This document shows, piece by piece, positions 1-63,035 of a stretch of 63,035 nt of DNA. The notes under the pieces are model-generated. The model was given only the letters and a program-made list of their open reading frames with translations, was not told the DNA's origin and made no database searches. The DNA lies in assembly GCA_016882195.1 (NCBI GenBank), contig VGLU01000005.1, forward strand, positions 1 through 63,035, given 5' to 3'. A program made the translations under genes and the position numbers. The stretch's first letter is position 1, and each line of letters starts with the position of its first letter. Source of the stretch: Thermoproteota archaeon. Lineage in GTDB: Archaea > Thermoproteota > Methanomethylicia > Methanomethylicales > Methanomethylicaceae.

Positions 1-142
1 TTTTTCTATTAGCCTTCAATCCACGAACCCTCTACCGATCCATATGCTAGGCGACGGCGGAGCCGATACAGCACTACACCGCCAGATCGGTGCACGTCTA
101 GTGAACGGATACCCTACCCGCAAGGGTAGGGTTCTTCATTTT
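1..142 (+). mobile_element. Truncated copy A of a short non-autonomous IS605-like repeat
   Basis: Positions 1-142 match 58948-59089 with one difference (A at 128, G at 59075). The window starts inside the element, so its left end is missing. Visible structure: stem accgatc/gatcggt (34-40 with 85-91) enclosing ggcgg/ccgcc (56-60 with 79-83), then a GCAA-capped hairpin ccctaccc/gggtaggg (112-131), then ttcat (135-139). A similar cttcat lies at the right end of the tnpB element near 56330. The element stops three bases before the porB stop codon. No ORF is present. I infer a non-autonomous IS200/IS605 derivative or a stand-alone guide-RNA-like remnant. Confidence 0.75.
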
Positions 143-144
143 GG

Positions 145-1056
145 TTATTTGGAGGGTTCGGCCGACTCCCTCAACCTTCTGTTGAACCTCTCCCACTGAA
201 GGTCGACATCCTCCTGCAGAACCTTCGCCTCCTCTTCTGATAGCTTGCCGAACCTGCCCTGTAACATCAGGTACTCCTTCAGAGGCCTCCTCCTGCTCCT
301 CTCGGTAAGCCCCTTGGACGGGCCGGTCAGAACGTATTTATCGTCCATCCACTCGTAGAGTATCCACGCCCCTGTGGTGACCGCCAGTTTGCCGATCTCC
401 ACGGTCCTCTCGGCCGGGAACCTCCAGCCAGGAGGGCAAGGCGAAAGAATGTGTATGTACCTCAGCCCTTTTATCGTCATGGCCTTCCTCAGCTTCTCTG
501 CAAAATCTAGGGGATACGCCGCGCAGGCCGTGGCCACGTATGGTATGTCGTGGGCTATCATTATCTCGGGGACGTCCTTCTTCCTCTCTGCCTTCCCCGT
601 GACCGTGGTTGTTGTCACCGCCCCACGCGGGGTTGCGCTGCTCCTCTGAGTCCCCGTGTTCATGTAAGCCTCGTTGTCGTAGCAGATGTAGATGAAATTC
701 TCGTTCCTCTCTGCAGCCCCGCTCAGCCCCTGGATGCCGATGTCAGCCGTCCCCCCGTCGCCGGCCCATCCCAGGATGTTTATGCCCTCCCTCCCTTTTA
801 TTTCGAGGGCTGCGGCCATACCGCTCGCCGAGGCCGCCGCGGACGCGAATGCCGTATTCAGGAACGGCACCCTCGCCGGGCTCTTTGGGTAATATCCCTG
901 CAACACCGAGGTGCAGCATGCGGGTATGGTTACTATTGTCCTCGGTCCCAGAACCTTGAGCGCGATCCTCAGAGAGAGGGCGGAGGCGCAACCCGAGCAG
1001 GCGGCGTTCCCGGGCAGGATGTACTCCTCAACCGTCAGGTCCTTCAGAGTGAACAT
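145..1056 (-). CDS. porB: 2-oxoacid (pyruvate-type):ferredoxin oxidoreductase, beta subunit
   Basis: Thiamine-diphosphate subunit of a four-subunit oxidoreductase that decarboxylates a 2-oxoacid to acyl-CoA and reduces ferredoxin in the cytoplasm. The 303 residues are typical of PorB. C20 and C23 are cluster ligands, and GDGG (99-102) followed by DNEAYMNTG (127-135) is the TPP/Mg site. It is last in the order porC-porD-porA-porB and abuts porA with no spacer. Pyruvate is the usual substrate for this subunit composition, but the sequence does not exclude another 2-oxoacid. A mobile repeat ends three bases beyond its stop codon. Confidence 0.9.
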   Translation of the reverse strand: MFTLKDLTVEEYILPGNAACSGCASALSLRIALKVLGPRTIVTIPACCTSVLQGYYPKSPARVPFLNTAFASAAASASGMAAALEIKGREGINILGWAGDGGTADIGIQGLSGAAERNENFIYICYDNEAYMNTGTQRSSATPRGAVTTTTVTGKAERKKDVPEIMIAHDIPYVATACAAYPLDFAEKLRKAMTIKGLRYIHILSPCPPGWRFPAERTVEIGKLAVTTGAWILYEWMDDKYVLTGPSKGLTERSRRRPLKEYLMLQGRFGKLSEEEAKVLQEDVDLQWERFNRRLRESAEPSK

Positions 1057-2223
1057 TCATTCCACCTCCTTGAGGCCCCACCAGACCTCCTCGGCGTCTC
1101 CCTTTCCCTCCTCAGCCCTCTGCAGGGCGCCGTTAATGATACCCTCAAAGTCCTCGATCGTCAGGTCCCTCCCTCCCAAGCCTGCTATGTACCTGAAGAC
1201 GTCCCCGCTCAGGTAGGCTGACAGCTCCCTTCCCAGTATGCCTCCAAAGCCGAACGAGTAGTCCCTGTCAATCGTCGCGACGACCTTAACGCCCCCTATC
1301 GCCTCCTTGATCTCCTCGCCTGGGAAGGGCCTGATTGTCTTGAGCCTGATCATGCCAGCTTTCACGCCCTTGTCCCGCAGCCCGTCCACCGCGTCCTTCA
1401 CGTCGCCGCTGGAGGCACCGGTAGCCACCGCCACGACCTCGGCGTCGCTGCACCTGTAATTCTCAAAGAGGCCTGTCTGCGGTCTCCCCGCGATCTTCGA
1501 GTACTCGGCAGCCGCCTCGTCTATCACCCTCTCCGCCCTGTCGAAGGCCTCCTTTATGAGGTGCCTGAACTCCATCATCCTGTCGGGCCCCAGGAGGTTC
1601 CCGAAGGTTATGGGTCTATCCGGATCAATGTATACCGGCAACTTGGACGGGTCAAGCCTCGGGAGGTAGCCGTCCACGACCCCCTGATCCAGAAGATCCA
1701 CGTTCTCGGCGGTGTGCGAGAGCGAGAAGGAGTCGAGCCCGTACATCACTGGCTGGAGCACCCTCTCGTCCTCCGCTATCCTGAATGCCTGGATTGCAGT
1801 GTCGTAGGCCTCCTGTGCGCTCTCGCACATCATCATGATCCAGCCTGAGTCCCTCTGCGCCAGGATGTCCGTGTGCTCGTTCCAGATGCTCCACGGCGGC
1901 GCGAGCGTCCTGGTGACAACAGCCATTGTCACAGGAAACCTGCCGAGCCCAGCCCAGAAGACCATCTCGCTCATGTAGGCTAGCCCGTGCGAGGAAGTCG
2001 CCGTGAAAGCCCTCGCTCCGCACGCCTCCGCGGAGATGCAAGCCGTCATGGCACTGTGCTCGGACTCCACCCTTATGTATCTGGCATTCATTTCACCCTT
2101 CGCTATCAGCTCCGCCAACTTCTCGATTATCTGGGTCTGCGGTGTGATGGGGTATGCAGCCACGACCTCAGCCCGGGCCGCCTTGACCCCGTATGAAACC
2201 GCATGGTTCCCTGTCAATATCAT
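1057..2223 (-). CDS. porA: 2-oxoacid (pyruvate-type):ferredoxin oxidoreductase, alpha subunit
   Basis: Pyrimidine-binding and transketolase-like subunit (388 residues). The N-terminus MILTGNHAVSYGVKAARAEV leads into AAYPITPQTQIIEKL, the conserved alpha-subunit segment. RVESEHSAM (about 52-60) and TATSSHGLAYMSE (about 74-86) are also standard. The C-terminal half carries the core-domain segment ending in the glycine-rich stretch before GRDLTIEDFEGI. It sits six bases after porD and directly before porB, so all four subunits are very likely co-transcribed. Acetyl-CoA plus reduced ferredoxin would feed energy conservation or carbon fixation; direction cannot be read from sequence. Confidence 0.9.
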   Translation of the reverse strand: MILTGNHAVSYGVKAARAEVVAAYPITPQTQIIEKLAELIAKGEMNARYIRVESEHSAMTACISAEACGARAFTATSSHGLAYMSEMVFWAGLGRFPVTMAVVTRTLAPPWSIWNEHTDILAQRDSGWIMMMCESAQEAYDTAIQAFRIAEDERVLQPVMYGLDSFSLSHTAENVDLLDQGVVDGYLPRLDPSKLPVYIDPDRPITFGNLLGPDRMMEFRHLIKEAFDRAERVIDEAAAEYSKIAGRPQTGLFENYRCSDAEVVAVATGASSGDVKDAVDGLRDKGVKAGMIRLKTIRPFPGEEIKEAIGGVKVVATIDRDYSFGFGGILGRELSAYLSGDVFRYIAGLGGRDLTIEDFEGIINGALQRAEEGKGDAEEVWWGLKEVE

Positions 2224-2229
2224 ATCTTC

Positions 2230-2484
2230 TTAGACCTCCTTCACCATCTTTATCACCTTCGTTGGACATACCTCCGAACAGATCCCGCAGCCCTTGCAGT
2301 ACTCGTACGTTATCCATATCCTGCCATCCTTTCCCCTCACTATGGCCGCTTCAGGGCAGTAGAGCCAGCACATCAGGCACTTGTTGCACTTGCCCTCGTC
2401 CATAACAGGTCTCTTTATCCTCCACATGCCCGTCATGCCGCTGGCGCCCTCGGATGCCTTCGAGATCGCTACCTTAGCCTTCAT
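2230..2484 (-). CDS. porD: 2-oxoacid:ferredoxin oxidoreductase, delta (ferredoxin-like) subunit
   Basis: An 84-residue polyferredoxin subunit with two CxxCxxCxxxCP motifs, CNKCLMCWLYCPEA and CKGCGICSEVCPTK, for two [4Fe-4S] clusters. The basic N-terminal region (MWRIKRPVMDEGKC) is the usual PorD lead-in. It passes electrons from the TPP site to external ferredoxin. The start overlaps the porC stop by one base (shared position 2484), which indicates translational coupling. Length and cysteine spacing match the family, and I see nothing unusual. Confidence 0.92.
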   Translation of the reverse strand: MKAKVAISKASEGASGMTGMWRIKRPVMDEGKCNKCLMCWLYCPEAAIVRGKDGRIWITYEYCKGCGICSEVCPTKVIKMVKEV

Positions 2485-3038
2485 CAGGAGACCTCCTCAA
2501 ATGCTTGGAGTGTGGCCCGAATGTTCCTCTCACCCAGATCACCGCCCCACCTCTTCCTCACAACCTTCTCAAGCGATTCCTTTGACACTATGCCTAATAT
2601 CTTCGAGATCGCGCCGAGCATCGCCGTATTGACGACCGCCCAGCCCGCCACGACGAGACCGTTCTCCATCGCTATCCTCGTGGCATCAACCACAAACAAC
2701 TTGAACTTCTGAATGTCCGGCCTCTGTTTATGGTTAACGATGATGCTCCCACCCTCCTTCAGACCGGCCATAACCTCCTGCCTATAGACAAATAACGGGT
2801 CAAAGATCGCCACAATGTCCGGGTTGTAGATCTGGCTGTGCCTCCGTATCGGTCTGTCCGAGACCCTGGCAGAGGACGTTACGGGCGCACCCCTCCTCTC
2901 GGCGCCAAAGATCGGTATCGACTGACCGTAGTAGTCCTGAAGAGTTACCGCCTCAATGACCATCTCGGCGGCGGTGACAATCCCCTGTCCGCCCCTGCCG
3001 TGAAGCCTAATTTCCACGAACAAGCGACGCCACCTCAC
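2484..3038 (-). CDS. porC: 2-oxoacid:ferredoxin oxidoreductase, gamma subunit
   Basis: First gene of the operon, 184 residues. The hallmark RLHGRGGQGIVTAAEM occurs near the N-terminus, followed by FGAERRGAPVTSSARV. The family usually begins just before (hydrophobic)-EIRLHGRGGQG, so a TTG at 3023 (FVEIRLHG) is a competitor to the GTG at 3038. A minus-strand TATA-like tttttatc near 3060-3068 would put transcription initiation near 3038, which fits a leaderless GTG. A perfect 16-bp palindrome fills the space between that TATA and the start. Confidence 0.88.
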   Translation of the reverse strand: MRWRRLFVEIRLHGRGGQGIVTAAEMVIEAVTLQDYYGQSIPIFGAERRGAPVTSSARVSDRPIRRHSQIYNPDIVAIFDPLFVYRQEVMAGLKEGGSIIVNHKQRPDIQKFKLFVVDATRIAMENGLVVAGWAVVNTAMLGAISKILGIVSKESLEKVVRKRWGGDLGERNIRATLQAFEEVS

Positions 3039-3070
3039 CTTTACATATGTAAAGTGCCAGATAAAAAGTT
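3039..3070 (-). promoter_or_regulatory. por operon promoter with a 16-bp palindromic operator candidate
   Basis: On the minus strand, TATA-like actttttatc (about 3060-3070) lies the expected distance upstream of the porC GTG at 3038. Between them, 3039-3054 reads ctttacatatgtaaag, a perfect 16-bp palindrome. A dimeric repressor bound there would cover the transcription start. The palindrome is directly visible; the operator role is inferred. Confidence 0.55.
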
Positions 3071-3140
3071 TTTACGCCTTGATCTCTGCAAAAATCTCTC
3101 CCAGATCCGCGGGCGATGTTCTCGGAGGGTTTGGGCTAAA

Positions 3141-3189
3141 ACTTAAATAAGCATCCTCAACCATCTATTTTTGCTCCCTTTAAAGGGAG
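3141..3189 (+). promoter_or_regulatory. tRNA-His promoter and palindromic leader
   Basis: An AT-rich acttaaata (3141-3149) resembles an archaeal TATA box and predicts initiation near 3172-3175. At 3174-3189 the sequence ctccctttaaagggag is a perfect 16-bp palindrome, so the pre-tRNA leader would begin with a self-complementary segment. The rest of the leader (3190-3202) is purine-rich. Confidence 0.45.
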
Positions 3190-3202
3190 GAGGGCCTAGG
3201 TG

Positions 3203-3318
3203 GCCCGGGTAAGGTAACCTGAACGGGTTACCCCCGATGGGTAGCGGTGATCCCGGGGGCCTGTGGCGCGGTAAGCGCAGACAGCCCCAGTCCGCGGGTT
3301 CGATCCCCGCCCCGGGCC
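3203..3318 (+). tRNA. tRNA-His(GUG) with two apparent introns
   Basis: Acceptor strands GCCCGGG (3203-3209) and CCCGGGC (3311-3317) pair perfectly. C73 (3318) and a preceding G (3202) give the G-1:C73 pair diagnostic of tRNA-His. Anticodon stem GGGGC (3256-3260)/GCCCC (3284-3288) frames loop CTGTGG...A with anticodon GTG at 3263-3265. A 16-nt insert (3267-3282) lies at the canonical site after position 37. A second insert of about 26-27 nt (roughly 3211-3238) separates U8 from the D stem GGG (3239-3241)/CCC (3252-3254). It folds as ggtaacc/ggttacc with TAA and GAT bulges flanking a GGG/CCC helix, a relaxed bulge-helix-bulge. The spliced form would be 73 nt plus G-1. CCA is not encoded. Confidence 0.85.
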
Positions 3319-3339
3319 CTCAAAATCATGATTTATCCA

Positions 3340-4443
3340 TTATTCACCATTGCCCTCAAAAATAGTGTATGCGGACCTGCCTATGCCAAGCCTCTCTGCC
3401 GCCTCGATATGTATGGTGCTCCGCGTCCTGTTGATCTTCCCGAGAATGTCCGGCGGCGTCGCCTCCCATCCAGGCATGATCGCCGCTTTATCAACAAGGT
3501 CCAGCGATGCCCTGTCTATGGCCACCGGATCCCTTGAGGCAAGGATGCCCACGTTCTGGGTGATCAGTCTGCCCGCTGGCGCAGCGCAGTCGCAGAGGGG
3601 GGTCACGTCCAATATGAAGTTCAGATAGATCACCGGCCTCCCGCTCAAGGCCTTCACCGCCCCGGCAGCCGCATGTGCCAAAGCCTCTTGGAACCGATCC
3701 TTCCCGTCCTCGTAAAGTGTGATCGCCTTGTTATCGCAGGTGAACATGCAGGTATTGCAGTACATGCACTTCTCCTCGTCCCTCGCCGGTCTCTCCCCCT
3801 GCATCTCGAGGGCGGAGAACTTGCACGCCTCGACGCACTCTCCGCAGCCCTTGCACTTCTCGTAATTGAAGAGGAGCCCGTGAGCAGCGTGCTGCTCCCT
3901 CTTGGAGTCCTTGGTGGTGCACCCCATCCCTAGGTGCTTTATAGCGCCGCCCATACCGGAGAGCAGGTGTCCTTTGACGTGACTAAGGACGATGACCGCG
4001 TCGGCCTCAACTATGTGCTTTGCCACCTTCGTCGTCTTTACTCTGCAGTCCTCAGCCGCACCATCCACCCTGAACTCCAGCCCTCCATAACCGTCCGGCT
4101 CATCTGCTATCACGACTGGGCAGCCCAGACCCTCCTCTGAGAAGCCGTTGTACCTCGCCGTCTCGAGTTCGTCCTTCACGGTCGTCCTGAAGCCCTCCGG
4201 ATAGAGGGTCGTCGTATCCGTAACGAAGGGAAGCCCTCCCCTCCCCTTGACAAAGTCTACGACCCTTCTGACGAAGACCGGTCTGATGTAGGTGTAGTTC
4301 CCGCGTTCGCCGAAGTGTACCTTTATGGCAACCCTGTCCCCCAAACCTATATCGCTACCAACCGTGGTCTTCAGAAGACCGTCAATGCCCTCCAGAACAT
4401 TTCTCCACTTGCCTAAATCAAAGAAGTGAACCTCTGAACTCAT
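3340..4443 (-). CDS. DUF362 family protein with two [4Fe-4S] cluster motifs
   Basis: About 367 residues. An N-terminal DUF362-type region (VAIKVHFGERGN near 43-54, then LSHVKGHLLSGMGGAIKHLGMGC near 155-177) is followed by two ferredoxin motifs, CKGCGECVEACKF and CMYCNTCMFTCDN. The C-terminal DUF362 part resumes after them. The family is an electron-transfer or metallo-protein group without a settled reaction. ATG at 4443 has an aggtg purine run just upstream and is preferred over the GTG at 4452. It is transcribed convergently toward tRNA-His. Proximity to the por operon suggests ferredoxin-linked metabolism, but this is only context. Confidence 0.8.
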   Translation of the reverse strand: MSSEVHFFDLGKWRNVLEGIDGLLKTTVGSDIGLGDRVAIKVHFGERGNYTYIRPVFVRRVVDFVKGRGGLPFVTDTTTLYPEGFRTTVKDELETARYNGFSEEGLGCPVVIADEPDGYGGLEFRVDGAAEDCRVKTTKVAKHIVEADAVIVLSHVKGHLLSGMGGAIKHLGMGCTTKDSKREQHAAHGLLFNYEKCKGCGECVEACKFSALEMQGERPARDEEKCMYCNTCMFTCDNKAITLYEDGKDRFQEALAHAAAGAVKALSGRPVIYLNFILDVTPLCDCAAPAGRLITQNVGILASRDPVAIDRASLDLVDKAAIMPGWEATPPDILGKINRTRSTIHIEAAERLGIGRSAYTIFEGNGE

Positions 4444-4601
4444 TGCTCGCACCTGTCCGATACCACACGACGATGGTGAATTAGTAAATAACTTACGTCA
4501 CTCACTTAAAATATTTGTCCGTGGCTGCGACTCCCATCATTGCCACTCGAATAAACAAAAAAGTACAAAAGTCTTTCCCTCCTAAAACATTTGGGATCAC
4601 T

Positions 4602-5528
4602 ATGAGAGAGATAACGTGTGCGGGCGTCAGGTGGATGGATCTCGAAAAACCAACACGCGAGGAGGTAATGTCGTTATCAGACACCTTCCCATTCCACCAC
4701 CTGAACCTTGAGGACTGTCTCTCAAAGATCCAGCTGACCAAGGTGGAACGATACAAGGATCATCTCTTCATAGTTCTGCGTTTTCCTTTTCTTTGTGAAG
4801 GTACCAAGTGCTCCGCCTCTCAGGTCTCCTTCTTCATAGGTAAGGACTACATCGTCACGATTCACGACGGCGGGGTTGGGGCCCTCAAAGAGTTCTTCTC
4901 CGAATGTGAGAGGTCTAAAAAACCTGTAAAACTTGGTCTAAGTGGAGTTGGACCCCTCTTCTATAAGATCCTCGACGCCATCATCGACTCACTCTTTCCA
5001 ATAATGGGGAGACTGATGGATGACCTCGAGGACACAGAGGATCTCGCCTATAGCCCCAAGAAAGAGGCGATGTTTGAGATCACAAGGCTGAGGAGGAGCA
5101 TATCGGATCTAAGACGATTGATATCGCCGCTCAGGAGGGTGATCGGGGAGATTGAAAACGGTGTGAGGGATCTGACCGGAGATGACATGAGAATATACTT
5201 CGCTGATCTTAAGGATCACATGGAAAAGATCTGGGAACTCTCCGATACCTGCATGGAGCTGGTGGAGATCTATAAAGACACCGACTTCATAACATACCAG
5301 CACCGAATGAACCGCGCCTTGGTTATACTTACCGTGATCTTCACGATCACGATCCCCGCGACCATCCTCGGCACCTTCTACGGCATGAACATAAACCTGC
5401 CCGGCGGCATAGAGACCGGCGTTTTGACGTTCTTGGGACCGTATACCACCTTCTACATAATACTAGCACTCTCGCTCATACCCGCCTTCTTGCTGCTGGT
5501 GTACTTCAAGAGGCTAGGCTGGCTCTGA
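4602..5528 (+). CDS. corA: CorA-family divalent metal (Mg2+/Co2+) transporter
   Basis: A long cytoplasmic domain is followed by two C-terminal membrane helices (ALVILTVIFTITIPATILGTF and FYIILALSLIPAFLLLVYF) with the signature YGMN between them, directly followed by INLPGG. This is CorA topology, a pentameric Mg2+ channel in the membrane. Reading upstream in frame to 4515 is possible. However, an AT-rich aaaaaagtacaaaag (about 4557-4571) looks like the promoter element, which favours the ATG at 4602 and a protein of 308 residues. Basic residues after the second helix (FKRLGWL) complete the usual tail. Confidence 0.88.
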   Translation: MREITCAGVRWMDLEKPTREEVMSLSDTFPFHHLNLEDCLSKIQLTKVERYKDHLFIVLRFPFLCEGTKCSASQVSFFIGKDYIVTIHDGGVGALKEFFSECERSKKPVKLGLSGVGPLFYKILDAIIDSLFPIMGRLMDDLEDTEDLAYSPKKEAMFEITRLRRSISDLRRLISPLRRVIGEIENGVRDLTGDDMRIYFADLKDHMEKIWELSDTCMELVEIYKDTDFITYQHRMNRALVILTVIFTITIPATILGTFYGMNINLPGGIETGVLTFLGPYTTFYIILALSLIPAFLLLVYFKRLGWL

Positions 5529-5601
5529 TCTCTGCCGTAAAGGCTGGAGCACCAAATCAGTTTTTAACCAATACTGTGAGATCTACTCCTGAAGTGGGAG
5601 A

Positions 5602-6105
5602 ATGGGGTTTGTCCTCATAACCGTGCCCTACGGCAAGGAGGAGGCAGCGGGGCTCGAGGTCCTCGACTGTCTCTTCCATCAGGATCATAACGCCAGGTTC
5701 GTGGAACACGGTTATGGTGGGTTGTTGTTGCTCGATACAACCCTCAGTCCGGAGGATGCAGCGATAGCCCTACGGGACTGCCCCACGAGTTCGGTCTTCA
5801 AGATAATACCGGTGGACTCGATGGTAGACTCAGATATCGCCGCCATCTCTAGAGAGGCGGTGCGCCTCACCGGTGAGGGGCGGCGCAGAGTGGCTGCCGT
5901 CTGCAAGAGGAGGGGAAGGGTCATCGCCTCAAGCAGCGAGGTGGAGGCCGCCGTCGGCCGAGCCCTGAAATCAAGGGGGCACGTCATCGACCTCAAGAAC
6001 CCTGATCTGATCATACGCATAGATATTATAGGCGAACGCACAACTATCTCGGTGAGGCATCCTTCCGGTTTCTTCACAAAGATGAGGGGTAGTGAGGATG
6101 GCTAA
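5602..6105 (+). CDS. Stand-alone THUMP-domain protein
   Basis: 167 residues with THUMP-like organisation. The C-terminal half reads RVAAVCKRRGRVIASSSEVE, then KNPDLIIRIDIIGERTTISV, which resembles the THUMP core (R.G.R....E.E...G......V.L..PD..I.I.I....). No methyltransferase, thiolase or pseudouridine synthase domain follows. THUMP domains bind tRNA, so this probably delivers RNA to a partner enzyme. It overlaps the AIR-synthase-like gene (ATG 6098) by 8 bases, so the pair is translationally coupled and may act together. The partner's role is inferred. Confidence 0.7.
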   Translation: MGFVLITVPYGKEEAAGLEVLDCLFHQDHNARFVEHGYGGLLLLDTTLSPEDAAIALRDCPTSSVFKIIPVDSMVDSDIAAISREAVRLTGEGRRRVAAVCKRRGRVIASSSEVEAAVGRALKSRGHVIDLKNPDLIIRIDIIGERTTISVRHPSGFFTKMRGSEDG

Positions 6106-7099
6106 ACTCAGGGTTGGAAAGATCCCTAACGAGGTCCTTAGAAGAGTGGTCTTCGGAAAGCTGGGCGCAGAGGACGCCTCGGTAATCCTTGGGCCGAACA
6201 TCGGAGAGGACGCCGCCCTGATCCGGATCAGCAAGGACATCGTGGCGTTTAAGTCCGACCCGATAACAGGCTCGGTGGACGAGGTGGGCATGCTCGCCGT
6301 CTACGTCAATGCGAACGACATAGCCACGAGGGGTGCCATCCCAAAGTGGTTCATCCAGTGCATCCTCCTCCCAGAGGGATCATCGACCGCGGTCCTTGAT
6401 CAAATATGTCGCCAGATAGACGGCGCCGCAAAGGAGATAGGGGTCGCCATAGTCGGCGGACACACCGAGATCACGCCTGGTATTAGCAGGCCGATAGTGG
6501 TCGGTTCCATGCTTGGCATCGTAAAGAACGAGCGTTTCTTCACGTCCAGTGGTGCTGAGGCCGGGGATCTCCTCTACATGACCAAGAGCGTCGGTCTGGA
6601 GGGCACAACCATACTCTCGTCCGACAGGAGGATAACGTCAAAGTTCGGTTGCACCTTCACCTCGAGGTGCAAGAAGATGATAAGGCTCATCAACGTGGTC
6701 AAGGAATGCATGGTGCTGACAGACCTGGAAGGGGTGACCTCGATGCACGACCTTACCGAGGGTGGCCTCCTCGGCGGGGCGTGGGAGCTTGCCGAGGCCG
6801 CATCCTCTGGAATCCTCTTGGACCTGAACTTGGTGCCGGTCCTCGAGGAGACCCGCCTCATATGCAAGGAGCTAGGCCTCGACCCGTACCGCCTCATAAG
6901 CTCTGGCTCGGTGATCTTCACGGTGAGGCGCGGCTCAGAATCTGATGCCAAAGCGGCGCTGAGAGGGGCCAATGTGGGTTTTGCCAGGATCGGCGAGGTG
7001 AGGACAGCATTGCAGGGCAGGTCTTACCTGGACCTGGCAGGGGTCGATCGCCCCTTGGAGCCTCCATCCTCGGACGAGCTGTGGAAGGGCCTGGCCTAA
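6098..7099 (+). CDS. AIR synthase-related (PurM/HypE/SelD superfamily) protein
   Basis: 333 residues with the PurM-superfamily layout. IGEDAALIRI and FKSDPITGSVDEVGMLAVYVNANDI occur in the N-terminal ATP-binding domain, GGHTEITPGI in the middle, and MHDLTEGGLLGGAWELAEAA in the C-terminal domain. The family makes phosphorylated intermediates from ATP. This copy lacks the C-terminal PRIC cysteine end seen in HypE at 46167, so it is not a HypE by that criterion. Which small molecule it activates is unknown. ATG 6098 follows a strong gaggggtagtgagg purine run. Coupling to a THUMP protein hints at RNA modification. Confidence 0.75.
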   Translation: MAKLRVGKIPNEVLRRVVFGKLGAEDASVILGPNIGEDAALIRISKDIVAFKSDPITGSVDEVGMLAVYVNANDIATRGAIPKWFIQCILLPEGSSTAVLDQICRQIDGAAKEIGVAIVGGHTEITPGISRPIVVGSMLGIVKNERFFTSSGAEAGDLLYMTKSVGLEGTTILSSDRRITSKFGCTFTSRCKKMIRLINVVKECMVLTDLEGVTSMHDLTEGGLLGGAWELAEAASSGILLDLNLVPVLEETRLICKELGLDPYRLISSGSVIFTVRRGSESDAKAALRGANVGFARIGEVRTALQGRSYLDLAGVDRPLEPPSSDELWKGLA

Positions 7100-7173
7100 T
7101 ACTTTCGTTTGTATCTCTGCTAAATGTTTTTTCTAAAGTACAAAACCCATAAATCCTCCCGCCCCCAATTCTA

Positions 7174-8385
7174 TTGAACGGGTACCAGACTTTGGCGTAC
7201 GACATAATCGCGCACGAGATGAGCAGGCCTACCATATTCAAGGACGAGTCCAGGCTCTTCCCCGATCACGTACCCATGAACCTCGTGCACAGGGACCCCC
7301 AGCTGAAGTCGCTGAGCAGGATCTTCAAGGTGTTGCTGGAGTCCCCCGGCTCAGTGGCACAGAAGGTGACCTTGGTCGGGGACGTGGGCGTTGGCAAGAC
7401 GGCCGTGGCGAAGAGGTTCGGGTCGACCATGGAGTCCATCGCCAAGGGCAGGGGCACAGACCTCAGGTACGTCCACGTCAACTGCTACAAGGACCGCACC
7501 CTCTTCCTCGTGGTGAAGAAGGTTGCCCAGCAGATACTGCCGAGCATACCCGATAGGGGTTTCTCGGCGCAGGAGCTCTTCGAGAGCCTATGGAAGATAC
7601 TCGAGGAGGAGAACATCTACCTGTTGCTGGCGCTGGACGAGGCCGACTTCCTGCTCTCGGTAGCCGGGGAGAAGGACGCGCCACTCTACTTTCTCTCAAG
7701 GGTGGCCGATGAGTACATTAACAAGCCGCAGAGGCTGAGCCTCATCCTGATCACAAGGAACCTAGAGTTCCTCTCGGATCTGAATAAAAGCGTCCAGAGC
7801 AGCCTGCTCCACAACGTCATAAGGTTCGAGAGGTACACCTCCGAGCAGATCTACGACATAATCCGCGTCAGGGGGTTTGAGGCGCTGAAGGAGGGCACCC
7901 TCGGCGAGGAGGTCCTTGCAATGATCGCCGATATCTCCTCCCCCCAAGGCGACGCGCGGTACGCCCTGGAGCTGCTGTGGAGGGCGGGAAAGTATGCGGA
8001 CGCCGAGGCTGCAGCAAGGGTCCTCCCCGAGCACGTCAGGAAGGCCCAGCTGGACGTCTCACAGTTCCCGATGCACATCGTTATTGAGCTCCCCCTCCAC
8101 GAGAGGCTCTTCCTCCTCTCGGTCGCCAAGGTCCTCAAGAGGAACAGGTCCGCCTACGTCACCATGGGGGAGGTCGAGTCCACGTACCGCCTCCTCTGCG
8201 AGACCAACAAGATAGAGCCAAGGAAGCACACGCAGTCCTGGGAGTACCTGCAGACGCTCAAGAACCTCGGCATACTCTACACGAAGATATCTGGGGCCGG
8301 CTTCAGGGGAAAGACCACACTTATAGGTCTGCTCAACCTCTCGATAGAGGCTGTGGAGAAGGGCCTGTCAAAGCTGGAGGGATGA
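7174..8385 (+). CDS. cdc6: Orc1/Cdc6 replication initiator
   Basis: AAA+ initiator. LFPDHVPMNLVHRDPQLKSL precedes Walker A GDVGVGKTAVAKRF. Walker B is LLLALDEADFLL, sensor-1-like LILITRN follows, and GDARYALELL sits in the lid. The C-terminal roughly 100 residues form a winged helix (NRSAYVTMGEVESTYR). It binds origin DNA and loads MCM. The given TTG start yields 403 residues; ATG 7219 (MSRPTIF) is a strong alternative because a TATA-like cataaatc (7148-7155) predicts initiation near 7178. It stands alone upstream of a small winged-helix gene. I saw no convincing origin-recognition repeats nearby. Confidence 0.88.
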   Translation: MNGYQTLAYDIIAHEMSRPTIFKDESRLFPDHVPMNLVHRDPQLKSLSRIFKVLLESPGSVAQKVTLVGDVGVGKTAVAKRFGSTMESIAKGRGTDLRYVHVNCYKDRTLFLVVKKVAQQILPSIPDRGFSAQELFESLWKILEEENIYLLLALDEADFLLSVAGEKDAPLYFLSRVADEYINKPQRLSLILITRNLEFLSDLNKSVQSSLLHNVIRFERYTSEQIYDIIRVRGFEALKEGTLGEEVLAMIADISSPQGDARYALELLWRAGKYADAEAAARVLPEHVRKAQLDVSQFPMHIVIELPLHERLFLLSVAKVLKRNRSAYVTMGEVESTYRLLCETNKIEPRKHTQSWEYLQTLKNLGILYTKISGAGFRGKTTLIGLLNLSIEAVEKGLSKLEG

Positions 8386-8388
8386 GGA

Positions 8389-8655
8389 TTGTCTGTTGAG
8401 GAGATATTCTCTTCGAAGGGTAGGGTCAAGGTGCTGAAGTCGCTCGCCGAGAGGGGCGAGATGAACATATCCGAGATAACGCGCAAGACCAACCTGAACC
8501 ACACGACCACCTCCGCGCACCTGCGGAGGCTCTGTGACCTCGGCATAGTCGAGGAGAAGAGGTTTGGAAGGATAAGGATCTTCCGGTTCAAGAAGGAGGA
8601 TCCGAGGGCGTGGGCAGTCCAAACACTCTTCGAGTCGTTCAAGAAGGGGGTCTAG
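8389..8655 (+). CDS. Small winged-helix (ArsR-like) DNA-binding protein
   Basis: 88 residues, nearly all one winged helix-turn-helix. RVKVLKSLAERGEMNISEI leads to the recognition segment TRKTNLNHTTTSAHLRRLCD, then a wing with EEKRFGRIRIFRF. There are no metal-binding cysteines, so sensing is not by a classical ArsR thiol site. The start is a TTG three bases after the cdc6 stop, with purine-rich gagggatgagga before it. It lies between cdc6 and the molybdopterin genes and could regulate either; the sequence does not decide. Confidence 0.75.
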   Translation: MSVEEIFSSKGRVKVLKSLAERGEMNISEITRKTNLNHTTTSAHLRRLCDLGIVEEKRFGRIRIFRFKKEDPRAWAVQTLFESFKKGV

Positions 8656-8670
8656 AACACGAGCGTCAGG

Positions 8671-9117
8671 ATGGTTGACATCAGCGCCAAAGAGCCCTTG
8701 ATAAGGGAGGCGTCCGCGACAGGCGTGATCCGCCTCAAGGGCACGACGGTCGACCGGATAAAGGGTAACAAGATCGAGAAGGGGGACGTCTTGGCGGTCG
8801 CCAGGGTCGCCGCGATCCAAGCGGTAAAGAGCACCCCCAACATTATCCCCCTCTGCCACCAGATACCGATAGAGCACGTGGGCGTCGAGTTCGACCTCCG
8901 GGGCGAGGAGGTGAAGGTCACGGTGAAGGTGAAGGCGTCGGCTAAGACTGGCGTGGAGATGGAGGCCCTCGCCGGCGTCTCGGCTGCACTACTGACCGTC
9001 TGGGACATGACGAAGAAGTACGAGAAGGACGAGAACGGTCAATACCCGACGACCCTGATCAAGGAGATACGGGTAGTTGAGAAGCGCAAAGGGGCCTGTG
9101 GGGGACGACCGCAATGA
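8671..9117 (+). CDS. moaC: Cyclic pyranopterin monophosphate synthase
   Basis: Second step of molybdenum/tungsten cofactor synthesis, converting 3',8-cyclo-7,8-dihydro-GTP to cyclic pyranopterin monophosphate. 148 residues. PLCHQIPIEH is the invariant active-site segment, and the C-terminal ALAGVSAALLTVWDMTKKYEKD carries the conserved aspartate-lysine pair. The start ATG lies 15 bases after the winged-helix gene. The stop overlaps the moaB start (ATGA, 9114-9117). With moaA downstream, the window contains both enzymes that make the pterin precursor. Confidence 0.93.
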   Translation: MVDISAKEPLIREASATGVIRLKGTTVDRIKGNKIEKGDVLAVARVAAIQAVKSTPNIIPLCHQIPIEHVGVEFDLRGEEVKVTVKVKASAKTGVEMEALAGVSAALLTVWDMTKKYEKDENGQYPTTLIKEIRVVEKRKGACGGRPQ

Positions 9118-9638
9118 GGAGCGGAGACCACCATGCGGATCTGCCCAAGGACCTTAGGTTCCTGATAATAATAACGAGTGACACCATCATCTCAAAGAGA
9201 TCCAAGGGCGAGGGCCTCCAGGATGTCAGCGGCGAGGTCGCCGCCTCCCTAATCAAGGGTGCTGGATTCACGGTAGTCGACAAGGTCTACCTTCCCAACG
9301 ACGTCAGGTCCATAAGGGAGGAGATCCGCTCCGCGGCATCCAAGGGTTCTGCCGATGTTATCATAATCAGCGGCGGTACAGGTCTGGGCAGCAGGGACGT
9401 CACCGTGGAGGCGGTAACACCGTTACTGGAGAAGGTCCTCCTAGGCTTCGGGGAGCTCTTCAGGCGCCTCTCTTACGAGTCGGTGGGAACCTCCGCTATC
9501 GCGTCTAGGGCGCTCGCCGGCGTTTCCAATGGTGTTCTGTTATTCGCCCTCCCAGGCTCGCCGGACGCCGTGAGGCTTGCCTTGGAGAGGGTAATCCTCC
9601 CAGAGTCGCCCCACCTGCTGAAGATGGCCAGAAGATGA
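9114..9638 (+). CDS. moaB: Molybdenum cofactor biosynthesis protein, MoaB/MogA family
   Basis: 174 residues of the MoCF_biosynth fold, which adenylylates molybdopterin before metal insertion. FLIIITSDTIISKRSKGEGLQ occupies the N-terminus and IIISGGTGLGSRDVTVEAV is the signature glycine-rich loop with catalytic aspartate. GELFRRLSYESVGTSAIASR and LFALPGSPDAVRLALE complete the family pattern. It is translationally coupled to moaC through a 4-base overlap. Confidence 0.9.
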   Translation: MRSGDHHADLPKDLRFLIIITSDTIISKRSKGEGLQDVSGEVAASLIKGAGFTVVDKVYLPNDVRSIREEIRSAASKGSADVIIISGGTGLGSRDVTVEAVTPLLEKVLLGFGELFRRLSYESVGTSAIASRALAGVSNGVLLFALPGSPDAVRLALERVILPESPHLLKMARR

Positions 9639-9680
9639 AGATTTAAGTCACCGCTAAATGTTGTGCATGTAGTGTCCAGC

Positions 9681-10199
9681 ATGAGACCAAAGATCCTGGC
9701 GCTATGCTTTGTGGCACCTGGTAGCGGTTACGGTAAGACCGAGCTGATCGAGAGAATGGTCGTTGCGCTCTCAAAACTCAAAATCAAGGTCTGTGTCCTC
9801 AAGCACTCAGGGCATGACCTTGAGCCCGATAAGGATAAGGATACTTGGCGATTCAGAAAGGCAGGTGCCGCCGCCTCCGCGGTCATAACCGGGGAGGGTC
9901 TAGCCACATTCTTCGTTCCCAAAAGTTCGCTGGAGGAAGCCATCAACCTACTCGATGGACTAGGGCCGGATCTGATCCTCTGCGAGGGCTTCAGGGGGTC
10001 AACCCTGCCCAAGATCCTTATATTGAAGGAGGAGGACGAGTTCGGGGTCCTGCCCTCGCTGGAGTCGGTGGTGGCGGTGGTCTTTGATGGGCAGGCGCCG
10101 GGCTGGGTCAAGATCCCTGTGCTGAAGAAAGATCCGAGGGCTGTAGCGGAGTTCGTGCTGAAGTACTACAGGAAGACCAAGGAGGCCGGGGAGGGTTGA
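9681..10199 (+). CDS. mobB: Molybdopterin-guanine dinucleotide biosynthesis adaptor MobB
   Basis: P-loop GTPase that assists attachment of GMP to molybdopterin. Walker A reads APGSGYGKTELIERM, followed by LKHSGHDLEPDKDKDTWRFRKAG, the MobB signature in which the histidine and aspartates are conserved. LILCEGFRGSTLPKILILK is the GTPase D/E-G motif. The start is set at ATG 9681 because TATA-like atttaagt (9641-9648) predicts initiation near 9671; a GTG at 9663 is also in frame. The stop overlaps the TTG of moaA (10196-10199). Confidence 0.88.
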   Translation: MRPKILALCFVAPGSGYGKTELIERMVVALSKLKIKVCVLKHSGHDLEPDKDKDTWRFRKAGAAASAVITGEGLATFFVPKSSLEEAINLLDGLGPDLILCEGFRGSTLPKILILKEEDEFGVLPSLESVVAVVFDGQAPGWVKIPVLKKDPRAVAEFVLKYYRKTKEAGEG

Positions 10200-11107
10200 T
10201 AGATCCCTACGGGCGGGTCGTTAGTGGGCTCAGGGTCAGCCTTACCCAGAGGTGCAACCTGAACTGCACCTACTGCCACCACGAGGGCGAGGGCGCCAGC
10301 GGAATTGAGATGACGACGGACGAGGTCCTGAGGATAGTTAGCGTGGCCAGATCCTTGGGCGTGAGGAGGGTAAAGTACACCGGCGGAGAGCCTCTCCTGA
10401 GGCGCGACATAAAAGAGATAATTAAAGGAACCACTTCCATGGACCTAGAAGACGTCGCCATAACAACCAATGGCTCACTGCTGAAACAACACGCCCAGAA
10501 CCTTGTGGACGCTGGCCTGCACCGACTAAATATCTCCCTCCCCAGCATAAGACCCGAGGTCTACCGCTCCCTTACCGGCGGGAGCCTGGACGATGCGATG
10601 GAGGGCGTAATGGAAGCCAAAGGCCTAGGCATGGAGATCAAGGTGAACGTCGTCATGATGAAGGGGGTCAACGAGGGCGAGATAGACCCGCTCCTCGAGT
10701 TCGCAAAATCCCTCCACGGCGGCCTCCAGCTCATAGAGCTCGAGGACCTGAACCTTGAAGCGTCTTTCTTTGAGAAGTACCACTTGGACCTCTCCGATAT
10801 CGAGGAGCAACTCGCAAAGAGGACCGGTCACGTCATAGAGCGTGAAGACATGAACCGCAGGAGGAGGTATGCCATAAACGGGCTCCCGGTGGAGGTCGTG
10901 CGCCCAATAAACAACCCTCAGTTCTGCATGAGGTGCTCGCGGCTGAGGGTGACGAGTGACGGGAAGCTGAAGCCTTGCCTAATGAGGTCAGATAACCTGA
11001 TCGACCTGCTGGGCCCCATGAGGAAGGGCAACTCCGACGGGGCGCTGAAGGGGCTATTCCTCAAGGCCCTGAATCTCAGGTCTCCTTATTATCTTCAGCC
11101 CAGCTGA
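10196..11107 (+). CDS. moaA: GTP 3',8-cyclase (radical SAM)
   Basis: First step of molybdopterin synthesis. The N-terminal radical SAM motif is CNLNCTYCHHEG, followed by VRRVKYTGGEPLLRRDI. The C-terminal second cluster is formed by CMRCSRLRVTSDGKLKPCL, the hallmark of MoaA. 303 residues is normal. TTG 10196 starts within the mobB stop, so moaC, moaB, mobB and moaA form a continuous cluster with a possible internal promoter before mobB. Its 3' end overlaps the convergent rfcL gene by 32 bases. Confidence 0.93.
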   Translation: MIDPYGRVVSGLRVSLTQRCNLNCTYCHHEGEGASGIEMTTDEVLRIVSVARSLGVRRVKYTGGEPLLRRDIKEIIKGTTSMDLEDVAITTNGSLLKQHAQNLVDAGLHRLNISLPSIRPEVYRSLTGGSLDDAMEGVMEAKGLGMEIKVNVVMMKGVNEGEIDPLLEFAKSLHGGLQLIELEDLNLEASFFEKYHLDLSDIEEQLAKRTGHVIEREDMNRRRRYAINGLPVEVVRPINNPQFCMRCSRLRVTSDGKLKPCLMRSDNLIDLLGPMRKGNSDGALKGLFLKALNLRSPYYLQPS

Positions 11108-12275
11108 GGATGCCCTTCGGAAGCTTGCCCTTCTCTGCCATTATCTCCATGTAGGGGAGGTACTCCGTCGCCACCTTCTTAACGGATGCATGCGCCTCTC
11201 TTCCTATCGCCTTTAAAACTTCCCTCTTCCTCCCCCTGAGCTCCTTGCTCTGGCTGAGCATGCCTATCCTCCTCGGGAAGTTGTACCTGGTAAACCTGTA
11301 GGGCCCCCTCCTCGCCAGGGCGGCCCCACCCGTTGCGAGCTCCATGGCGTACCCCATCAGGTCCCACATCTGCCTCCTCTTCACCCTGCCCATGAATATG
11401 TCCGCCTTGGAGAACCAGTCGTAGGCCTCAGCCCTCTCCTCAGGATCGGTGTACTGGTTGGGTATGTTCTCGTTGATCCACTGCAAGACCATCTCGGAGT
11501 CCACCGAGGATCCCTCGAGGGCAAGCTTGGCCTCCAGGCAGCCCTCGGCTGAGAAGACGTCCCTCATTACGTCGAATATGCCCTTCTCTTGGACCCTCCC
11601 GGCAAGCAGACCCACGTCGCCGTCTCTGAGGATCCTCTGCCCCTCTGCAAGCATCTGAAGGTCGTTGATGGCAGCCCTCAGATCGCCCCCAGCCCTCTCA
11701 GCAACCCTCTTTATCAGAGCATCATCCACCGTGACATTGGCGAGCCTTGCAATCCTTTTTAACTGCACCTCCACGCTCGGCCTCCTTATCCTTCTAAACT
11801 GGATCATTTCGCAGATGTCCCTCAGGGGTCTGAACCTCGGGTCCCATGGGTCGTTGACAGCGAGAACGACCGGGTACCGCGTCTCCTTTAGGATTCCAAG
11901 GATCGCCCCCAGCCCTCCCCTGTCCTCCCTGCCGGATATCCCGTCAAGCTCGTCAAAGAATACGAGCTTCCCGCTCCTTCCGAATAATGAGGCCTGGAGC
12001 GTTGCACCGCCCGCCATCTTATTGACAAGCTCCTCGGTCCTAAAGTCGCTTGCGTTCATCTCTATAAGCTCCAGATCGAGTGCCCTCGCCACAATGCCGA
12101 CGGAGAGCGTCTTGCCCGTCCCGGGGGGACCGCTCAGCAGCGCCGCCCTCTTAACTGCACCTCTGCCCTCAATTCTGGCCTTTATCCAGTTGAGAAGCTG
12201 CTCTGCCGCTGCGTAGTTCCCAGCTATCTCCTGCAACGTCTTTGGCTTGAAACGCTCTGCCCAGGGAAGGCTCAA
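11076..12275 (-). CDS. rfcL: Replication factor C large subunit
   Basis: 399-residue clamp-loader subunit that, with RfcS, opens the PCNA ring at primer ends. Walker A is LLSGPPGTGKTLSVGI, Walker B LVFFDELDGISG, and sensor-like VVLAVNDPWDPRF follows. The C-terminal collar region runs to MEIMAEKGKLPKGI. A PIP-like PCNA-binding tail is not evident at the extreme C-terminus. The gene starts inside the rfcS stop (4-base overlap at 12272-12275), giving an rfcS-rfcL operon. Its 3' end runs into moaA by 32 bases. Confidence 0.93.
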   Translation of the reverse strand: MSLPWAERFKPKTLQEIAGNYAAAEQLLNWIKARIEGRGAVKRAALLSGPPGTGKTLSVGIVARALDLELIEMNASDFRTEELVNKMAGGATLQASLFGRSGKLVFFDELDGISGREDRGGLGAILGILKETRYPVVLAVNDPWDPRFRPLRDICEMIQFRRIRRPSVEVQLKRIARLANVTVDDALIKRVAERAGGDLRAAINDLQMLAEGQRILRDGDVGLLAGRVQEKGIFDVMRDVFSAEGCLEAKLALEGSSVDSEMVLQWINENIPNQYTDPEERAEAYDWFSKADIFMGRVKRRQMWDLMGYAMELATGGAALARRGPYRFTRYNFPRRIGMLSQSKELRGRKREVLKAIGREAHASVKKVATEYLPYMEIMAEKGKLPKGILSWAEDNKET

Positions 12276-13234
12276 TGCCCTCTCTCCTTGCTGCTCCTAC
12301 CGATCATCGCGATCTTCGCCAGCACAGCGTTCATCTGAACCTCGTCGCTCCCGCCCTCCAGAAGCCTGTACTCTGCCTCGCCCACGACCTCGATGAGTTG
12401 GAGCTTCGCCCGCTCATCAAGTTCAAGGCCTAGGAGCTCCCTGTGGACCTGCTTGACTATGTCCAGACCAGAGAGGCCGTACTCAACCATCAGCTTTACG
12501 GTATCGTTCCTCGCCGCGTTGAAATCGCCATCAAGCGCCTTCTCAAGCATCTCCCTGAGCTCCTTCGGGCTCACCCTGCCAGCGATCCTGTAGATGCCCT
12601 TCTCGTCAATTTTTTCCCCAACCGCGGCCGCCGATTGGAGCATGTTGACAACCCTCCTCAGGTCTCCCCCTCCTACGTAGATTAGTGCCTCCAGGCCGCT
12701 CGGTGTGATCTCCACATTCTCTGCGCCGCAGATGTGCCTCACCCTAGCCTTGACGTCCTCTGGCTTGAGGGGGGCGAACCTGAAGAAGGCACACCTGGAC
12801 TGTATGGGCTCGATGATCTTGCTGAAGTAGTTGCAAGCGAGGATGAACCTGCACGTGTTTGTGTACATCTCCATGGTGCGCCTCAGCGCCTGCTGGGCGT
12901 CCGGCGTCATATTGTCCGCCTCGTCGAGTACGAGGATCTTGAAGGGCGCCTCTGCCATGCTTATAGTCCTGGCAAAGTCCTTCACGGTCGTCCGGACGAC
13001 ATCGATCCCCCTCTCGTCGCTGGCGTTGAGCTCTAGGTAATTCTTGTGGTAATTCTTTCCGAAGAGATCCATGGCGAGGCAGAGGGCGGCCGTGGTCTTC
13101 CCGGTGCCGGGCGGGCCAGCGAAGAGGCAGTTCGGCATGGACTTCTCCTTTACGAACCGCTCGAGGCGCTCGATTATCTCCTTCTGATTTACGATCTCGT
13201 GGAGTGTTCTGGGGCGGTACTTCTCCGTCCACAT
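12272..13234 (-). CDS. rfcS: Replication factor C small subunit
   Basis: 320 residues. WTEKYRPRTLHEIVNQ at the start, Walker A FAGPPGTGKTTAALCLA, Walker B LVLDEADNMTPDAQQALRR, and the SRC motif IIEPIQSRCAFFRF carrying the arginine finger. RGIDVVR and RFILACNYFSKI are further RFC boxes. No intein interrupts the Walker motifs, unlike the MCM gene nearby. First gene of the rfcS-rfcL pair; the region upstream (13235-13401) is shared with the divergent ECF gene. Confidence 0.95.
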   Translation of the reverse strand: MWTEKYRPRTLHEIVNQKEIIERLERFVKEKSMPNCLFAGPPGTGKTTAALCLAMDLFGKNYHKNYLELNASDERGIDVVRTTVKDFARTISMAEAPFKILVLDEADNMTPDAQQALRRTMEMYTNTCRFILACNYFSKIIEPIQSRCAFFRFAPLKPEDVKARVRHICGAENVEITPSGLEALIYVGGGDLRRVVNMLQSAAAVGEKIDEKGIYRIAGRVSPKELREMLEKALDGDFNAARNDTVKLMVEYGLSGLDIVKQVHRELLGLELDERAKLQLIEVVGEAEYRLLEGGSDEVQMNAVLAKIAMIGRSSKERGH

Positions 13235-13401
13235 GACTTCATGTAATTCTGACAGCTTTACGACCTCCTTCTCCCTTCTCCTTCTAATCGGTCAGATATT
13301 TAACCCCTATCAAACGCAAAAATAACTGAGCGAAGCCACAAAATTTACAGAGAAACACATTTTTATGTGAATGCCCGCCTTTCTTCCACAGAGGGAAAAT
13401 C

Positions 13402-14115
13402 TTGCTCAGGGCCAGGACGATACCGCTCTTCGCCTTCTACACGGGGCTGGTGGCGGTATCGACTCTTATATTTACAGTATACGTCCCCGCAACGAGGGGG
13501 TACTTCAACATAGGCGAGTCCGCCGTCTACATCGTTGCGCTCCTGGCTGGTCCCTATGCCGGCGCCTTCGCCGGCGGCGTGGGTTCCATGATTGCCGATC
13601 TGATCCTAGGATACTTCTTCTTCGCACCAGCTACTCTTGTGATAAAGGGCGTGGAGGGGGGCGTGCTCGGCCTTCTCGCCAGCAGAAGGCCCCAACTGAC
13701 ACCGAGGTACTGGCGCCTCCTCTCCCTCCTTGTGGGGGTTGTCCTTTCTTCCTCCGTATACCTCCTCGGCACCGCCTACTACGTGGGCACCTCGGAGATC
13801 TCTTTTGGTCTGCCGGGCTTCGGTACCTCCTTCACCGTGAACATGACGCATGCACTGTGGGCCCTCGTCGGGCTGGTAGCTGGCGCCATAGTGGTCCTCA
13901 TCTCCTTTATTACCCGGCCAGAGGTTGGGTGGCTCGTGCTATCCGCCGCAGCGTCAGGCTTCCTTATGGTTCTTGGCTACTATCTCTACGAGGAGTTCGT
14001 CCTGGGCTACGTCGCATTAGCCGAGGTCCCGTTCAATGTGGGGCAGGTTCTTGTGGGGATAATTATAGCGATACCGGCGTACAATTCACTCAGAGCATTG
14101 CAGAGAACCAAATAA
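13402..14115 (+). CDS. ECF transporter substrate-binding (S) component
   Basis: 237-residue integral membrane protein with about six hydrophobic segments. GYFNIGESAVYIVALLAGPY, then AGAFAGGVGSMIADLILGY, then FAPATLVIKGVEGG match the S-component core of vitamin importers. No EcfA ATPase or EcfT transmembrane gene is in the window, so it would need a shared module encoded elsewhere. The substrate cannot be assigned from sequence. The start is TTG 13402, preceded by gaggg; no ATG fits the frame. It lies between rfc and gins without obvious functional link. Confidence 0.72.
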   Translation: MLRARTIPLFAFYTGLVAVSTLIFTVYVPATRGYFNIGESAVYIVALLAGPYAGAFAGGVGSMIADLILGYFFFAPATLVIKGVEGGVLGLLASRRPQLTPRYWRLLSLLVGVVLSSSVYLLGTAYYVGTSEISFGLPGFGTSFTVNMTHALWALVGLVAGAIVVLISFITRPEVGWLVLSAAASGFLMVLGYYLYEEFVLGYVALAEVPFNVGQVLVGIIIAIPAYNSLRALQRTK

Positions 14116-14146
14116 CTTAATTGGGGTATGAGAGAGAGATCTGAGT

Positions 14147-14716
14147 ATGTCTCGCAGGGCGTCCGAGGATATCAAATCTTCACAGTTCCTCTACGAGGAG
14201 GAGCCGGTCGGCGTTATCTTCCAGAAGCCCCTTCCCGCCACAAAGATCGGAGGCCTGCAGGTGGGCGCCTTCGTGGAGGGCAACGAGGCGAGGCTTCCGC
14301 TCTGGGCTGCCAAGGCGCTGGAGGCCGAGGGGGTCGTGAAGCTGAGGCTTGACGAGACCCAGCAGCTGAAGTCCAGCGATCTCTACAAACTCTGCTGGAG
14401 GGAGGAGAGGAACGAGACGCTCTCCCAGCTGCCCCCGCACTTCTACCCGAGGCTCAGGGGTCTCATCCTCACGCTGAACTCAAGCATAAGGCAGAACCCT
14501 ACGCAAACCACTCTCAACGAGCAGAGGCAGGCCTTTATGAAGGCGCAGGACCTCATTAACTGCAGACTGCAAAAGGTACTCCACCTGTCCTTCGAGAGGA
14601 ACCCTGCTAAGGCCGTCATCGACACGCTGGAGCCGGAGGAGAGGACCCTCTTCAACGTTCTTAGATCTGAGATAGAGGACTGGAGGCAGAAGATCCTCAC
14701 CGAAGAGACGAGGTGA
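14147..14716 (+). CDS. gins23: GINS complex subunit, Gins23 type
   Basis: 189 residues. The small beta-rich B domain comes first ([20 protein letters not shown] to about residue 65), followed by the helical A domain ([20 protein letters not shown] onward). This B-A order defines the Psf2/Psf3-like Gins23 class rather than Gins15. GINS joins MCM and Cdc45/GAN in the replicative helicase complex. The stop overlaps the GTG start of mcm, so helicase and activator are translationally coupled. Confidence 0.82.
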
Positions 14717-17700
14717 TTGTTATGGTCGAGGTTCTTGCTGAGGTCATGGATTACCGAGAGAGGCTCGTCAACTTCCTGAAGTCGTTTCAGGACAAGAAGG
14801 GGGCGTACAAGTACAGGGAGGCAATATCCCAGATGGCGTCCCAGGGGAAGACCTCCATCGTTATAGACTTCGACGACCTGATCTCCTTCGACCCGGATCT
14901 TGCCTCAGACCTCAAGGACAAGCCGGCAGAGGTGCTCTCCAAGGCGAACGCGGCGATCTATGACGTCATGCGCGTCGAGAACATGCAGTACTCCACAAAG
15001 GTGAAGAACTTCAAAGCCCGGTTCCGCAGGCTTGACGAGGTGGTGCCGCTCCGGGCGCTGAAGTCCGGCCACATGGGCAGGCTGACCATGGTGGAGGGCA
15101 TAGTCACGAGATCCTCGACGATCAAGCAACTCCTGAAGGTCGCAGTCTTCCAGTGCCCGAGGTGCGGAGAGAAGATGAGGGTAGATCAGACTGGCACCGT
15201 TCTAGTCATGCCTCCGCAGTGCTCAAATCAGGACTGCGGGAGGAAGGGCTTCTTCAGGTTAATACCAGAGGAGTCTACGTTCGTGGACTGGCAGATGATT
15301 TCGTTGCAGGAGAGGCCAGAGGAGTTGCCTCCTGGGCATCTGCCCCGGTCCGTGGAGGGAATCCTGCAGGGCGACATAGTGGATATATCGCGCCCCGGCG
15401 ACAGGATCTCCCTTGTCGGCATACTCCAGGCGAAGCAGGAGTTCACCGCAAAGGGTTTCAGACTCGCCACCTTCTCCACGGGCGTTGAGGTCAACCACCT
15501 CGAGATCTCAGAGAAGGGCGCCGAGGAGGTTCAGATATCTCCCGAGGATGAGAAGGCGATAAAGGAACTGGCCAAGGACCCACTGCTCTATCAGAAGATC
15601 TTCGGTTCCATCGCGCCCTCCATCTACGGCTACGAGGAGATCAAGGAGGCCATCGCATACCAGCTGGCTGGCGGAGTCACCAAGACCATGCCCGACGGGG
15701 TAAAGATCAGGGGGGACATAAACATCCTCCTCGTGGGTGATCCTGGTTGCTTGGTCTACGATGAGAGGGTGATCCTCGGCAATGGGGCTATCGTCAAGAT
15801 CGGGCAGATGGGAAGGTCGCACCTTCAGCCCATAGGGCTCCAGGTCTTGACGGGCCAAGGCGGAGGAAAAAGGGCCCTTGCAACAACCTTCCACGTCTAC
15901 AAGGATCAACCTGTAATAGAGGTCATCACGGAGTCTGGCAAGAGCATCAAGGGAACCTACAACCATCCCCTCTTGACCGTGAGGAGTGAGTATGGTCTTC
16001 TTAAAAGAGAATGGCGCCGGCTGGACGAACTCCGCGTGGGGGACAAACTCGCTGTCGTTACTGGTTTCCCGTGCACAATCACTGCTTATTTGGATACGGG
16101 ATTCGCACCAATCAAGAGGAGCAAGTTCGGTCCCAGATTCCATGGGAAACTCCCTGAGAAGATGACGCCGGATCTGGCGGCCTTCTGCGGGTACATGCTG
16201 GGGGACGGTTGGGTCTGCAAAGACGGACACCGTTTTGGTTTTGTGGTTGCTCAAACTGATATCGACATCCTGCCTAGGCTTCTTTCTTACATCCAAGAAC
16301 TGTTTGGCATCAGGCCACCTCAAGCATCCAAGGCCACGAAGAAGGGCAGGACCGTTCCCCTTCATTATGTCCATCTCTCAAACAAGGACATTGTAGCCAA
16401 CCTTACCTTCCTTAGGGAGAAGAGGGTTCCTGACTTAATATTTCGGTCAGGGAACGAGGTTGTCTCGTCCTTCCTGAAATGGCTGTTCGAGGCGGACGGA
16501 TGTGTCTTCGACAACGGGCGTGGCAGGAGGTCCGTGTCGTTGAAGGCAAAGGAGATCGAACTGCTCAGGGATGTTCAGATCCTTCTCCTGCGCTTTGGTA
16601 TCCACTCGAGGATTATTGGGAATGCGCTTGCGATAAGAAGAGGGAATGCTGTCCTAAAATTCCGCAAGCACGTTGGATTCGCTTCCAATAGGAAGAATGC
16701 AGTCCTTCAAAGGCTTGCCTCTGACGCGCAAGCCTTCAGGAGATTTGGGGGGCAGAGAAGCGAGCGTATTGTGAAAATAGTAAAACACAAAAATGAGGAC
16801 GTATACGACATTGAGGTTCCACAAGGTAACAGGTTCATCGCAAATGGCATAGTCTCGCACAATACAGCAAAGTCGCAGTTGCTCCAGTATATAGCGAGGA
16901 TCGCGCCGAGGGGAGTCTACACCTCGGGAAAGGGTTCAACGGCTGCGGGTCTCACAGCCACGGTCATGCGCGACAAGAACACAAACGAGTTCTTCCTTGA
17001 GGCAGGCGCCCTGGTTATAGCGGACAAGGGCGTGGCCTGCATAGACGAGATCGACAAGATGGATCCGAAGGACCGCACCGCCATACATGAGGCGATGGAA
17101 CAACAAAGCTACCACCCATGTTTTGAAATAACCCTTGCAGACGGCTCCAAACACCGGATAGGGGCGCTTGTGGACTCTCTATTTGCTAAGCGCCCTGAAA
17201 AGGGTGTGCAGGGTATAGACTGCGAGATATTGCAGACTGACGACTTGGGGCTAGAGATGCTGACAACAGATTTCTCCATTGTCTACAAGACAAAGGTGGA
17301 CAGGGTCAGCAGACACAAGGCGCCTTCTCATTTTATTAAAATAACGTACTCCAACGGAAGGGAGATTATCGTTACCCCTGAACATCCTGTCTTTGTCTAC
17401 AGGGATGGGAAAATCACAACCGTAGAGGCATCAAAGGTTACGACGGACGCCTTCGCCCCAGCAGTCACCAGTCAGAACTTCCAAAACTCTGTCAAACTTT
17501 GTGCCGATATACATTCCGGCAGGAAGGATGTTACACTACCCTGCGAGATCCACGAGGATCTGGCGGGATTCTTGAGGTTCTTTGTGTCCGAAGGCTACAG
17601 CTATGCTGGCCCGTCCATGGAGATTGGTCTATCGAACGCCTCGCAGAGTATAATACTTGCAATGAAAAAGGCCACAAAAAGGTCCTTCGGAATAGAACCA

Positions 17701-19452
17701 ATAGATTACACCTCAGAGAATAGAACGCTCCGGATCGTCTCAAAGTCTATATATGATTTCATGCGTCTAAACTTTCCAAAGTTAACAGCAAGAAGCAAGG
17801 AGAAGCGGTTGCCCGCAAGCATCTTCTCCTCGGATATCACCAGCAGGGTTGCCTTTCTGAGGAATGCATTCTGGGGAGATGGATGTGTCGAAAGTGTTGC
17901 CGCGTGCTACAGGACCTCTTCAAGGGGGCTTGCAGAGGATTACCAAGATCTGCTTCTGACCTTAGGGATCCACTCAAGAATAGTCGTTGATCGAACGAAC
18001 ACCTCATATAAAGTCTACGTTTCTGGTGACAGCTTCAGTAATTTTGTCAGGTATATTCTAAAAATGGGGAATGCGCGGATAAACCAACTCATAGAAAAAA
18101 GTGGGAAGACCCTTAGAAAGCATGATGTCCTCCCGCCATACGCGGGGGTGCTGATTAGGCGTTCTCTAAAGAGACTTGGGGTAAGGTATAACGGATACTT
18201 CCAGGAACACTTTAGGAACAATTATGGAATAAACAAAGATGTTGCAGATGTTTATATAAGGGCAATTGAGGCGCGCATAAGGGAACTAGAAAGGGCTCTA
18301 AATGCCTCCTCTTTTAAGATATTGCGGGAAGGGCTGAACTACTCTCAGCAAAGCGCAGCAGAGATGATAGGCGTAACTAGAGGTGCCATAGACTATGCTG
18401 AGCGCGACGGGTATGATTATGAGAAAAGATCATTGCTATTAGAATCCCTGAGGATTGGAGTCCAGAGAAATATCTCCGCTGTTAGAGTGGATCTGGACAG
18501 GCTCAGGTCGCTTGAGAGCTTTCGCTGGCTCCGGGTGAGGCACGTAGAGTCCATTCCAAACGAAGGCGCATACAAGACAGACTTTGTTTATGATGTTACA
18601 GTGGAGCCTACACACGCATTCATAAGTCACGGCGTTATCCTTCACAACACGATCAGCATAGCCAAGGCGGGCATAGTCGTCCAGCTCAACGCAAGGAGCA
18701 GCATACTTGCCGCGGCGAACCCGACCTTCGGCAGGTACGTCCAGCAGAGGTCCATCTCCGAGAACATCTCAGAGCTCCCTGTGACCATAATCTCAAGGTT
18801 CGACCTGATCTTCATACTGGTGGACAGGCCAGAGGAGGCGCGCGACAGGGACATGACGGAGCACATCCTGAGGCTCCACCAGGGTCTCAAGATCGAGAAA
18901 GGGTCGATGATCGACCCCATTCTCCTGAAGAAGTACCTGTACTACGTGAGGAGGCACGCCAACCCGAAGCTGAGCGAAGAGGCGAGCGAGAAGATCGAGG
19001 AGTTCTTCCTTGAGATGCGGGGGAAGGGCGAGGGCGCCGACTCGCCGGTGCCGATCACCATGAGGCAGCTCGAGGCAGTCATCAGGCTCTCCGAGGCGAG
19101 GGCGAAGCTTGCCCTCAAGAAGGAGGTCGGAAAAGAGGACGTGGAACCGGTAACGAAGCTGATGAGGTCATACCTGATGCAGGTTGGGGTAGACCGGGCG
19201 ACTGGCAAGGCTGACATAGACATGATCATGGTCGGCCGCCCCAAGTCCGCGAGCGACAAGCTCTCTGCCCTCTTTGACCTTTTAATTACCCTGGAAAAGG
19301 AGAACGAGATGGGCCCCATCAAGAGAGAGGCCTTCATCTCACGGGCTGAAACTGAAGGGTTCTTTAGGAAATTTGCCGAGGATGCCATCACGAAGTGGAT
19401 GAACGACGGAATTATCTACGAGTCCAAGCCCGGCTTTATTAAGAAGACCTGA
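14713..19452 (+). CDS. mcm: Replicative DNA helicase MCM with two inteins
   Basis: 1579-residue precursor; removing two inteins (372 and 514 residues) leaves a host protein of 693, normal for archaeal MCM. The N-terminal domain has a zinc motif CPRCGEKM...[11 protein letters not shown]. The AAA+ core has Walker A split by intein 1 (GDPG/TAKS), Walker [21 protein letters not shown], then intein 2 before TISIAKAG. The sensor region [12 protein letters not shown] and arginine finger [11 protein letters not shown] follow, with a C-terminal winged helix after residue 1490. The GTG start 14713 overlaps gins23; ATG 14722 is an alternative. Confidence 0.95.
15748..16863 (+). other. MCM intein 1 at Walker A, LAGLIDADG type
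   Basis: 372 residues in frame, precursor residues 346-717. The first residue is Cys ([12 protein letters not shown]) and it ends IVSHN before Thr+1, so all splicing residues are present. Homing endonuclease motifs are [15 protein letters not shown] and [21 protein letters not shown]-like splicing block B reads [10 protein letters not shown]. The insertion point GDPG/TAKS equals the site called CDC21-a in Thermococcales MCM. Codon choice is visibly more AT-rich than the flanking helicase, consistent with horizontal homing. Confidence 0.93.
17107..18648 (+). other. MCM intein 2 after EQQ, LAGLIDADG type with internal HTH
   Basis: 514 residues in frame, precursor residues 799-1312. It appears to begin with Ser ([17 protein letters not shown]) and ends GVILHN before Thr+1. 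TPEHPVFV is splicing block B. Endonuclease motifs are [13 protein letters not shown] and [13 protein letters not shown]. Near the C-terminal side lies a Cro/XRE-like helix-turn-helix, [20 protein letters not shown], probably a DNA-binding part of the endonuclease. The site before TISIAKAG equals the known CDC21-b position. The exact first residue is set by homology to uninterrupted MCM ([11 protein letters not shown]). Confidence 0.9.
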
Positions 19453-19466
19453 TCGGAGGGCGTAGT

Positions 19467-21674
19467 ATTAGGGTCGAGGAGCTCCCAATCCGAGAGGAGG
19501 CTAAGAGGCTCTACAACGAATCGGGCATAACCGAGCTCTACCCGCCGCAGGAGGATGCGGTGAAGGCAGGGGTTCTTGAGGGAAAGAACCTCGTCTTGGC
19601 GGTCCCGACGGCCTCGGGAAAGACCATGGTGGCCGAGCTCTGCGCGCTTAAGCACATTATGGAGCGGGGTGGGAAGGTCCTCTACCTCGTTCCTCTGAAG
19701 GCCCTTGCCACCGAGAAGTATGAGGAGTTCCAGAAGTTCACAAAGATCGGTATCAAGGTCATCCTCTCCACCGGGGACTTCGACTACATCGACCCGACCC
19801 TCGGGAGGCACGACATAATCATCGCGACCAACGAGAAGGCGGACTCCATATTCCGCCACAGGCCCAGCTGGGTGAACGCACTCTCGCTAATCGTCGCCGA
19901 CGAGATCCACCTGCTCGGCGACGGGTCAAGGGGACCGACCCTTGAGGCGCTACTGACGGGGTTCCGACTCCTGAACCCAAAGGCGCAGATCCTCGCCCTC
20001 AGCGCGACCATAAGCAATGCCGACGAGATCGCAGAATGGCTCAGTTCCGTACCCATCACCAGCAACTGGAGACCCGTGCCCTTGCTGGAGGGCGTATACT
20101 TCCAGCAGTCGGTTGTATTCAAGGACGGTCAGCACAGGAAGATAGAGGGCGAGGAGAAGGATCCGGTTGCCCTCCTCGCCGCGGATGTCATAAGATCCGG
20201 CGGCCAGATGCTCGTCTTCACCGGCAGCAGGCTCTCCGCCACATCCCTCGCCAAGAGGATCTCGGAGCCCGTCAGGAAGCGGCTCAAGCGGAGCGAGGAG
20301 AGGAAACTGATGGATCTCTCATCCAAGATGCTGAGGATGGGGGAGCGAACCCGCATCTCGGACAGGCTCGCGATGGCGGTTGCCAACGGCGTGGCCTTCC
20401 ACCACGCCGGCTTAACATACGAACAGCGGAGGGCCGTTGAGGGGGCCTTCCGCTCTTTCCTGATCAAATGCGTATGCGCCACACCGACTCTCGCGAGCGG
20501 CGTGAACCTCCCAGCGCGGCGCGTCCTGATCTACGATTACAGGCGCTACGAGGCCGGGGTGGGCCAGACCAACATACCCGTCCTCGAGGAGAAGCAGATG
20601 GCCGGCAGGGCTGGCAGACCAAAGTACGACAGCCAAGGAGAGGCCATAATGCTGGCGAGGAGCGAGGCGGAGCGGGACTTTCTGCTTGAGGAGTACGTGC
20701 TGGCAAAGCCCGAGAAGGTGTGGTCGAAGCTCGGGGCAGCATCCTCCCTCAGGTCCCACATCCTCGCCACCATAACCATGGGTCTGGCACACTCGCAGGA
20801 GGACGTCTTCGACTTTCTTGAGAAGTCCTTCTGCGCCTACCAGTACGGAATAAACTCCTTCAGAAACGCCGTGCTCGAGTCGCTGGAGATGCTGTCCTCA
20901 GAGGGGATGGTGAAGTCAGATGAGAGGAAGTTAATCCCCACAGCGCTGGGCAGAAGGGTCGCCGAGCTCTACATAGACCCCAAGTCCGCCGTAATACTCA
21001 GGAACGGTCTGAAGATCCGCAGGTCCGGAATACCGCCGATAAGCTACCTTGCGCTGATATGCCACACCCCTGACATGCCGAAGCTCTACGTAAGGAGGAG
21101 GGAGCTCGAGGCGCTGAAGGCATTCCTCGAGGCCAACTCCGACCTCCTGCTGTACGACCTGCCGGAAGAGGAGGGCTTTGAGTGCGAGATGCTTCTAGAG
21201 GAGATCAAGACCGCCCTGCTGCTAAAGGACTGGATCGAGGAGTCGCCAGAGGACGGCATCGTCGAGAGGTTCGACGTGGGGTCTGGCGACATATACTCAT
21301 ACGTGGAGTCCGCGAAGTGGCTCGTCCATGCCGCGCACGAACTGGCCAAGCTCCTACGCTGCGAGGAGGCACTGACACCCCTCCTGAAACTGTACATAAG
21401 GGTCGAGAACGGCATCAAGGAGGAGCTACTCCCCATCGTCTCGCTCAGGGGCGTGGGGAGGGTCAGGGCTAGGGCTCTCTTCTCGGCAGGCTTTACGACG
21501 ATCGACGACCTGAAGAGGGCCTCCCCAACGGAGCTGAACCGGATCCCCACGATAGGCCCAGAGACCATCAGGTCGATCAAGGAGCAGGTGGGTGGCACCG
21601 TCTCGAAGGCGGAGTGGTCAATGGTAAAGTCGAAGAGGGGGACGAAACAACTCTCCATCGAGGACTACGAATGA
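19467..21674 (+). CDS. hel308: Hel308 DNA helicase
   Basis: Superfamily 2 3'-5' helicase for stalled forks. ELYPPQEDAV (Q motif) precedes Walker A AVPTASGKTMVAEL. DEIH is VADEIHLLGD and motif III is LALSATISNADEI. CATPTLASGVNLPARRV and QMAGRAGRPKYD are motifs V-VI. The C-terminus has helix-hairpin-helix LRGVGRVRARALFSAGFTTI. The first in-frame GTG (19560) would remove the Q motif. Family N-termini (MRVEELPI) align with an ATT codon at 19467 that has ggaggg at 19454-19460. I therefore infer ATT initiation and 735 residues. Confidence 0.88.
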   Translation: MRVEELPIREEAKRLYNESGITELYPPQEDAVKAGVLEGKNLVLAVPTASGKTMVAELCALKHIMERGGKVLYLVPLKALATEKYEEFQKFTKIGIKVILSTGDFDYIDPTLGRHDIIIATNEKADSIFRHRPSWVNALSLIVADEIHLLGDGSRGPTLEALLTGFRLLNPKAQILALSATISNADEIAEWLSSVPITSNWRPVPLLEGVYFQQSVVFKDGQHRKIEGEEKDPVALLAADVIRSGGQMLVFTGSRLSATSLAKRISEPVRKRLKRSEERKLMDLSSKMLRMGERTRISDRLAMAVANGVAFHHAGLTYEQRRAVEGAFRSFLIKCVCATPTLASGVNLPARRVLIYDYRRYEAGVGQTNIPVLEEKQMAGRAGRPKYDSQGEAIMLARSEAERDFLLEEYVLAKPEKVWSKLGAASSLRSHILATITMGLAHSQEDVFDFLEKSFCAYQYGINSFRNAVLESLEMLSSEGMVKSDERKLIPTALGRRVAELYIDPKSAVILRNGLKIRRSGIPPISYLALICHTPDMPKLYVRRRELEALKAFLEANSDLLLYDLPEEEGFECEMLLEEIKTALLLKDWIEESPEDGIVERFDVGSGDIYSYVESAKWLVHAAHELAKLLRCEEALTPLLKLYIRVENGIKEELLPIVSLRGVGRVRARALFSAGFTTIDDLKRASPTELNRIPTIGPETIRSIKEQVGGTVSKAEWSMVKSKRGTKQLSIEDYE

Positions 21675-21733
21675 AGCATATTTAAGGGCGCCCTACCAAT
21701 TTTATTATCGTACGTTCCAACAGGGGAATCATT

Positions 21734-22924
21734 ATGCGGCGGTTTAATGTTGCAACCGATGACGAGATCAGGTCTGGGGGTACCTCGGACATCTACTACC
21801 TGAGGACGAAGAAGGTCCTCGAGGCGAAGGGGATAGACAAGCTGGTCGTGGCTGAGGTGACGGTCGGCAAACTCCCCGAGGAGTGGAAGTGGGGCGTCCT
21901 CTGCGGTCTTGACGAGGTCCTCCGCCTCTATGATGGTCTGCCGGTGGACATTTATGCCCTGCCGGAGGGGACGATCTTCCCAACGAAGGACTCAAGGGGC
22001 TTCCGCCTCCCCCAGATGGCAATTGTCGGCAGGTACAGCTCCTTTGTGAGCGTGGAGACCGCCACGGTAGGCCTCCTCTGCCAAGCCTCAGGCGTTGCCA
22101 CCTCAGCCGCCAGGGTTAAGAAGGCGGCGAGGGGCAAGCACGTCTTCGCCTTCGGCATAAGGCGCATGCACCCAGCCCTAGCGCCCATGCTTGACAGGTC
22201 TGCGTATATAGGCGGGTTCGATGGCGTCTCTGGCGTTGCCGGAGCCAAACTGCTCGGCATAAAGCCCGCTGGAACCATGCCCCACCCGATGATACTCCTC
22301 TTCGGGGATCAGAGGGCTGCCTGGAAGGCCTTCGACGAGGTTGTGGAGAAGGGTGTCCCTAGGATAGCCTTGGTGGACACGCTCTGGGACGAGAAGTTCG
22401 AGTCCATCCTAGCAGCTGAAACTCTGGGCAAGAGCCTCCGCGGGGTGAGGCTGGACACTCCCGGCTCTAGGAGGGGTGACTTCGTTGAGATAGTGAGGGA
22501 GGTGCGGTGGGAGCTCGACATCAGGGGGTACAAGAACGTGAAGATTTACGTCTCAGGAGGGCTGGACGAGAGGTCCGTCTCGAGTCTCGCCGAGGGTCCA
22601 GTCGACGGGTTCGGCGTGGGCACCTCGGTAGCAAACGCTCCTACAATAGACTTCTCAATGGACATCGTGGAGATGGACGGGAGACCCCTGACAAAGCGGG
22701 GGAAGTATGCCGGTAGGAAGCAGGCCTGGCGCTGCGAGAAGTGCTACAGCTGGAGGGTGACGCCCTTCAGCGAGAAGAGTAGTAGGTGCGATCTATGCGG
22801 CGGGGAGATGAGACCCATGCTTGAGAGGGTAATGGCGAAGGGTAAGGTCGTCGGCAAGACCCGAAGGCCAAGCGCCATAAGGGGGTACGTGCTCAGCCAG
22901 CTGGATCGCTACCAGTTGGAGTGA
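21734..22924 (+). CDS. Nicotinate phosphoribosyltransferase-like protein with C-terminal zinc ribbon
   Basis: 396 residues of the type II PRTase family that makes nicotinate mononucleotide for NAD. MRRFNVATDDEIRSGGTSDI is the usual N-terminus. IRRMHPALAPMLDRSAYIGGF and GTMPHPMIL mark the PRPP/nicotinate region, and ISGG-like VSGGLDERSV with GFGVGTSVANAP the phosphate loop. Archaeal members end in a zinc ribbon, here CEKCYSWRVTP with CDLCGGEM. It has its own ATG, and a TATA-like tttaaggg lies near 21680. The stop is 6 bases before enolase, suggesting co-transcription. Confidence 0.85.
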   Translation: MRRFNVATDDEIRSGGTSDIYYLRTKKVLEAKGIDKLVVAEVTVGKLPEEWKWGVLCGLDEVLRLYDGLPVDIYALPEGTIFPTKDSRGFRLPQMAIVGRYSSFVSVETATVGLLCQASGVATSAARVKKAARGKHVFAFGIRRMHPALAPMLDRSAYIGGFDGVSGVAGAKLLGIKPAGTMPHPMILLFGDQRAAWKAFDEVVEKGVPRIALVDTLWDEKFESILAAETLGKSLRGVRLDTPGSRRGDFVEIVREVRWELDIRGYKNVKIYVSGGLDERSVSSLAEGPVDGFGVGTSVANAPTIDFSMDIVEMDGRPLTKRGKYAGRKQAWRCEKCYSWRVTPFSEKSSRCDLCGGEMRPMLERVMAKGKVVGKTRRPSAIRGYVLSQLDRYQLE

Positions 22925-22930
22925 TCCACA

Positions 22931-24202
22931 ATGGGCAAATTCACGATAAAAAAGGTAATGGCAAGGGAGATCCTCGACTCTAGGGGCAACCCGACCGTCG
23001 AGGCGGAGGTGCTCACGGAGGGGGGCTTCGGCAGGGCTTCTGTCCCTTCGGGGGCGTCCACCGGTACCTATGAGGCTATCGAGCTGCGGGATGGAGGGAG
23101 GAGGTACCACGGAAAGGGCGTTCTCAAGGCCTGCCGCATCGTTAATGAGGTCATCGCTCCCGCCGTAATCGGAATGGACTCTCGCTCACTCTCCGAGATT
23201 GACGTGAAGATGATCCAGCTCGACGGGACGGAGAACAAGTCCAAGCTGGGGGCGAACGCCATACTCGGAGTCTCGCTGGCCGTTGCGAAGGCCGCGGCAG
23301 ACACCGCAAAGGTGCCGCTTTTCGAATACTTGAGCAAAGGGTCGAGGATCCTGCCTGTGCCTCTCATGAACATCATAAACGGAGGAAAGCACGCAGGGAA
23401 CAACCTGGCGATCCAAGAATTTATGATCGTGCCGGCCGGCGCGGTCTCCATAAGGGATGCCCTGAGGATGGGCTCCGAGGTCTACATGGAGCTCAAGAAG
23501 ATCCTCAAGGACCGCTACGGTCCGCTGGCGGCAAACGTCGGGGACGAGGGTGGCTTTGCTCCTCCCATCTCAAACGCAGTAGACGCCTTTGGCCCGTTGG
23601 TGGATGCCATAGAGAAGGCAGGCTATGAAAAGGAGGTGAAGCTGGCCATCGACCCTGCCGCCTCCAGCTTCTTCAAGGACGGCGAGTACTCTGTGGATGG
23701 CAAGACGCTCTCTCCTGGTGAACTCCTGGACTACTACTCAGGCCTGGTAAAAGAGTATCCAATAATCTCCATAGAGGATCCCTTCGAGGAGGACGACTAC
23801 GGTTCGTTCGTGGAGATTACCAAAAGACTGGGAAGCAAGATACAGATCGTGGGTGACGACCTCTTCGTCACCAACATGAAGAGGCTCAGAAAGGGCGTGG
23901 GGATGGGTGCCGCCAACTCCATCCTCCTCAAGGTTAACCAGATAGGCACCCTCACAGAGTCAATAGAAGTCGCCAAGTTCGCCGTTAAGAGCGGGTATGC
24001 GGTAGTGGTCAGCCACAGGTCAGGGGAGACCGAGGACTGCTACATAGCCGACCTTGCAGTTGCCTTGGGCAGTGGACAGATAAAGACGGGCGCCCCTGCG
24101 AGGGGGGAGAGGGTCTCCAAGTACAACCAGCTCCTGAGGATAGAGGAGCTGTTGGGATCGCGAGCGAGATATCTTGGCTTGGATGCCTTCAAGCACCGTT
24201 AG
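22931..24202 (+). CDS. eno: Enolase (phosphopyruvate hydratase)
   Basis: Interconverts 2-phosphoglycerate and phosphoenolpyruvate. 423 residues with all landmarks: [17 protein letters not shown] at the N-terminus, [34 protein letters not shown], the metal ligand in [20 protein letters not shown], and [15 protein letters not shown] with the catalytic lysine. [17 protein letters not shown] is near the end. It follows the NAPRTase-like gene by 6 bases. Nothing unusual is seen. Confidence 0.97.
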
Positions 24203-24261
24203 CCCCTTCTTACCCCCTGACAAGCGAATAGATAAAAAAGACCTCGCTAAGGTATTGATCT

Positions 24262-24974
24262 GTGATTACCAGAAAATTTGCCTCCTTTATACGCCTTAGC
24301 CGCCCTATCTTCCTCGTCGGTGGCATCGTGATGTACGCACTGGGGGCACTGGTGGCGCGTTACGAGGGGTTTGCAATCGGGCTGCCAGTCTACGTCCTTG
24401 GGCAGATAGCGGTAACGTCCACCCAACTGATGGGTCACTACCTCAATGAGTACTGGGATGTGGAGTATGGTCGTATTCTGGGCTGCCCTTGAGACTCTCG
24501 GGAACCGGCTTCGGCGAGCTGGTTGTCGCCCTGATGGTGTCTCTTTTGGTTCCATCGCTCGGCTACCAGCTGCAGGCGGGCAACTTTGGATATTTCGTTG
24601 TCCTTGCCACTGCTCCGCTCTTTGCCATAAACTGGATGATGCTTGTCTTCTTCGAGTTCCCAGACGTCGAGACCGACCGCGCAGTAGGCAAGCGCACCCT
24701 CCTCGTGCGGCTTGGATGCAGGCGAGGGCAGGTACTGGTGACTACTATCACGTTGGGTGCATTTGGGCTCATCGCGCTCCTCTCGATAACTGTGTTGCCC
24801 AAACCGGCGGCGCTTGCGCTATTCGCCGTCCCAATTGCCCTCATTACCATAGTCCTTGCGAGTCAGGCAGTGGAGGGAAGGAAGAAGCATTACTCATGGT
24901 TGACCTTCAGCGCTGTTGCCTTATACGCAATCACGGCATTGCTGGAAACGGTGGGGATCTTTCTGAGCGTATAA
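24262..24974 (+). pseudogene. UbiA-type prenyltransferase, frameshifted and internally deleted
   Basis: The N-terminal part (24262-24492) reads RLSRPIFLVGGIVMYALGAL and reaches GHYLNEYWDVEYGR, the first polyprenyl-diphosphate motif. It then loses the second half of that motif and hits TGA. The rest continues in another frame (24489-24974) with membrane helices and the second motif region FEFPDVETDRAVGKRTLLVRLG. The family normally has about 35 residues (often R-T-PFSGGSG) between these points, so a short deletion plus frameshift is the simplest reading. A third-frame remnant VVFWAALETLG supports this. Such enzymes prenylate quinone precursors or make archaeal lipids; this copy is probably inactive unless the break is an assembly error. 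Confidence 0.75.
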
Positions 24975-25072
24975 ATAATGGTCTAGGATGAAAGTAGTGG
25001 GTCACCGCTCTTACGACTTCCAGAATAAGCATTCTTAAAAAATAGGACTGAACAGCAATCACTCGGTTAGGA

Positions 25073-25174
25073 TGGTGCGGCCGCCGGGAGTTGAACCCGG
25101 GTCCTCGGCGTTCTTCGGATTTTTCTATGGTCCATGGAAGGCCGACGTCCTAGACCGAGCTAGACTACGGCCGC
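25073..25174 (-). tRNA. tRNA-Gly(UCC) with one intron, CCA encoded
   Basis: Read on the minus strand from 25174: acceptor GCGGCCG pairs with CGGCCGC, followed by A73 and encoded CCA. The anticodon stem is TCGGC/GCCGA and the loop is CT-TCC-A, giving anticodon UCC. A 24-nt intron lies at the canonical site after position 37, starting TGGACCATAG and ending CGAAGAA. The mature length would be 75 nt before CCA. A TATA-like ttttaaaa at about 25199-25206 lies about 26-32 bases upstream of the 5' end. Confidence 0.9.
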
Positions 25175-25300
25175 TCAATCGGTTAATGATGTATCATCTT
25201 TTAAAAACTTTGCTACTAAGGTTTGGCGAGGCCTTCGCCTCCATCTGACGATGATAAATAACTTTTTTTACAGCATTTGCTTATAATGGAATGAACGATT

Positions 25301-25756
25301 ATGGCGGACTTTAACTTCGTTACACCTTCAACGTGCTTCCAATGTTCAAGGTGCACCCATTGCTGTTCCCTTGACGTGATGCTGAGCGATGAGGAGCTGA
25401 CGAGCCTCGCCGACAACGTCGACAGCAAGTGGCGCACCACAAAGAAGGTCATGGACGGCTCAAATCTTACCTGCAGTCTCCTGCAAGACAATGCCTGCAA
25501 AATATACGAATCACGTCCCAAGCTGTGCAGAGTCTATCCGTTCTTCGCTATCCCCGCGGCTGATCTGGAACGCTTTGGGATACCCGTCCCGGATGCTGCA
25601 ATCCACCTCATAGGCGATGACGGCGAAAAATACCTTATCATATACGATGATGCATGCCCAGGCGTTGGAAGAGGTGTAGCCTGCAACTGGTCCGAGATAG
25701 TCTCCCTTACAATAAGTCACCTGAGCGAGTTCGACCGACATAAAGAAAGCACGTGA
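25301..25756 (+). CDS. YkgJ family cysteine-cluster protein
   Basis: 151 residues with the family pattern. The N-terminal cluster CFQCSRCTHCC (C12, C15, C18, C21, C22) is followed about 45 residues later by CSLLQDNACKIYESRPKLCRVYPF. The cysteines probably bind iron-sulfur or zinc; no reaction is established for the family. ATG 25301 is clear and has AT-rich promoter sequence (aataactttttttac) upstream. It is monocistronic, between tRNA-Gly and the irregular region that follows. 25757-26015 downstream is AT-rich with only a 34-codon ORF from 25872 that I do not recognise. Confidence 0.8.
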   Translation: MADFNFVTPSTCFQCSRCTHCCSLDVMLSDEELTSLADNVDSKWRTTKKVMDGSNLTCSLLQDNACKIYESRPKLCRVYPFFAIPAADLERFGIPVPDAAIHLIGDDGEKYLIIYDDACPGVGRGVACNWSEIVSLTISHLSEFDRHKEST

Positions 25757-26015
25757 CATAGGCGTCCTTATGACTCTAATATTTTTTCGAAAAACTCTAA
25801 TTTATAAAATTGCTCAATAAACAAGTTCAATTCCAAACAATCATAAAAATTTGATTCACACGATAGAAAAAATGGTGGAGCCTCTTGGGTCGTTTGACAT
25901 GGCTGAAAATTGCGCTTACCGCCACTACATCAAGTTCCATCACCAACGACAACATCACTTTTTGCCACGAATTGTGCAATAAGGATTAAATGTTCTGGGC
26001 ATGCAAGGTATTACG

Positions 26016-26270
26016 CCGCAGTTGAGATCGGAACGAGCCTGTAACGATACCAAAACAGAAACCGCGCCCTCTTCGGTCTTCGGGCTGGGGAGGGAAACGG
26101 CGCTGTTACGGTGCAACGGACAGGATGCATAGATGGGACGATCCAGGGCGTCTGGACAAAATCCGGCGCAACGGCCAAAGGCGAGTCGGTGCATAGGAAA
26201 GCCGGACTAGATGCTCACCATGGCGGGCATCAAACTCCTGTTTCCCCCTCAAAGCCGATCTCAACTGCGG
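26016..26270 (+). ncRNA. Candidate structured RNA clamped by a perfect 16-bp terminal helix
   Basis: Positions 26016-26031 (ccgcagttgagatcgg) are exactly complementary to 26255-26270. The enclosed 223 bases contain further pairing, such as gcgcc with ggcgc around a gc-rich arm near 26070-26115, and no long ORF. A TATA-like gattaaat (25984-25991) lies about 26 bases before the 5' strand of the helix, as expected for an archaeal promoter. The sequence after 26270 is pyrimidine-rich (tctctatttt). Size and closed ends recall RNase P or SRP RNA, but I do not find their conserved cores. The alternative is a MITE with 16-bp terminal inverted repeats; no clear target duplication flanks it. Confidence 0.45.
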
Positions 26271-26308
26271 TCTCTATTTTGGGAACACCATCTCTCTATG
26301 AGAATTAT

Positions 26309-26473
26309 TTACACCATTGGCTGTACTGAGAACCTCTTGTAAACCGCCCTGAGTAGGCTCTTCTTGAATACCGCCTTCAGGTGGGTCGACCTCTTGGGAG
26401 GGATCACCTCCTTTGCCGTGCCGTCTATGGCGATGAGCCCGAACCCCTTACTCTCCAGCGAGGGCCTGAACTT
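26309..26473 (-). pseudogene. 3' fragment of a PD-(D/E)XK nuclease-like gene split by the IS
   Basis: Minus-strand reading from 26473 gives 54 residues, beginning KFRPSLESKGFGLIAIDGTA and ending RFSVQPMV with TAA at 26309-26311. It has no start of its own. Joined to the fragment at 28161-28421, it continues in frame (ADYVY/KFRPSLESKG) across a tata sequence present on both sides of the element. The segment GFGLIAID followed by AKEVIPP resembles the post-active-site part of small restriction-endonuclease-fold proteins. The intact gene would have encoded 141 residues. Confidence 0.75.
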
Positions 26474-26572
26474 ATAAATTATAAATTATCCGCAAGAAAA
26501 CTACCGACTTTAGGCGGTAGATGAATTGCGACAACCAACATTCTTAAATGCCTGTTGTGTAGATTAAGCAGT

Positions 26573-26962
26573 ATGGACTACAAGCGGGACAAGCACCATG
26601 TCTATCTAATCAACTATCACCTGATATGGTGTCCCAAGCGCAGAAAGAAGGTGCTTGTAGGTGCTGTTAAATCCCGCCTTGAAGCCATTTTTCATCAGGT
26701 TGCCAAGGAGTTGCATGTCGAAATACTGGCTCTCGAAGTCATGCCAGACCACATACATCTGTTCGTCTCTGCCTATCCTAACCTGTGTTTGCCAAAGCTC
26801 GTTGACTCCTTCAAGGGTAGGAGTAGCCATGACCTCCGCATCGAGTTCCCAGACCTGAACAAGCTTCCATCATTATGGACTCACAACTACTTCGTTTCCA
26901 CGGCAGGTAATGTCTCGGCAGAAAGGATCCAACGATACATTGAGGAGCAGAGCACACGATGA
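26573..26962 (+). CDS. tnpA: IS200/IS605 family HUH transposase TnpA
   Basis: 129 residues from ATG 26573. The HUH metal motif is PDHIHLFV, and the catalytic tyrosine lies in ERIQRYIEEQ near the C-terminus. HLIWCPKRRKKVL at the N-terminus is typical of Y1 transposases. All catalytic residues are present, so the element looks competent for peel-and-paste single-strand transposition. The stop overlaps the tnpB ATG by 4 bases. It is the only intact TnpA in the window and could act on the other left-end-like structures nearby. Confidence 0.93.
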   Translation: MDYKRDKHHVYLINYHLIWCPKRRKKVLVGAVKSRLEAIFHQVAKELHVEILALEVMPDHIHLFVSAYPNLCLPKLVDSFKGRSSHDLRIEFPDLNKLPSLWTHNYFVSTAGNVSAERIQRYIEEQSTR

Positions 26963-28143
26963 AGCCGATGGTCGTCTACCGCTTCCGTTTGTATCCAAGC
27001 AAGGCTGCCCAACAGCGGTTGTTCGACAGCTTTGATCGTTGCTGCTTTCTCTACAACTACTGCTTAGCGAACAACGTGCATGATGTCCGTATCCTGCCAA
27101 AGCTTAAACAAGAGCGCCCTGAACTCAACGATGTCCATAGCATCGTCCTCCAGAACGTGGTCTTCCAATTGCAGGATAACCTCCACGTTCTTCACGTTCT
27201 AAAGCAAAACGGTAAACATGTCGGCAGGCTACGCTTCAAGCCTCGTTTCCATTCAATGATCTACGAGCAGACGGGCTTCAAAGTAGATAACAAAACGCTA
27301 AAATTGAGCAAGGTTGGCTCGATCTACCTTAACGTCAGCCAGCCCGTCAAAGGCACAATAAAGCAGGTCATCGTGAAGTACACCAAAACTCGAAAGTGGT
27401 TCGCCTGCCTCGTCTGCTCCTCGGTCAACGGACGACCCCAGTCATCAACAGGTAGAAAAGTTATAGGCATCGATTTGAATGCATCCAATTTCAGCACCGA
27501 CAGCGACGGCTTGGTCGTGGAGCACCCCCGCAATGTCAAGAAAGCTTCACATCAGCTGGCTCGCCAACAGCGCAAGCTGTCAAGGAAGATCAAAGGCAGT
27601 CATAACCGCTACAAGCAGAGGCATAAGGTCGCAGTAATCCATGAGTCAATAGACAACCGCCGCAACGACTTTCTGCATAAGCTATCAAGATACTATGTCA
27701 ACAATTATGACCTGATCTGCTTAGAAGACCTGAACATAAAGGGCTTAATTCAGGTTAACGGCTCCTCCATGCGTAAGCTGATACTGGACGCTGGCTGGAG
27801 CAAACTCGCAGCACTATGCAAATACAAGGCTGAGAGAGCTGGTAAGCGCGTAGTGTTTGTGAATCCCAGAAATACGACCCAAAGGTGTTCTGTATGCGGC
27901 GAGTTGGTTCACAAAGACCTGTCCGAGCGAACCCATAGTTGCCCATTCTGCAGCACAGTGTTAAACAGGGACTACAACAGTTCCCAGAACATCCTTAACG
28001 ATGGATTAACAATGGTAGGGTGGGGCACACCCGAACCCTCCTGTCCTGATAGGAGTACGCTTGTAGAGATCAAAGCCTATACTCTTGCAGACGATAAGCA
28101 GGAGCAAGCATTGGTCGAAGAAGCAAGAATCCCCCGCCTTTAG
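26959..28143 (+). CDS. tnpB: RNA-guided endonuclease TnpB (IS605 type)
   Basis: 394 residues. RuvC residues are D172 (IGIDLNAS), E256 (LICLEDLNI) and D338 (LNRDYNSSQN). Zinc ligands are C310, C313, C328 and C331 (CSVCGE...CPFC). All three acidic residues are intact, so it is predicted active as a guide-RNA-directed nuclease that favours element retention. The guide RNA should come from the 3' end of the gene and the right end of the element, roughly 28000-28160. The region after about residue 345 is a low-conservation tail. Confidence 0.93.
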   Translation: MKPMVVYRFRLYPSKAAQQRLFDSFDRCCFLYNYCLANNVHDVRILPKLKQERPELNDVHSIVLQNVVFQLQDNLHVLHVLKQNGKHVGRLRFKPRFHSMIYEQTGFKVDNKTLKLSKVGSIYLNVSQPVKGTIKQVIVKYTKTRKWFACLVCSSVNGRPQSSTGRKVIGIDLNASNFSTDSDGLVVEHPRNVKKASHQLARQQRKLSRKIKGSHNRYKQRHKVAVIHESIDNRRNDFLHKLSRYYVNNYDLICLEDLNIKGLIQVNGSSMRKLILDAGWSKLAALCKYKAERAGKRVVFVNPRNTTQRCSVCGELVHKDLSERTHSCPFCSTVLNRDYNSSQNILNDGLTMVGWGTPEPSCPDRSTLVEIKAYTLADDKQEQALVEEARIPRL

Positions 28144-28160
28144 GCAGGGTGAGTGTCAAT

Positions 28161-28421
28161 ATACACATAATCGGCGTAGAACTGGGGGAAGGCCAGCGAT
28201 ACGTAGTCGGCATAGGGCAGCCGGTTCATGCCTTGGCGGACGGCCTTGTTGATGTGGCAGAGCTTTACCTCGACCATGAAGATCTCCTCCACCTCCCTCT
28301 TGAAGCCCAGTATATCGACCTCGAACGGGCTGTACCTGCCATGCGGGAAGCTCTGGTATGTGGAATAACCCCTATCGGAGAGAAGTCTGCTCACTTTGGG
28401 GTACAGCTCAAACTCTTCCAT
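28161..28421 (-). pseudogene. 5' fragment of a PD-(D/E)XK nuclease-like gene split by the IS
   Basis: ATG 28421 starts MEEFELYPKVSRLLSDRGYS. The sequence then has FEVDILGF and, 11 residues later, MVEVKLCHINKAVRQGMNRL. The D...(E)xK pair VDILGF/VEVKL is the PD-(D/E)XK active site pattern. The original frame ends at ADYVY at the IS right end, after which it runs a few codons into the IS (IDTHPA) and stops at 28140. With the fragment at 26309-26473 the original product would be 141 residues. Its DNA target and partners are unknown. Confidence 0.78.
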
Positions 28422-28625
28422 GGCATGGGGATGGGGGGTTGTTATACAACCACGGCCTTGAAAGTACCTTATGCGCTCCATGCTTATAGATTTTTTCAAA
28501 CAAAACTGTCGAAAATCGTAGACACAACTATGGCCAAATAAAATAAAATTGATATAAACGTTGAAAGCTGGGCATCTACACTTACTGGTCGTGCCTAGAG
28601 CCACATATGCTCTAAAATGGTGGGA

Positions 28626-28704
28626 TGGTGGGGCCGCCGGGATTTGAACCCGGGATCACATGCGCCCCAGGCATGCATCCTAGACCAAACTAGACTACGG
28701 CCCC
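28626..28704 (-). tRNA. tRNA-Pro(GGG), CCA encoded
   Basis: Minus strand from 28704: acceptor GGGGCCG with CGGCCCC, A73 and encoded CCA (28626-28628). D-arm GTCTAGTTTGGTCTAGGAT, anticodon stem CATGC/GCATG, loop CTGGGGC giving anticodon GGG, and T arm CCCGGGTTCAAATCCCGGG-like. No intron is present. A minus-strand TATA-like atatattta sits at about 28743-28751, with spacing that allows a short leader. Confidence 0.93.
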
Positions 28705-28935
28705 TACATCTGAACTGCGTTGTAAGGCTATTTTCAGAAGCCTAAATATATTATCTCCCTCTCGATGAAGAGATTCTCACCGTCATTAGCACATATGTAT
28801 GGCATCTCTCAACGCTAGGAATCTTCGTCCACAGTCGGGTAAGTTCTACTCATCCAAAGGCCAGAGACCCCGCTTACCAACGACCACACTGAGCGGTCTC
28901 CGGATCGGCTTAGCAAACCCCCAATGATAAAGCAT
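28705..28935. other. Intergenic region with one GC-rich hairpin
   Basis: 231 bases between tRNA-Pro and the kinase gene stop. No ORF is supported. At 28864-28900 gagac..cgct pairs with agcggtctc (nine pairs with a 2-base bulge), which could be a terminator for the minus-strand kinase operon or part of a small RNA. The tRNA promoter occupies about 28740-28755. Nothing else stands out. Confidence 0.35.
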
Positions 28936-29679
28936 TCAGTCGAGCCCCAGCTCTCTCATGATGCCCTCATATTCGGTCCTAGACGGCGTCTCCTTGTACC
29001 TCCTTATCATGCCTCTAAGGTTGCTCCCGTTCCAGCACAAGTACCTGCCAACGAGGGTGGCGATCGAACCCTTGAAGAACAGGTAACTGAGCATGGAGAC
29101 GAAGTTCCTGCGCCTCCTCTTCATACTTGCCGTCTCGAAGTCGAGTATGTGCGGCCTTCCCTTCTGGTCTATCAGGATGTGCTTCTTCGCGTCCGAGAGC
29201 TCGCCGTGGTCTAGCCCAGCCTCGTCCAGCCGGTAGCACTGGCTGAGCAGATCCCGTATGACGTGCATCACCTCCTCCGTGGCGTGTGGCTCCTCGAGCC
29301 ATTTGGAGAGGTACCTCCCATCAATGTACTCCATGATCATAACACTATCGGCGGAGGCGATCAGCTTGGGTCCGACCCCCATCTCGTTTGCCACCGAGAG
29401 GAGCCTAGCCTCCTCCTTAAGAGACTCCCTGTTAGCGTCGGTCCTCAAGACTTTAAAGGCGACCCTCTCGCCCTTAAAGATGCCCGCCAAAACCATCCCC
29501 ACGCACCCTTTACCCAACACTCGGAGGCCTTCGATCTCCAAGCTCCCCGTGGGCACTGCGCCCTCTACCCCCAGCGCCCTGAGCCCCTCCACAACCCTCC
29601 GGTAGCGTTCATCGGTGTAGCGGGGGTAGGAAAAAATCTTCTTCAGCCGTGCGTCCTCGAGCGGAATTACCTCAGCCAT
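28936..29679 (-). CDS. Archaeal Ser/Thr protein kinase-like protein (COG2112 type)
   Basis: 247 residues from ATG 29679. The glycine loop VLGKGCVGMVLAGIF and VAFKVLR (lysine) are followed by SVMIMEYIDGRYLSKWL, the catalytic loop GLDHGELSDAKKHILID, and the metal motif HILDFETAS. These are kinase hallmarks in the variant form (HGEL, DFE) of an archaeal predicted kinase family related to Rio/Bud32. The substrate is unknown. Its start overlaps the end of the CCA-enzyme gene by 13 bases, placing it in a tRNA-maturation operon (thpR-cca-kinase). Confidence 0.75.
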   Translation of the reverse strand: MAEVIPLEDARLKKIFSYPRYTDERYRRVVEGLRALGVEGAVPTGSLEIEGLRVLGKGCVGMVLAGIFKGERVAFKVLRTDANRESLKEEARLLSVANEMGVGPKLIASADSVMIMEYIDGRYLSKWLEEPHATEEVMHVIRDLLSQCYRLDEAGLDHGELSDAKKHILIDQKGRPHILDFETASMKRRRRNFVSMLSYLFFKGSIATLVGRYLCWNGSNLRGMIRRYKETPSRTEYEGIMRELGLD

Positions 29680-31064
29680 GCCGGCCTCTTCCTGACGAAC
29701 TTGAGCAGGACCTCTACCAGCTCCTTCCTCCCCCTGCATAATGTCGCCAGCTCGCCGTCGACAAAGACCTTGAAGCCCTTCTTCGCCTCCACCATAATGT
29801 CCTTGCTGAGCCTGAGCTTGGGGAACTCCTCCTTGATCAGCGCCTTCAGGTCGGTCTGATCTCTCTTCAGCTCCACGTACCAGCGATCCTCCTTCACGTA
29901 AGGTCCGGCGAGGACGTTCTTGCTGTCCAGATACTTGTTCACGAACCTCTCCGCCTCATCGGCAAACGAGACCTTTGGTCCCATGTGGATCCGCCCCTCC
30001 CTGACCCCCCTCCCCTCCACCTCTATGAGTAATACCACAGACCCCTTCTCGTCACTCCATGCCGTGTGGCTGTTGACCCTGAAGCTGTGCTCGTCCAGCA
30101 TATCCACGGTCCTTGTAAGGCTCTTGTAGACCTCCCCCCACAGTATGTCCGAGGGTAGGTTGGGACATCCAACAGCGATGGCGGCGACCGCGGTGCCTCT
30201 TTCCCTTATCGCCTTCGATACCTCTGGGAAACCCGCGGACTCCGGCTTCGGGAAGAAGAAGTCCATCGCAGGGCGCCTGAGGAACCACCTTGAGGCAGCG
30301 ATGAACGTGGAGTAGGATTGGTGGGTGACCGCCGCGGCCGCGTTTCTCCTCCTGTCCACCGGATCAACTATGACAAGTGGCGTGTCGAAGACCTTCCCCC
30401 CCTCACCCTCCTTGTAGTGGTGCATGTAGTCGATGACCGTCTTGCCCCTCCACTCGGCGGCAGCCCTTATCACCTTTTCGAAGCTCCCGTAGTTGAGGGC
30501 GAGCAGCTCGCATAGGTACCCCGAGAAGCCGCCGACCTTCAGCTCCGCCCCGTAGACCTCTATGCCCTTCATGAACTGCTTCAGCACCCTCACGTCCCTC
30601 TTCATCTTCGGGCTCAACCTTTCGAGCATGAAGCGCGTGTGCAGCGGTGTCCTGTCGACGGACGTGACGGGCCTGTCACCATCGCGGATCTCAATGCTCG
30701 GCACAATGTCCAACCTGCACCCGTCTATTTCAACCTCGACGTAGGGGTGCTCAGCGTAGCCGAGCCTCCACAAACCGCCGGCACCCGCCTTCGCGAGCTT
30801 GAGCCCCTCCTCCTTCATATCCTCCTTACTGGTTCCGTGAGGGAATATTATGAATACATCGAGATCCCTGTCGTCGGCGACCCACGTGTCCTTCGCTATT
30901 GATCCCTCGACCTCCACCCTCACCTGGAGTTTACGGTTTTTTGCCTCCCTATTTATTTTCGACGATACCTTACGCAGCACCCTCTCTATCTCTGCGCGGT
31001 CCTTGGCCTTAGGGGAGACCCTCTCTGCCACCTCTGCCCTTATCCTCTCGATCTCCTCGCTCAT
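29667..31064 (-). CDS. cca: CCA-adding tRNA nucleotidyltransferase (class I, archaeal)
   Basis: 465 residues. The nucleotidyltransferase motif VEGSIAKDTWVADDRDLDVFI gives GS and the DxD catalytic aspartates, and CRLDIVPSIEI provides the third acid. YLCELLALNYGSFEKVI belongs to the central domain. The enzyme builds or repairs the 3' CCA end, which matters here because tRNA-His in this window does not encode CCA. Length and order match archaeal class I enzymes. It overlaps thpR by 4 bases. Confidence 0.92.
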   Translation of the reverse strand: MSEEIERIRAEVAERVSPKAKDRAEIERVLRKVSSKINREAKNRKLQVRVEVEGSIAKDTWVADDRDLDVFIIFPHGTSKEDMKEEGLKLAKAGAGGLWRLGYAEHPYVEVEIDGCRLDIVPSIEIRDGDRPVTSVDRTPLHTRFMLERLSPKMKRDVRVLKQFMKGIEVYGAELKVGGFSGYLCELLALNYGSFEKVIRAAAEWRGKTVIDYMHHYKEGEGGKVFDTPLVIVDPVDRRRNAAAAVTHQSYSTFIAASRWFLRRPAMDFFFPKPESAGFPEVSKAIRERGTAVAAIAVGCPNLPSDILWGEVYKSLTRTVDMLDEHSFRVNSHTAWSDEKGSVVLLIEVEGRGVREGRIHMGPKVSFADEAERFVNKYLDSKNVLAGPYVKEDRWYVELKRDQTDLKALIKEEFPKLRLSKDIMVEAKKGFKVFVDGELATLCRGRKELVEVLLKFVRKRPAWLR

Positions 31065-31621
31065 CCTCCAAGCTCAACCTCCCTAAGGTTCGAGTAAACC
31101 GGACCGCTCGGCGTCAGGACACTCTTCTTCAGAACTATCTTATCGATGGTGGTGGTACCGAACACCCTGCCCCTATACTCATCCACTGCCCTCAGCAGAT
31201 CCTCCTTATTCCTATGCGACCTGACCCTGCCTATGGTGATGTGGGGAGTAAAGTCCCTCTCCCTCGGAAACCCCCTCTTTACCAGCTCAGAGTCCAGCTG
31301 CCTGAATATCGAGACAACCTTCTCTCCGCCGGTCCCCGCCCCTACCCAGAGTACACGGACCATGCGGGGGTTGGGAAAGACGCCCGTGCCCTTGACCTCC
31401 AGCTGGAACCTGTCCTCCCTCACCGTCCTCATAGCCTCGTAAGCCCTCTCCACAGCATCCGTCGTCACGTCGCCCAGGAACTTCATCGTAACGTGGAGGT
31501 TATCCCGCTCCACCAGCTTCACATCCGCCCCGCTCGCCTTAACCTTCCCCTCCAGTTCCATTATTCTCTCCTTTACATCCTCGGCCACCTCCAGCGCGAG
31601 GAAAGCCCTGACGACCTCCAT
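31061..31621 (-). CDS. thpR: RNA 2',3'-cyclic phosphodiesterase / 2'-5' RNA ligase-like
   Basis: 186 residues of the 2H phosphoesterase fold. The two HxTx motifs are LHVTMKFLGD (about 44-53) and PHITIGRVRS (about 127-136). RAFLALEVAEDVKERI at the N-terminus is typical. The family opens 2',3'-cyclic phosphates, and some members join tRNA halves in vitro. It is the first gene of an apparent operon with cca and the kinase, which fits RNA-end processing after tRNA intron excision. Confidence 0.88.
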   Translation of the reverse strand: MEVVRAFLALEVAEDVKERIMELEGKVKASGADVKLVERDNLHVTMKFLGDVTTDAVERAYEAMRTVREDRFQLEVKGTGVFPNPRMVRVLWVGAGTGGEKVVSIFRQLDSELVKRGFPRERDFTPHITIGRVRSHRNKEDLLRAVDEYRGRVFGTTTIDKIVLKKSVLTPSGPVYSNLREVELGG

Positions 31622-31678
31622 GAAACAGCACCAGCAGATAAATCGTTATATGCATAGTACTAATTAATTTCTTGGATA

Positions 31679-32236
31679 GTGAAGGTCATGATATTCTGTA
31701 TAACCGGCATGCCGGGGTCGGGGAAGTCCATAATTTCCGAAACTGCAAGGTCCTTGGGCTTCAAAGTAGTCAACATGGGCGACGTGATAAGGGAGGAGGC
31801 GACTGCCAGGGGCATTGCCAAGACTCCGGCGACCCTCGGCGCACTCATGCTCAAACTCAGAAAGGAGGAGGGGAACGACGTTGTGGCTAAGAGGTGCCTC
31901 GCGAGAATTAGGAATGAGCGGCTCTCCCTCATAGAGGGCGTCAGGAGCATGGACGAACTAATGTACTTCAAGAAGAACAGCAAGGTCTGCCTCGTAGCGG
32001 TTCACGCATCGCCTGAGACGAGGTTCGAACGCCTCCTCAAGCGCGGGAGGCCCGACGACCCCAAGGATATGGATACATTCAGGGAGCGGGACCTCAGGGA
32101 GCTGAATGTAGGGCTCGGCTCCGTGATAGCCCTCGCCGACAAGGTCTTCGTAAACGAGGGGACGGTGGAGGATCTGCAGAGATCCGTCAAGAAGTTCTTC
32201 GAGGGGATAAGGCGTGGAGACAAAGGTCTTGGTTGA
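31679..32236 (+). CDS. UPF0200 P-loop kinase-like protein
   Basis: 185 residues. Walker A is FCITGMPGSGKSIISETA; VVNMGDVIREEATARG follows like the NMP-binding segment of adenylate-kinase-type enzymes, and SLIEGVRSMDEL and RFERLLKRGRPDDPKD are family landmarks. UPF0200 proteins look like small nucleotide or dephospho-CoA-type kinases, but the substrate is not settled. The start is GTG 31679 or ATG 31688. It overlaps the UPF0201 gene by 23 bases, so the two are coupled. Confidence 0.82.
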   Translation: MKVMIFCITGMPGSGKSIISETARSLGFKVVNMGDVIREEATARGIAKTPATLGALMLKLRKEEGNDVVAKRCLARIRNERLSLIEGVRSMDELMYFKKNSKVCLVAVHASPETRFERLLKRGRPDDPKDMDTFRERDLRELNVGLGSVIALADKVFVNEGTVEDLQRSVKKFFEGIRRGDKGLG

Positions 32237-32684
32237 GGTCGAGCTTAACCCTACCGAGGACGAGTCCAAGGTAATGGCGGCTGTATCCAACCTCACCGGC
32301 TCCACCGCCTTCAAGAGATGGTCGCAGGGCAGGCACACCTACCTGGTGCAGGAGGGCAACGAGTCCCTGCTCACGAAGCTCCGCTCCCTGCTGAGGAGGG
32401 AGAGGACATTGGATGCAGCCAGGAAGCTCATGCTGAGGGGCGTGGAGGGCTCCACCATAACCTTCCACATAAACAAGCAGGTCGCCCTCGCAGGGCACAT
32501 CGCCTTCTGCATGCCGGTGGGCGAGTCCCCGCTGGGTCCCATCACCTTTCATATATCCACAGATGATCCAAAGTCATTAATAGAGTGGCTCGCAACAAGG
32601 ACAGTAGACGGCGTGCCCGTCGATGAGCTATGCCAATCGGGATCTCCACGTTATGCACGTTCGGAAAGACGTACTCGGCCTTAG
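32214..32684 (+). CDS. UPF0201 protein
   Basis: 156 residues starting GTG 32214. VEVELNPTEDESKVMAAVSN at the start, LRSLLRRERTLDAARKLMLR in the middle, and VALAGHIAFCMPVGESPLGP followed by TFHISTDDPKSLIEWLA are the family pattern. UPF0201 has a ribosomal-protein-like alpha/beta fold and is suspected to bind RNA; no activity is assigned. It overlaps UPF0200 upstream and the TIM-barrel gene downstream (55 bases), making a compact three-gene unit. Confidence 0.85.
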   Translation: METKVLVEVELNPTEDESKVMAAVSNLTGSTAFKRWSQGRHTYLVQEGNESLLTKLRSLLRRERTLDAARKLMLRGVEGSTITFHINKQVALAGHIAFCMPVGESPLGPITFHISTDDPKSLIEWLATRTVDGVPVDELCQSGSPRYARSERRTRP

Positions 32685-33400
32685 ATCAACTCTTGGACCT
32701 TAAAATTGAGGTGCTGGAGATCCTCGAGGACTGGAAGGACAGAATCAACAAGGGCAGGGTGAAGAGGCTCAGGGAGATAAAAAGATCAAACGGCATATTG
32801 TACACCGTCCACTCCCCGATCCTTGACGTGGATATCGCCGCCTCGAACGCGCGTTTCAGGGCACTCTCGACCCGCATGATCATGGAGTCCATCCTGCACG
32901 CCTCTGAGATAGAGGCGGAGCTCGTGGTGGTTCACCCCGGCATACATAGTCCGCTGGAGCACCTCATCCCAAAGATAAACTGGGACCTGAACAGGGAGTC
33001 CCTGCGGAAGATAATCGCCTATGGAGAGGATCTCGGCGTAACGGTAACAGTGGAGAACATGCCAGTGAACACCCCGTGCTTTCTACAGACCGCAGAGGAG
33101 TTCCAGGCGCTGGCAAATGAGGGACTGCCACTCTACATGACCCTCGACGTGGGGCACGCGAACACGGTAGCGCAGTTGCAGCCCTTCTTGGAGATCATGA
33201 AGGACAGGATAATCCACATCCACCTTCACGACAATAGGGGCTCCAATGACGACCACATGGTTGTTGGAGCGGGCACGATCGACTGGGGACTACTGAGGTC
33301 CAACCTCAACCTCGATAAGATCACGGCGGTGGTCGAGGCCAACACCCTGGCAGACGCAAGGTCGTCGCTGATAAAGGCCCGTCAACTCTTCAACTCGTAG
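32630..33400 (+). CDS. Sugar-phosphate isomerase/epimerase-like TIM-barrel protein
   Basis: 256 residues of the AP endonuclease 2 / xylose isomerase-like superfamily. VHPGIHSP, TVENMP, LYMTLDVGHANT and IIHIHLHDNRGSNDDHMVVG supply the expected metal-binding His, Glu and Asp residues on successive strands. The reaction is unknown: members include endonuclease IV and hexulose epimerases. The start ATG is 55 bases inside the UPF0201 gene and the stop runs 19 bases into the convergent RNase Z gene. Confidence 0.75.
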   Translation: MPIGISTLCTFGKTYSALDQLLDLKIEVLEILEDWKDRINKGRVKRLREIKRSNGILYTVHSPILDVDIAASNARFRALSTRMIMESILHASEIEAELVVVHPGIHSPLEHLIPKINWDLNRESLRKIIAYGEDLGVTVTVENMPVNTPCFLQTAEEFQALANEGLPLYMTLDVGHANTVAQLQPFLEIMKDRIIHIHLHDNRGSNDDHMVVGAGTIDWGLLRSNLNLDKITAVVEANTLADARSSLIKARQLFNS

Positions 33401-34287
33401 ACCTTCAGGTCCTGGGCAACCTCCGTCCTCGGAAATATCTTCCTCGCTTCGTCCTCCAGCACGCGGGCGTCCGGATACCTTGCGCTGATGTGAGTCAGGA
33501 TCAGCCTCTTCACCTTCGCCTCTTTTGCGACGCGGGCAGCAACCTCCGTCGTGGAGTGCCCCTCCATCTCGGCCCAGTCTTTTAAGCCTGAAGCCAATGT
33601 CCCTTCATGTATCAGTATATCTGCCCCCGTAGCAAGCCTCACGATGTTCGGAGAGAATCTCGTGTCCCCGCTGTAGACTAGAATCTTCCCAGGGACAGGC
33701 TCGCCCAGGACATCCTTCGGCTCCACCACCCGCCCATCCCTTAACGTGATCCTCCTCCCAGACTTCAACTCACTCCACAATGGTCCCTCGGGAACTCCAA
33801 GCGCCCTCGCCCTTCTTGGCCTGAACCTGCCGGGGCTCCCCCCCACGACCATGCGGTATGCCATAGTGGCCCTGGAGTGGTCCCCCCAGGCGCCCTCTAT
33901 CCTGTACCTCCTCCCCCTGAATACCTCCCCCTCGCTTACCTCATAGACCGAGAGGTCGAATACAGGCTCGGACATCGTGGCAACTGTGGTCTCCTCTATG
34001 AACTCCTTCAGACCCGGCGGTCCGTAGACCTCCAGCGGGTGTATTCTGTTGAGCAGGTTCATTGTCTGAATCATCCCCGGCAGCCCGAAGATGTGGTCGC
34101 CGTGGAGGTGCGTGACGAATATCCTCATCCTCCTGCAGAGGCCGTACCCTGCCTTCATCATCTGCCTCTGCGTCCCCTCTCCGCAGTCGAAGAGCACGAG
34201 CTCCCCTTCCACCTCCACCAGAATTGCGGGAAGCCCCCTCTCCGGGGTGGGGACACCTGCCGCAGACCCGAGCACCGTCACCTTCAT
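33382..34287 (-). CDS. rnz: Ribonuclease Z (tRNA 3' endonuclease)
   Basis: 301 residues of the metallo-beta-lactamase fold. The histidine motif is FVTHLHGDHIFGLPG, with LVEVEGELVLFDCGEGTQRQ before it. LVYSGDTRFSPNI and ADILIHEGTL supply later ligands, and GHSTTEVAARVAKEA with LTHISARY complete it. It removes 3' trailers before CCA addition. It overlaps the methyltransferase gene upstream by 4 bases and is part of trmG10-rnz, with prs before it. Confidence 0.92.
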   Translation of the reverse strand: MKVTVLGSAAGVPTPERGLPAILVEVEGELVLFDCGEGTQRQMMKAGYGLCRRMRIFVTHLHGDHIFGLPGMIQTMNLLNRIHPLEVYGPPGLKEFIEETTVATMSEPVFDLSVYEVSEGEVFRGRRYRIEGAWGDHSRATMAYRMVVGGSPGRFRPRRARALGVPEGPLWSELKSGRRITLRDGRVVEPKDVLGEPVPGKILVYSGDTRFSPNIVRLATGADILIHEGTLASGLKDWAEMEGHSTTEVAARVAKEAKVKRLILTHISARYPDARVLEDEARKIFPRTEVAQDLKVYELKS

Positions 34288-35339
34288 CTCGATTGCCTCT
34301 CTGCTACTACTATAGACCTCGTCAGGGACTTATGAACCCTCATGCTGTGCTCCTCATGAACCTTAAAGCCAGCCCTCTTCACCAGTTCGGAGGGATTCAA
34401 TTCTATGGGTGCAGCGGTGCAGAGGCAGCCCCCCTCCCTAAGTACCCTGTGGGCTTCCCTGAAGAACCCTGAGAGGATTGTCCTCACATTCTCCCCCCTC
34501 GTGGACGTTCCCCTGCCGTAGGGAGGGTCTGTCGCCATTCCGTCAGCCGTCCTAAGCGGGAGGTTCCTCGCGTCCCCGTGTATCAGGTCGGCCTCAAGCC
34601 CGTAGTGCCTCAGATTCCTCCGCGCCCCCGGCACCATCCTCATGTCCAAGTCCATGCCGCATACGCGGCACCCCACGAGCGCACCCTCTATCAGGAACCC
34701 TCCCGTGCCGCAGAATGGATCGAGAAATACCTCGCCCCTCTTGACCCTCGAAAGGTTGACGAACGCCCTCGAGAGTTTGGGATCTAGCACGCCGGGGTGG
34801 AAGTACGGCCTCGTCTTCGGCCTCCTGGCTGCGAAGGCCCTCCTGTCCGTCTGGAAGTCCAGCGTGTAGAGGAAGACCCCTCCGTCCGTCACCACACCGC
34901 GTATCCAGACCTCTGCCCCCTCAAGGTCGACCCTCGAGTCGGTCTCCCCCTTCACGATCTCCCCCACGATCCCCTGCAGCTCCTGGGTGCCCATCTCCCT
35001 CCAGTACTCCTTGACCCTCGTCACCTTGACGCCGAAGCTCCTCCCCTCCAAAAAGCTCCAGTCCGCGCCACCGCAGCACCTCTCGAAGACGAGCTCTGAG
35101 GGCTCGGATCGAAGAATGAACCTCCCGCCCTCCATGACATATGCCGCCCTCCCCTTGACCGCCTCGCCAGCCCCGCCCTCTGTGTCTATGATCAGGACCT
35201 GATCGTGCCGCGAGACCTGGTGGAACTCCACGCCCTCGGTCTGGAGCACGGCACAGACCTCTGAGTAGGGTATGGTGGGGTGCTCCCCCGACAGTAACAG
35301 GAGGAGCCTCTCAGGGTTTGACTGCCTAACCAAAATCAC
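34284..35339 (-). CDS. trmG10: tRNA (guanine(10)-N2)-methyltransferase, THUMP type
   Basis: 351 residues. The N-terminal half is a THUMP-bearing region (CAVLQTEGVEFHQVSRHDQV to KVTRVKEYWREMG). The C-terminal Rossmann methyltransferase has FLDPFCGTGGFLIEGALVG as SAM motif I and the catalytic ATDPPYGRGTSTRG (N6/N2-amino type DPPY). FHPGVLDPKLSRAFVNLSRV is typical of the Trm11/TrmG10 group. It modifies G10 of tRNA. Overlaps of 4 bases on both sides tie it to prs and rnz. Confidence 0.88.
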   Translation of the reverse strand: MILVRQSNPERLLLLLSGEHPTIPYSEVCAVLQTEGVEFHQVSRHDQVLIIDTEGGAGEAVKGRAAYVMEGGRFILRSEPSELVFERCCGGADWSFLEGRSFGVKVTRVKEYWREMGTQELQGIVGEIVKGETDSRVDLEGAEVWIRGVVTDGGVFLYTLDFQTDRRAFAARRPKTRPYFHPGVLDPKLSRAFVNLSRVKRGEVFLDPFCGTGGFLIEGALVGCRVCGMDLDMRMVPGARRNLRHYGLEADLIHGDARNLPLRTADGMATDPPYGRGTSTRGENVRTILSGFFREAHRVLREGGCLCTAAPIELNPSELVKRAGFKVHEEHSMRVHKSLTRSIVVAERQSR

Positions 35340-36205
35340 CTAAACTCCTTAGCAATAAGGGGCGCCACGGAGATCTTGCTTATCTCACTCTCCACCGTGT
35401 CCGTCCCCAGCACCTCATCCAGCCCAGCGCCCTTCATCCTCTCGTAGGCTCCTGCCACCAGTAGGGGATGCGTACAGACGGCGATGACCCTCCTCGCTCC
35501 TCCATCCTTCAAGATCTTGCAGGCGTTTGCGATGGTCCCGCCGGTGCTGATGAGGTCGTCTGTTATCACCACGTCCCTCCCCCTCGCGTCCACCCTGTCT
35601 CCCTTGACCGTGGTCGCTCCCGTGATCCTGTCCCTTGCCTTCTCGAAGTTCCCGTACTCGGCCCCGATCCTCTCGCCGATCCTCCTCGCGATGTCTAGGG
35701 CACCCTTGTCCGGGGAGAGGATGTACGGTTTCTTGAGCCCCATACCCCTGAGGTGATCCGCTATAACCCCGGTGGCGTGAAGGTTCTTTGCCTTGATCTT
35801 GAACTCACCCAAGGAAAGCTCCTTGTGGATGTCCACCGTGTAGAACCCGTCCGCGCCGGCCGCCTCTATCAGCCTGAAGATCGTATTAACGCTCACCGCC
35901 TCGCCGTCCCTGAACCTGGTGTCCTGTCTCGAGTAGGCCATGTACGGGACAACGACCCTCACCTTGGTCGCCCCCAGGTCCTTCAGCGTGTCGATCAGAA
36001 GGAGAAGCTCGATCACCCTCTTGTCCGGCTGGGGGTACGTCGTGTGAACCAAGACGACCTCCTCGCCCTTCACGCCCTCCGCCACACGTATGTACGACTC
36101 ACCGTCTGGGAAGTTCTTGTAGTCCACCCCGACTTTCTTGGCGCCGATGATCTGGGCGACGCCCTCGCCAACCTTTGGCGATGATGGTCCGGGAACGACG
36201 ATCAT
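35336..36205 (-). CDS. prs: Ribose-phosphate pyrophosphokinase
   Basis: Makes PRPP from ribose 5-phosphate and ATP. ATG 36205 (MIVVPGPSSPKVGEG) fits archaeal N-termini better than the upstream in-frame start at 36220. FPDGESYIRV is conserved, VVPYMAYSRQDTRFRDGEAVS is the flexible ATP loop region, and the PRPP-binding loop is DVVITDDLISTGGTIANA. 289 residues. PRPP is consumed by the NAPRTase-like enzyme elsewhere in the window. It is the first gene of prs-trmG10-rnz, divergent from amrS. Confidence 0.92.
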   Translation of the reverse strand: MIVVPGPSSPKVGEGVAQIIGAKKVGVDYKNFPDGESYIRVAEGVKGEEVVLVHTTYPQPDKRVIELLLLIDTLKDLGATKVRVVVPYMAYSRQDTRFRDGEAVSVNTIFRLIEAAGADGFYTVDIHKELSLGEFKIKAKNLHATGVIADHLRGMGLKKPYILSPDKGALDIARRIGERIGAEYGNFEKARDRITGATTVKGDRVDARGRDVVITDDLISTGGTIANACKILKDGGARRVIAVCTHPLLVAGAYERMKGAGLDEVLGTDTVESEISKISVAPLIAKEFR

Positions 36206-36275
36206 GTCATCATCCTCCAAACTCTTATCTTTCGCCTCGTCTTAAGAGGTTTATGGAGTGATCGGATTGGAGGCC

Positions 36276-37268
36276 ATGCTCTACGAGAAGCTTGGCTCCG
36301 ACGTGGTGAAGTGCAACCTCTGCGGCTGGAGGTGCACGATACAGCCCGGGAAGAGGGGCGTCTGCTCCGTACGGGAGAACCGGGGCGGTACCCTCTACTC
36401 GCTGGTCTACGGAAAGGCCTGCTCGTACGCAGTCGACCCCATCGAGAAGAAGCCGCTGTACCACTTCCATCCCGGGACGACGGCCTTCTCGGTCGCCACC
36501 GTGGGGTGCAACTTCAGGTGCATCTTCTGCGACAACTGGAGCATAAGCCAGGAGAAGGAGATCACGGGCGAGAACCTGCCCCCAGAGAGTATAGTAGCCA
36601 TGGCGAAGGCGACGGGCTGCAGATCCGTCAGCTACACCTACACCGAGCCGACCATATTCTTCGAGTACGCCTACGATACCGCCAAACTCGCCCACAGGGA
36701 GGGGCTCTACAACACCTTCGTCACCAACGGCTACATGACCCCTGAGGCAATCGACACCATAGACGGGTACCTAGACGCCGCCACCGTGGACTTCAAGGGC
36801 AGCGGCGATCCCAACTTCTACAGAAACTTCTGCAAGGTTACCAACCTCGAGCCCGTCTACCAGGCCCTCGCCGAGATGAAGCGCAAGAAGATCTTCATCG
36901 AGATAACGGACCTAATAGTCACGGGCGGGGGCGACGCAAAGGAGCCCTTCATAAAACTCGTGGAATGGATACACGACGAGCTGGGCGAGGGGACCCCCTT
37001 CCACATACTCAGGTTCTTCCCCAGCTACAAATATGACGGCCATGGCCCGCCCACGGTCTCCTATCTGGAGGAGCTCTGGCAGGCATCAAAGGAGATCGGC
37101 CTGAAGTACGTTTACCTCGGCAACGTAATGAGCCACAAGTACGAGAACACCTACTGCCCACGCTGCGGGAAGAACGTAATAGATCGATCAGGCTTCGAGG
37201 TCACGTCCATCAATCTGAAGGGAGGAAATTGCGCCTTCTGTGGTGAAGGGATAAACGTCGTGGTCTAG
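36276..37268 (+). CDS. amrS: AmmeMemoRadiSam-system radical SAM enzyme (PflA-like)
   Basis: About 330 residues. N-terminal CNLCGWRCTIQPGKRGVCSVREN is the auxiliary cysteine region of this subgroup. The radical SAM motif is GCNFRCIFCDNWSISQE. YTYTEPTIFFEYAYDTAKLA and FHILRFFPSYKYDG are family-specific. The C-terminus adds a zinc ribbon, CPRCGKNVID...CAFCGEG. The AmmeMemoRadiSam trio is conserved in archaea but its product is not established, and the other two members are not in this window. ATG 36276 has ggagg four bases upstream; GTG 36258 is also in frame. Confidence 0.83.
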   Translation: MLYEKLGSDVVKCNLCGWRCTIQPGKRGVCSVRENRGGTLYSLVYGKACSYAVDPIEKKPLYHFHPGTTAFSVATVGCNFRCIFCDNWSISQEKEITGENLPPESIVAMAKATGCRSVSYTYTEPTIFFEYAYDTAKLAHREGLYNTFVTNGYMTPEAIDTIDGYLDAATVDFKGSGDPNFYRNFCKVTNLEPVYQALAEMKRKKIFIEITDLIVTGGGDAKEPFIKLVEWIHDELGEGTPFHILRFFPSYKYDGHGPPTVSYLEELWQASKEIGLKYVYLGNVMSHKYENTYCPRCGKNVIDRSGFEVTSINLKGGNCAFCGEGINVVV

Positions 37269-37281
37269 ATCAGAATAGGAG

Positions 37282-38415
37282 GTGATCAGTATCTGGGTGT
37301 TGGTACGTCCCGACGCTGCGTCCGCGCTGGAGGATCCGAAGGTGCTGTCCGCCCTGCCCCGCTATGTTGACGTGGTCAAGAACAGGCGCATTGCCAAGTT
37401 TCTCATAAGCCGTATGGTCCCTGCAGACTACTCTGACAACCCCTCGACAGAAGAGCTCTGGATGGTGCATGAGAAGGCGTTGGCGAGCGAGGCCGAACTG
37501 GAGGAGTCCCTCGATAGGGGCAAGGTAAAGATTGGCGATCTGCATCCTCCCACGAGGTCCCTGCTTCACCTAAAACACCTCCTCGGAAGGAGGATCCTCG
37601 AATCATGCGTGCTATGCGAGCGGAGGTGCATGAAGAACAGGCTCAGGGGCGAGCTGGGCTACTGCAGGATCGGGGAGGAGATGAAGGTCTCGTCCTACTT
37701 CGAGCACATGGGCGAGGAGCCTGAGGTGGTCCCAAGTTTTACGGTATACGACCCTCGTATACGCACGTAGGTCGGCCGAGTTAGCTTGGGCTGCAACTTC
37801 AGGTGCATCCACTGCCAGAACTGGAGCATAAGCCAGCAGTTCGAGGAGGGGTCGGTCATCCCCCAGAAGGAGGTGGCCCTGCTCATAGACATCGCGAGGA
37901 GGGATGGCTGCAGGAACCAGAACTGGGTGGGAGGCGATCCCATACCCCACATACCCTTCTGGCTCGGGGTCCTGCTATACGAGAAGGAGAACACACCGGT
38001 CTTCTTCAACACCAACGGTCACTACAGTCAGGAGTCCTCGGAGCTGCTGAAGGGGGTGGCGGACGTCTACAAGATTGACTTCAAGTACGGCTCGGACAGG
38101 TGTGCCGAGAGGATCTCGGACGCACCAAGGTACTGGGAGACCGTGACCAGGAACCTTCGGTCCGCGAAGAGGTACGGCGAGTTGCTCATCCGCGTTCTGG
38201 TGCTCCCGGGTCACCTCGACTGCTGCCTCTGCCACATACTGAAGTTCATCTCGGAGGAGCTGGGGAAGAATACCCGGGTGAACCTGATGGATCAGTACAC
38301 TCCGCACTGGAGGGCAGGGGAGTTGCCCGAGCTCTCCAAGCGACTGACGCCCCAAGAATGGAGGAGGGCAGTGGCTATGGCAGAGGATGCTGGTCTAACC
38401 AACGTCACCATGTGA
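37282..38415 (+). pseudogene. Second radical SAM (PflA/PflX-like) gene with an in-frame TAG
   Basis: One reading frame from 37282 to 38415 interrupted only by TAG at 37768-37770. The upstream part (162 residues) has the auxiliary cysteines CVLCERRCMKNRLRGELGYC and ends FTVYDPRIRT. After the stop come 5-6 codons and then GCNFRCIHCQNWSIS, the radical SAM motif. The C-terminal part is complete, with FNTNGHYSQE and LVLPGHLDCC. Without the stop the protein would be 377 residues. TAG ends many genes here (for example enolase, amrS, S8e), so recoding is unlikely. A nonsense mutation, read error or restart at a downstream codon are the options. Confidence 0.75.
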
Positions 38416-38425
38416 GCGGGTTCTG

Positions 38426-39660
38426 TTAAGCCTTCTTCTGAAGACTCGACTTCAGGGCATCGACTCCGGGGATTACCGTAGGCGTCGGGTTCCCTCTCAT
38501 AGCTTCAACTGCCCCGCCTTTCGCCAATGGCAAGGAACTGCCGAACCTCAGCAGCCCCTTCCGAGACAGGTTCTTTGCAGCAACCACATCTCGGTCTTCC
38601 CATATTCTACATAATGAACACCACAACTGCCTCTTCTGCCCAAATTGGAGTCTCTCCCCGCATCTTGGGCATTCAGTTGAGGTGTTCCTCGTCTCGCCTT
38701 TCGTTAGGTGAATTATTGGAATACCTGACCATCTCGCCTTGTACTCTATCTGCCTCTGTACCTCCCAGAAAGGCCAAGAATTCATCGATCCTCTATACTT
38801 CGTCCCTTGGTAGTTACCCCTTCGATAAAGCCCTTTTATTCTCTTAATATCTTCGAGGACTATTGCTTCTTTGTTCGCCAGTGCGGTCTTGACCACGTCC
38901 TTCGTTACGTTGTGTAGTATTCTGATGGTTCTGTTTTTCCTCCTTGCACCGTATTTGGAGGCGATCTTCCCCCCTTATCCGCACATCATTCCCTCCTAAA
39001 TGATGCAACAACTTCTTTTGTCATCTCCGCTATCTTCATGCATTTTGAAGTCATACTGTTTTATTGTCGAGTCGTTACCGTATGTGATGTTGCGCAGGTT
39101 CCTGTCAACACCAGCAGTCTTGGTGCATTCGATCTCCTGTACTTCCTTGGAGATGCAGATGCTCAGCACAGAAGCCGTAAGTGTGAAGGAGCGCACCCTC
39201 GATGCGGGGTCGGACAGCACCGCCTGAGTATGTGCATTCAAAAGTATTTCAAAGAATTCCCCGCGACCCAAAGATATTCTCAAGACCATCTTATTTGCAT
39301 CTAATTTGAAACCGTAGCAGGAAACGAGCTGTTTCTTAACGGCATACGGACTTCTGGTTGGGATCCCTCTTCGCAACGACTTCTTCCTTGATGCGAGTAT
39401 CCCAGCAGCCCTTGAGATGGCGCATAACTTGTAGGATGGCACATCATAGTGATGAAGTTCATGATATGCCTTCAATGAGAGTGATTTAAGCGATGAAACG
39501 TTGCTGGTGGTGCCTATTCTTATACAGTTGTTAACCATCCGTCTAAACAGTTCTAGCAGTTCTAGGACCCTGTTTGAAGGCGTGTAGTTTTGCTTGGTGC
39601 TCTTTAAAGCTAGCACGTCTAATGGCTTCCTCGCAATATTTGTTAATATATAAACCCAAC
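38426..39660 (-). pseudogene. Decayed tnpB transposon gene
   Basis: Minus-strand remnant of a TnpB. The 5' part (about 39660-38996) contains SNRVLELLELFRRMVNNCIR and the RuvC-I segment AGVDRNLRNITYGN. It then reaches TAG at 38996-38998 and TAA at 38975-38977. Other frames restore family sequence there (KIAEMTKEVVASFRR, NDVRIRG), so several small frameshifts have accumulated. The 3' part (about 38974-38426) resumes with KIASKYGARRKNRTIRI, IVLEDIKRIKGL (RuvC-II), CPRCGERL...CSLC and DRDVVAAKN (RuvC-III). It lies directly after the broken radical SAM gene. No tnpA is associated. Confidence 0.85.
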
Positions 39661-39715
39661 GAACACTGCAGAACGTATTAATATACGTGACGAAATTACA
39701 ACTTGGGGCGTCCTC

Positions 39716-39916
39716 ATGACTGGTGCGTGTCCTGAGTGTGGTGGAGAGCTGAAGTTTGACTCTATTCATAAGAGGTACGTCTGTCAGAGCTGTGGACTTG
39801 CAGTTACCCGCGAGGAGATAGACGATATCAGGGCCAAATACGTGGCTGCCAACCCTGAAGAGGAGAAGGAGAGGCGGCGAAAGGAGTACCTGAAGTGGTG
39901 GACCACAAAGAAGTAG
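39716..39916 (+). CDS. Small zinc-ribbon protein
   Basis: 66 residues. A TFIIB-like zinc ribbon CPECGGEL...CQSCGLAV spans residues 5-28. It is followed by a charged helix rich in Glu, Arg and Lys (EEEKERRRKEYLKWWTTKK). The ribbon resembles the N-terminal ribbon of TFB but there is no cyclin fold. It could bind RNA, DNA or a polymerase; no function is known to me. A TATA-like taatata (39680-39686) flanked by acgt half-sites precedes it. It is six bases before the CinA-like gene. Confidence 0.7.
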   Translation: MTGACPECGGELKFDSIHKRYVCQSCGLAVTREEIDDIRAKYVAANPEEEKERRRKEYLKWWTTKK

Positions 39917-39922
39917 CGCCGG

Positions 39923-40717
39923 GTGTTGGATATAAACGCCGAGATAATCACCTTAGGCAGGGAGCTGCTGATAGGCAAGACCGTCAACACCAACGCATCT
40001 TGGATAGCCAGCCAGCTTACCGCCCTTGGAATAACAGTCACTAGGATAAACGTGGCGGGAGACACGGTTGGCGAGATATCCTCTACCATTGCAGAGGCCC
40101 TTGGGAGGAGGCCCTCAATCCTCGTAACGACTGGAGGACTTGGGCCCACATACGATGACCTGACAATAGATGGCCTCGCCGCTGCGACGCGCACACCGAA
40201 GGAGGTCAATAAGGAGGCCCTGCGACTCGTCCAGGCGAAGTACCGCGCGATGAAATTGGAGATGACTTCATCACGGTACAAGCTAGCAATGATGCCCGTG
40301 GGGGCCAGACCGTTGGTCAACGAATACGGATCCGCGCCGGGGGTCTTTGTAGAGTTCGGAGGAACCATGATCTTCTCCCTCCCAGGTGTTCCCCGCGAGA
40401 TGATGGCGATGTTCACGTCCCAGGTCTTGAAGGTGATCCTGCAGAGCGTTCCCTCCCAGACCTTCAGGGAGAGGTTCTTCATAATCGAGGGGATGCCAGA
40501 GTCCTCGCTGGCCCCCATCATCAATGGATGGATCTCCTCGAACAGGAGGGTCTACCTCAAGTCCCACCCCGGGGGCACGGAGTCCGCACCCACCATAACC
40601 ATCCACCTCTCCGCGGCGGGCAGCGATGCAGCGGATCTGGACGATGTGCTTTTAAGGGCGGAGGAATCATTTTCAAGACTCGTGATGAAGGCTGGTGGTA
40701 AGGTAAGGAGGCAGTAG
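39923..40717 (+). CDS. CinA-like MoCF-domain protein (NMN deamidase-related)
   Basis: 264 residues. The N-terminal MoCF_biosynth domain has AEIITLGRELLIGKTVNTNA and ILVTTGGLGPTYDDLTIDGL. MIFSLPGVPREMMAMF follows, matching the COG1058 domain of CinA. The C-terminal deamidase domain of bacterial CinA is absent, as in most archaea. The likely role is pyrophosphatase or NAD-related salvage rather than molybdopterin synthesis, though the fold is shared with MoaB at 9114. The start is GTG 39923 or TTG 39926. The stop is two bases before the GPN GTPase. Confidence 0.8.
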   Translation: MLDINAEIITLGRELLIGKTVNTNASWIASQLTALGITVTRINVAGDTVGEISSTIAEALGRRPSILVTTGGLGPTYDDLTIDGLAAATRTPKEVNKEALRLVQAKYRAMKLEMTSSRYKLAMMPVGARPLVNEYGSAPGVFVEFGGTMIFSLPGVPREMMAMFTSQVLKVILQSVPSQTFRERFFIIEGMPESSLAPIINGWISSNRRVYLKSHPGGTESAPTITIHLSAAGSDAADLDDVLLRAEESFSRLVMKAGGKVRRQ

Positions 40718-40719
40718 AG

Positions 40720-41475
40720 TTGAACTTCGTATTCATAACGGGCACCGCCGGCTCCGGGAAGTCCACGCTTGCCCTGTCATTAGAGGGGCGGCTCCATAGC
40801 TCCGAGGTGGATGTCGCCACCGTGAACCTCGACCCTGGAGTCCTCTGGTTGCCCTACACGCCGGACGTTGACATCCGCGACTATGTCAACTACGAGAGGA
40901 TGATCGAGGAGTACAAGCTGGGGCCGAACGGCGCGCTTGTGGCCTGTGTCGATGCCGCCGTGAACCACGTGGACGAGATGAAGGGAGAGCTCGAGAAGCT
41001 CGGTCCGGACTACGTCTTGGTGGACACGCCCGGGCAGATGGAGCTATTCGCCTACCGTGACTCTGGCACGTTCATAGCCTCAGCCCTGTCGGACAACAAC
41101 TTTTCCGTCCTTTTCCTGGCAGACTCCCTCTTCCTCAACAGGGCCTCAGACTACGTTGCCGTCCTCCTCCTTGCGTCCTCCATCAATGCGCGGTTCAAGG
41201 TGCCCCAGATAAACTGCATCTCCAAGGTGGATCTCCTGCCCAAGGAGCTCTACGACCGTGGATTGTTATGGATCTCCGATCCAGAGCTTTTAAAGGAGGC
41301 TTTTTTGGCAGAGTCCCATGACCTCAAGACAGAGATGTCCGAGAGGCTGTTGGACATGCTCATCGATATTGGTGCCTTAGGAGAGTTTATATTTACGTCC
41401 TCAAATACTGGAGAGGGACTGGACGATCTGTATGCACAGATGCAACGCGTACATACTGGCGGAGAAGACCGCTAG
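40720..41475 (+). CDS. GPN-loop GTPase
   Basis: 251 residues. Walker A is FITGTAGSGKSTLALSLEG, VATVNLDPGVLWLPYTPDVD is the switch region, and KLGPNGALVACVDAAV contains the family-defining GPN insert. DYVLVDTPGQMELFAYRDSG is switch II and INCISKVDLLP the base-recognition motif. Eukaryotic relatives assemble RNA polymerase II; archaeal ones are homodimers of unknown client. The start is TTG 40720 with aaggaggcag upstream, coupling it to the CinA-like gene. Confidence 0.9.
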   Translation: MNFVFITGTAGSGKSTLALSLEGRLHSSEVDVATVNLDPGVLWLPYTPDVDIRDYVNYERMIEEYKLGPNGALVACVDAAVNHVDEMKGELEKLGPDYVLVDTPGQMELFAYRDSGTFIASALSDNNFSVLFLADSLFLNRASDYVAVLLLASSINARFKVPQINCISKVDLLPKELYDRGLLWISDPELLKEAFLAESHDLKTEMSERLLDMLIDIGALGEFIFTSSNTGEGLDDLYAQMQRVHTGGEDR

Positions 41476-41494
41476 TGCATAATGGTGATACCCA

Positions 41495-42367
41495 ATGGAG
41501 AATCGGCAGTCCGAACTTGGTGCCGTATCAAGACAGATGAATGCCATCCGGGATCAGATAGATGCTGGCTACCAAAAACTAGACCGCCTTCACAAAAGGA
41601 AGTCTGAGATACTCGACAAGCTGAAGGAGTTGCGCGAGAGGGCTGCGACCTATAAGGCGTCTAGGGATGAGAGGAATAAGATCATTGTCGAGAAGAAGGC
41701 GGTTCGAGACCAGCTACACAAGGATAAGGCGAAGATCTCCGAAAAGATCAATGAACTGATCTTGAGGAAGAGGGCCGTCCTCTCAACCGTGAACGACAAT
41801 GAGGATGAGTTGCTTTGGCAGTTGAAGGAGATCAGCTGGAGGTACCAGACGACCTCGCTTACGCTCAACGAAGACCGCAAAGCCGTCCAGAGGATCTCCG
41901 AGCTGGAAAAGAGGCTCGTTATCTTCAAGAAGGTAAAGGAGGTTGACCAGGATATAGGGCGCCACCGAGCAATGTTTGACGAACTGAAGGCGAAAGCCAA
42001 CACTGTCCACAGCGAGATCCTTGCCTTGGCCGTGGAGTCAAAGAATTACCACGAGGCCCTCATGAAGTGCTACAAAGATCGGGCTGCCCTCGTCGTGGAG
42101 CTCAACCAGATCAAGGCGGAGACGGACAAGTTCAGGGACGAAATAGGCAGGTCCAAGGACGAACTCTTCGCAACGCAGGTTCAATACAAGGTCGTCAGAA
42201 ACCTTGCCATAAAGCAGAAGGCCGAGACACTCGCGGAGCAGGCAAAGCTCATAATCAATAGGCGGTCCGAGCTGGCAGAGAAGGCAAACGAGAAGCTGAA
42301 AAACGGGGGGCGCCTCACGTTCGAGGAGTTCGCCGCGATGCTAGAAGTGAAGGGCACCTCCACCTAA
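41495..42367 (+). CDS. Coiled-coil protein (COG1340-like)
   Basis: 290 residues, almost wholly charged coiled coil from about residue 5 to 265 (Lys/Glu/Arg-rich heptads such as KLDRLHKRKSEILDKLKELR). It ends in a short GRLTFEEFAAMLE segment that resembles the C-terminus of archaeal COG1340 proteins. No signal peptide, membrane span or enzyme motif is visible. The function is unknown; scaffold or SMC-hinge-like roles are guesses. It lies 20 bases after the GPN gene and is followed by a hairpin at 42379. Confidence 0.75.
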   Translation: MENRQSELGAVSRQMNAIRDQIDAGYQKLDRLHKRKSEILDKLKELRERAATYKASRDERNKIIVEKKAVRDQLHKDKAKISEKINELILRKRAVLSTVNDNEDELLWQLKEISWRYQTTSLTLNEDRKAVQRISELEKRLVIFKKVKEVDQDIGRHRAMFDELKAKANTVHSEILALAVESKNYHEALMKCYKDRAALVVELNQIKAETDKFRDEIGRSKDELFATQVQYKVVRNLAIKQKAETLAEQAKLIINRRSELAEKANEKLKNGGRLTFEEFAAMLEVKGTST

Positions 42368-42378
42368 TTATTTAAAGC

Positions 42379-42397
42379 TTTCTGTTTTTCACAGAAA
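42379..42397 (+). terminator. Hairpin after the coiled-coil gene
   Basis: tttctgt (42379-42385) pairs with acagaaa (42391-42397) around a T-rich loop. The flanks are AT-rich (atttaaagc before, atattttaaac after). It lies 12 bases beyond the stop at 42367 and before the DUF373 start, so it may end the upstream transcript. The downstream ttttaaac may serve as TATA for DUF373. Confidence 0.4.
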
Positions 42398-42441
42398 TAT
42401 TTTAAACTCATAAAATACTTTATCCTTTATTAGTGTAAAGA

Positions 42442-43527
42442 ATGAGCCTCAGGAGCAAGAGGATCCTCGTCCTCAGCGTGGATAAAGACGACGATATTGG
42501 ACGCGTTACTGGCGTAGCCACACCCGTGATGGGGCGGGACAAGGTCTCCTCAATAGCCACGCTCTTTGCCATCAAGAGCCCCGAGGACTCCGACACCAAC
42601 TCCATCTTCGCCTCCATCAACACCTACGACTCCTTGATCGATGAGGGCTTCATCTGCGAGGTGGCGGTCGTGGCCGGCTCTGAGGAGGGCGGCTTCAAGG
42701 CCGACCTCAAGATCTCCTCTGAACTCGACTACATACTCAACAACTTCAAGGCAGAGGGGGTGATCTTCGTCAGCGATGGTGTCGCCGACGAGCAGGTGAT
42801 CCCGACAATACAGGCCAAGATCCCAGTGATCTCCGTGAAGAGGGTCTTTGTCCAGCAGGAGAAGAGCGTAGAGGAGACATATGTCCTATTCTACCGCTAC
42901 CTCAAAAAGCTCGGTGATCCGGAGTACTCGAAGGTGGCTCTGGGAGTCCCCGGGATAATAATACTGGCAATGATCGCACTATATTTCGCCAACCTTCTCA
43001 ACTATGCGCTGATCTCTCTGGGCATAATCGTAGGAATTGTACTGATCTTGAAGGGCTTCTACGTGGACCGCTTTCTGAGGTCAGAGTGGGAGGAGTCTCC
43101 AATCAAGCTGATATCGTACCTCATAGGCTTCATTATCTCCGCGGTCGCTATCTACAGGGGGGTAGGCATCGCCCTGATAGACGCAAAGCTCCCAGAACAG
43201 GTCGTGCTATTCGCCAGCCTAGCATTGGTCAATACCATAGACCTCTTCGCAATAGGCGTGGCGGTCTACATCGGCGGGAGGCTGGTCGTCAAGTACCTCG
43301 GCGAGTCCCCCAAGCTCTGGTACGAGATCGTAGGTCTCGTGGCCTTGGTTTTCGTGAGGCAAATGGTCATAGAGGCAGCACCCATTATAGCTAATCCCAT
43401 GGCAAACCTCATCCCATTTCTCTTGATTGCGGGCCTCGGCGCCCTCGTCTGCGGTTTTCTCGTCGTTATATTCTCCCTGACGCCGCGGTTCAGAAAACGG
43501 GGTCAGGTCAAGGCCCCACAAAAATAA
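42442..43527 (+). CDS. DUF373 family membrane protein
   Basis: 361 residues. The soluble N-terminal half starts LRSKRILVLSVDKDDDIGR and has EGVIFVSDGVADEQVIPTIQ, the DUF373 pattern. The C-terminal half has about six membrane helices (for example VPGIIILAMIALYFANLLNY and LIGFIISAVAIYRGVGIALI). It is widespread in archaea, with no assigned function. It converges on uppS, the two stops being about 50 bases apart. Confidence 0.85.
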   Translation: MSLRSKRILVLSVDKDDDIGRVTGVATPVMGRDKVSSIATLFAIKSPEDSDTNSIFASINTYDSLIDEGFICEVAVVAGSEEGGFKADLKISSELDYILNNFKAEGVIFVSDGVADEQVIPTIQAKIPVISVKRVFVQQEKSVEETYVLFYRYLKKLGDPEYSKVALGVPGIIILAMIALYFANLLNYALISLGIIVGIVLILKGFYVDRFLRSEWEESPIKLISYLIGFIISAVAIYRGVGIALIDAKLPEQVVLFASLALVNTIDLFAIGVAVYIGGRLVVKYLGESPKLWYEIVGLVALVFVRQMVIEAAPIIANPMANLIPFLLIAGLGALVCGFLVVIFSLTPRFRKRGQVKAPQK

Positions 43528-43577
43528 GTCTGTGGCGTCGCTACCCTTTCCTTTAAACTTCGATGGCAACCTGGTTG

Positions 43578-44375
43578 CTACTTCCCGAACCTTCTCTTTC
43601 TCTTCTGGTAGGTTCTTATCGCCCTGAGAAAGTCTATTCTCCTCAGCTCCGGCCAGAATACGTCCATGAAATAGAACTCTGAGTAGGCGCTCTGCCATAG
43701 CAGGAAGCCGCTCAGCCTCTCCTCCCCAGACGTCCTTATTATCAGGTCCGGGTCCTTGTCCCCCGCCGTGTACAGGTACCTGGCGAAGGTCTCCTCGTTG
43801 ATCTCCTCGGACTTGAGCTTGCCCCCCATCACAGAGGTGAGCATGTTCTTCGTGGCGTCTATTATCTCCGCCCTGCCTCCATAGGCTATGGCCACGTAGA
43901 TCCTGTTCCTGTTGTAATCCTTGGTCTTTTCCACGGCGTTCCTTATGGTCGCCCTCAATCTTCCGTCAAGTAGGTCCAGTCTCCCTATCGCCTTAATCTG
44001 AACCTTGTTATCGTGGATGTCAGGGTTGTCGAGGACCTCCGTGAAGCCCCTCTCAGCGAGCTCCAGGAGTTCCCGCACCTCGGCCGGATCCCTCTGTAGG
44101 TTCTCGGTGGAGAGCGCATAAACCGTGACGGTATTGATCCCCAGCGCCCAGCACCACCTCAGAACCTCCTTGAGCTTCTCAAACCCGTATTGGTGGCCAG
44201 ACGTTATCGTCATTCCAGCCTCTGTTGCCCAGCGCCTGTTCCCGTCTAAGATGAGACCAACATGCTGCGGCATCTCCCCCCGTCTTACCTGAGCCTCCAA
44301 CCTCCTCTCATAGTACTTGTAGATCGGCTTCATGATGCCCGCCTTCACGTAATTCGTCAAATGTTGTGTCTTCAA
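43578..44375 (-). CDS. uppS: Polyprenyl diphosphate synthase (cis-prenyltransferase)
   Basis: 265 residues. HVGLILDGNRRWATEAG contains the catalytic aspartate and HxGhxMDGN-type signature, VTVYALSTENLQRDPAEV the substrate loop, and DLIIRTSGEERLSGFLLWQSAYSE the C-terminal signature. It condenses isopentenyl units into the lipid carrier for glycosylation; archaeal enzymes often use geranylgeranyl diphosphate. The start may be ATG 44375 or the later ATG at MKPIYKYY. A TATA-like atttaaat lies near 44438-44446 on the minus strand. Confidence 0.93.
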   Translation of the reverse strand: MKTQHLTNYVKAGIMKPIYKYYERRLEAQVRRGEMPQHVGLILDGNRRWATEAGMTITSGHQYGFEKLKEVLRWCWALGINTVTVYALSTENLQRDPAEVRELLELAERGFTEVLDNPDIHDNKVQIKAIGRLDLLDGRLRATIRNAVEKTKDYNRNRIYVAIAYGGRAEIIDATKNMLTSVMGGKLKSEEINEETFARYLYTAGDKDPDLIIRTSGEERLSGFLLWQSAYSEFYFMDVFWPELRRIDFLRAIRTYQKRKRRFGK

Positions 44376-44465
44376 CGTCAGGAACCCCCCGCTCGCGCTA
44401 TAGGACCATCTCCAAGGTCAAATTAGGGGTAAATTGGCTGGATTTAAATATTTTCCCAAGGAGGC

Positions 44466-45539
44466 TCAAAATACCAGCAGATCCTTCCTGAACCTTGTCA
44501 GGTTTCTACTTCCCTTCTCGGTCATGACGATCATGTCCTCGATCCTTACCCCACCCAACTTTGGGATGTAGACACCCGGCTCTACGGTTATTACATTTCC
44601 TGAGACGAGCTTCTCCTCCCCCCTGACGCTCACGGACGGTCCCTCGTGGATGGCGATCCCCACGCCGTGACCGAGGCCATGCCCGAAGTACTTCCCATAC
44701 CCCTTCTCTTCGAGGATCTCACGCGCGACCCCGTCCAGCTCCTTCCCGGTCATCCCAGGCCTCGCCGCCCGGAGCGCCGCCTTCTGGGCCTCCAGCACCG
44801 CCTCGTATATCCGAACCATCTCCCTCTTCGGTCTACCGAAGAATACCGTCCTGGTCATGTCCGAGCAGTAGCCGCTCATCTTGACGCCGAGGTCCAGCAC
44901 GACCCCCTCCCCCCCGCCAACCTTCTTCGCGGTTGGCATGCCGTGTGGGTAGATTGCCCTCGGTCCGGAGGCGACCAGATTCTCGAAGGCATAAGCCTCG
45001 GCCCCCTCCCTCCTCATGTGATACTCGATCTCTGACACGATCTCCTGCTCCGTCATGCCCTCTTTGAAGTTGCGGTAGGCCTTCGTTAGCGCCCTCTCAG
45101 TCGCCCTCTGGGCCTTCACAATGCTCGCAACCTCCTCCTCATCCTTCACCTCCCTCATCTTCTCTATCGCTCCGCCAAGGGGCATGGGGATGAATCCCTT
45201 CTTCAGACCCTCGTAAAACTTCTGGCTCAGGAAAGTCTCCTCAACCCCCAGCTTCTTTCCAGCGATCTTCTTGAGGCGTTCCAGAGGACGTTCGCCGAAT
45301 TTCGTCCTTACAAGGTCGACGCCAACCGCCCTCCTCCTCGCCTCCTCGTAGTCCAGGTCCGTGACTATCAAAGAGGCGGAGCCACCCTTTCCCAAATAGA
45401 GGAGCTTACCGACCCCCCCAATCACGAAGGGCGCTCCAGTCAGGTAATATATATTCTCCGGGTTTACTACAAGTATGCCATCAAACCCTTTCTTCTCAAT
45501 CAGCCCGTGAAGTTCCTTGACCCTTCTCTTGTGCTGCAT
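44466..45539 (-). CDS. Xaa-Pro aminopeptidase-type M24 peptidase
   Basis: 357 residues. The N-terminal creatinase-like domain has ILVVNPENIYYLTGAPFVIG. The catalytic pita-bread domain has VLDLGVKMSGYCSDMTRTVF (two Asp ligands), YFGHGLGHGVGIAIHEGP (His ligand), NVITVEPGVYI (Glu) and GGVRIEDMIVMT (Glu). All five metal ligands are present. It probably trims proline-containing peptides; prolidase versus aminopeptidase P cannot be separated. Divergent from the ITPase-like gene at 45597. Confidence 0.9.
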   Translation of the reverse strand: MQHKRRVKELHGLIEKKGFDGILVVNPENIYYLTGAPFVIGGVGKLLYLGKGGSASLIVTDLDYEEARRRAVGVDLVRTKFGERPLERLKKIAGKKLGVEETFLSQKFYEGLKKGFIPMPLGGAIEKMREVKDEEEVASIVKAQRATERALTKAYRNFKEGMTEQEIVSEIEYHMRREGAEAYAFENLVASGPRAIYPHGMPTAKKVGGGEGVVLDLGVKMSGYCSDMTRTVFFGRPKREMVRIYEAVLEAQKAALRAARPGMTGKELDGVAREILEEKGYGKYFGHGLGHGVGIAIHEGPSVSVRGEEKLVSGNVITVEPGVYIPKLGGVRIEDMIVMTEKGSRNLTRFRKDLLVF

Positions 45540-45596
45540 GCCAAATCCCTCGATGTGGAATAATCTTATTTGCAGTCATATTATACTATCTGTGGT

Positions 45597-46154
45597 GTGT
45601 CTAAATTGCTGGTCGTAGTTGGCACCTCTAATCCCATCAAGGTCAGGGCAGTAGAGAACGTACTATCGAAATTCTTCAAGGTCTCCGTTGTCATGAAGGA
45701 TGTTCCCTCCGATGTTCTGCCTCAGCCGGTGGGTCTCGAGATGACCATAAAGGGCGCCGTCCTTAGGGCGAGGAACGCCCTGAATGCGGAGAGCGGGGCG
45801 GAGCTGGGCGTAGGCATAGAGGCCGGTCTCATGCCGGTCCCTGGCACCATCTCGGGTTACATGGATCAGCAGTTTGCGGCGATAGTCGACAGGCAGGGAA
45901 GGCTGACACTGGGTGGCGGACCTGCCTTCGAGTACCCGCGCTCCTTGGTCGGGCGCGTCCTCGGCGAAGGGATCGAGGTAGGGACCGCAATGGAAAAGCT
46001 GACGGGAATTAAGGGGCTCGGCCGCAAGCAGGGTGCCATAGGATTCTTCTCCAAGGGGCGCTTGGATCGAACGGGTCTAACAGAATGCGCGGTGCTGATG
46101 GCTCTCATACCGCGGCTGAACGAAGGGATATACTTCGGTCAGGTCCGCGCGTGA
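45597..46154 (+). CDS. Inosine/xanthosine triphosphatase (DUF84/YjjX family)
   Basis: 185 residues from GTG 45597, where the conserved start KLLVVVGTSNPIKVRAVEN begins. LEMTIKGAVLRARNAL, LGVGIEAGLMPVPGT, and KQGAIGFFSKGRLDR with LTECAVLMAL are family motifs. It hydrolyses damaged purine triphosphates such as ITP and XTP. An upstream in-frame start at 45570 would add unconserved residues, and AT-rich ataatcttatt (about 45560-45570) suggests a promoter close to GTG 45597. It is convergent with hypE, 12 bases between stops. Confidence 0.88.
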   Translation: MSKLLVVVGTSNPIKVRAVENVLSKFFKVSVVMKDVPSDVLPQPVGLEMTIKGAVLRARNALNAESGAELGVGIEAGLMPVPGTISGYMDQQFAAIVDRQGRLTLGGGPAFEYPRSLVGRVLGEGIEVGTAMEKLTGIKGLGRKQGAIGFFSKGRLDRTGLTECAVLMALIPRLNEGIYFGQVRA

Positions 46155-46166
46155 CCGAGGGTGAAA

Positions 46167-47189
46167 TCAGCAGATCCGTGGTGTAGGCTCTCCTAGTGGC
46201 GGGGTTACTACTCTCCTTCCGCCCACGACCGTCTCCATTACCACGTAGCCCGCCTTCTCGGCCCTGACAGAGCCTATGATCCTGGCATCCCTGCCCTCCG
46301 GAGTCCTGCGTATCGCCCTCAGAATCCCCTCCGCATCCTCCCTCCTCACCCCAAAGACAGCCCTGCCCTCGCACACCAGTTCGAGCGGTTCTAGGCCGAG
46401 CATCTCGCAAGCCCCCCTGACCTCCTCCCTTATTGGGATGTCATCCTCCCTTATCCAGACGCTCACGCCTGACTTAGCGGCCATCTCGTTCATCGCCATA
46501 GCCAATCCTCCCCTAGTCGGGTCCTTTGCCGCGGTTACCTCGCCGGCGCCCATGGTTGCGTCCATAAGCTGCCAGAGGGGTGCAACGTCTGAGATTATAG
46601 ACGTTCTGAAGGAGATGCCCCCCCTCAGCGAAGCCACCACGATGCCATGATCGCCAATCGGTCCCGTGACTATGATCTGGTCACCGTCCTTCAGGCCCGA
46701 GTCAAGGATGGGCTTTCTACCGTCTAGGAGGCCGATCCCCGTGGTGGAGATTATTATCTTGTCGAGCTTGCCCTTGGGCATCACCTTAAAGTCGCCGTGG
46801 ATCAGCGCCATCCCAACACCCTCGATGGTCTTGTTCATGGACAGTATGATCTTCTTCAGATCCCCTATGGGGAAACCCTCCTCCACTACGACGGTGTCCG
46901 TGAGCGCGACGGGCCTAGCCCCCATCATTGCCAGGTCGTTCACAGCCCCGCAGACCGCGAGTTTGCCGATGTCCCCGCCCGGGAAGAATATGGGATCCAC
47001 CGTGTGGGCATCTGAAGAGACGACGATCTCTGCCCCGTCCAACGGCATAGTCGCGCCGTCATCGAACTCATCCAGCCCAGCGCCGCCCGCTACCTTCCTC
47101 TTGCTAATGTTGGATATTATGACCGACCTTATGAGGTCATTCATCATGGTTCCGCCGGCCCCATGGCTCAGTTGTATCCTATCCGTCAC
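46167..47189 (-). CDS. hypE: Hydrogenase maturation protein HypE
   Basis: PurM-fold enzyme that dehydrates a thiocarboxamide to cyanide for the NiFe site. IQLSHGAGGTMMNDLI is the N-terminus. SSDAHTVDPIFFPGGDIGKLAV and TAAKDPTRGGLAMAMNEMA are the ATP-site blocks, and the chain ends PTPRIC with the essential C-terminal cysteine. 340 residues from GTG 47189, which has a gga-rich run upstream; a TTG at 47225 is in frame. With HypA at 47747 it implies a NiFe hydrogenase elsewhere, since none is encoded here. Confidence 0.92.
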   Translation of the reverse strand: MTDRIQLSHGAGGTMMNDLIRSVIISNISKRKVAGGAGLDEFDDGATMPLDGAEIVVSSDAHTVDPIFFPGGDIGKLAVCGAVNDLAMMGARPVALTDTVVVEEGFPIGDLKKIILSMNKTIEGVGMALIHGDFKVMPKGKLDKIIISTTGIGLLDGRKPILDSGLKDGDQIIVTGPIGDHGIVVASLRGGISFRTSIISDVAPLWQLMDATMGAGEVTAAKDPTRGGLAMAMNEMAAKSGVSVWIREDDIPIREEVRGACEMLGLEPLELVCEGRAVFGVRREDAEGILRAIRRTPEGRDARIIGSVRAEKAGYVVMETVVGGRRVVTPPLGEPTPRIC

Positions 47190-47301
47190 TCCTCTCCACT
47201 CCTGATAGACTTGGTCAATTATCAATCAACAGGAGTCCAATTCTCTCAAAAAACTTATATTTGTATTCATTTTATGTAGGTTGTTCGATCGAGGGATATT
47301 G

Positions 47302-47688
47302 ATGAGCTATTGGCAAGGCCGTGACAAGAAGAAACCAACAGGCGGGAGGCTACATACGAGCAAGGAGAAGAGAAGGTTCGAGCTGGGCTCAGCTCCCACA
47401 GAGACCGCAATGGCTACCAAGGATGAGTCAAAGAAGGCTGCTAGCGGCTACGGCGGGAACATCAAGGTTCGTCTGGACGAGGCCGCGTTCGTTAACGTCA
47501 CCGACCCAAGGACAAACACGACCAAGAAGGTCAAGCTGCTGAAGATCAAGAAGAACCCGTCCAACGTTGACTACGAGAGAAGGGGTGTCATAACCAAGGG
47601 GGCCCTGGTGGAGACCGAGCTTGGCGATGCTAGGGTCACCTCCAGACCTGGTCAAGACGGTCTTCTGAACGCGATACTGCTAAAGTAG
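47302..47688 (+). CDS. rps8e: Small ribosomal subunit protein eS8
   Basis: 128 residues from ATG 47302. SYWQGRDKKKPTGGRLH at the start, AASGYGGNIKVRL in the middle, and IKKNPSNVDYERRGVITKGA near the end are the archaeal S8e pattern. The in-frame codons upstream to 47281 are not conserved. A TATA-like cttatattt (47251-47259) predicts initiation near 47281. An inverted repeat at 47716-47741 follows the stop. Confidence 0.95.
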   Translation: MSYWQGRDKKKPTGGRLHTSKEKRRFELGSAPTETAMATKDESKKAASGYGGNIKVRLDEAAFVNVTDPRTNTTKKVKLLKIKKNPSNVDYERRGVITKGALVETELGDARVTSRPGQDGLLNAILLK

Positions 47689-47715
47689 ATTTTTTACGCT
47701 CCCTTCCTAAGCAAG

Positions 47716-47741
47716 ATGCCAACCACCTCTGCAGTTGGCAT
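47716..47741. terminator. Inverted repeat between convergent rps8e and hypA
   Basis: atgccaac (47716-47723) pairs perfectly with gttggcat (47734-47741) around a 10-base loop. It lies between the stops of rps8e (plus, 47688) and hypA (minus, 47747), with T-rich sequence on both sides. A bidirectional transcription end is the natural reading. Confidence 0.5.
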
Positions 47742-47746
47742 TTCCC

Positions 47747-48109
47747 CTATTTTGAGCCCCTTATCCTCCTCAGGACAAGCTCTCTGCCCCTGTCAATATC
47801 AACGTCCGCGCTCCCGCAGGCAGCGCACTTCAGACTGTAATCCGTGATCGCGTCCATCAACTTCAGCCTGCTCTCCTTCCCGCACCTCCTGCACCTGAGC
47901 AGGATCCCGCTCCTCTTGATGTAGACCTTGCTCCTCTCCGCCACCGTCCCCTGGCTGACCATCTTCAAGGAGTATCTGAGCTGCCTGGGGTCCACGTGCG
48001 TCATCTCCCCGATCTCTAGAAATATTGCATCAATCCTGCTCATCCCTTGCTCCTTCGAGAGCCTCTGCAAGAAATCCACGACGCTTGTGGCAAGGGAGAA
48101 CTCATGCAT
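47747..48109 (-). CDS. hypA: Hydrogenase maturation nickel chaperone HypA
   Basis: 120 residues. The N-terminal MHEFSLATSVVDFL gives the nickel-binding His2, and zinc is held by CRRCGKE...CAACGS. It delivers nickel to NiFe hydrogenase. Members in archaea are often slightly shorter than the bacterial form, and this fits. It is divergent from srp19 and about 0.55 kb from hypE, with rps8e in between. Confidence 0.93.
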   Translation of the reverse strand: MHEFSLATSVVDFLQRLSKEQGMSRIDAIFLEIGEMTHVDPRQLRYSLKMVSQGTVAERSKVYIKRSGILLRCRRCGKESRLKLMDAITDYSLKCAACGSADVDIDRGRELVLRRIRGSK

Positions 48110-48176
48110 CGAAGGTCATCTTCACAGTTAAAAAATTTAAGGATCCTAATAATAGTTACCTTGAGTGTGTCTCTTG

Positions 48177-48476
48177 ATGAGCAAGAAGGAAGGGTTGATC
48201 GTCATCTGGCCTGCTTATCTTGACGCGCAGAGGAGCCGTCTCGAGGGCAGGATGGTTACCAAGAGCCTTGCGGTGGAGTCCCCCACTGCCGACGAGATAT
48301 ACGAGGCGTGCAGGGAACTGAATTATGCGCCGGTCCTCGAGAGCGTCAAGAAGCTTCCGCGCTCCTCGTGGGAGAGGTCCGGACGCGTCCTTGTGGTGAA
48401 GAAGGACAAGAAGCTCAAGATGCTCAGGGAGATATCCAAGGTCCTACAAAGGAAGAGGGCCCTCAAGAAGCCGTGA
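48177..48476 (+). CDS. srp19: Signal recognition particle 19 kDa protein
   Basis: 99 residues from ATG 48177. VIWPAYLDAQRSRLEGRMVTK is the family N-terminus and LPRSSWERSGRVLVVKKDKK the conserved middle. The C-terminus is basic. It binds SRP RNA helices 6 and 8 to prepare SRP54 binding. A TATA-like atttaagg (48135-48142) predicts initiation about 10 bases before this ATG; a GTG at 48165 is in frame but less likely. Confidence 0.92.
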   Translation: MSKKEGLIVIWPAYLDAQRSRLEGRMVTKSLAVESPTADEIYEACRELNYAPVLESVKKLPRSSWERSGRVLVVKKDKKLKMLREISKVLQRKRALKKP

Positions 48477-48574
48477 CCAATTTAACTGCATTTACAATCG
48501 GGTAATAGAACAAGCAAAGAATATAATTAACCATAGCGATTTCTATCCTAACTCCATCCAACGGAGATGGTTTC

Positions 48575-48886
48575 TTGAAGCCACTGGGGTTCACGCTACA
48601 CATTTCTAAAAGTGGACTCTTAACGGTCAAAGCCACGAACCCCCCAAGGATCGGCTCAACTGCATTTCTCAGGGGAACCGGGCCTATAGGAACGGTGATA
48701 GACGTCTTCGGTCCCGTTGCCTCCCCCTACGTGTCGGTGAAGCTGAGGCGACCGTTGGTCCCATCGCAGGTCAGGAACGTTGAGGTATCTTGGGAAGAGA
48801 GGGAATTCCGAAGAGGAGGAAGAGGAGGAGGAAGAGGGGGAGATAGGGGTAGAGGTAGAAGGTTTTATGCAAAGAGACCTTACTGA
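48575..48886 (+). CDS. gar1: H/ACA ribonucleoprotein protein Gar1
   Basis: 103 residues starting TTG 48575. [20 protein letters not shown] leads into the Gar1 barrel, with [20 protein letters not shown] as the hallmark. The C-terminus is an RGG-like tail ([18 protein letters not shown]), a eukaryote-like feature that is not universal in archaeal Gar1. It supports pseudouridylation by H/ACA RNPs. The end overlaps the TFB start (ATG 48867) by 20 bases. gaatataattaa (about 48517-48528) may be its TATA. Confidence 0.92.
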
Positions 48887-49808
48887 TCTTCACGAACATC
48901 TGGACGACATAACGTGCCCCGAATGCGGGGGCAAGTCCTTAGTAAGAGATTATGAGAGGGCAGAAATTACCTGCACGGAGTGCGGACTCGTCATAAGCGA
49001 CAAGATCCTCGACCCAGGACCAGAATGGAGGGCCTTCGACAACGACCAGAGGGACAAAAGGTCGAGGGCAGGCGCGCCGGTAACGCTGACGATCCATGAC
49101 AAGGGCCTCTCCACCATGATCGACTGGCGGGACAAGGACAGCTACGGCAAGTCCCTCACCTCAAAGAAGAGGGCCCAGATCTACCGCCTCAGGAAGTGGC
49201 AGAGGAGGATAAGGGTCTCCGACGCCTCCGAGCGAAACTTGGCGTTCGCCCTCTCCGAGCTGGAGAGGATGGCGTCGCAGATCGGCCTCTCAAGGAACAT
49301 TCGGGAAGCCTCAGCCCTCCTCTACAGGAAGGCCGTGGAGAGCCAGCTTATTAGGGGCCGATCCATAGAGAGCATGACCGGGGCGGCACTCTATGCCGCC
49401 TGCCGGAAGTACAATGTCCCGCTCACGCTCGATGAGGTGGCCGGCGTCTCCAGGGCCAACAAGAAGGAGATAGCCAGGAGCTACCGGTTCATATCCAACG
49501 AGCTGACCATCAGGGTACTTCCAACTGATCCCATCAACTACGTGCCCCGCCTCATCACAAAGCTGGATCTTGATGGCACGGTCCAGCGAAAGTCCGTTGA
49601 GATAATAAAATTCGCGAGTAGCGAGGGCTTGACCTCAGGCCGCGGTCCTACGGGGGTCGCAGCTGCCGCCGTCTACATTGCGAGCGTTCTGTTGGAGAGG
49701 AAGAGGACCCAGCGGGACATTGCCAACGCAGCCGGCGTCACCGAGGTCACGGTAAGAAACAGGTACAAGGAGCTCCTAGAGAAGCTGAATCTTGAGATAT
49801 GTTTATAG
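48867..49808 (+). CDS. tfb: Transcription initiation factor TFB
   Basis: 313 residues from ATG 48867. The zinc ribbon is CPECGGKS...CTECGLVI, followed by the B-reader region [10 protein letters not shown]. Two cyclin repeats follow ([20 protein letters not shown] and [20 protein letters not shown]), the second ending [21 protein letters not shown]. It recruits RNA polymerase to TBP-bound promoters. An in-frame extension back to 48780 only translates the Gar1 RGG codons as poly-Glu and is rejected. Confidence 0.95.
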
Positions 49809-49845
49809 TTTCTCCTCCCCCTTTTAAATACGAGAGTGCCGGCTA

Positions 49846-50232
49846 TTGCCTGAAGCGCTAGATGAGAAGATCTTGTCCCTGCTGCAGAACTCGGAGGGGG
49901 GTTCCATGCTACAGAGCGCCCTCTCGAGGGCATTGGACCTAGGCAGCAAGGAGTTGACAAGGTCTCTAGCCAAGCTGGAAAAGCGCGGCATCGTCAAGAG
50001 GAAACCGTTCAAGGATGGCGGCAGGAGGGGCTACCAGATCATTCTGCTGAGGAAGAGGCCCAAAGTCGACCTTAAAGACGTGGTATGGACCTCATGCCTG
50101 ACCTGCCCTGATATCGAGAGGTGCGGGAAGGGGCAGCCCGTGTCCCCCGAGATGTGCAGCAAACTGACGGCCGCTGTAAGGTCAGAGTACAGCAGGCTTC
50201 TCGCCCTTGGAGAGATCAAAGATGCCCACTAA
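49846..50232 (+). CDS. tfeB: TFE beta (RPC34/RPC39-like winged-helix factor with Fe-S motif)
   Basis: 128 residues. An N-terminal winged helix (LQSALSRALDLGSKELTRSL, then LEKRGIVKRKPF) is followed by a cysteine motif with C84, C87, C93 and C104 (CLTCPDIERCGK, VSPEMC). That spacing with SPxxC matches the Fe-S motif of RPC39 and of crenarchaeal TFE beta, which helps open promoters with TFE alpha and TFB. The start is a TTG soon after TATA-like ttttaaata (49822-49830), so it may be leaderless. It follows tfb directly and overlaps the methyltransferase gene by 11 bases. Confidence 0.78.
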   Translation: MPEALDEKILSLLQNSEGGSMLQSALSRALDLGSKELTRSLAKLEKRGIVKRKPFKDGGRRGYQIILLRKRPKVDLKDVVWTSCLTCPDIERCGKGQPVSPEMCSKLTAAVRSEYSRLLALGEIKDAH

Positions 50233-50848
50233 ACGTCAGGTTCTTGGAGACTTTTACTACAAAGAGGCAAGGAGAAAGGGCTACAGGTCCAGATCTGCCC
50301 TGAAGCTCAGGGAGATAGCCGTCCACTACGGACTAATCAGGAGGGGCGATTACGTGGCAGATCTCGGTGCGGCACCGGGAGGGTGGCTCCAGGTGGAGCG
50401 CGACCTCGTCGGGGATCGGGGTCTCGTGGTGGGGATCGACCTCAGCTTCATCAGGCCTCTGCCATATGAGAACGTCAGGCTGATAAGGGGGGACATCTCC
50501 GATCCAGCCGTCCTCGAGGAACTGCAAAAGATCTCGGGCAGGCAGATGGATGTCGTGGTATCCGACCTGGCGCCGAAGTTCTCGGGAATCCACGATCTGG
50601 ACCATGCCAGGCAGATCGAGCTGGCAAGGGTCGCACTCACCAGCGCCTCGAAGATCCTGAGGAGGGGCGGGTGCATGGTGATCAAGGTTCTAATGGGATC
50701 CGAATTCAATACCTTCCTGAAGGATGTGGAGAGGAGCTTTGCGCACGTGAAGGCGTTTAAGCCAAAGGCCTCCAGGGAGAGCAGCTCAGAGATCTACCTC
50801 ATCTGCAAGGGATTCGGGGGTCGCCTAACCGGCATCACCCATGTGTAG
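50222..50848 (+). CDS. rlmE: FtsJ/RlmE-family rRNA 2'-O-methyltransferase
   Basis: 208 residues. FYYKEARRKGYRSRSALKL carries the first catalytic lysine, VADLGAAPGGWLQVERDLVG is SAM motif I, VVVSDLAPKFSGIHDLDHAR the catalytic aspartate, and GGCMVIKVLMGSEF the second lysine, completing the K-D-K-E set with SSSEIYLICKGF. It 2'-O-methylates a uridine of large-subunit rRNA or a tRNA; the target is not determinable. It starts inside tfeB. Confidence 0.9.
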   Translation: MPTKRQVLGDFYYKEARRKGYRSRSALKLREIAVHYGLIRRGDYVADLGAAPGGWLQVERDLVGDRGLVVGIDLSFIRPLPYENVRLIRGDISDPAVLEELQKISGRQMDVVVSDLAPKFSGIHDLDHARQIELARVALTSASKILRRGGCMVIKVLMGSEFNTFLKDVERSFAHVKAFKPKASRESSSEIYLICKGFGGRLTGITHV

Positions 50849-50963
50849 CAGGTTCTGCCTGATGGCGATCTTACCCGATCTACCTCATCCAACATCACTA
50901 TTAATGAACGGTCACCCCCCCATCTACTATTTATAAATAGGCGATGAAGATAGAAGAGGGTAG

Positions 50964-52220
50964 GTGTATGACTTGAAGTGTTATGTTGTTGACAGCTTCT
51001 CGGGCTTCTTCGTATACGACGAGGATCTTAAGCTCATCAGCGCGAAGACCTTCGACAGCGCTGAGGTTGCCGCGGCCCAGCTTCTGGACCTAGAAAAGGA
51101 TGGGACATGTTCGGTCCTAGAGGAACTCGTCGACGGTCTGGTAAAGATGGGGTTTGACACCTTCGTCTTTGAGGGAGAGCAAGAGGCCAAGGCGATCAGG
51201 TCCAAGTTCAACGTCAAGTCACAGGCGGTCTCTCCCAGCGCCGGAGGCAGGGCGTTTCGATCCTCCGTTACCAGTGCGTACGAATCAATAGGGCTCAAGC
51301 CAAGTGTGGCCGAGAGGATGCAGAAGGAGGTCTCCGAGGCACTGGCAAAGAGCAAGGTCCGAGTGGCCTCCGAGAAGCGAGACAGACTGGTGGCAGAGGC
51401 GGTAGCAGGGCTGGATGAGATTGACAAGAACGTCAACATAGGCGTCTCGAGGGTGAGGGAGTGGTACGGACTTCACTTCCCTGAACTGGATGGTCTGGTG
51501 CAGGACCACAAGCAGTACATGGCAATCGTGAGCAAGTTTGGTACCAGGTCTAACCTGGACTTGGAAGGGGTCAACAAGATCGTACAGAACGAGAACAAGG
51601 CCAAGGCGGTATGCGACACCGCGAAGAGCTCCATGGGGGCGGCGATCGGTGGTGTGGACCTGAGGCAGATCAAGGAACTCGCAGAACTCAACCTGAAGAT
51701 GTATGCCCTGAGGGACGAGCTCGAGAGGTATATCGACGACACGATGAAGGAGGTTGCACCCAACATAAGGGAACTCGTCGGGTCGAGCCTGGGGGCAAGG
51801 CTCATGGCGCTTACCGGCAGCCTCGAGGGGCTCGCCAAGAAGCCGGCAAGCACAGTCCAGGTGCTGGGGGCTGAAAAGGCCCTCTTCAGGTCGCTCAAGA
51901 CCGGCGCGAGACCTCCAAAACACGGGATAATATTCCAGCACCAGTACATCCACAACGCGCCGAGGTGGCAGAGGGGCAAGATAGCGAGGGCGCTGGCGGG
52001 CAAGCTCTCCATAGCCGCCCGCGTTGACGCCTTCGGGGGAGAGTTCGTCGCGGACTCGCTCAAGAAGACCCTGGATAAGAGGCTAGAGGACATCCAGAAG
52101 AAGTACAGCAAACCGCCGGTGAGGGAGAGGCGCCCCGAGAGGTTCGAGAGGCGTGAGAGGTTCGGCGGGCGCGAGAAATGGGGCAAGAAGTGGGGCAGAG
52201 AAGGGCGATGGCGACGCTGA
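50964..52220 (+). CDS. nop5: Box C/D RNP core protein Nop5 (Nop56/58)
   Basis: 418 residues from GTG 50964. A coiled coil in the middle carries LAELNLKMYALRDELERYID. The NOP domain follows, with LVGSSLGARLMALTGSLEGL, ASTVQVLGAEKALFRSLK and PKHGIIFQHQYIHNAPRWQR. The tail after about residue 385 is highly charged Arg/Glu/Lys-rich, as in Nop56. It scaffolds fibrillarin, L7Ae and C/D guide RNA. TATA-like tttataaat (50930-50938) precedes it. The end overlaps the fibrillarin ATG by 13 bases. Confidence 0.95.
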   Translation: MYDLKCYVVDSFSGFFVYDEDLKLISAKTFDSAEVAAAQLLDLEKDGTCSVLEELVDGLVKMGFDTFVFEGEQEAKAIRSKFNVKSQAVSPSAGGRAFRSSVTSAYESIGLKPSVAERMQKEVSEALAKSKVRVASEKRDRLVAEAVAGLDEIDKNVNIGVSRVREWYGLHFPELDGLVQDHKQYMAIVSKFGTRSNLDLEGVNKIVQNENKAKAVCDTAKSSMGAAIGGVDLRQIKELAELNLKMYALRDELERYIDDTMKEVAPNIRELVGSSLGARLMALTGSLEGLAKKPASTVQVLGAEKALFRSLKTGARPPKHGIIFQHQYIHNAPRWQRGKIARALAGKLSIAARVDAFGGEFVADSLKKTLDKRLEDIQKKYSKPPVRERRPERFERRERFGGREKWGKKWGREGRWRR

Positions 52221-52894
52221 GAGAGCACCCGAGGTTTAGGGGCGTCTACATAATAGAGGATTATCAGGGAAAGAGACTTGCTACCGAGAACCTGGTTCCA
52301 GGGACCAAGGTATACGGCGAGGATCTCTACCGTATCGCTAAAACAGAGTACAGGATATGGGACACCTTCAGGAGCAAGCTGGCCGCCTCTATAGAGAAGG
52401 GGATCAGGGACGTCCCGATCACCGAAAGGTCCAAGGTGCTGTACCTAGGAGCCGCAAGCGGGACGACCCCGAGCCACGTATCTGACATCCTCGGAAGGAA
52501 GGGGAGGGTCTTCTGCGTGGAGTTCTCTCCCAGGGTCATGCGGGAGCTTATCGAGATCTCCACACCACGCGGCAACATGGTCCCCATACTCGGCGATGCG
52601 AGGATGCCCTCGTCGTACCGCTCCTTTGTGGAGGTCGTGGACTCCATCTACTGCGATGTGGCTCAGCCCGAACAGGCGAGGCTGCTCGCGGACAACGCCG
52701 ACATGTTCCTGAGGAACCACGGCAAGGTCATGATAGCGATAAAGGCGAGGAGCGTCGACGTTACGAAGGACCCCATTGACGTCTTCAAACATGAGATAAA
52801 CGTGCTTGAGGGGCGGGGCTTTAAGATAATCGACGTGAAGAAGCTGGAGCCCTTCGACAAGGATCATGCAATGGTAGTGGGTGAGCTGATCTAG
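52208..52894 (+). CDS. flpA: Fibrillarin-like rRNA/tRNA 2'-O-methyltransferase
   Basis: 228 residues from ATG 52208. YRIWDTFRSKLAASIEKG is conserved, VLYLGAASGTTPSHVSDILG is the SAM site, FCVEFSPRVMRELI follows, and DSIYCDVAQPEQARLLADNA and MIAIKARSVDVTKDP complete the family. Catalyses guide-directed 2'-O-methylation with Nop5, whose gene it overlaps. The stop is directly followed by the UPF0216 ATG. Confidence 0.95.
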   Translation: MATLREHPRFRGVYIIEDYQGKRLATENLVPGTKVYGEDLYRIAKTEYRIWDTFRSKLAASIEKGIRDVPITERSKVLYLGAASGTTPSHVSDILGRKGRVFCVEFSPRVMRELIEISTPRGNMVPILGDARMPSSYRSFVEVVDSIYCDVAQPEQARLLADNADMFLRNHGKVMIAIKARSVDVTKDPIDVFKHEINVLEGRGFKIIDVKKLEPFDKDHAMVVGELI

Positions 52895-53305
52895 ATGGAA
52901 GAGGACGAGGAGCGGCTCAGCAAGACCTTCTGGGAGGTGGAGCTGAGGAAGCTCAACGACGGGTTGCCAAAGACCAAAAGGTCCCTCGCCGTCCTCCTCC
53001 GCGAGGAGCATCCGTCCTACAAGAACCTCAACAACGAGGACGTCTCCTTGGACAAAAAGGAGCTTATGGATATCGCCCGGCTGGTTCCGAAGGAGAAGAT
53101 GAGCGAAGTCAGCCTGCCATTTGTGATAATCAAGGAGTCGGGCTTAAAGCGAGGGGTATACCTTATACAGGGGAATGAGACCGAGAGGAGGGTCATAAAC
53201 TTGGTGCTGAAGAGGGCACAGGACAACCGGTTCATATATCTCCCTGAGATCCTGGAGCTCTCCAAGAAGTACCCGTCCTTGATCGTCTTCGGTTTTCAAT
53301 TTTAG
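52895..53305 (+). CDS. UPF0216 family protein
   Basis: 136 residues. The family pattern is LRKLNDGLPKTKRSLAVLLR, then RLVPKEKMSEVSLPFVIIKE and an FIYLPEILELSKKYPSLIVF end. Function is unknown; it is archaeal and small, with no membrane segment or cofactor motif. It begins immediately after the fibrillarin stop with no spacer, so it shares the nop5-flpA transcript. A link to C/D RNP or tRNA work is suggested only by that position. Confidence 0.85.
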   Translation: MEEDEERLSKTFWEVELRKLNDGLPKTKRSLAVLLREEHPSYKNLNNEDVSLDKKELMDIARLVPKEKMSEVSLPFVIIKESGLKRGVYLIQGNETERRVINLVLKRAQDNRFIYLPEILELSKKYPSLIVFGFQF

Positions 53306-53417
53306 GTGTGCATCTCCATCCGTTGATTTGCCTCATAAAGAGGCGTCCCGACATCTACCACTCCCGCAATAGAATTAATTTATATCCCTCGTAATCCATC
53401 CTTAAATTAGAGCAAAA

Positions 53418-54368
53418 ATGAAGGACGAATCCAACGATATCTTGGTCCGCATACTGAGAATTTTGGATAAAGCAGGCTTCACCGTTTCCCAGGTCGACTC
53501 GGATTACTGCCTAGAGATCGTGGCAAAGAAAGGCAACGTAAAGCTCCTGATAAAGACTCTCGAGAATGTGGACAACGAGCGGAAGGAGTTTGTGGAGGAT
53601 CTCCGATCCTTGGCTACGACCTTCTCGGCATCACCGCTGATAATCGGTTCTAGGGTTCAGAGAGGAGTGATCGGGGAGGGTGCCCTCTACGAGAGGTTCG
53701 GGATAAACGTGATAAGCCCAAAGACGTTCAGGGACGCCGTCCTCAACAGGAAGTTCCCGCCGGTCTACTCCAAGAGGGGCGGGCTGTACTTCAGGATCGA
53801 CGGCGAGGCCCTGCGTAGGCTCCGGAAGGAGGGGGGCATGTCGCTGGGCGACCTCGCGAACAAGATCGGGGTGAGCAGGAAGGCCGTCTACGATTACGAG
53901 AATTCACGGATGGGCGCCACCCTCAAGACCGTGGCAAGGATGGAAGAGGTACTGGATGCGGGAGTAACGATGGACATAGACATATTCGACTGGCGTTGCG
54001 ATGAAGAGCCACCGGACAAGAGCCCTGCCGGAGCGGTCGCACAGCAGCTGCACAACAAGCTCAAGAAGATAGGCTGCAAGGCGATCGGATTCAACTACGC
54101 GCCCATCGACGTGCACGTGAGGAACGTCGGGGTAAGTTTTCTGGCGAACGAGGAGCGGCTCGGCGAGAGAGCGCTCGACAGGAAGGTCGAGGACGCCCTC
54201 GAGGTCGGCAGGCTCCTGGAGATCGAGCCCGTTCTCATCACCGGCGATGTACGACCGAGGGGACTAAACATAACGATCCTCAGGATTGATGACATCCAGA
54301 AGCTGGAGAAGTTGAGGGATCTGGAGCGTCTTCTCAGCATGGACACAATAAATAACGTGGACAACTGA
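53418..54368 (+). CDS. Archaeal HTH transcriptional regulator (COG1395 type)
   Basis: 316 residues in three parts. The N-terminal 110 residues look like an archaeal nuclease/PD-fold-like domain (VKLLIKTLENVDNERKEF, then ASPLIIGSRVQRGVIGEGAL). Next is a Cro/XRE helix-turn-helix, LRKEGGMSLGDLANKIGVSR followed by KAVYDYENSRMGATLKT. A C-terminal domain of about 120 residues follows. This layout matches a conserved archaeal regulator of unknown regulon. Promoter-like aatttatatc lies at 53376-53385. Convergent with rnhB. Confidence 0.8.
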   Translation: MKDESNDILVRILRILDKAGFTVSQVDSDYCLEIVAKKGNVKLLIKTLENVDNERKEFVEDLRSLATTFSASPLIIGSRVQRGVIGEGALYERFGINVISPKTFRDAVLNRKFPPVYSKRGGLYFRIDGEALRRLRKEGGMSLGDLANKIGVSRKAVYDYENSRMGATLKTVARMEEVLDAGVTMDIDIFDWRCDEEPPDKSPAGAVAQQLHNKLKKIGCKAIGFNYAPIDVHVRNVGVSFLANEERLGERALDRKVEDALEVGRLLEIEPVLITGDVRPRGLNITILRIDDIQKLEKLRDLERLLSMDTINNVDN

Positions 54369-54387
54369 GTTCCGTTCTTGCCGCTGC

Positions 54388-55074
54388 CTACACTCGTCTC
54401 AAGGAAGGGCGAGCGATCCGCTCCCTGAGGGTATGCCTCCCAGAATCTATCCCTTGAGTTATTAAATCGACGGTCTTCCAGCTCTTCCTGACTATATGCG
54501 GCAACGTCCTTTTGCTGGCGTACCACTCCGATATAAACGCCCTCGTCTTTGGGTCGCTCGGATATCCGGAGCCGAAGTCGCCAAACTCCTGGCGCATCGA
54601 CGCGACTATCCTGTCTCTGGTGGTCTTTGCGATTATCGAGGCGGCCGCCACCGCCGGAAAGCGGTCCTCCGCGTGGTGGGTGGACTGGATCTCAGTTGGA
54701 GACCTCATCCCCGAGAGAACCATCTCCTTGAACCTGGAGGGTATCACGTCCACGCTGCCTATCTGTGCGAGATCCGGTCGGAGGCCGTCCAGGATCTTGG
54801 CCATCACCTCCGCCTCAAGCCGGTTCAGGCTCTTCACCCTCCGCGTGTCGCCTATCACGGCAGCCTCAAGGATCTCTATGCGGTGGAACTTTACTGTCTC
54901 CATGATCGCGCTGCGAAGGACCTCCCTCCTCCTCGGCGTCAGTTTCTTCGAGTCCATGACTCCCATATCCACAAGTTCGGGGATCCTGCTCTCCTCCACC
55001 AATACCCCTGCGATTACCATGGGGCCTATCACTGGACCCCTCCCGGCTTCATCTATCCCCGCAATAAATTTCAT
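54388..55074 (-). CDS. rnhB: Ribonuclease HII
   Basis: 228 residues from ATG 55074 (MKFIAGIDEAGRGPVIGPM). Catalytic acids are the D-E pair of GIDEAGRGP, with VMDSKKLTPRRREVL and SVDVIPSRF further on. AASIIAKTTRDRIV and GSGYPSDPKTRAF are family motifs. It removes RNA primers and ribonucleotides. In-frame codons upstream of 55074 lie in the tnpB element, which has landed about 9 bases before the start codon, so the native promoter must have been displaced. Confidence 0.93.
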   Translation of the reverse strand: MKFIAGIDEAGRGPVIGPMVIAGVLVEESRIPELVDMGVMDSKKLTPRRREVLRSAIMETVKFHRIEILEAAVIGDTRRVKSLNRLEAEVMAKILDGLRPDLAQIGSVDVIPSRFKEMVLSGMRSPTEIQSTHHAEDRFPAVAAASIIAKTTRDRIVASMRQEFGDFGSGYPSDPKTRAFISEWYASKRTLPHIVRKSWKTVDLITQGIDSGRHTLRERIARPSLRRV

Positions 55075-56336
55075 GAAAAAACCTCCAAGGAAACCCACGG
55101 TTTGAGCCGTGGGAGGAATTGGAGAATGTGTAAATATCTGGTTTGCATATATGCTTTTGTATGGCGCTCTCTAAGACCGTCGTATGCAAGCTTAAACCAA
55201 CGGCTGAAGATTCGGAGAAGATGCTCACAACCTTTAAGGCTTTTGGAGATGCATGCAATTACATCTCTAAGGTAGCCTTTGAGCGCAGGGTCTTTAACCC
55301 CATCGCCCTCCACCACATCACCTACCGAGATACTAGACAGAAGTTCGATCTTCCAGCAAACCTTGCCATTAGAGCCAGAGACCGAGTTGCGAAGGCCTAC
55401 AAGCGGAGAAGAGACAAACTTCTTGGGCTCAAAAGCCTCTCCATGGATTTGGATGAGAGGCTTTTCAGGCTTATCTACAAGCCAGACGGAATCCTCACCT
55501 CCATCTCGACGGTTCAGAAGAGGATGAGAGTTCCGCTCGGCATTGGCGAATATCAGAGAAAACTTCTTGAAGATGTTAAACCCACCCATGCCGTCTTGGG
55601 TTACAGAGATAAAACCTTCTTTCTCCATATCACGGTTAACAGGGAAGTTACAGTGTTTAAAGGTAATAACCCAGTTGGTGTCGATGTTGGTATAAAGAAC
55701 TTTCTCGTCGCCTCTAACGGCTTCAAGGCTAAAGGCGGTGAGATTCTCTCTAAAAGGCATCGTTTTAGGGAGCTCCGCTCCTCTCTCCAACACAAAGGCA
55801 CGGCCTCCGCCAAAAGGAAGCTGAAACGGCTGAGCGGAAGGGAGAGGAGATGTGCAAACACCATTTTGCACCAAGTGAGTAGAGCTTTCGTGAACAGCCT
55901 CAGGGAAGGCGACGTACTTGTTATGGATAAGCTGACTGGAATACACAACTCTGCTAAGCATAGGAAGAGCCAGAATGGGGACTTCCATAGCTGGGCATTC
56001 AAAAGATTGCAGTTCTTTATCGAATACAAAGCACTTGAAAGGGGGATCCCAGCGGTATGCGTTGCGCCTAAAAACACCTCTATAACCTGTCCAAGATGTG
56101 GCTGCATCAGCAGAGCAAACAGGCGGAGCCAAAGCCTCTTCAGATGCATCAACTGCGGATTCCAGCACAACGCCGACTATGTTGCCTCCCTTAACCTCTT
56201 CAGACTTGAGCTGGCTCGGTCTGGACGGGCAGTCGTCAACCTGCCTACTGTAGGGATGAATGGGGATTTGATGAACCATTATGATTCACCTGCAAGCCAA
56301 TTGGATTTATCCATGGGTAGTTGACAAGCTTCATTT
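55075..56336 (+). mobile_element. tnpB-only IS605/IS1341-type element
   Basis: The left end holds a nested hairpin: outer ctccaa/ttggag (55083-55088 with 55119-55124) and inner cccacgg/ccgtggg (55094-55100 with 55107-55113). One tnpB follows and the right end is near cttcattt (56329-56336). No tnpA is present. The left junction is directly at the rnhB start codon and the right junction is about 25 bases before the NTPase start. Boundaries are approximate because this family makes no target duplication. Confidence 0.75.
55161..56324 (+). CDS. tnpB: TnpB-family protein with Asp at the RuvC-II glutamate
   Basis: 387 residues from ATG 55161. RuvC-I is D175 (VGVDVGIKN) and RuvC-III is D339 (HNADYVASLN). 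Zinc ligands are C310, C313, C329 and C332. At RuvC-II the usual LED is MDK (VMDKLTGI), so D256 occupies the glutamate position. This may reduce or alter nuclease activity. Nuclease-dead TnpB derivatives can act as RNA-guided repressors, but those usually lose several acids, so activity remains open. The guide RNA would come from the 3' end, about 56200-56336. Confidence 0.88.
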   Translation: MALSKTVVCKLKPTAEDSEKMLTTFKAFGDACNYISKVAFERRVFNPIALHHITYRDTRQKFDLPANLAIRARDRVAKAYKRRRDKLLGLKSLSMDLDERLFRLIYKPDGILTSISTVQKRMRVPLGIGEYQRKLLEDVKPTHAVLGYRDKTFFLHITVNREVTVFKGNNPVGVDVGIKNFLVASNGFKAKGGEILSKRHRFRELRSSLQHKGTASAKRKLKRLSGRERRCANTILHQVSRAFVNSLREGDVLVMDKLTGIHNSAKHRKSQNGDFHSWAFKRLQFFIEYKALERGIPAVCVAPKNTSITCPRCGCISRANRRSQSLFRCINCGFQHNADYVASLNLFRLELARSGRAVVNLPTVGMNGDLMNHYDSPASQLDLSMGS

Positions 56337-56361
56337 ATATGGCGAATGAGGGATTAAAAAA

Positions 56362-56901
56362 GTGATCGCTTTGAAGGCAATAGTCACCGGAGCACCAGGG
56401 TCTGGAAAATCCACCGTAGTAAAAGGGGCATGCGAGGAGCTGCAAGGAAGGGGTTGGAGGATTGGCGGGGCCATCTGCCCGGAGGTCAGGGAGCATGGGG
56501 TGAGGGAGGGATTCGAGATAATAGACTTGATGACTGGGCAGAAGGGAACCCTCGCCGAGGTCAAGCCCTCGGACGGTCCCAGAGTAGGGAAGTACTACGT
56601 CAATATCAGCGACCTCGAGGGGATCTGCGTTCCCGCGATCAGGCGCGCCCTGAATCAAGCAGACCTCGTTGTGATCGACGAGGTCGGGCCCATGGAGATG
56701 AAGAGCGCTATCTTTCAGAACTGTGTCAGAGACGCGTTCTTGAGCGGTAAGAATCTAATCGCCGTCGTTCACTGGGCCTTGACCCTCAGGTTCTCATCGG
56801 AATACAGGGATGCCCGGGTATTCGAGGTCACGTTGGATAGCAGGGATTTTGCCGTGGAGGAGATCGTAAGATTCTTCGAGGAGGGTGCAACAAAGATTTG
56901 A
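56362..56901 (+). CDS. Archaeal nucleoside-triphosphatase (THEP1 type)
   Basis: 179 residues. Walker A is VTGAPGSGKSTVVKGACEEL. IGGAICPEVREHGVREGFEI and LVVIDEVGPMEMKSAIF match the THEP1 family, which hydrolyses NTPs with broad specificity and unknown biological role. The start is GTG 56362. TATA-like tttatatgg (56334-56342) sits at the right end of the tnpB element, implying a promoter close to or provided by the junction. The stop overlaps trm1 by 4 bases. Confidence 0.88.
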   Translation: MIALKAIVTGAPGSGKSTVVKGACEELQGRGWRIGGAICPEVREHGVREGFEIIDLMTGQKGTLAEVKPSDGPRVGKYYVNISDLEGICVPAIRRALNQADLVVIDEVGPMEMKSAIFQNCVRDAFLSGKNLIAVVHWALTLRFSSEYRDARVFEVTLDSRDFAVEEIVRFFEEGATKI

Positions 56902-58070
56902 AGCTCACAAAGGTGAGGGAAGGAAAGACCGACCTAACAGTCCCTGATCCGGCATCTTACACCTTCCAGGGTAGGTACGAGCCCACAAGGGCGCCAGTAT
57001 TCTATAACCCAAAGATGGAGTTCAGCAGGGACATCGCGGTGCTGGTCCTCAACGCCCTCTCAAAGACGAGGAGGCGCGCGATCGATGTCTGTGATCCCCT
57101 CGCCGGCTTGGGAGCCAGAGGCATCAGGTTCGCAAAGGAGGTCAGCGGGCTCAACAAGTCTGTGATCGGGGACCTCAACGACGCCGCGATTCCGCTAATA
57201 CGCGAGAATGCGAGAATCAATCGTGTAGGGGGGCTCGTCGAGATCGAACACAAAGACGCAAACCTGCTACTGGCAGAGCACTCCGAGCCAGGAAAGAGGT
57301 TCGACTACATAGACATAGACCCCTTTGGGACGCCAGCTCCCTTCCTTGATTCCGCGATCAGGGCACTGAAGAACGGCGGTCTCCTCGCAATCACCGCAAC
57401 CGACACCGCGCCCCTTTGCGGGATCTACAGTAAAGCCTGCCTCAGGAAGTATGGCGCCGTCCCGCTTAGATCAGAGTTCTGCCACGAGGTCGGTCTTAGG
57501 ATAATGATAGGGGCCGCAGTCAGAGAGGCCCTGAAGTACGACTTCGGACTGGAGGTCCTGCTCTCCTACAGCGTGGATCACTACCTACGCGCCTACCTCA
57601 GGGGATCCCTCGGAGCAACAAAGGCGGACTCCTCGGCATCTGATATGGGCTACATATTCTACTGCCCCTCGTGCGGGTGGAGAAGCGCCGTAGAGTTGGG
57701 CGGTGAGTGGCTTTGTGGTTGCGGCATGTGCGGCAAGCCGCTCAAAAGAGCAGGCCCGCTCTGGTGTGGCAAGCTCGCGGACAGGGCTTTCACGGAGTGT
57801 TTGGTTGAACAGGATCGGTCTGGCCTGAATACAAAGAAGAGGGTAGAGAAGCTGCTGAGGCTCCTGATCATGGAGTGTGAGAAACCGCCGACGTTCTACG
57901 TCATTGACAGGATCTCCAGCAAGCTGAAGAGGGGCGTCCCTCCCGTAGCAAAAGTGCTTGAGAGGCTGATCGACATGGGGTATGAGAGTTCGCTCACGCA
58001 CTTCCACCCCAAGGCCGTAAAGACCGCGGCGCCCTTGGATGCACTCATGGAGATAGTCGATGAGTTATGA
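56898..58070 (+). CDS. trm1: tRNA (guanine(26)-N2)-dimethyltransferase
   Basis: 390 residues starting at TTG 56898. PVFYNPKMEFSRDIAVLVL and CDPLAGLGARGIRFAKEV form the SAM region. DYIDIDPFGTPAPFLDSAIR is the catalytic signature of Trm1. A zinc motif CPSCGW...CGCGMCGKP lies after residue 250. The C-terminal region carries FYVIDRISSKLKRGVPPVAK. It dimethylates G26 between the D and anticodon stems. Coupled to the NTPase by overlap. Confidence 0.93.
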   Translation: MKLTKVREGKTDLTVPDPASYTFQGRYEPTRAPVFYNPKMEFSRDIAVLVLNALSKTRRRAIDVCDPLAGLGARGIRFAKEVSGLNKSVIGDLNDAAIPLIRENARINRVGGLVEIEHKDANLLLAEHSEPGKRFDYIDIDPFGTPAPFLDSAIRALKNGGLLAITATDTAPLCGIYSKACLRKYGAVPLRSEFCHEVGLRIMIGAAVREALKYDFGLEVLLSYSVDHYLRAYLRGSLGATKADSSASDMGYIFYCPSCGWRSAVELGGEWLCGCGMCGKPLKRAGPLWCGKLADRAFTECLVEQDRSGLNTKKRVEKLLRLLIMECEKPPTFYVIDRISSKLKRGVPPVAKVLERLIDMGYESSLTHFHPKAVKTAAPLDALMEIVDEL

Positions 58071-58183
58071 TCCGCCTACAAACAGAGTAAAAATGAGTGG
58101 CACGTCCCAACTTGGTTGTTGCTTGTTTTTTGGGCAAAGCTTTTTATTCTACAGCGTAATGGATAGTCCCGAGCGTGTAAGTT

Positions 58184-58357
58184 ATGCCATCACACGGTTC
58201 GCTTACAAAAGCGGGAAAGGTTAGGTCTCAGACCCCTAAGGTGCCGGCAAAAGAGAGGATGGGCTTAACCCCTCTGCACAGGAACAGGAAAAATTTCATA
58301 AAGCGCGTGCTCCACGCCCCGCCAGAGGGCGAGACCAGAAGGAGAAGGAGACGCTAA
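58184..58357 (+). CDS. rps30e: Small ribosomal subunit protein eS30
   Basis: 57 residues, short but clear: [20 protein letters not shown], then [20 protein letters not shown] and a run of six arginines at the C-terminus. This is the archaeal eS30 pattern, found mainly in TACK-type and some other archaea. A TATA-like ctttttattc (58139-58148) gives initiation about 15 bases upstream. It is monocistronic between trm1 and the AdoMetDC-like gene. Confidence 0.9.
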
Positions 58358-58458
58358 CCTCTTCTCAACTTTCTGAATATTACAATAAGCGCTATTTTTA
58401 GCATTAACTTTAAATACAACTTTTAGTTCTGTGCAGAATTGTAAAAGAAAAAATTCCA

Positions 58459-58866
58459 ATGGGCGAGGAGGATCTCGAAACAAAAGTGAAAACTTCCTGC
58501 GTACAAAAGGGAAAGCAGATAATCGGCAAACACATCTACGGAAACCTTTACGGGTGTGATACGTCCTTTTTAAATAACGAATCCACACTCAAGAACCTAG
58601 TTATTGAGGCGGCCAAAGTTGCAAAGATGACCGTCTGGGATACGAAGGCCTGGAGGTTCGGCGGAGCAAAGGGCGGCGTCTCTGCTCTGGCCCTGATTCT
58701 GGAGAGCCACATCGCGATCCACACGTGGAACGAGTTCAGGTATGCCACTGTCGACGTCTTCACCTGCGGTGATAAAAGCGACCCGATGCTAGCATTTGAC
58801 TATATCGTCTCCCGGCTGAAACCGAAGTATGTCACAAAACACTTCGCCGATAGATCCAGCGAATAA
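58459..58866 (+). CDS. speD: Pyruvoyl-dependent decarboxylase of the AdoMetDC (SpeD) family
   Basis: 135-residue proenzyme. The self-cleavage site is E82-S83-H84 in LILESHIAIHTWNEFRYATV; S83 becomes the pyruvoyl group. H88 and C103 (VFTCGDK) are the other family residues. AdoMet decarboxylase supplies aminopropyl groups for spermidine. In some crenarchaea a paralogue decarboxylates arginine, and I cannot separate the two from sequence. TATA-like ctttaaata (58407-58415) lies upstream. A mobile repeat starts about 25 bases after the stop. Confidence 0.88.
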   Translation: MGEEDLETKVKTSCVQKGKQIIGKHIYGNLYGCDTSFLNNESTLKNLVIEAAKVAKMTVWDTKAWRFGGAKGGVSALALILESHIAIHTWNEFRYATVDVFTCGDKSDPMLAFDYIVSRLKPKYVTKHFADRSSE

Positions 58867-58890
58867 GCCTCCAATTTTTTGATCTGTTTT

Positions 58891-59090
58891 TTATTAAAAG
58901 CTGCGAGAATACCGCACCCGCAAGGGTGCGGATGAATCGCACGCTTCTTTTTCTATTAGCCTTCAATCCACGAACCCTCTACCGATCCATATGCTAGGCG
59001 ACGGCGGAGCCGATACAGCACTACACCGCCAGATCGGTGCACGTCTAGTGAACGGATACCCTACCCGCAAGGGTGGGGTTCTTCATTTTT
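58891..59090 (+). mobile_element. Complete copy B of the short non-autonomous IS605-like repeat
   Basis: About 200 bases. Left end: outer stem tgcga/tcgca (58902-58906 with 58937-58941) and GCAA-capped inner hairpin ccgcaccc/gggtgcgg (58912-58931), the same nested plan as the two tnpB elements here. The linker atgaa-t-gc resembles that of the IS605 at 26521. The body (58948-59089) repeats positions 1-142 with one mismatch. Right end: hairpin ccctaccc/gggtgggg (59059-59078) and ttcat. The left flank has ttat (58891-58894), as at the IS605 left flank. No ORF. It is probably moved by a TnpA in trans. Confidence 0.78.
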
Positions 59091-59177
59091 GTAGCCTCTG
59101 AAATACTCCCGTTTTTCGACGTTCTTCATAAGGCTTAAAGGTGAACTTTGCCTTCTCTCTTCAGGGGGGCTAGGTGA

Positions 59178-59471
59178 ATGATCAAGCAGATGGAGGTAAA
59201 AGTTGATGGTAAGGTGGCCATCGGCATCAAGATTCAGATGCCCGATACCCCTCCCCTCATAATGATAAGGGGCGACAAAGGGGTGGTCTTCTGCGGCTAC
59301 CTGAACCCCGAATCTGCTGAGAAGTTCGGTCTCGCCGCGGTAATAGTGCGCGGTGTGAATTCCGTAGATGAGGCCCTTGCTAAACCAGTATCCTACTGCA
59401 CAAAGAAGGCAGAGTCCTTGGGGGCAAAGGTGGGCATGAGCGGTAAGGAAGCGCTCCGCCTCTTCTTCTAG
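59178..59471 (+). CDS. DUF1805 (YunC-like) protein
   Basis: 97 residues from ATG 59178 with a strong gggggctaggtga ahead. IQMPDTPPLIMIRGDKGVVF followed by CGYLNPESAEKFGLAAVIVRG is the domain signature. The single-domain protein has no known activity. It ends head-to-head with proS (stops 2 bases apart). The region between copy B of the mobile repeat and this gene (59091-59177) contains a possible TATA (aggcttaaagg, 59129-59139). Confidence 0.85.
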   Translation: MIKQMEVKVDGKVAIGIKIQMPDTPPLIMIRGDKGVVFCGYLNPESAEKFGLAAVIVRGVNSVDEALAKPVSYCTKKAESLGAKVGMSGKEALRLFF

Positions 59472-59472
59472 T

Positions 59473-60927
59473 CTAGTACGACCTCGCGATCCTTATCGTT
59501 CTGTCTGCCTTGCCGTCGCAGTTTATGCACGTGTGCCCCTCGCCCGCGGATCCTTCGTTGTACGGCACTCCCAGTATCCTCGCGTCCAGCTTGACCTCCA
59601 GCTCCTCGCCACATCCCCTGCTGCCACACCACGGCGCCTCGACTATCCCCCCCTTCTCTTCTAGGGTCTTCCTTACGTCCTCTACAGTGGAGGCCCTCGA
59701 GATCCTCTCGCCCATCCACTTCTCCTCTCTCCCTCCGAGGTGCGCGTCAATTGATGCCAGCAGCTTCTCTGCCTCCTCGGATAGAGAAGTGACCTTAACC
59801 ACCGTCTTCTGTAGCGTGTCCCTTCTGACCAGCACAGCTGTGCCAGCCTCCAGATCTCTCGGCCCCAGCTCTATCCGCACTGGTGCCCCCCTGAGTTCCC
59901 AGGTGAAGTACTTGCTGCCAGGCGTTACCTCCTCCCTGTCGTCCACAACGGTCCTGAACCCGCTTCTCGCGAGTTCATCCTTCACCTCGTGGCATCTCTT
60001 GACCACCCTCTCCTCCTTCCCCTTGTAAACGATCGGGATTATCGCCACCTGAACTGGCGCGACCTCGCTTGGTAGGACCAAGCCTTGATCGTCGCCGTGG
60101 ACCGATATAAGGGCGGCTATTACCCTCTCGGATATGCCGTAGCAGGCCTGCCATACATACTCGTACCCCCCGTCCGACTTCATGTACTTGATATCGAAGG
60201 CCTTTGCGAAGCCCTGCCCCAGGAAATGCACCGTGCCTATCTGGAGCGCCTTGCCGTCGGAGAGGACCGTGTCGAAGGCTATGGAGTACTCGGCGCCGGG
60301 GAACTTGTCCCAGTCAGGTCTCACAGACCTCACGAAGGGTATCCTCAACCTCTCAAATATCCTGCTGTAGATCTCCACGCCCTCCCGCACCTGCCCCTCC
60401 GCCTCCTCTTTTGTGGCGTGTGCGGTGTGCGCCTCCTTGAAGGTACTGACCTCCCTCACCCTAATCATGGGCCTCGTGGCCTTGGTCTCGTACCTGAAGA
60501 TATTTACAATCTGGAAGATCTTTATCGGTAGGTCAGAGTAGGCGTTGATCCAGAGCTGAAACATGGGATAGATGGCCGTCTCGCTGGTGGGCCTGAGCGC
60601 CAGCTTGACGTCGAGGGGTGAGGTGCCCCCATGAGTAACCCAGAAGACCTCCTCCTCGAAGCTCTTTATATGCTCGCTCTCCTTGTTCAGCATGTAGTCT
60701 GGGATAAGCAGGGGGAAGAGGACCTCCTCGTGCCCCTTCCTCTCCAGCTCCTCCCTTATGATCTGCGTGACGCCCTTCCTGATCTTGAAGCCGAAGGGTG
60801 TCCAAACACCAGTGCCCTTCACCGGGTACCTTGTGTCGTAGACCGGGACCTCCGCGATAACCTTATGGAACCATTCGCTGTAACTCTCGGACCAGACCTT
60901 TCTCTCCGGACTCTTGGGCATCTCCAT
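59473..60927 (-). CDS. proS: Prolyl-tRNA synthetase
   Basis: 484 residues of the archaeal/eukaryotic-type ProRS. Class II motif 2 lies in [21 protein letters not shown], with [20 protein letters not shown] before it and [17 protein letters not shown] as motif 3 region. The anticodon-binding domain follows ([20 protein letters not shown]). A C-terminal zinc-binding extension has CGSRGCGEE and [12 protein letters not shown]. It charges tRNA-Pro, such as the one at 28626. The stop of the EndoQ-like gene abuts its ATG. Confidence 0.95.
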
Positions 60928-62229
60928 CTACCTGCTCTCGTTGATATAATCATCTAGATTCTTTGTCCTTCTTAAAAATCTCTCCTCTTCGTCAGCGGGA
61001 CGTCCCTCCGCCTGGCGTCCCCCCCTCCCAGTCTCCTCTGGCCTGCCGTATACACCGTCGTATCCAGGCGATATGACCAGTCTGCCCTCCCTGTTCATGA
61101 GGACCATCTCTGCGACCTCCTTGCCGCAGACCTCCACCAGCCTCTCCTCCGGCGCCTTTGTAAGTACCTCAAGCTCGTTGCTGAACTTGCCAACCACATC
61201 CCAGTACCGTTTCTGCACCTCTCCAGAAAAGATGTCCCTTCCTAAAACCGTGGCGATGACCTCGCTGAGGGGCAATAGCCTGATGAACCTCTGAGCCCCC
61301 TTTGGGATGACCCCTTCCTTCCGGTCCGCTAGCTCCTCCACCCTCTCCGCCACGCCCTTCGTCATCCTCTTCCCACATACTGGGCAGATCCCTCTCAGCC
61401 TGATCGCCTCATCGGGCGGAACTGAGACGTTGCAATTTCTATGCCCAGTCCAGTGGTACTTCCCGTAGGCAGGGTCAACTTCTATGGTGGTGACGCCCTC
61501 CTTTCTGTGCATTATGGTCTCCACAACATCCTTGTAACTCAGCCGCGGGACCTCCAGGATGTTCGCCTCTCTGCCTATCCTCCACGGGCTCGCACTGTGG
61601 CTGTCGCTGTTCGAGACCAAGGTGAACCTGTCCAGCGCGCTGACCCTCCAGTTCATGGGCGGGTCAGAGGAGAGCCCGGTCTCCAGCGCATATATATGCG
61701 GAGTCTGATCGTCATAACATTCCTCAATGCGATCCACACCGCCCCTGTCGCCGAGGAGCGAGAACCACGGCGTCCAGATGTGCGCCGGGATCACCACGCA
61801 GCCCTCCCCCAGATCTGAGACCACCTCCACGAGCTCTGCCCCGGTCATGGACAGGTTCGGCCTCCCGTCGCCCTCAAGGCTCCCCCTCCTCTCAAGGATG
61901 GGGCAGAGCTGTTCTGCAACCTCCATCGATGGGAGCAGTATGATGTGGTGTATCCTCCTCGACCTCCCCTTGTAATCGAAGGTCGTGCAGACCTCTCCGC
62001 TGACGACGTACCTGACCCTGCCGCTCTCCCTGAGCTTGTAGAGACCGCCCTCCTCCCCGACGAGAGAGGCGCGGATCTCCTCCCTCCACTTGGGGTGCGT
62101 GAAGTCACCCGTTCCCAAGACGTCCAGTCCCTTCACGATGGCTCCCCTCTCTAGGCTCTTGAAGCTCATGTCCTTGCTCGTTGCCCTGCTGAAGGGGCTG
62201 TGTATGTGGAGGTCTACTACAATCTGCAT
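60928..62229 (-). CDS. Endonuclease Q-like PHP-domain protein
   Basis: 433 residues from ATG 62229. PHP metal motifs are VDLHIHSPFSRATSKDMSF, LGTGDFTHPKW, VVIPAHIWTPWFSLLG and SNSDSHSASPWRIGREANIL. A zinc finger with CPVCGKRMTKGVAERVEELA and NCNVS..., then a helical region, follows the arrangement of archaeal EndoQ, which nicks 5' of deaminated bases. The C-terminus (GRPEETGRGGRQAEGRPADE) is charged and may not be part of the fold. It precedes proS without a gap. Confidence 0.82.
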   Translation of the reverse strand: MQIVVDLHIHSPFSRATSKDMSFKSLERGAIVKGLDVLGTGDFTHPKWREEIRASLVGEEGGLYKLRESGRVRYVVSGEVCTTFDYKGRSRRIHHIILLPSMEVAEQLCPILERRGSLEGDGRPNLSMTGAELVEVVSDLGEGCVVIPAHIWTPWFSLLGDRGGVDRIEECYDDQTPHIYALETGLSSDPPMNWRVSALDRFTLVSNSDSHSASPWRIGREANILEVPRLSYKDVVETIMHRKEGVTTIEVDPAYGKYHWTGHRNCNVSVPPDEAIRLRGICPVCGKRMTKGVAERVEELADRKEGVIPKGAQRFIRLLPLSEVIATVLGRDIFSGEVQKRYWDVVGKFSNELEVLTKAPEERLVEVCGKEVAEMVLMNREGRLVISPGYDGVYGRPEETGRGGRQAEGRPADEEERFLRRTKNLDDYINESR

Positions 62230-62283
62230 ATTGAATCCCTGCATATGCGGGCTTGAAGAGAGATGCTCAATGGTAAGAATCTG

Positions 62284-62727
62284 TCATCGTTGGCGGTCAA
62301 AGTCCTTCCTCTTGTTATATGATACGTTCTCCATTTTCACTATGCTAAGTATTTTCTCAACAGCTACGATCTCCGGACATATTGTATGCGTTATGCTCAG
62401 TTTCTCTGCGATCTTCGAGAGGCGGGGATCATGTATTCTCGCGATTACGCACCTCGCACCAAGTTCCTTCGCGAGGAGTCCGCCTAGGATGTTCTTCTCA
62501 CTATCACCCGTCGCCGTGATAAGAAAGTCGTATTCCTTCACTTTAATCTCATTCAAATCATCCATGTCGGTTACATCACCCTTTAAAACCAAGATGTCAT
62601 ACTGATTTGAGATATCCTCACATCTCTGACTGTCGACGTCCATGACAGCAATCTCGTAACCGTTGGGCTTCAAATATTTTATCAGTATCTCACCAAAGGT
62701 TCCTGCGCCTACAATGAGTACCTTCAT
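62284..62727 (-). CDS. trkA: TrkA-type potassium uptake regulator (N domain only)
   Basis: 147 residues. KVLIVGAGTFGEILIKYLKP is the Rossmann dinucleotide loop and DVDSQRCEDI the adenosine-binding acid. DFLITATGDSEKNILGGLLA and VIARIHDPRLSKIAEKL match RCK/TrkA-N. The usual C-terminal TrkA-C domain is missing, so the chain ends soon after the NAD fold, as in several archaeal single-domain forms. Divergent from the trkH start at 62801, sharing a promoter region of about 70 bases. Confidence 0.88.
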   Translation of the reverse strand: MKVLIVGAGTFGEILIKYLKPNGYEIAVMDVDSQRCEDISNQYDILVLKGDVTDMDDLNEIKVKEYDFLITATGDSEKNILGGLLAKELGARCVIARIHDPRLSKIAEKLSITHTICPEIVAVEKILSIVKMENVSYNKRKDFDRQR

Positions 62728-62800
62728 ACAGATCCATTTCTCTTATATATCCTCGAGTTAAAATGTTTTATTTACTGTGACTCATAAGGTAGGTTTCTGA

Positions 62801-63035
62801 TGTCCGAGCTGACTCATGAGGTAGAGAGTGGCTTCGTGGGAGTGCTTTTTATAATCGGAGCAATTTTATTGTTCCCACTGATCCCTGCCCTATTATATGC
62901 TGAATATTATACAATTATCCCGTTCGCGGTGCCAGCTGGAATAGCGATAGTTCTTGGTTACCATCTGAATAAAAAATACCCTGTGAAAGACAGGTATTCG
63001 CTCGAGGCCGCAATAATCATTGCGCCATTGGCGTG
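62801..63035 (+). CDS. trkH: TrkH-like potassium transporter subunit (N-terminal part)
   Basis: ATG 62801 opens 78 codons that run off the window. MSELTHEVESGFVGVLFIIG leads into two hydrophobic spans (GAILLFPLIPALLYAEYYTI and FAVPAGIAIVLGYHL), matching the start of TrkH. The divergent TrkA-N gene supports this. The remaining selectivity loops lie outside, so the call rests on topology and context. Confidence 0.6.

Follow-up and report, generated by a model that had tools for sequence, protein, structure and literature searches.

A 192-bp repeat in a Methanomethylicaceae genome is very probably a non-autonomous IS200/IS605-family element derived from a tnpA-only insertion sequence

The window, that is, the whole stretch of DNA analysed here, comprises 63,035 nucleotides and is the complete contig C5 (G000:C5; VGLU01000005.1) of a Thermoproteota archaeon of the family Methanomethylicaceae. 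The genome (GCA_016882195.1) amounts to 1.45 Mb in 41 contigs, and its genus was represented by one genome in our comparisons. The repeat lies between the AdoMetDC and DUF1805 genes, in a region where AdoMetDC, DUF1805 and ProRS follow each other. The initial annotation placed it at 58891-59090 (copy B) as a 200-bp element without open reading frames, with a second copy at 1-142 (copy A). The window also contains an IS605 element at 26490-28159, which includes the TnpA at 26573, has TTAT as target and TCAA as right cleavage site. A tRNA gene model at 25076-25174 is unusually long (99 bp) and probably contains an intron. The features of the repeat are as follows.

1..139, + strand: copy A, a full copy of which the contig end leaves the 3' part; the 5' part is probably G000:C6:1-184 (- strand)
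58890..58894, + strand: target and left cleavage site (C_L) TTTAT, retained in the left flank; TTTTAT precedes every left-end copy
58895..59086, + strand: complete element (192 bp), copy B
58902..58941, + strand: left end, with outer stem TGCGA/TCGCA, putative guide GAATA, inner hairpin and GATGAAT on the 3' side; DNA fold, same left end elsewhere
58907-58911, + strand: putative left guide GAATA, 5' foot of the left hairpin
58912-58931, + strand: inner hairpin of the left end, CCGCACCC-GCAA-GGGTGCGG, from the DNA fold
58916..58927, + strand: left copy of the 12-bp direct repeat ACCCGCAAGGGT, where the deletion of the collapsed C1 and C19 copies ends and their halves join
58978..59032, + strand: degenerate remnant of the tnpA 3' end, IS200 type (YRSIC*ATAEPIQHYTA)
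59054..59058, + strand: putative right guide (G_R) GGATA, 5' foot of the right hairpin
59059..59078, + strand: right-end hairpin CCCTACCC-GCAA-GGGTRGGG (R is G here and A in the other full copies)
59063..59074, + strand: 12-bp direct repeat ACCCGCAAGGGT, right copy, at which the same collapsed copies join
59082..59086, + strand: right cleavage site (C_R) TTCAT, the final bases common to all right-end copies; same end in the related element L008

A search for further copies and for empty sites had been proposed in the initial annotation. With 58891-59090 as query, the genome yielded matches at C16:8985-9181 (99% identity), C6:1-184 (100%) and C5:1-142 (99%), and two further short matches on C1 and C19. 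Copies A and B were identical at 141 of 142 bases, as had been reported, with A at window position 128 and G at 59075 as the sole mismatch; among themselves, all full copies were at least 99% identical. The reported truncation of copy A is real but is caused by the contig end, since the window is the whole of C5. Exact-pattern counts gave five left ends and five right ends in the genome, of which one left end (the beginning of C6) and one right end (the beginning of C5) have no partner. The genes flanking these two halves are convergent neighbours in ten relatives, and in one of them (L100) their stop codons are ~16 bp apart. We conclude from the equal counts and the conserved neighbourhood that the two halves are almost certainly a single copy split by the assembler, which would explain where contig C5 ends. 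Both annotated copies thus stand, but the genome contains three full copies (at 58.9k in C5, on C16 and the split copy at the starts of C5 and C6) and two collapsed copies of 45 bp.

We considered whether the repeat could be an assembly duplication. Two copies at contig starts (C5:1 and C6:1) might suggest this, but they are probably the one split copy, and the remaining copies lie inside contigs with left and right flanks that are all different. We regard an assembly artefact as having a negligible chance of being correct.

The flanks of all copies were unrelated, and the common sequence started after TTTTAT and stopped with TTCTTCAT. The five insertions lie in unrelated places and have TTTTAT before them and TTCTTCAT at their end wherever those ends are assembled. 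Together with the empty orthologous sites described below, these unrelated flanks delimit an element of 192 bp (58895-59086), so that the annotated extent is slightly too wide: 58891-58894 belongs to the target and 59087-59090 to the flank. We take TTTAT to be the target because the same left-end motif is mostly preceded by TTTAT in other organisms. In a collection-wide search with the left-end pattern, the motif with this target recurred in Methanobrevibacter, Dehalococcoidia, Paenibacillus and others; a simple scan of those loci found no right end of the TTCTTCAT type with a hairpin.

In six relatives, AdoMetDC, DUF1805 and ProRS are present in the same order without an insert, and the gap between the matched regions of AdoMetDC and DUF1805 is 66-112 bp as compared with 315 bp here. 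The relative L091 has kept the target and the junction: it reads GTTTTTTAT|TTT, and our genome reads GTTTTTTAT|element|TTTT. To judge from these two junctions, the comparison shows that the L091 locus is an empty orthologous site and that the insertion 3' of a fixed short target proceeded without target duplication.

A conserved housekeeping RNA gene or a regulatory element maintained in several copies would also account for copies that are nearly identical and for their location, since all three full copies are intergenic and one of them lies directly upstream of a tRNA gene. Against this, the orthologous sites are empty and the copies have unrelated genes as neighbours. Full-length copies were absent from all other genomes of the class and from 398 genomes across the phylum. 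This explanation is extremely improbable in our view. The plasmid and phage collections likewise gave no matches to the element. As a separate observation, the full copy on C16 (L002:1696-1810) ends 16 bp upstream of the tRNA-Asn gene and could affect its promoter.

The left end had been described as IS605-like, and its predicted structure bears this out. As single-stranded DNA, it folds into an outer stem, a 5+5 internal loop and an 8-bp hairpin capped by GCAA (-18 kcal/mol; z -5.7). GCAA-capped hairpins had been noted near the right end; one is present there, but the left end has one as well. Close to its termini, the element thus has palindromes akin to the ones in IS605-type transposons; terminal inverted repeats are lacking. 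In IS608, the 5' foot of each hairpin holds a tetranucleotide guide, with which the cleavage site pairs (C_L TTAC with G_L AAAG, C_R TCAA with G_R GAAT; PMC5934647). By analogy, GAATA and GGATA at the 5' feet of the two hairpins are candidate guides for TTTAT on the left and TTCAT on the right. The T-to-C difference between the cleavage sites of the two ends is matched by an A-to-G difference between these sequences, which follows the IS608 pattern.

The interior gave a different picture. The arms of the annotated nested fold (accgatc/gatcggt around ggcgg/ccgcc) are present, but the fold was no better than that of shuffled sequence (z -0.24; 83 of 200 shuffles were equally stable), and we do not regard it as significant. 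The fold signal of the whole element stems from its two ends. The 192 bp are too short for a transposase gene, and the interior described as ORF-less corresponds to a degenerate 3' fragment of tnpA.

Of the relatives in which the sequence was matched, the nearest are species of Ca. Methanomethylicus, which belong to the same family. In Ca. Methanomethylicus oleisabuli (L008; MAGU01000060.1), a tnpA-only element at about 36-617 is preceded by TTTAT; its left end is 79% identical to ours over 57 bp, and it likewise terminates in TTCTTCAT. The left end also occurs in a second Methanomethylicus genome (87% identity over 61 bp), where on visual inspection the sequence after it resembles the 5' region of a decayed tnpA. 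The interior translation YRSIC*ATAEPIQHYTA aligned to the C-terminus FYRSIGSVTAETISHCIA of the L008 TnpA with a score reached by one of 3000 dinucleotide shuffles, and the nucleotide score against the L008 tnpA 3' end was attained by seven of 2000. The match has the right strand and order, and its distance from the end of the element is about 55 bp as compared with 52 bp in L008. In absolute terms the homology is weak (phmmer E 0.003 for six frames): a profile of the TnpA proteins of the class did not detect the interior, and only the closer L008 protein matched it. Given the strand and spacing of the C-terminal match and the matching ends of L008, the most fitting reading of the element is an IS200-type insertion sequence with an internal deletion.

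The initial annotation offered two identities, a PATE-type MITE or a stand-alone unit that resembles an omegaRNA and lacks TnpB. The RNA of such a unit would serve as guide for a TnpB from another locus. The genome has many candidates for such a partner (21 TnpB matches), and in Sulfolobus islandicus TTTAT serves as a target motif for solo tnpB elements (PMC10640517). The interior, however, traces back to tnpA and not to the 3' end of a tnpB, and its fold does not exceed chance, so that neither the scaffold homology nor the stable scaffold of an omegaRNA was found. The sequence occurs at no other locus of the genome, the 21 TnpB loci included, and Rfam, which returned two tRNAs only, gave no match to the element. 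Comparison with the 3' ends of tnpB elements, proposed as a test, was carried out on the TnpB loci of this genome, none of which ends in the same right end. A guide RNA unit is therefore very unlikely. The right ends of the TnpB loci themselves have several different cleavage motifs. The imbalance between 21 TnpB (Cas12f1-like TNB) matches and one intact plus one decayed TnpA in 1.45 Mb means that most TnpB elements in this genome are without TnpA.

Taken together, multiple near-identical copies in unrelated places (three full and two collapsed), a length too short for a transposase, IS605-type palindromes and insertion without target duplication make us confident that we are dealing with a PATE, a non-autonomous element of the IS200/IS605 family, which arose when a TnpA-only insertion sequence of the IS200 type lost internal DNA. 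Of the two proposed identities, the PATE-type MITE is thus the one that agrees with every sequence-level property considered.

The copies on C1 and C19 both read TAAAAGCTGCGAGAATACCGCACCCGCAAGGGTRGGGTTCTTCAT (45 bp) and equal a full copy minus the 147 bp between the two 12-bp ACCCGCAAGGGT repeats of the hairpins. One of them has R=G, as in the copy at 58.9k, and the other has R=A, as do the remaining full copies; this speaks for two separate collapse events, each in place. It is conceivable, but in our estimation improbable, that the 45-bp terminal-only copies are themselves mobile and that a hybrid hairpin, composed of the left half of the left-end hairpin and the right half of the right-end hairpin, is enough for TnpA. 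If so, they would be among the smallest IS200/IS605-type transposons. The sole putative guide left in these copies, GAATA, is mismatched to TTCAT, from which a failure to be cut would be predicted. The C19 copy (L006 around 1440-1560) directly follows an apparent IS605-type left end, GGTTCGAACCCGTGGATGAATGTGACAACAACC, and looks like one mobile element nested inside another. In the relative G021 we observed two terminal-only relics of the other IS605 family (L111, C68:43638-43677; L112, C79:56604-56643), with left and right ends fused at the hairpin loop and AAATTAT before both. Judged by this structure, they have collapsed in the same way as the PATE copies, here in a second family of elements.

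In the initial annotation, the TnpA at 26573 was the only plausible mobiliser. It is the only intact TnpA, and the sole intact Y1 transposase, that we found in the assembly; one more TnpA is decayed, and a search of this genome for an intact parent element found none. The IS605 element at 26490-28159 resembles the PATE in the architecture of its left end (outer stem, internal loop with GATGAAT, hairpin) and in its TTAT-core target, and in this family cleavage specificity resides in the element's own guides (PMC5934647), all of which would allow the 26573 TnpA to act on the PATE. It differs in having an intact tnpA and tnpB, other hairpin stems and loops, and TCAA rather than TCAT at the right cleavage site, and the sequence ancestry of the PATE points to another TnpA. 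From the sequence comparison, the 26573 TnpA is not the parent of the PATE and belongs to a different element. Because the left end, right end and interior of the PATE match the Ca. Methanomethylicus IS200-type element, the claim of a sole mobiliser is doubtful, and present-day mobilisation by the 26573 TnpA rather than by an IS200-type helper seems to us possible but the less probable option. The decayed TnpA on C1, beside a collapsed copy, was rejected as parent: its C-terminus is different, and its match to the interior was no better than chance.

For the PATE, we propose the following course of events. An internal deletion would have spared both subterminal hairpins, the guides, the cleavage sites and about 55 bp of the tnpA 3' end. 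A Y1 (HUH) TnpA acting in trans would bind both hairpins on single-stranded DNA and cut after TTTAT and TTCAT, as directed by GAATA and GGATA. The excised single-strand circle would then integrate on the 3' side of another TTTAT, and the target would not be duplicated. Later, some copies would lose the DNA between the identical 12-bp hairpin cores, leaving the 45-bp terminal-only relics.

The closest known parent copy is the L008 element, which shares with the PATE the target TTTAT, the left end, the TTCTTCAT right end and the tnpA C-terminus. It differs in its length of about 580 bp, of which the PATE lacks about 390 bp, and in its frameshifted tnpA. The L008 copy is itself broken, since its IS200-like tnpA has a tandem duplication around CATCGGACCACGTGCACTTGGG (L008:345-390).

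IS608 of Helicobacter pylori (PMC5934647) likewise has subterminal hairpins and 5'-foot guides that covary with the cleavage sites, and it keeps its target on the left without duplication. Unlike the PATE, it targets TTAC and carries tnpA and tnpB, and for the PATE transposition is a prediction from sequence.

PATEs and core-deleted versions of them were described in Haloquadratum in 2011 (PMC3119063). Those of H. walsbyi (HqIRS46 and others) are also non-coding, lack terminal inverted repeats and target duplications, have near-terminal palindromes of similar sequence and occur in multiple near-identical copies. They, too, include terminal-only forms joined at the repeated palindrome, and some retain remnants of a transposase C-terminus. 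In HqIRS46, the core deletion occurred between 22-bp repeats and left 52 bp; whether these 52-bp forms are mobile was left open by the authors. The present element differs in its lineage, its unrelated sequence, its low copy number and its IS200-type (TnpA-only) ancestry, which can be traced to the genome of a relative. With these findings, the range of PATEs and of their collapse between repeats extends beyond haloarchaea to Methanomethylicaceae, in a clean case in which target, putative guides, boundaries and empty sites are all readable. They are useful for annotation and leave the general picture unchanged.
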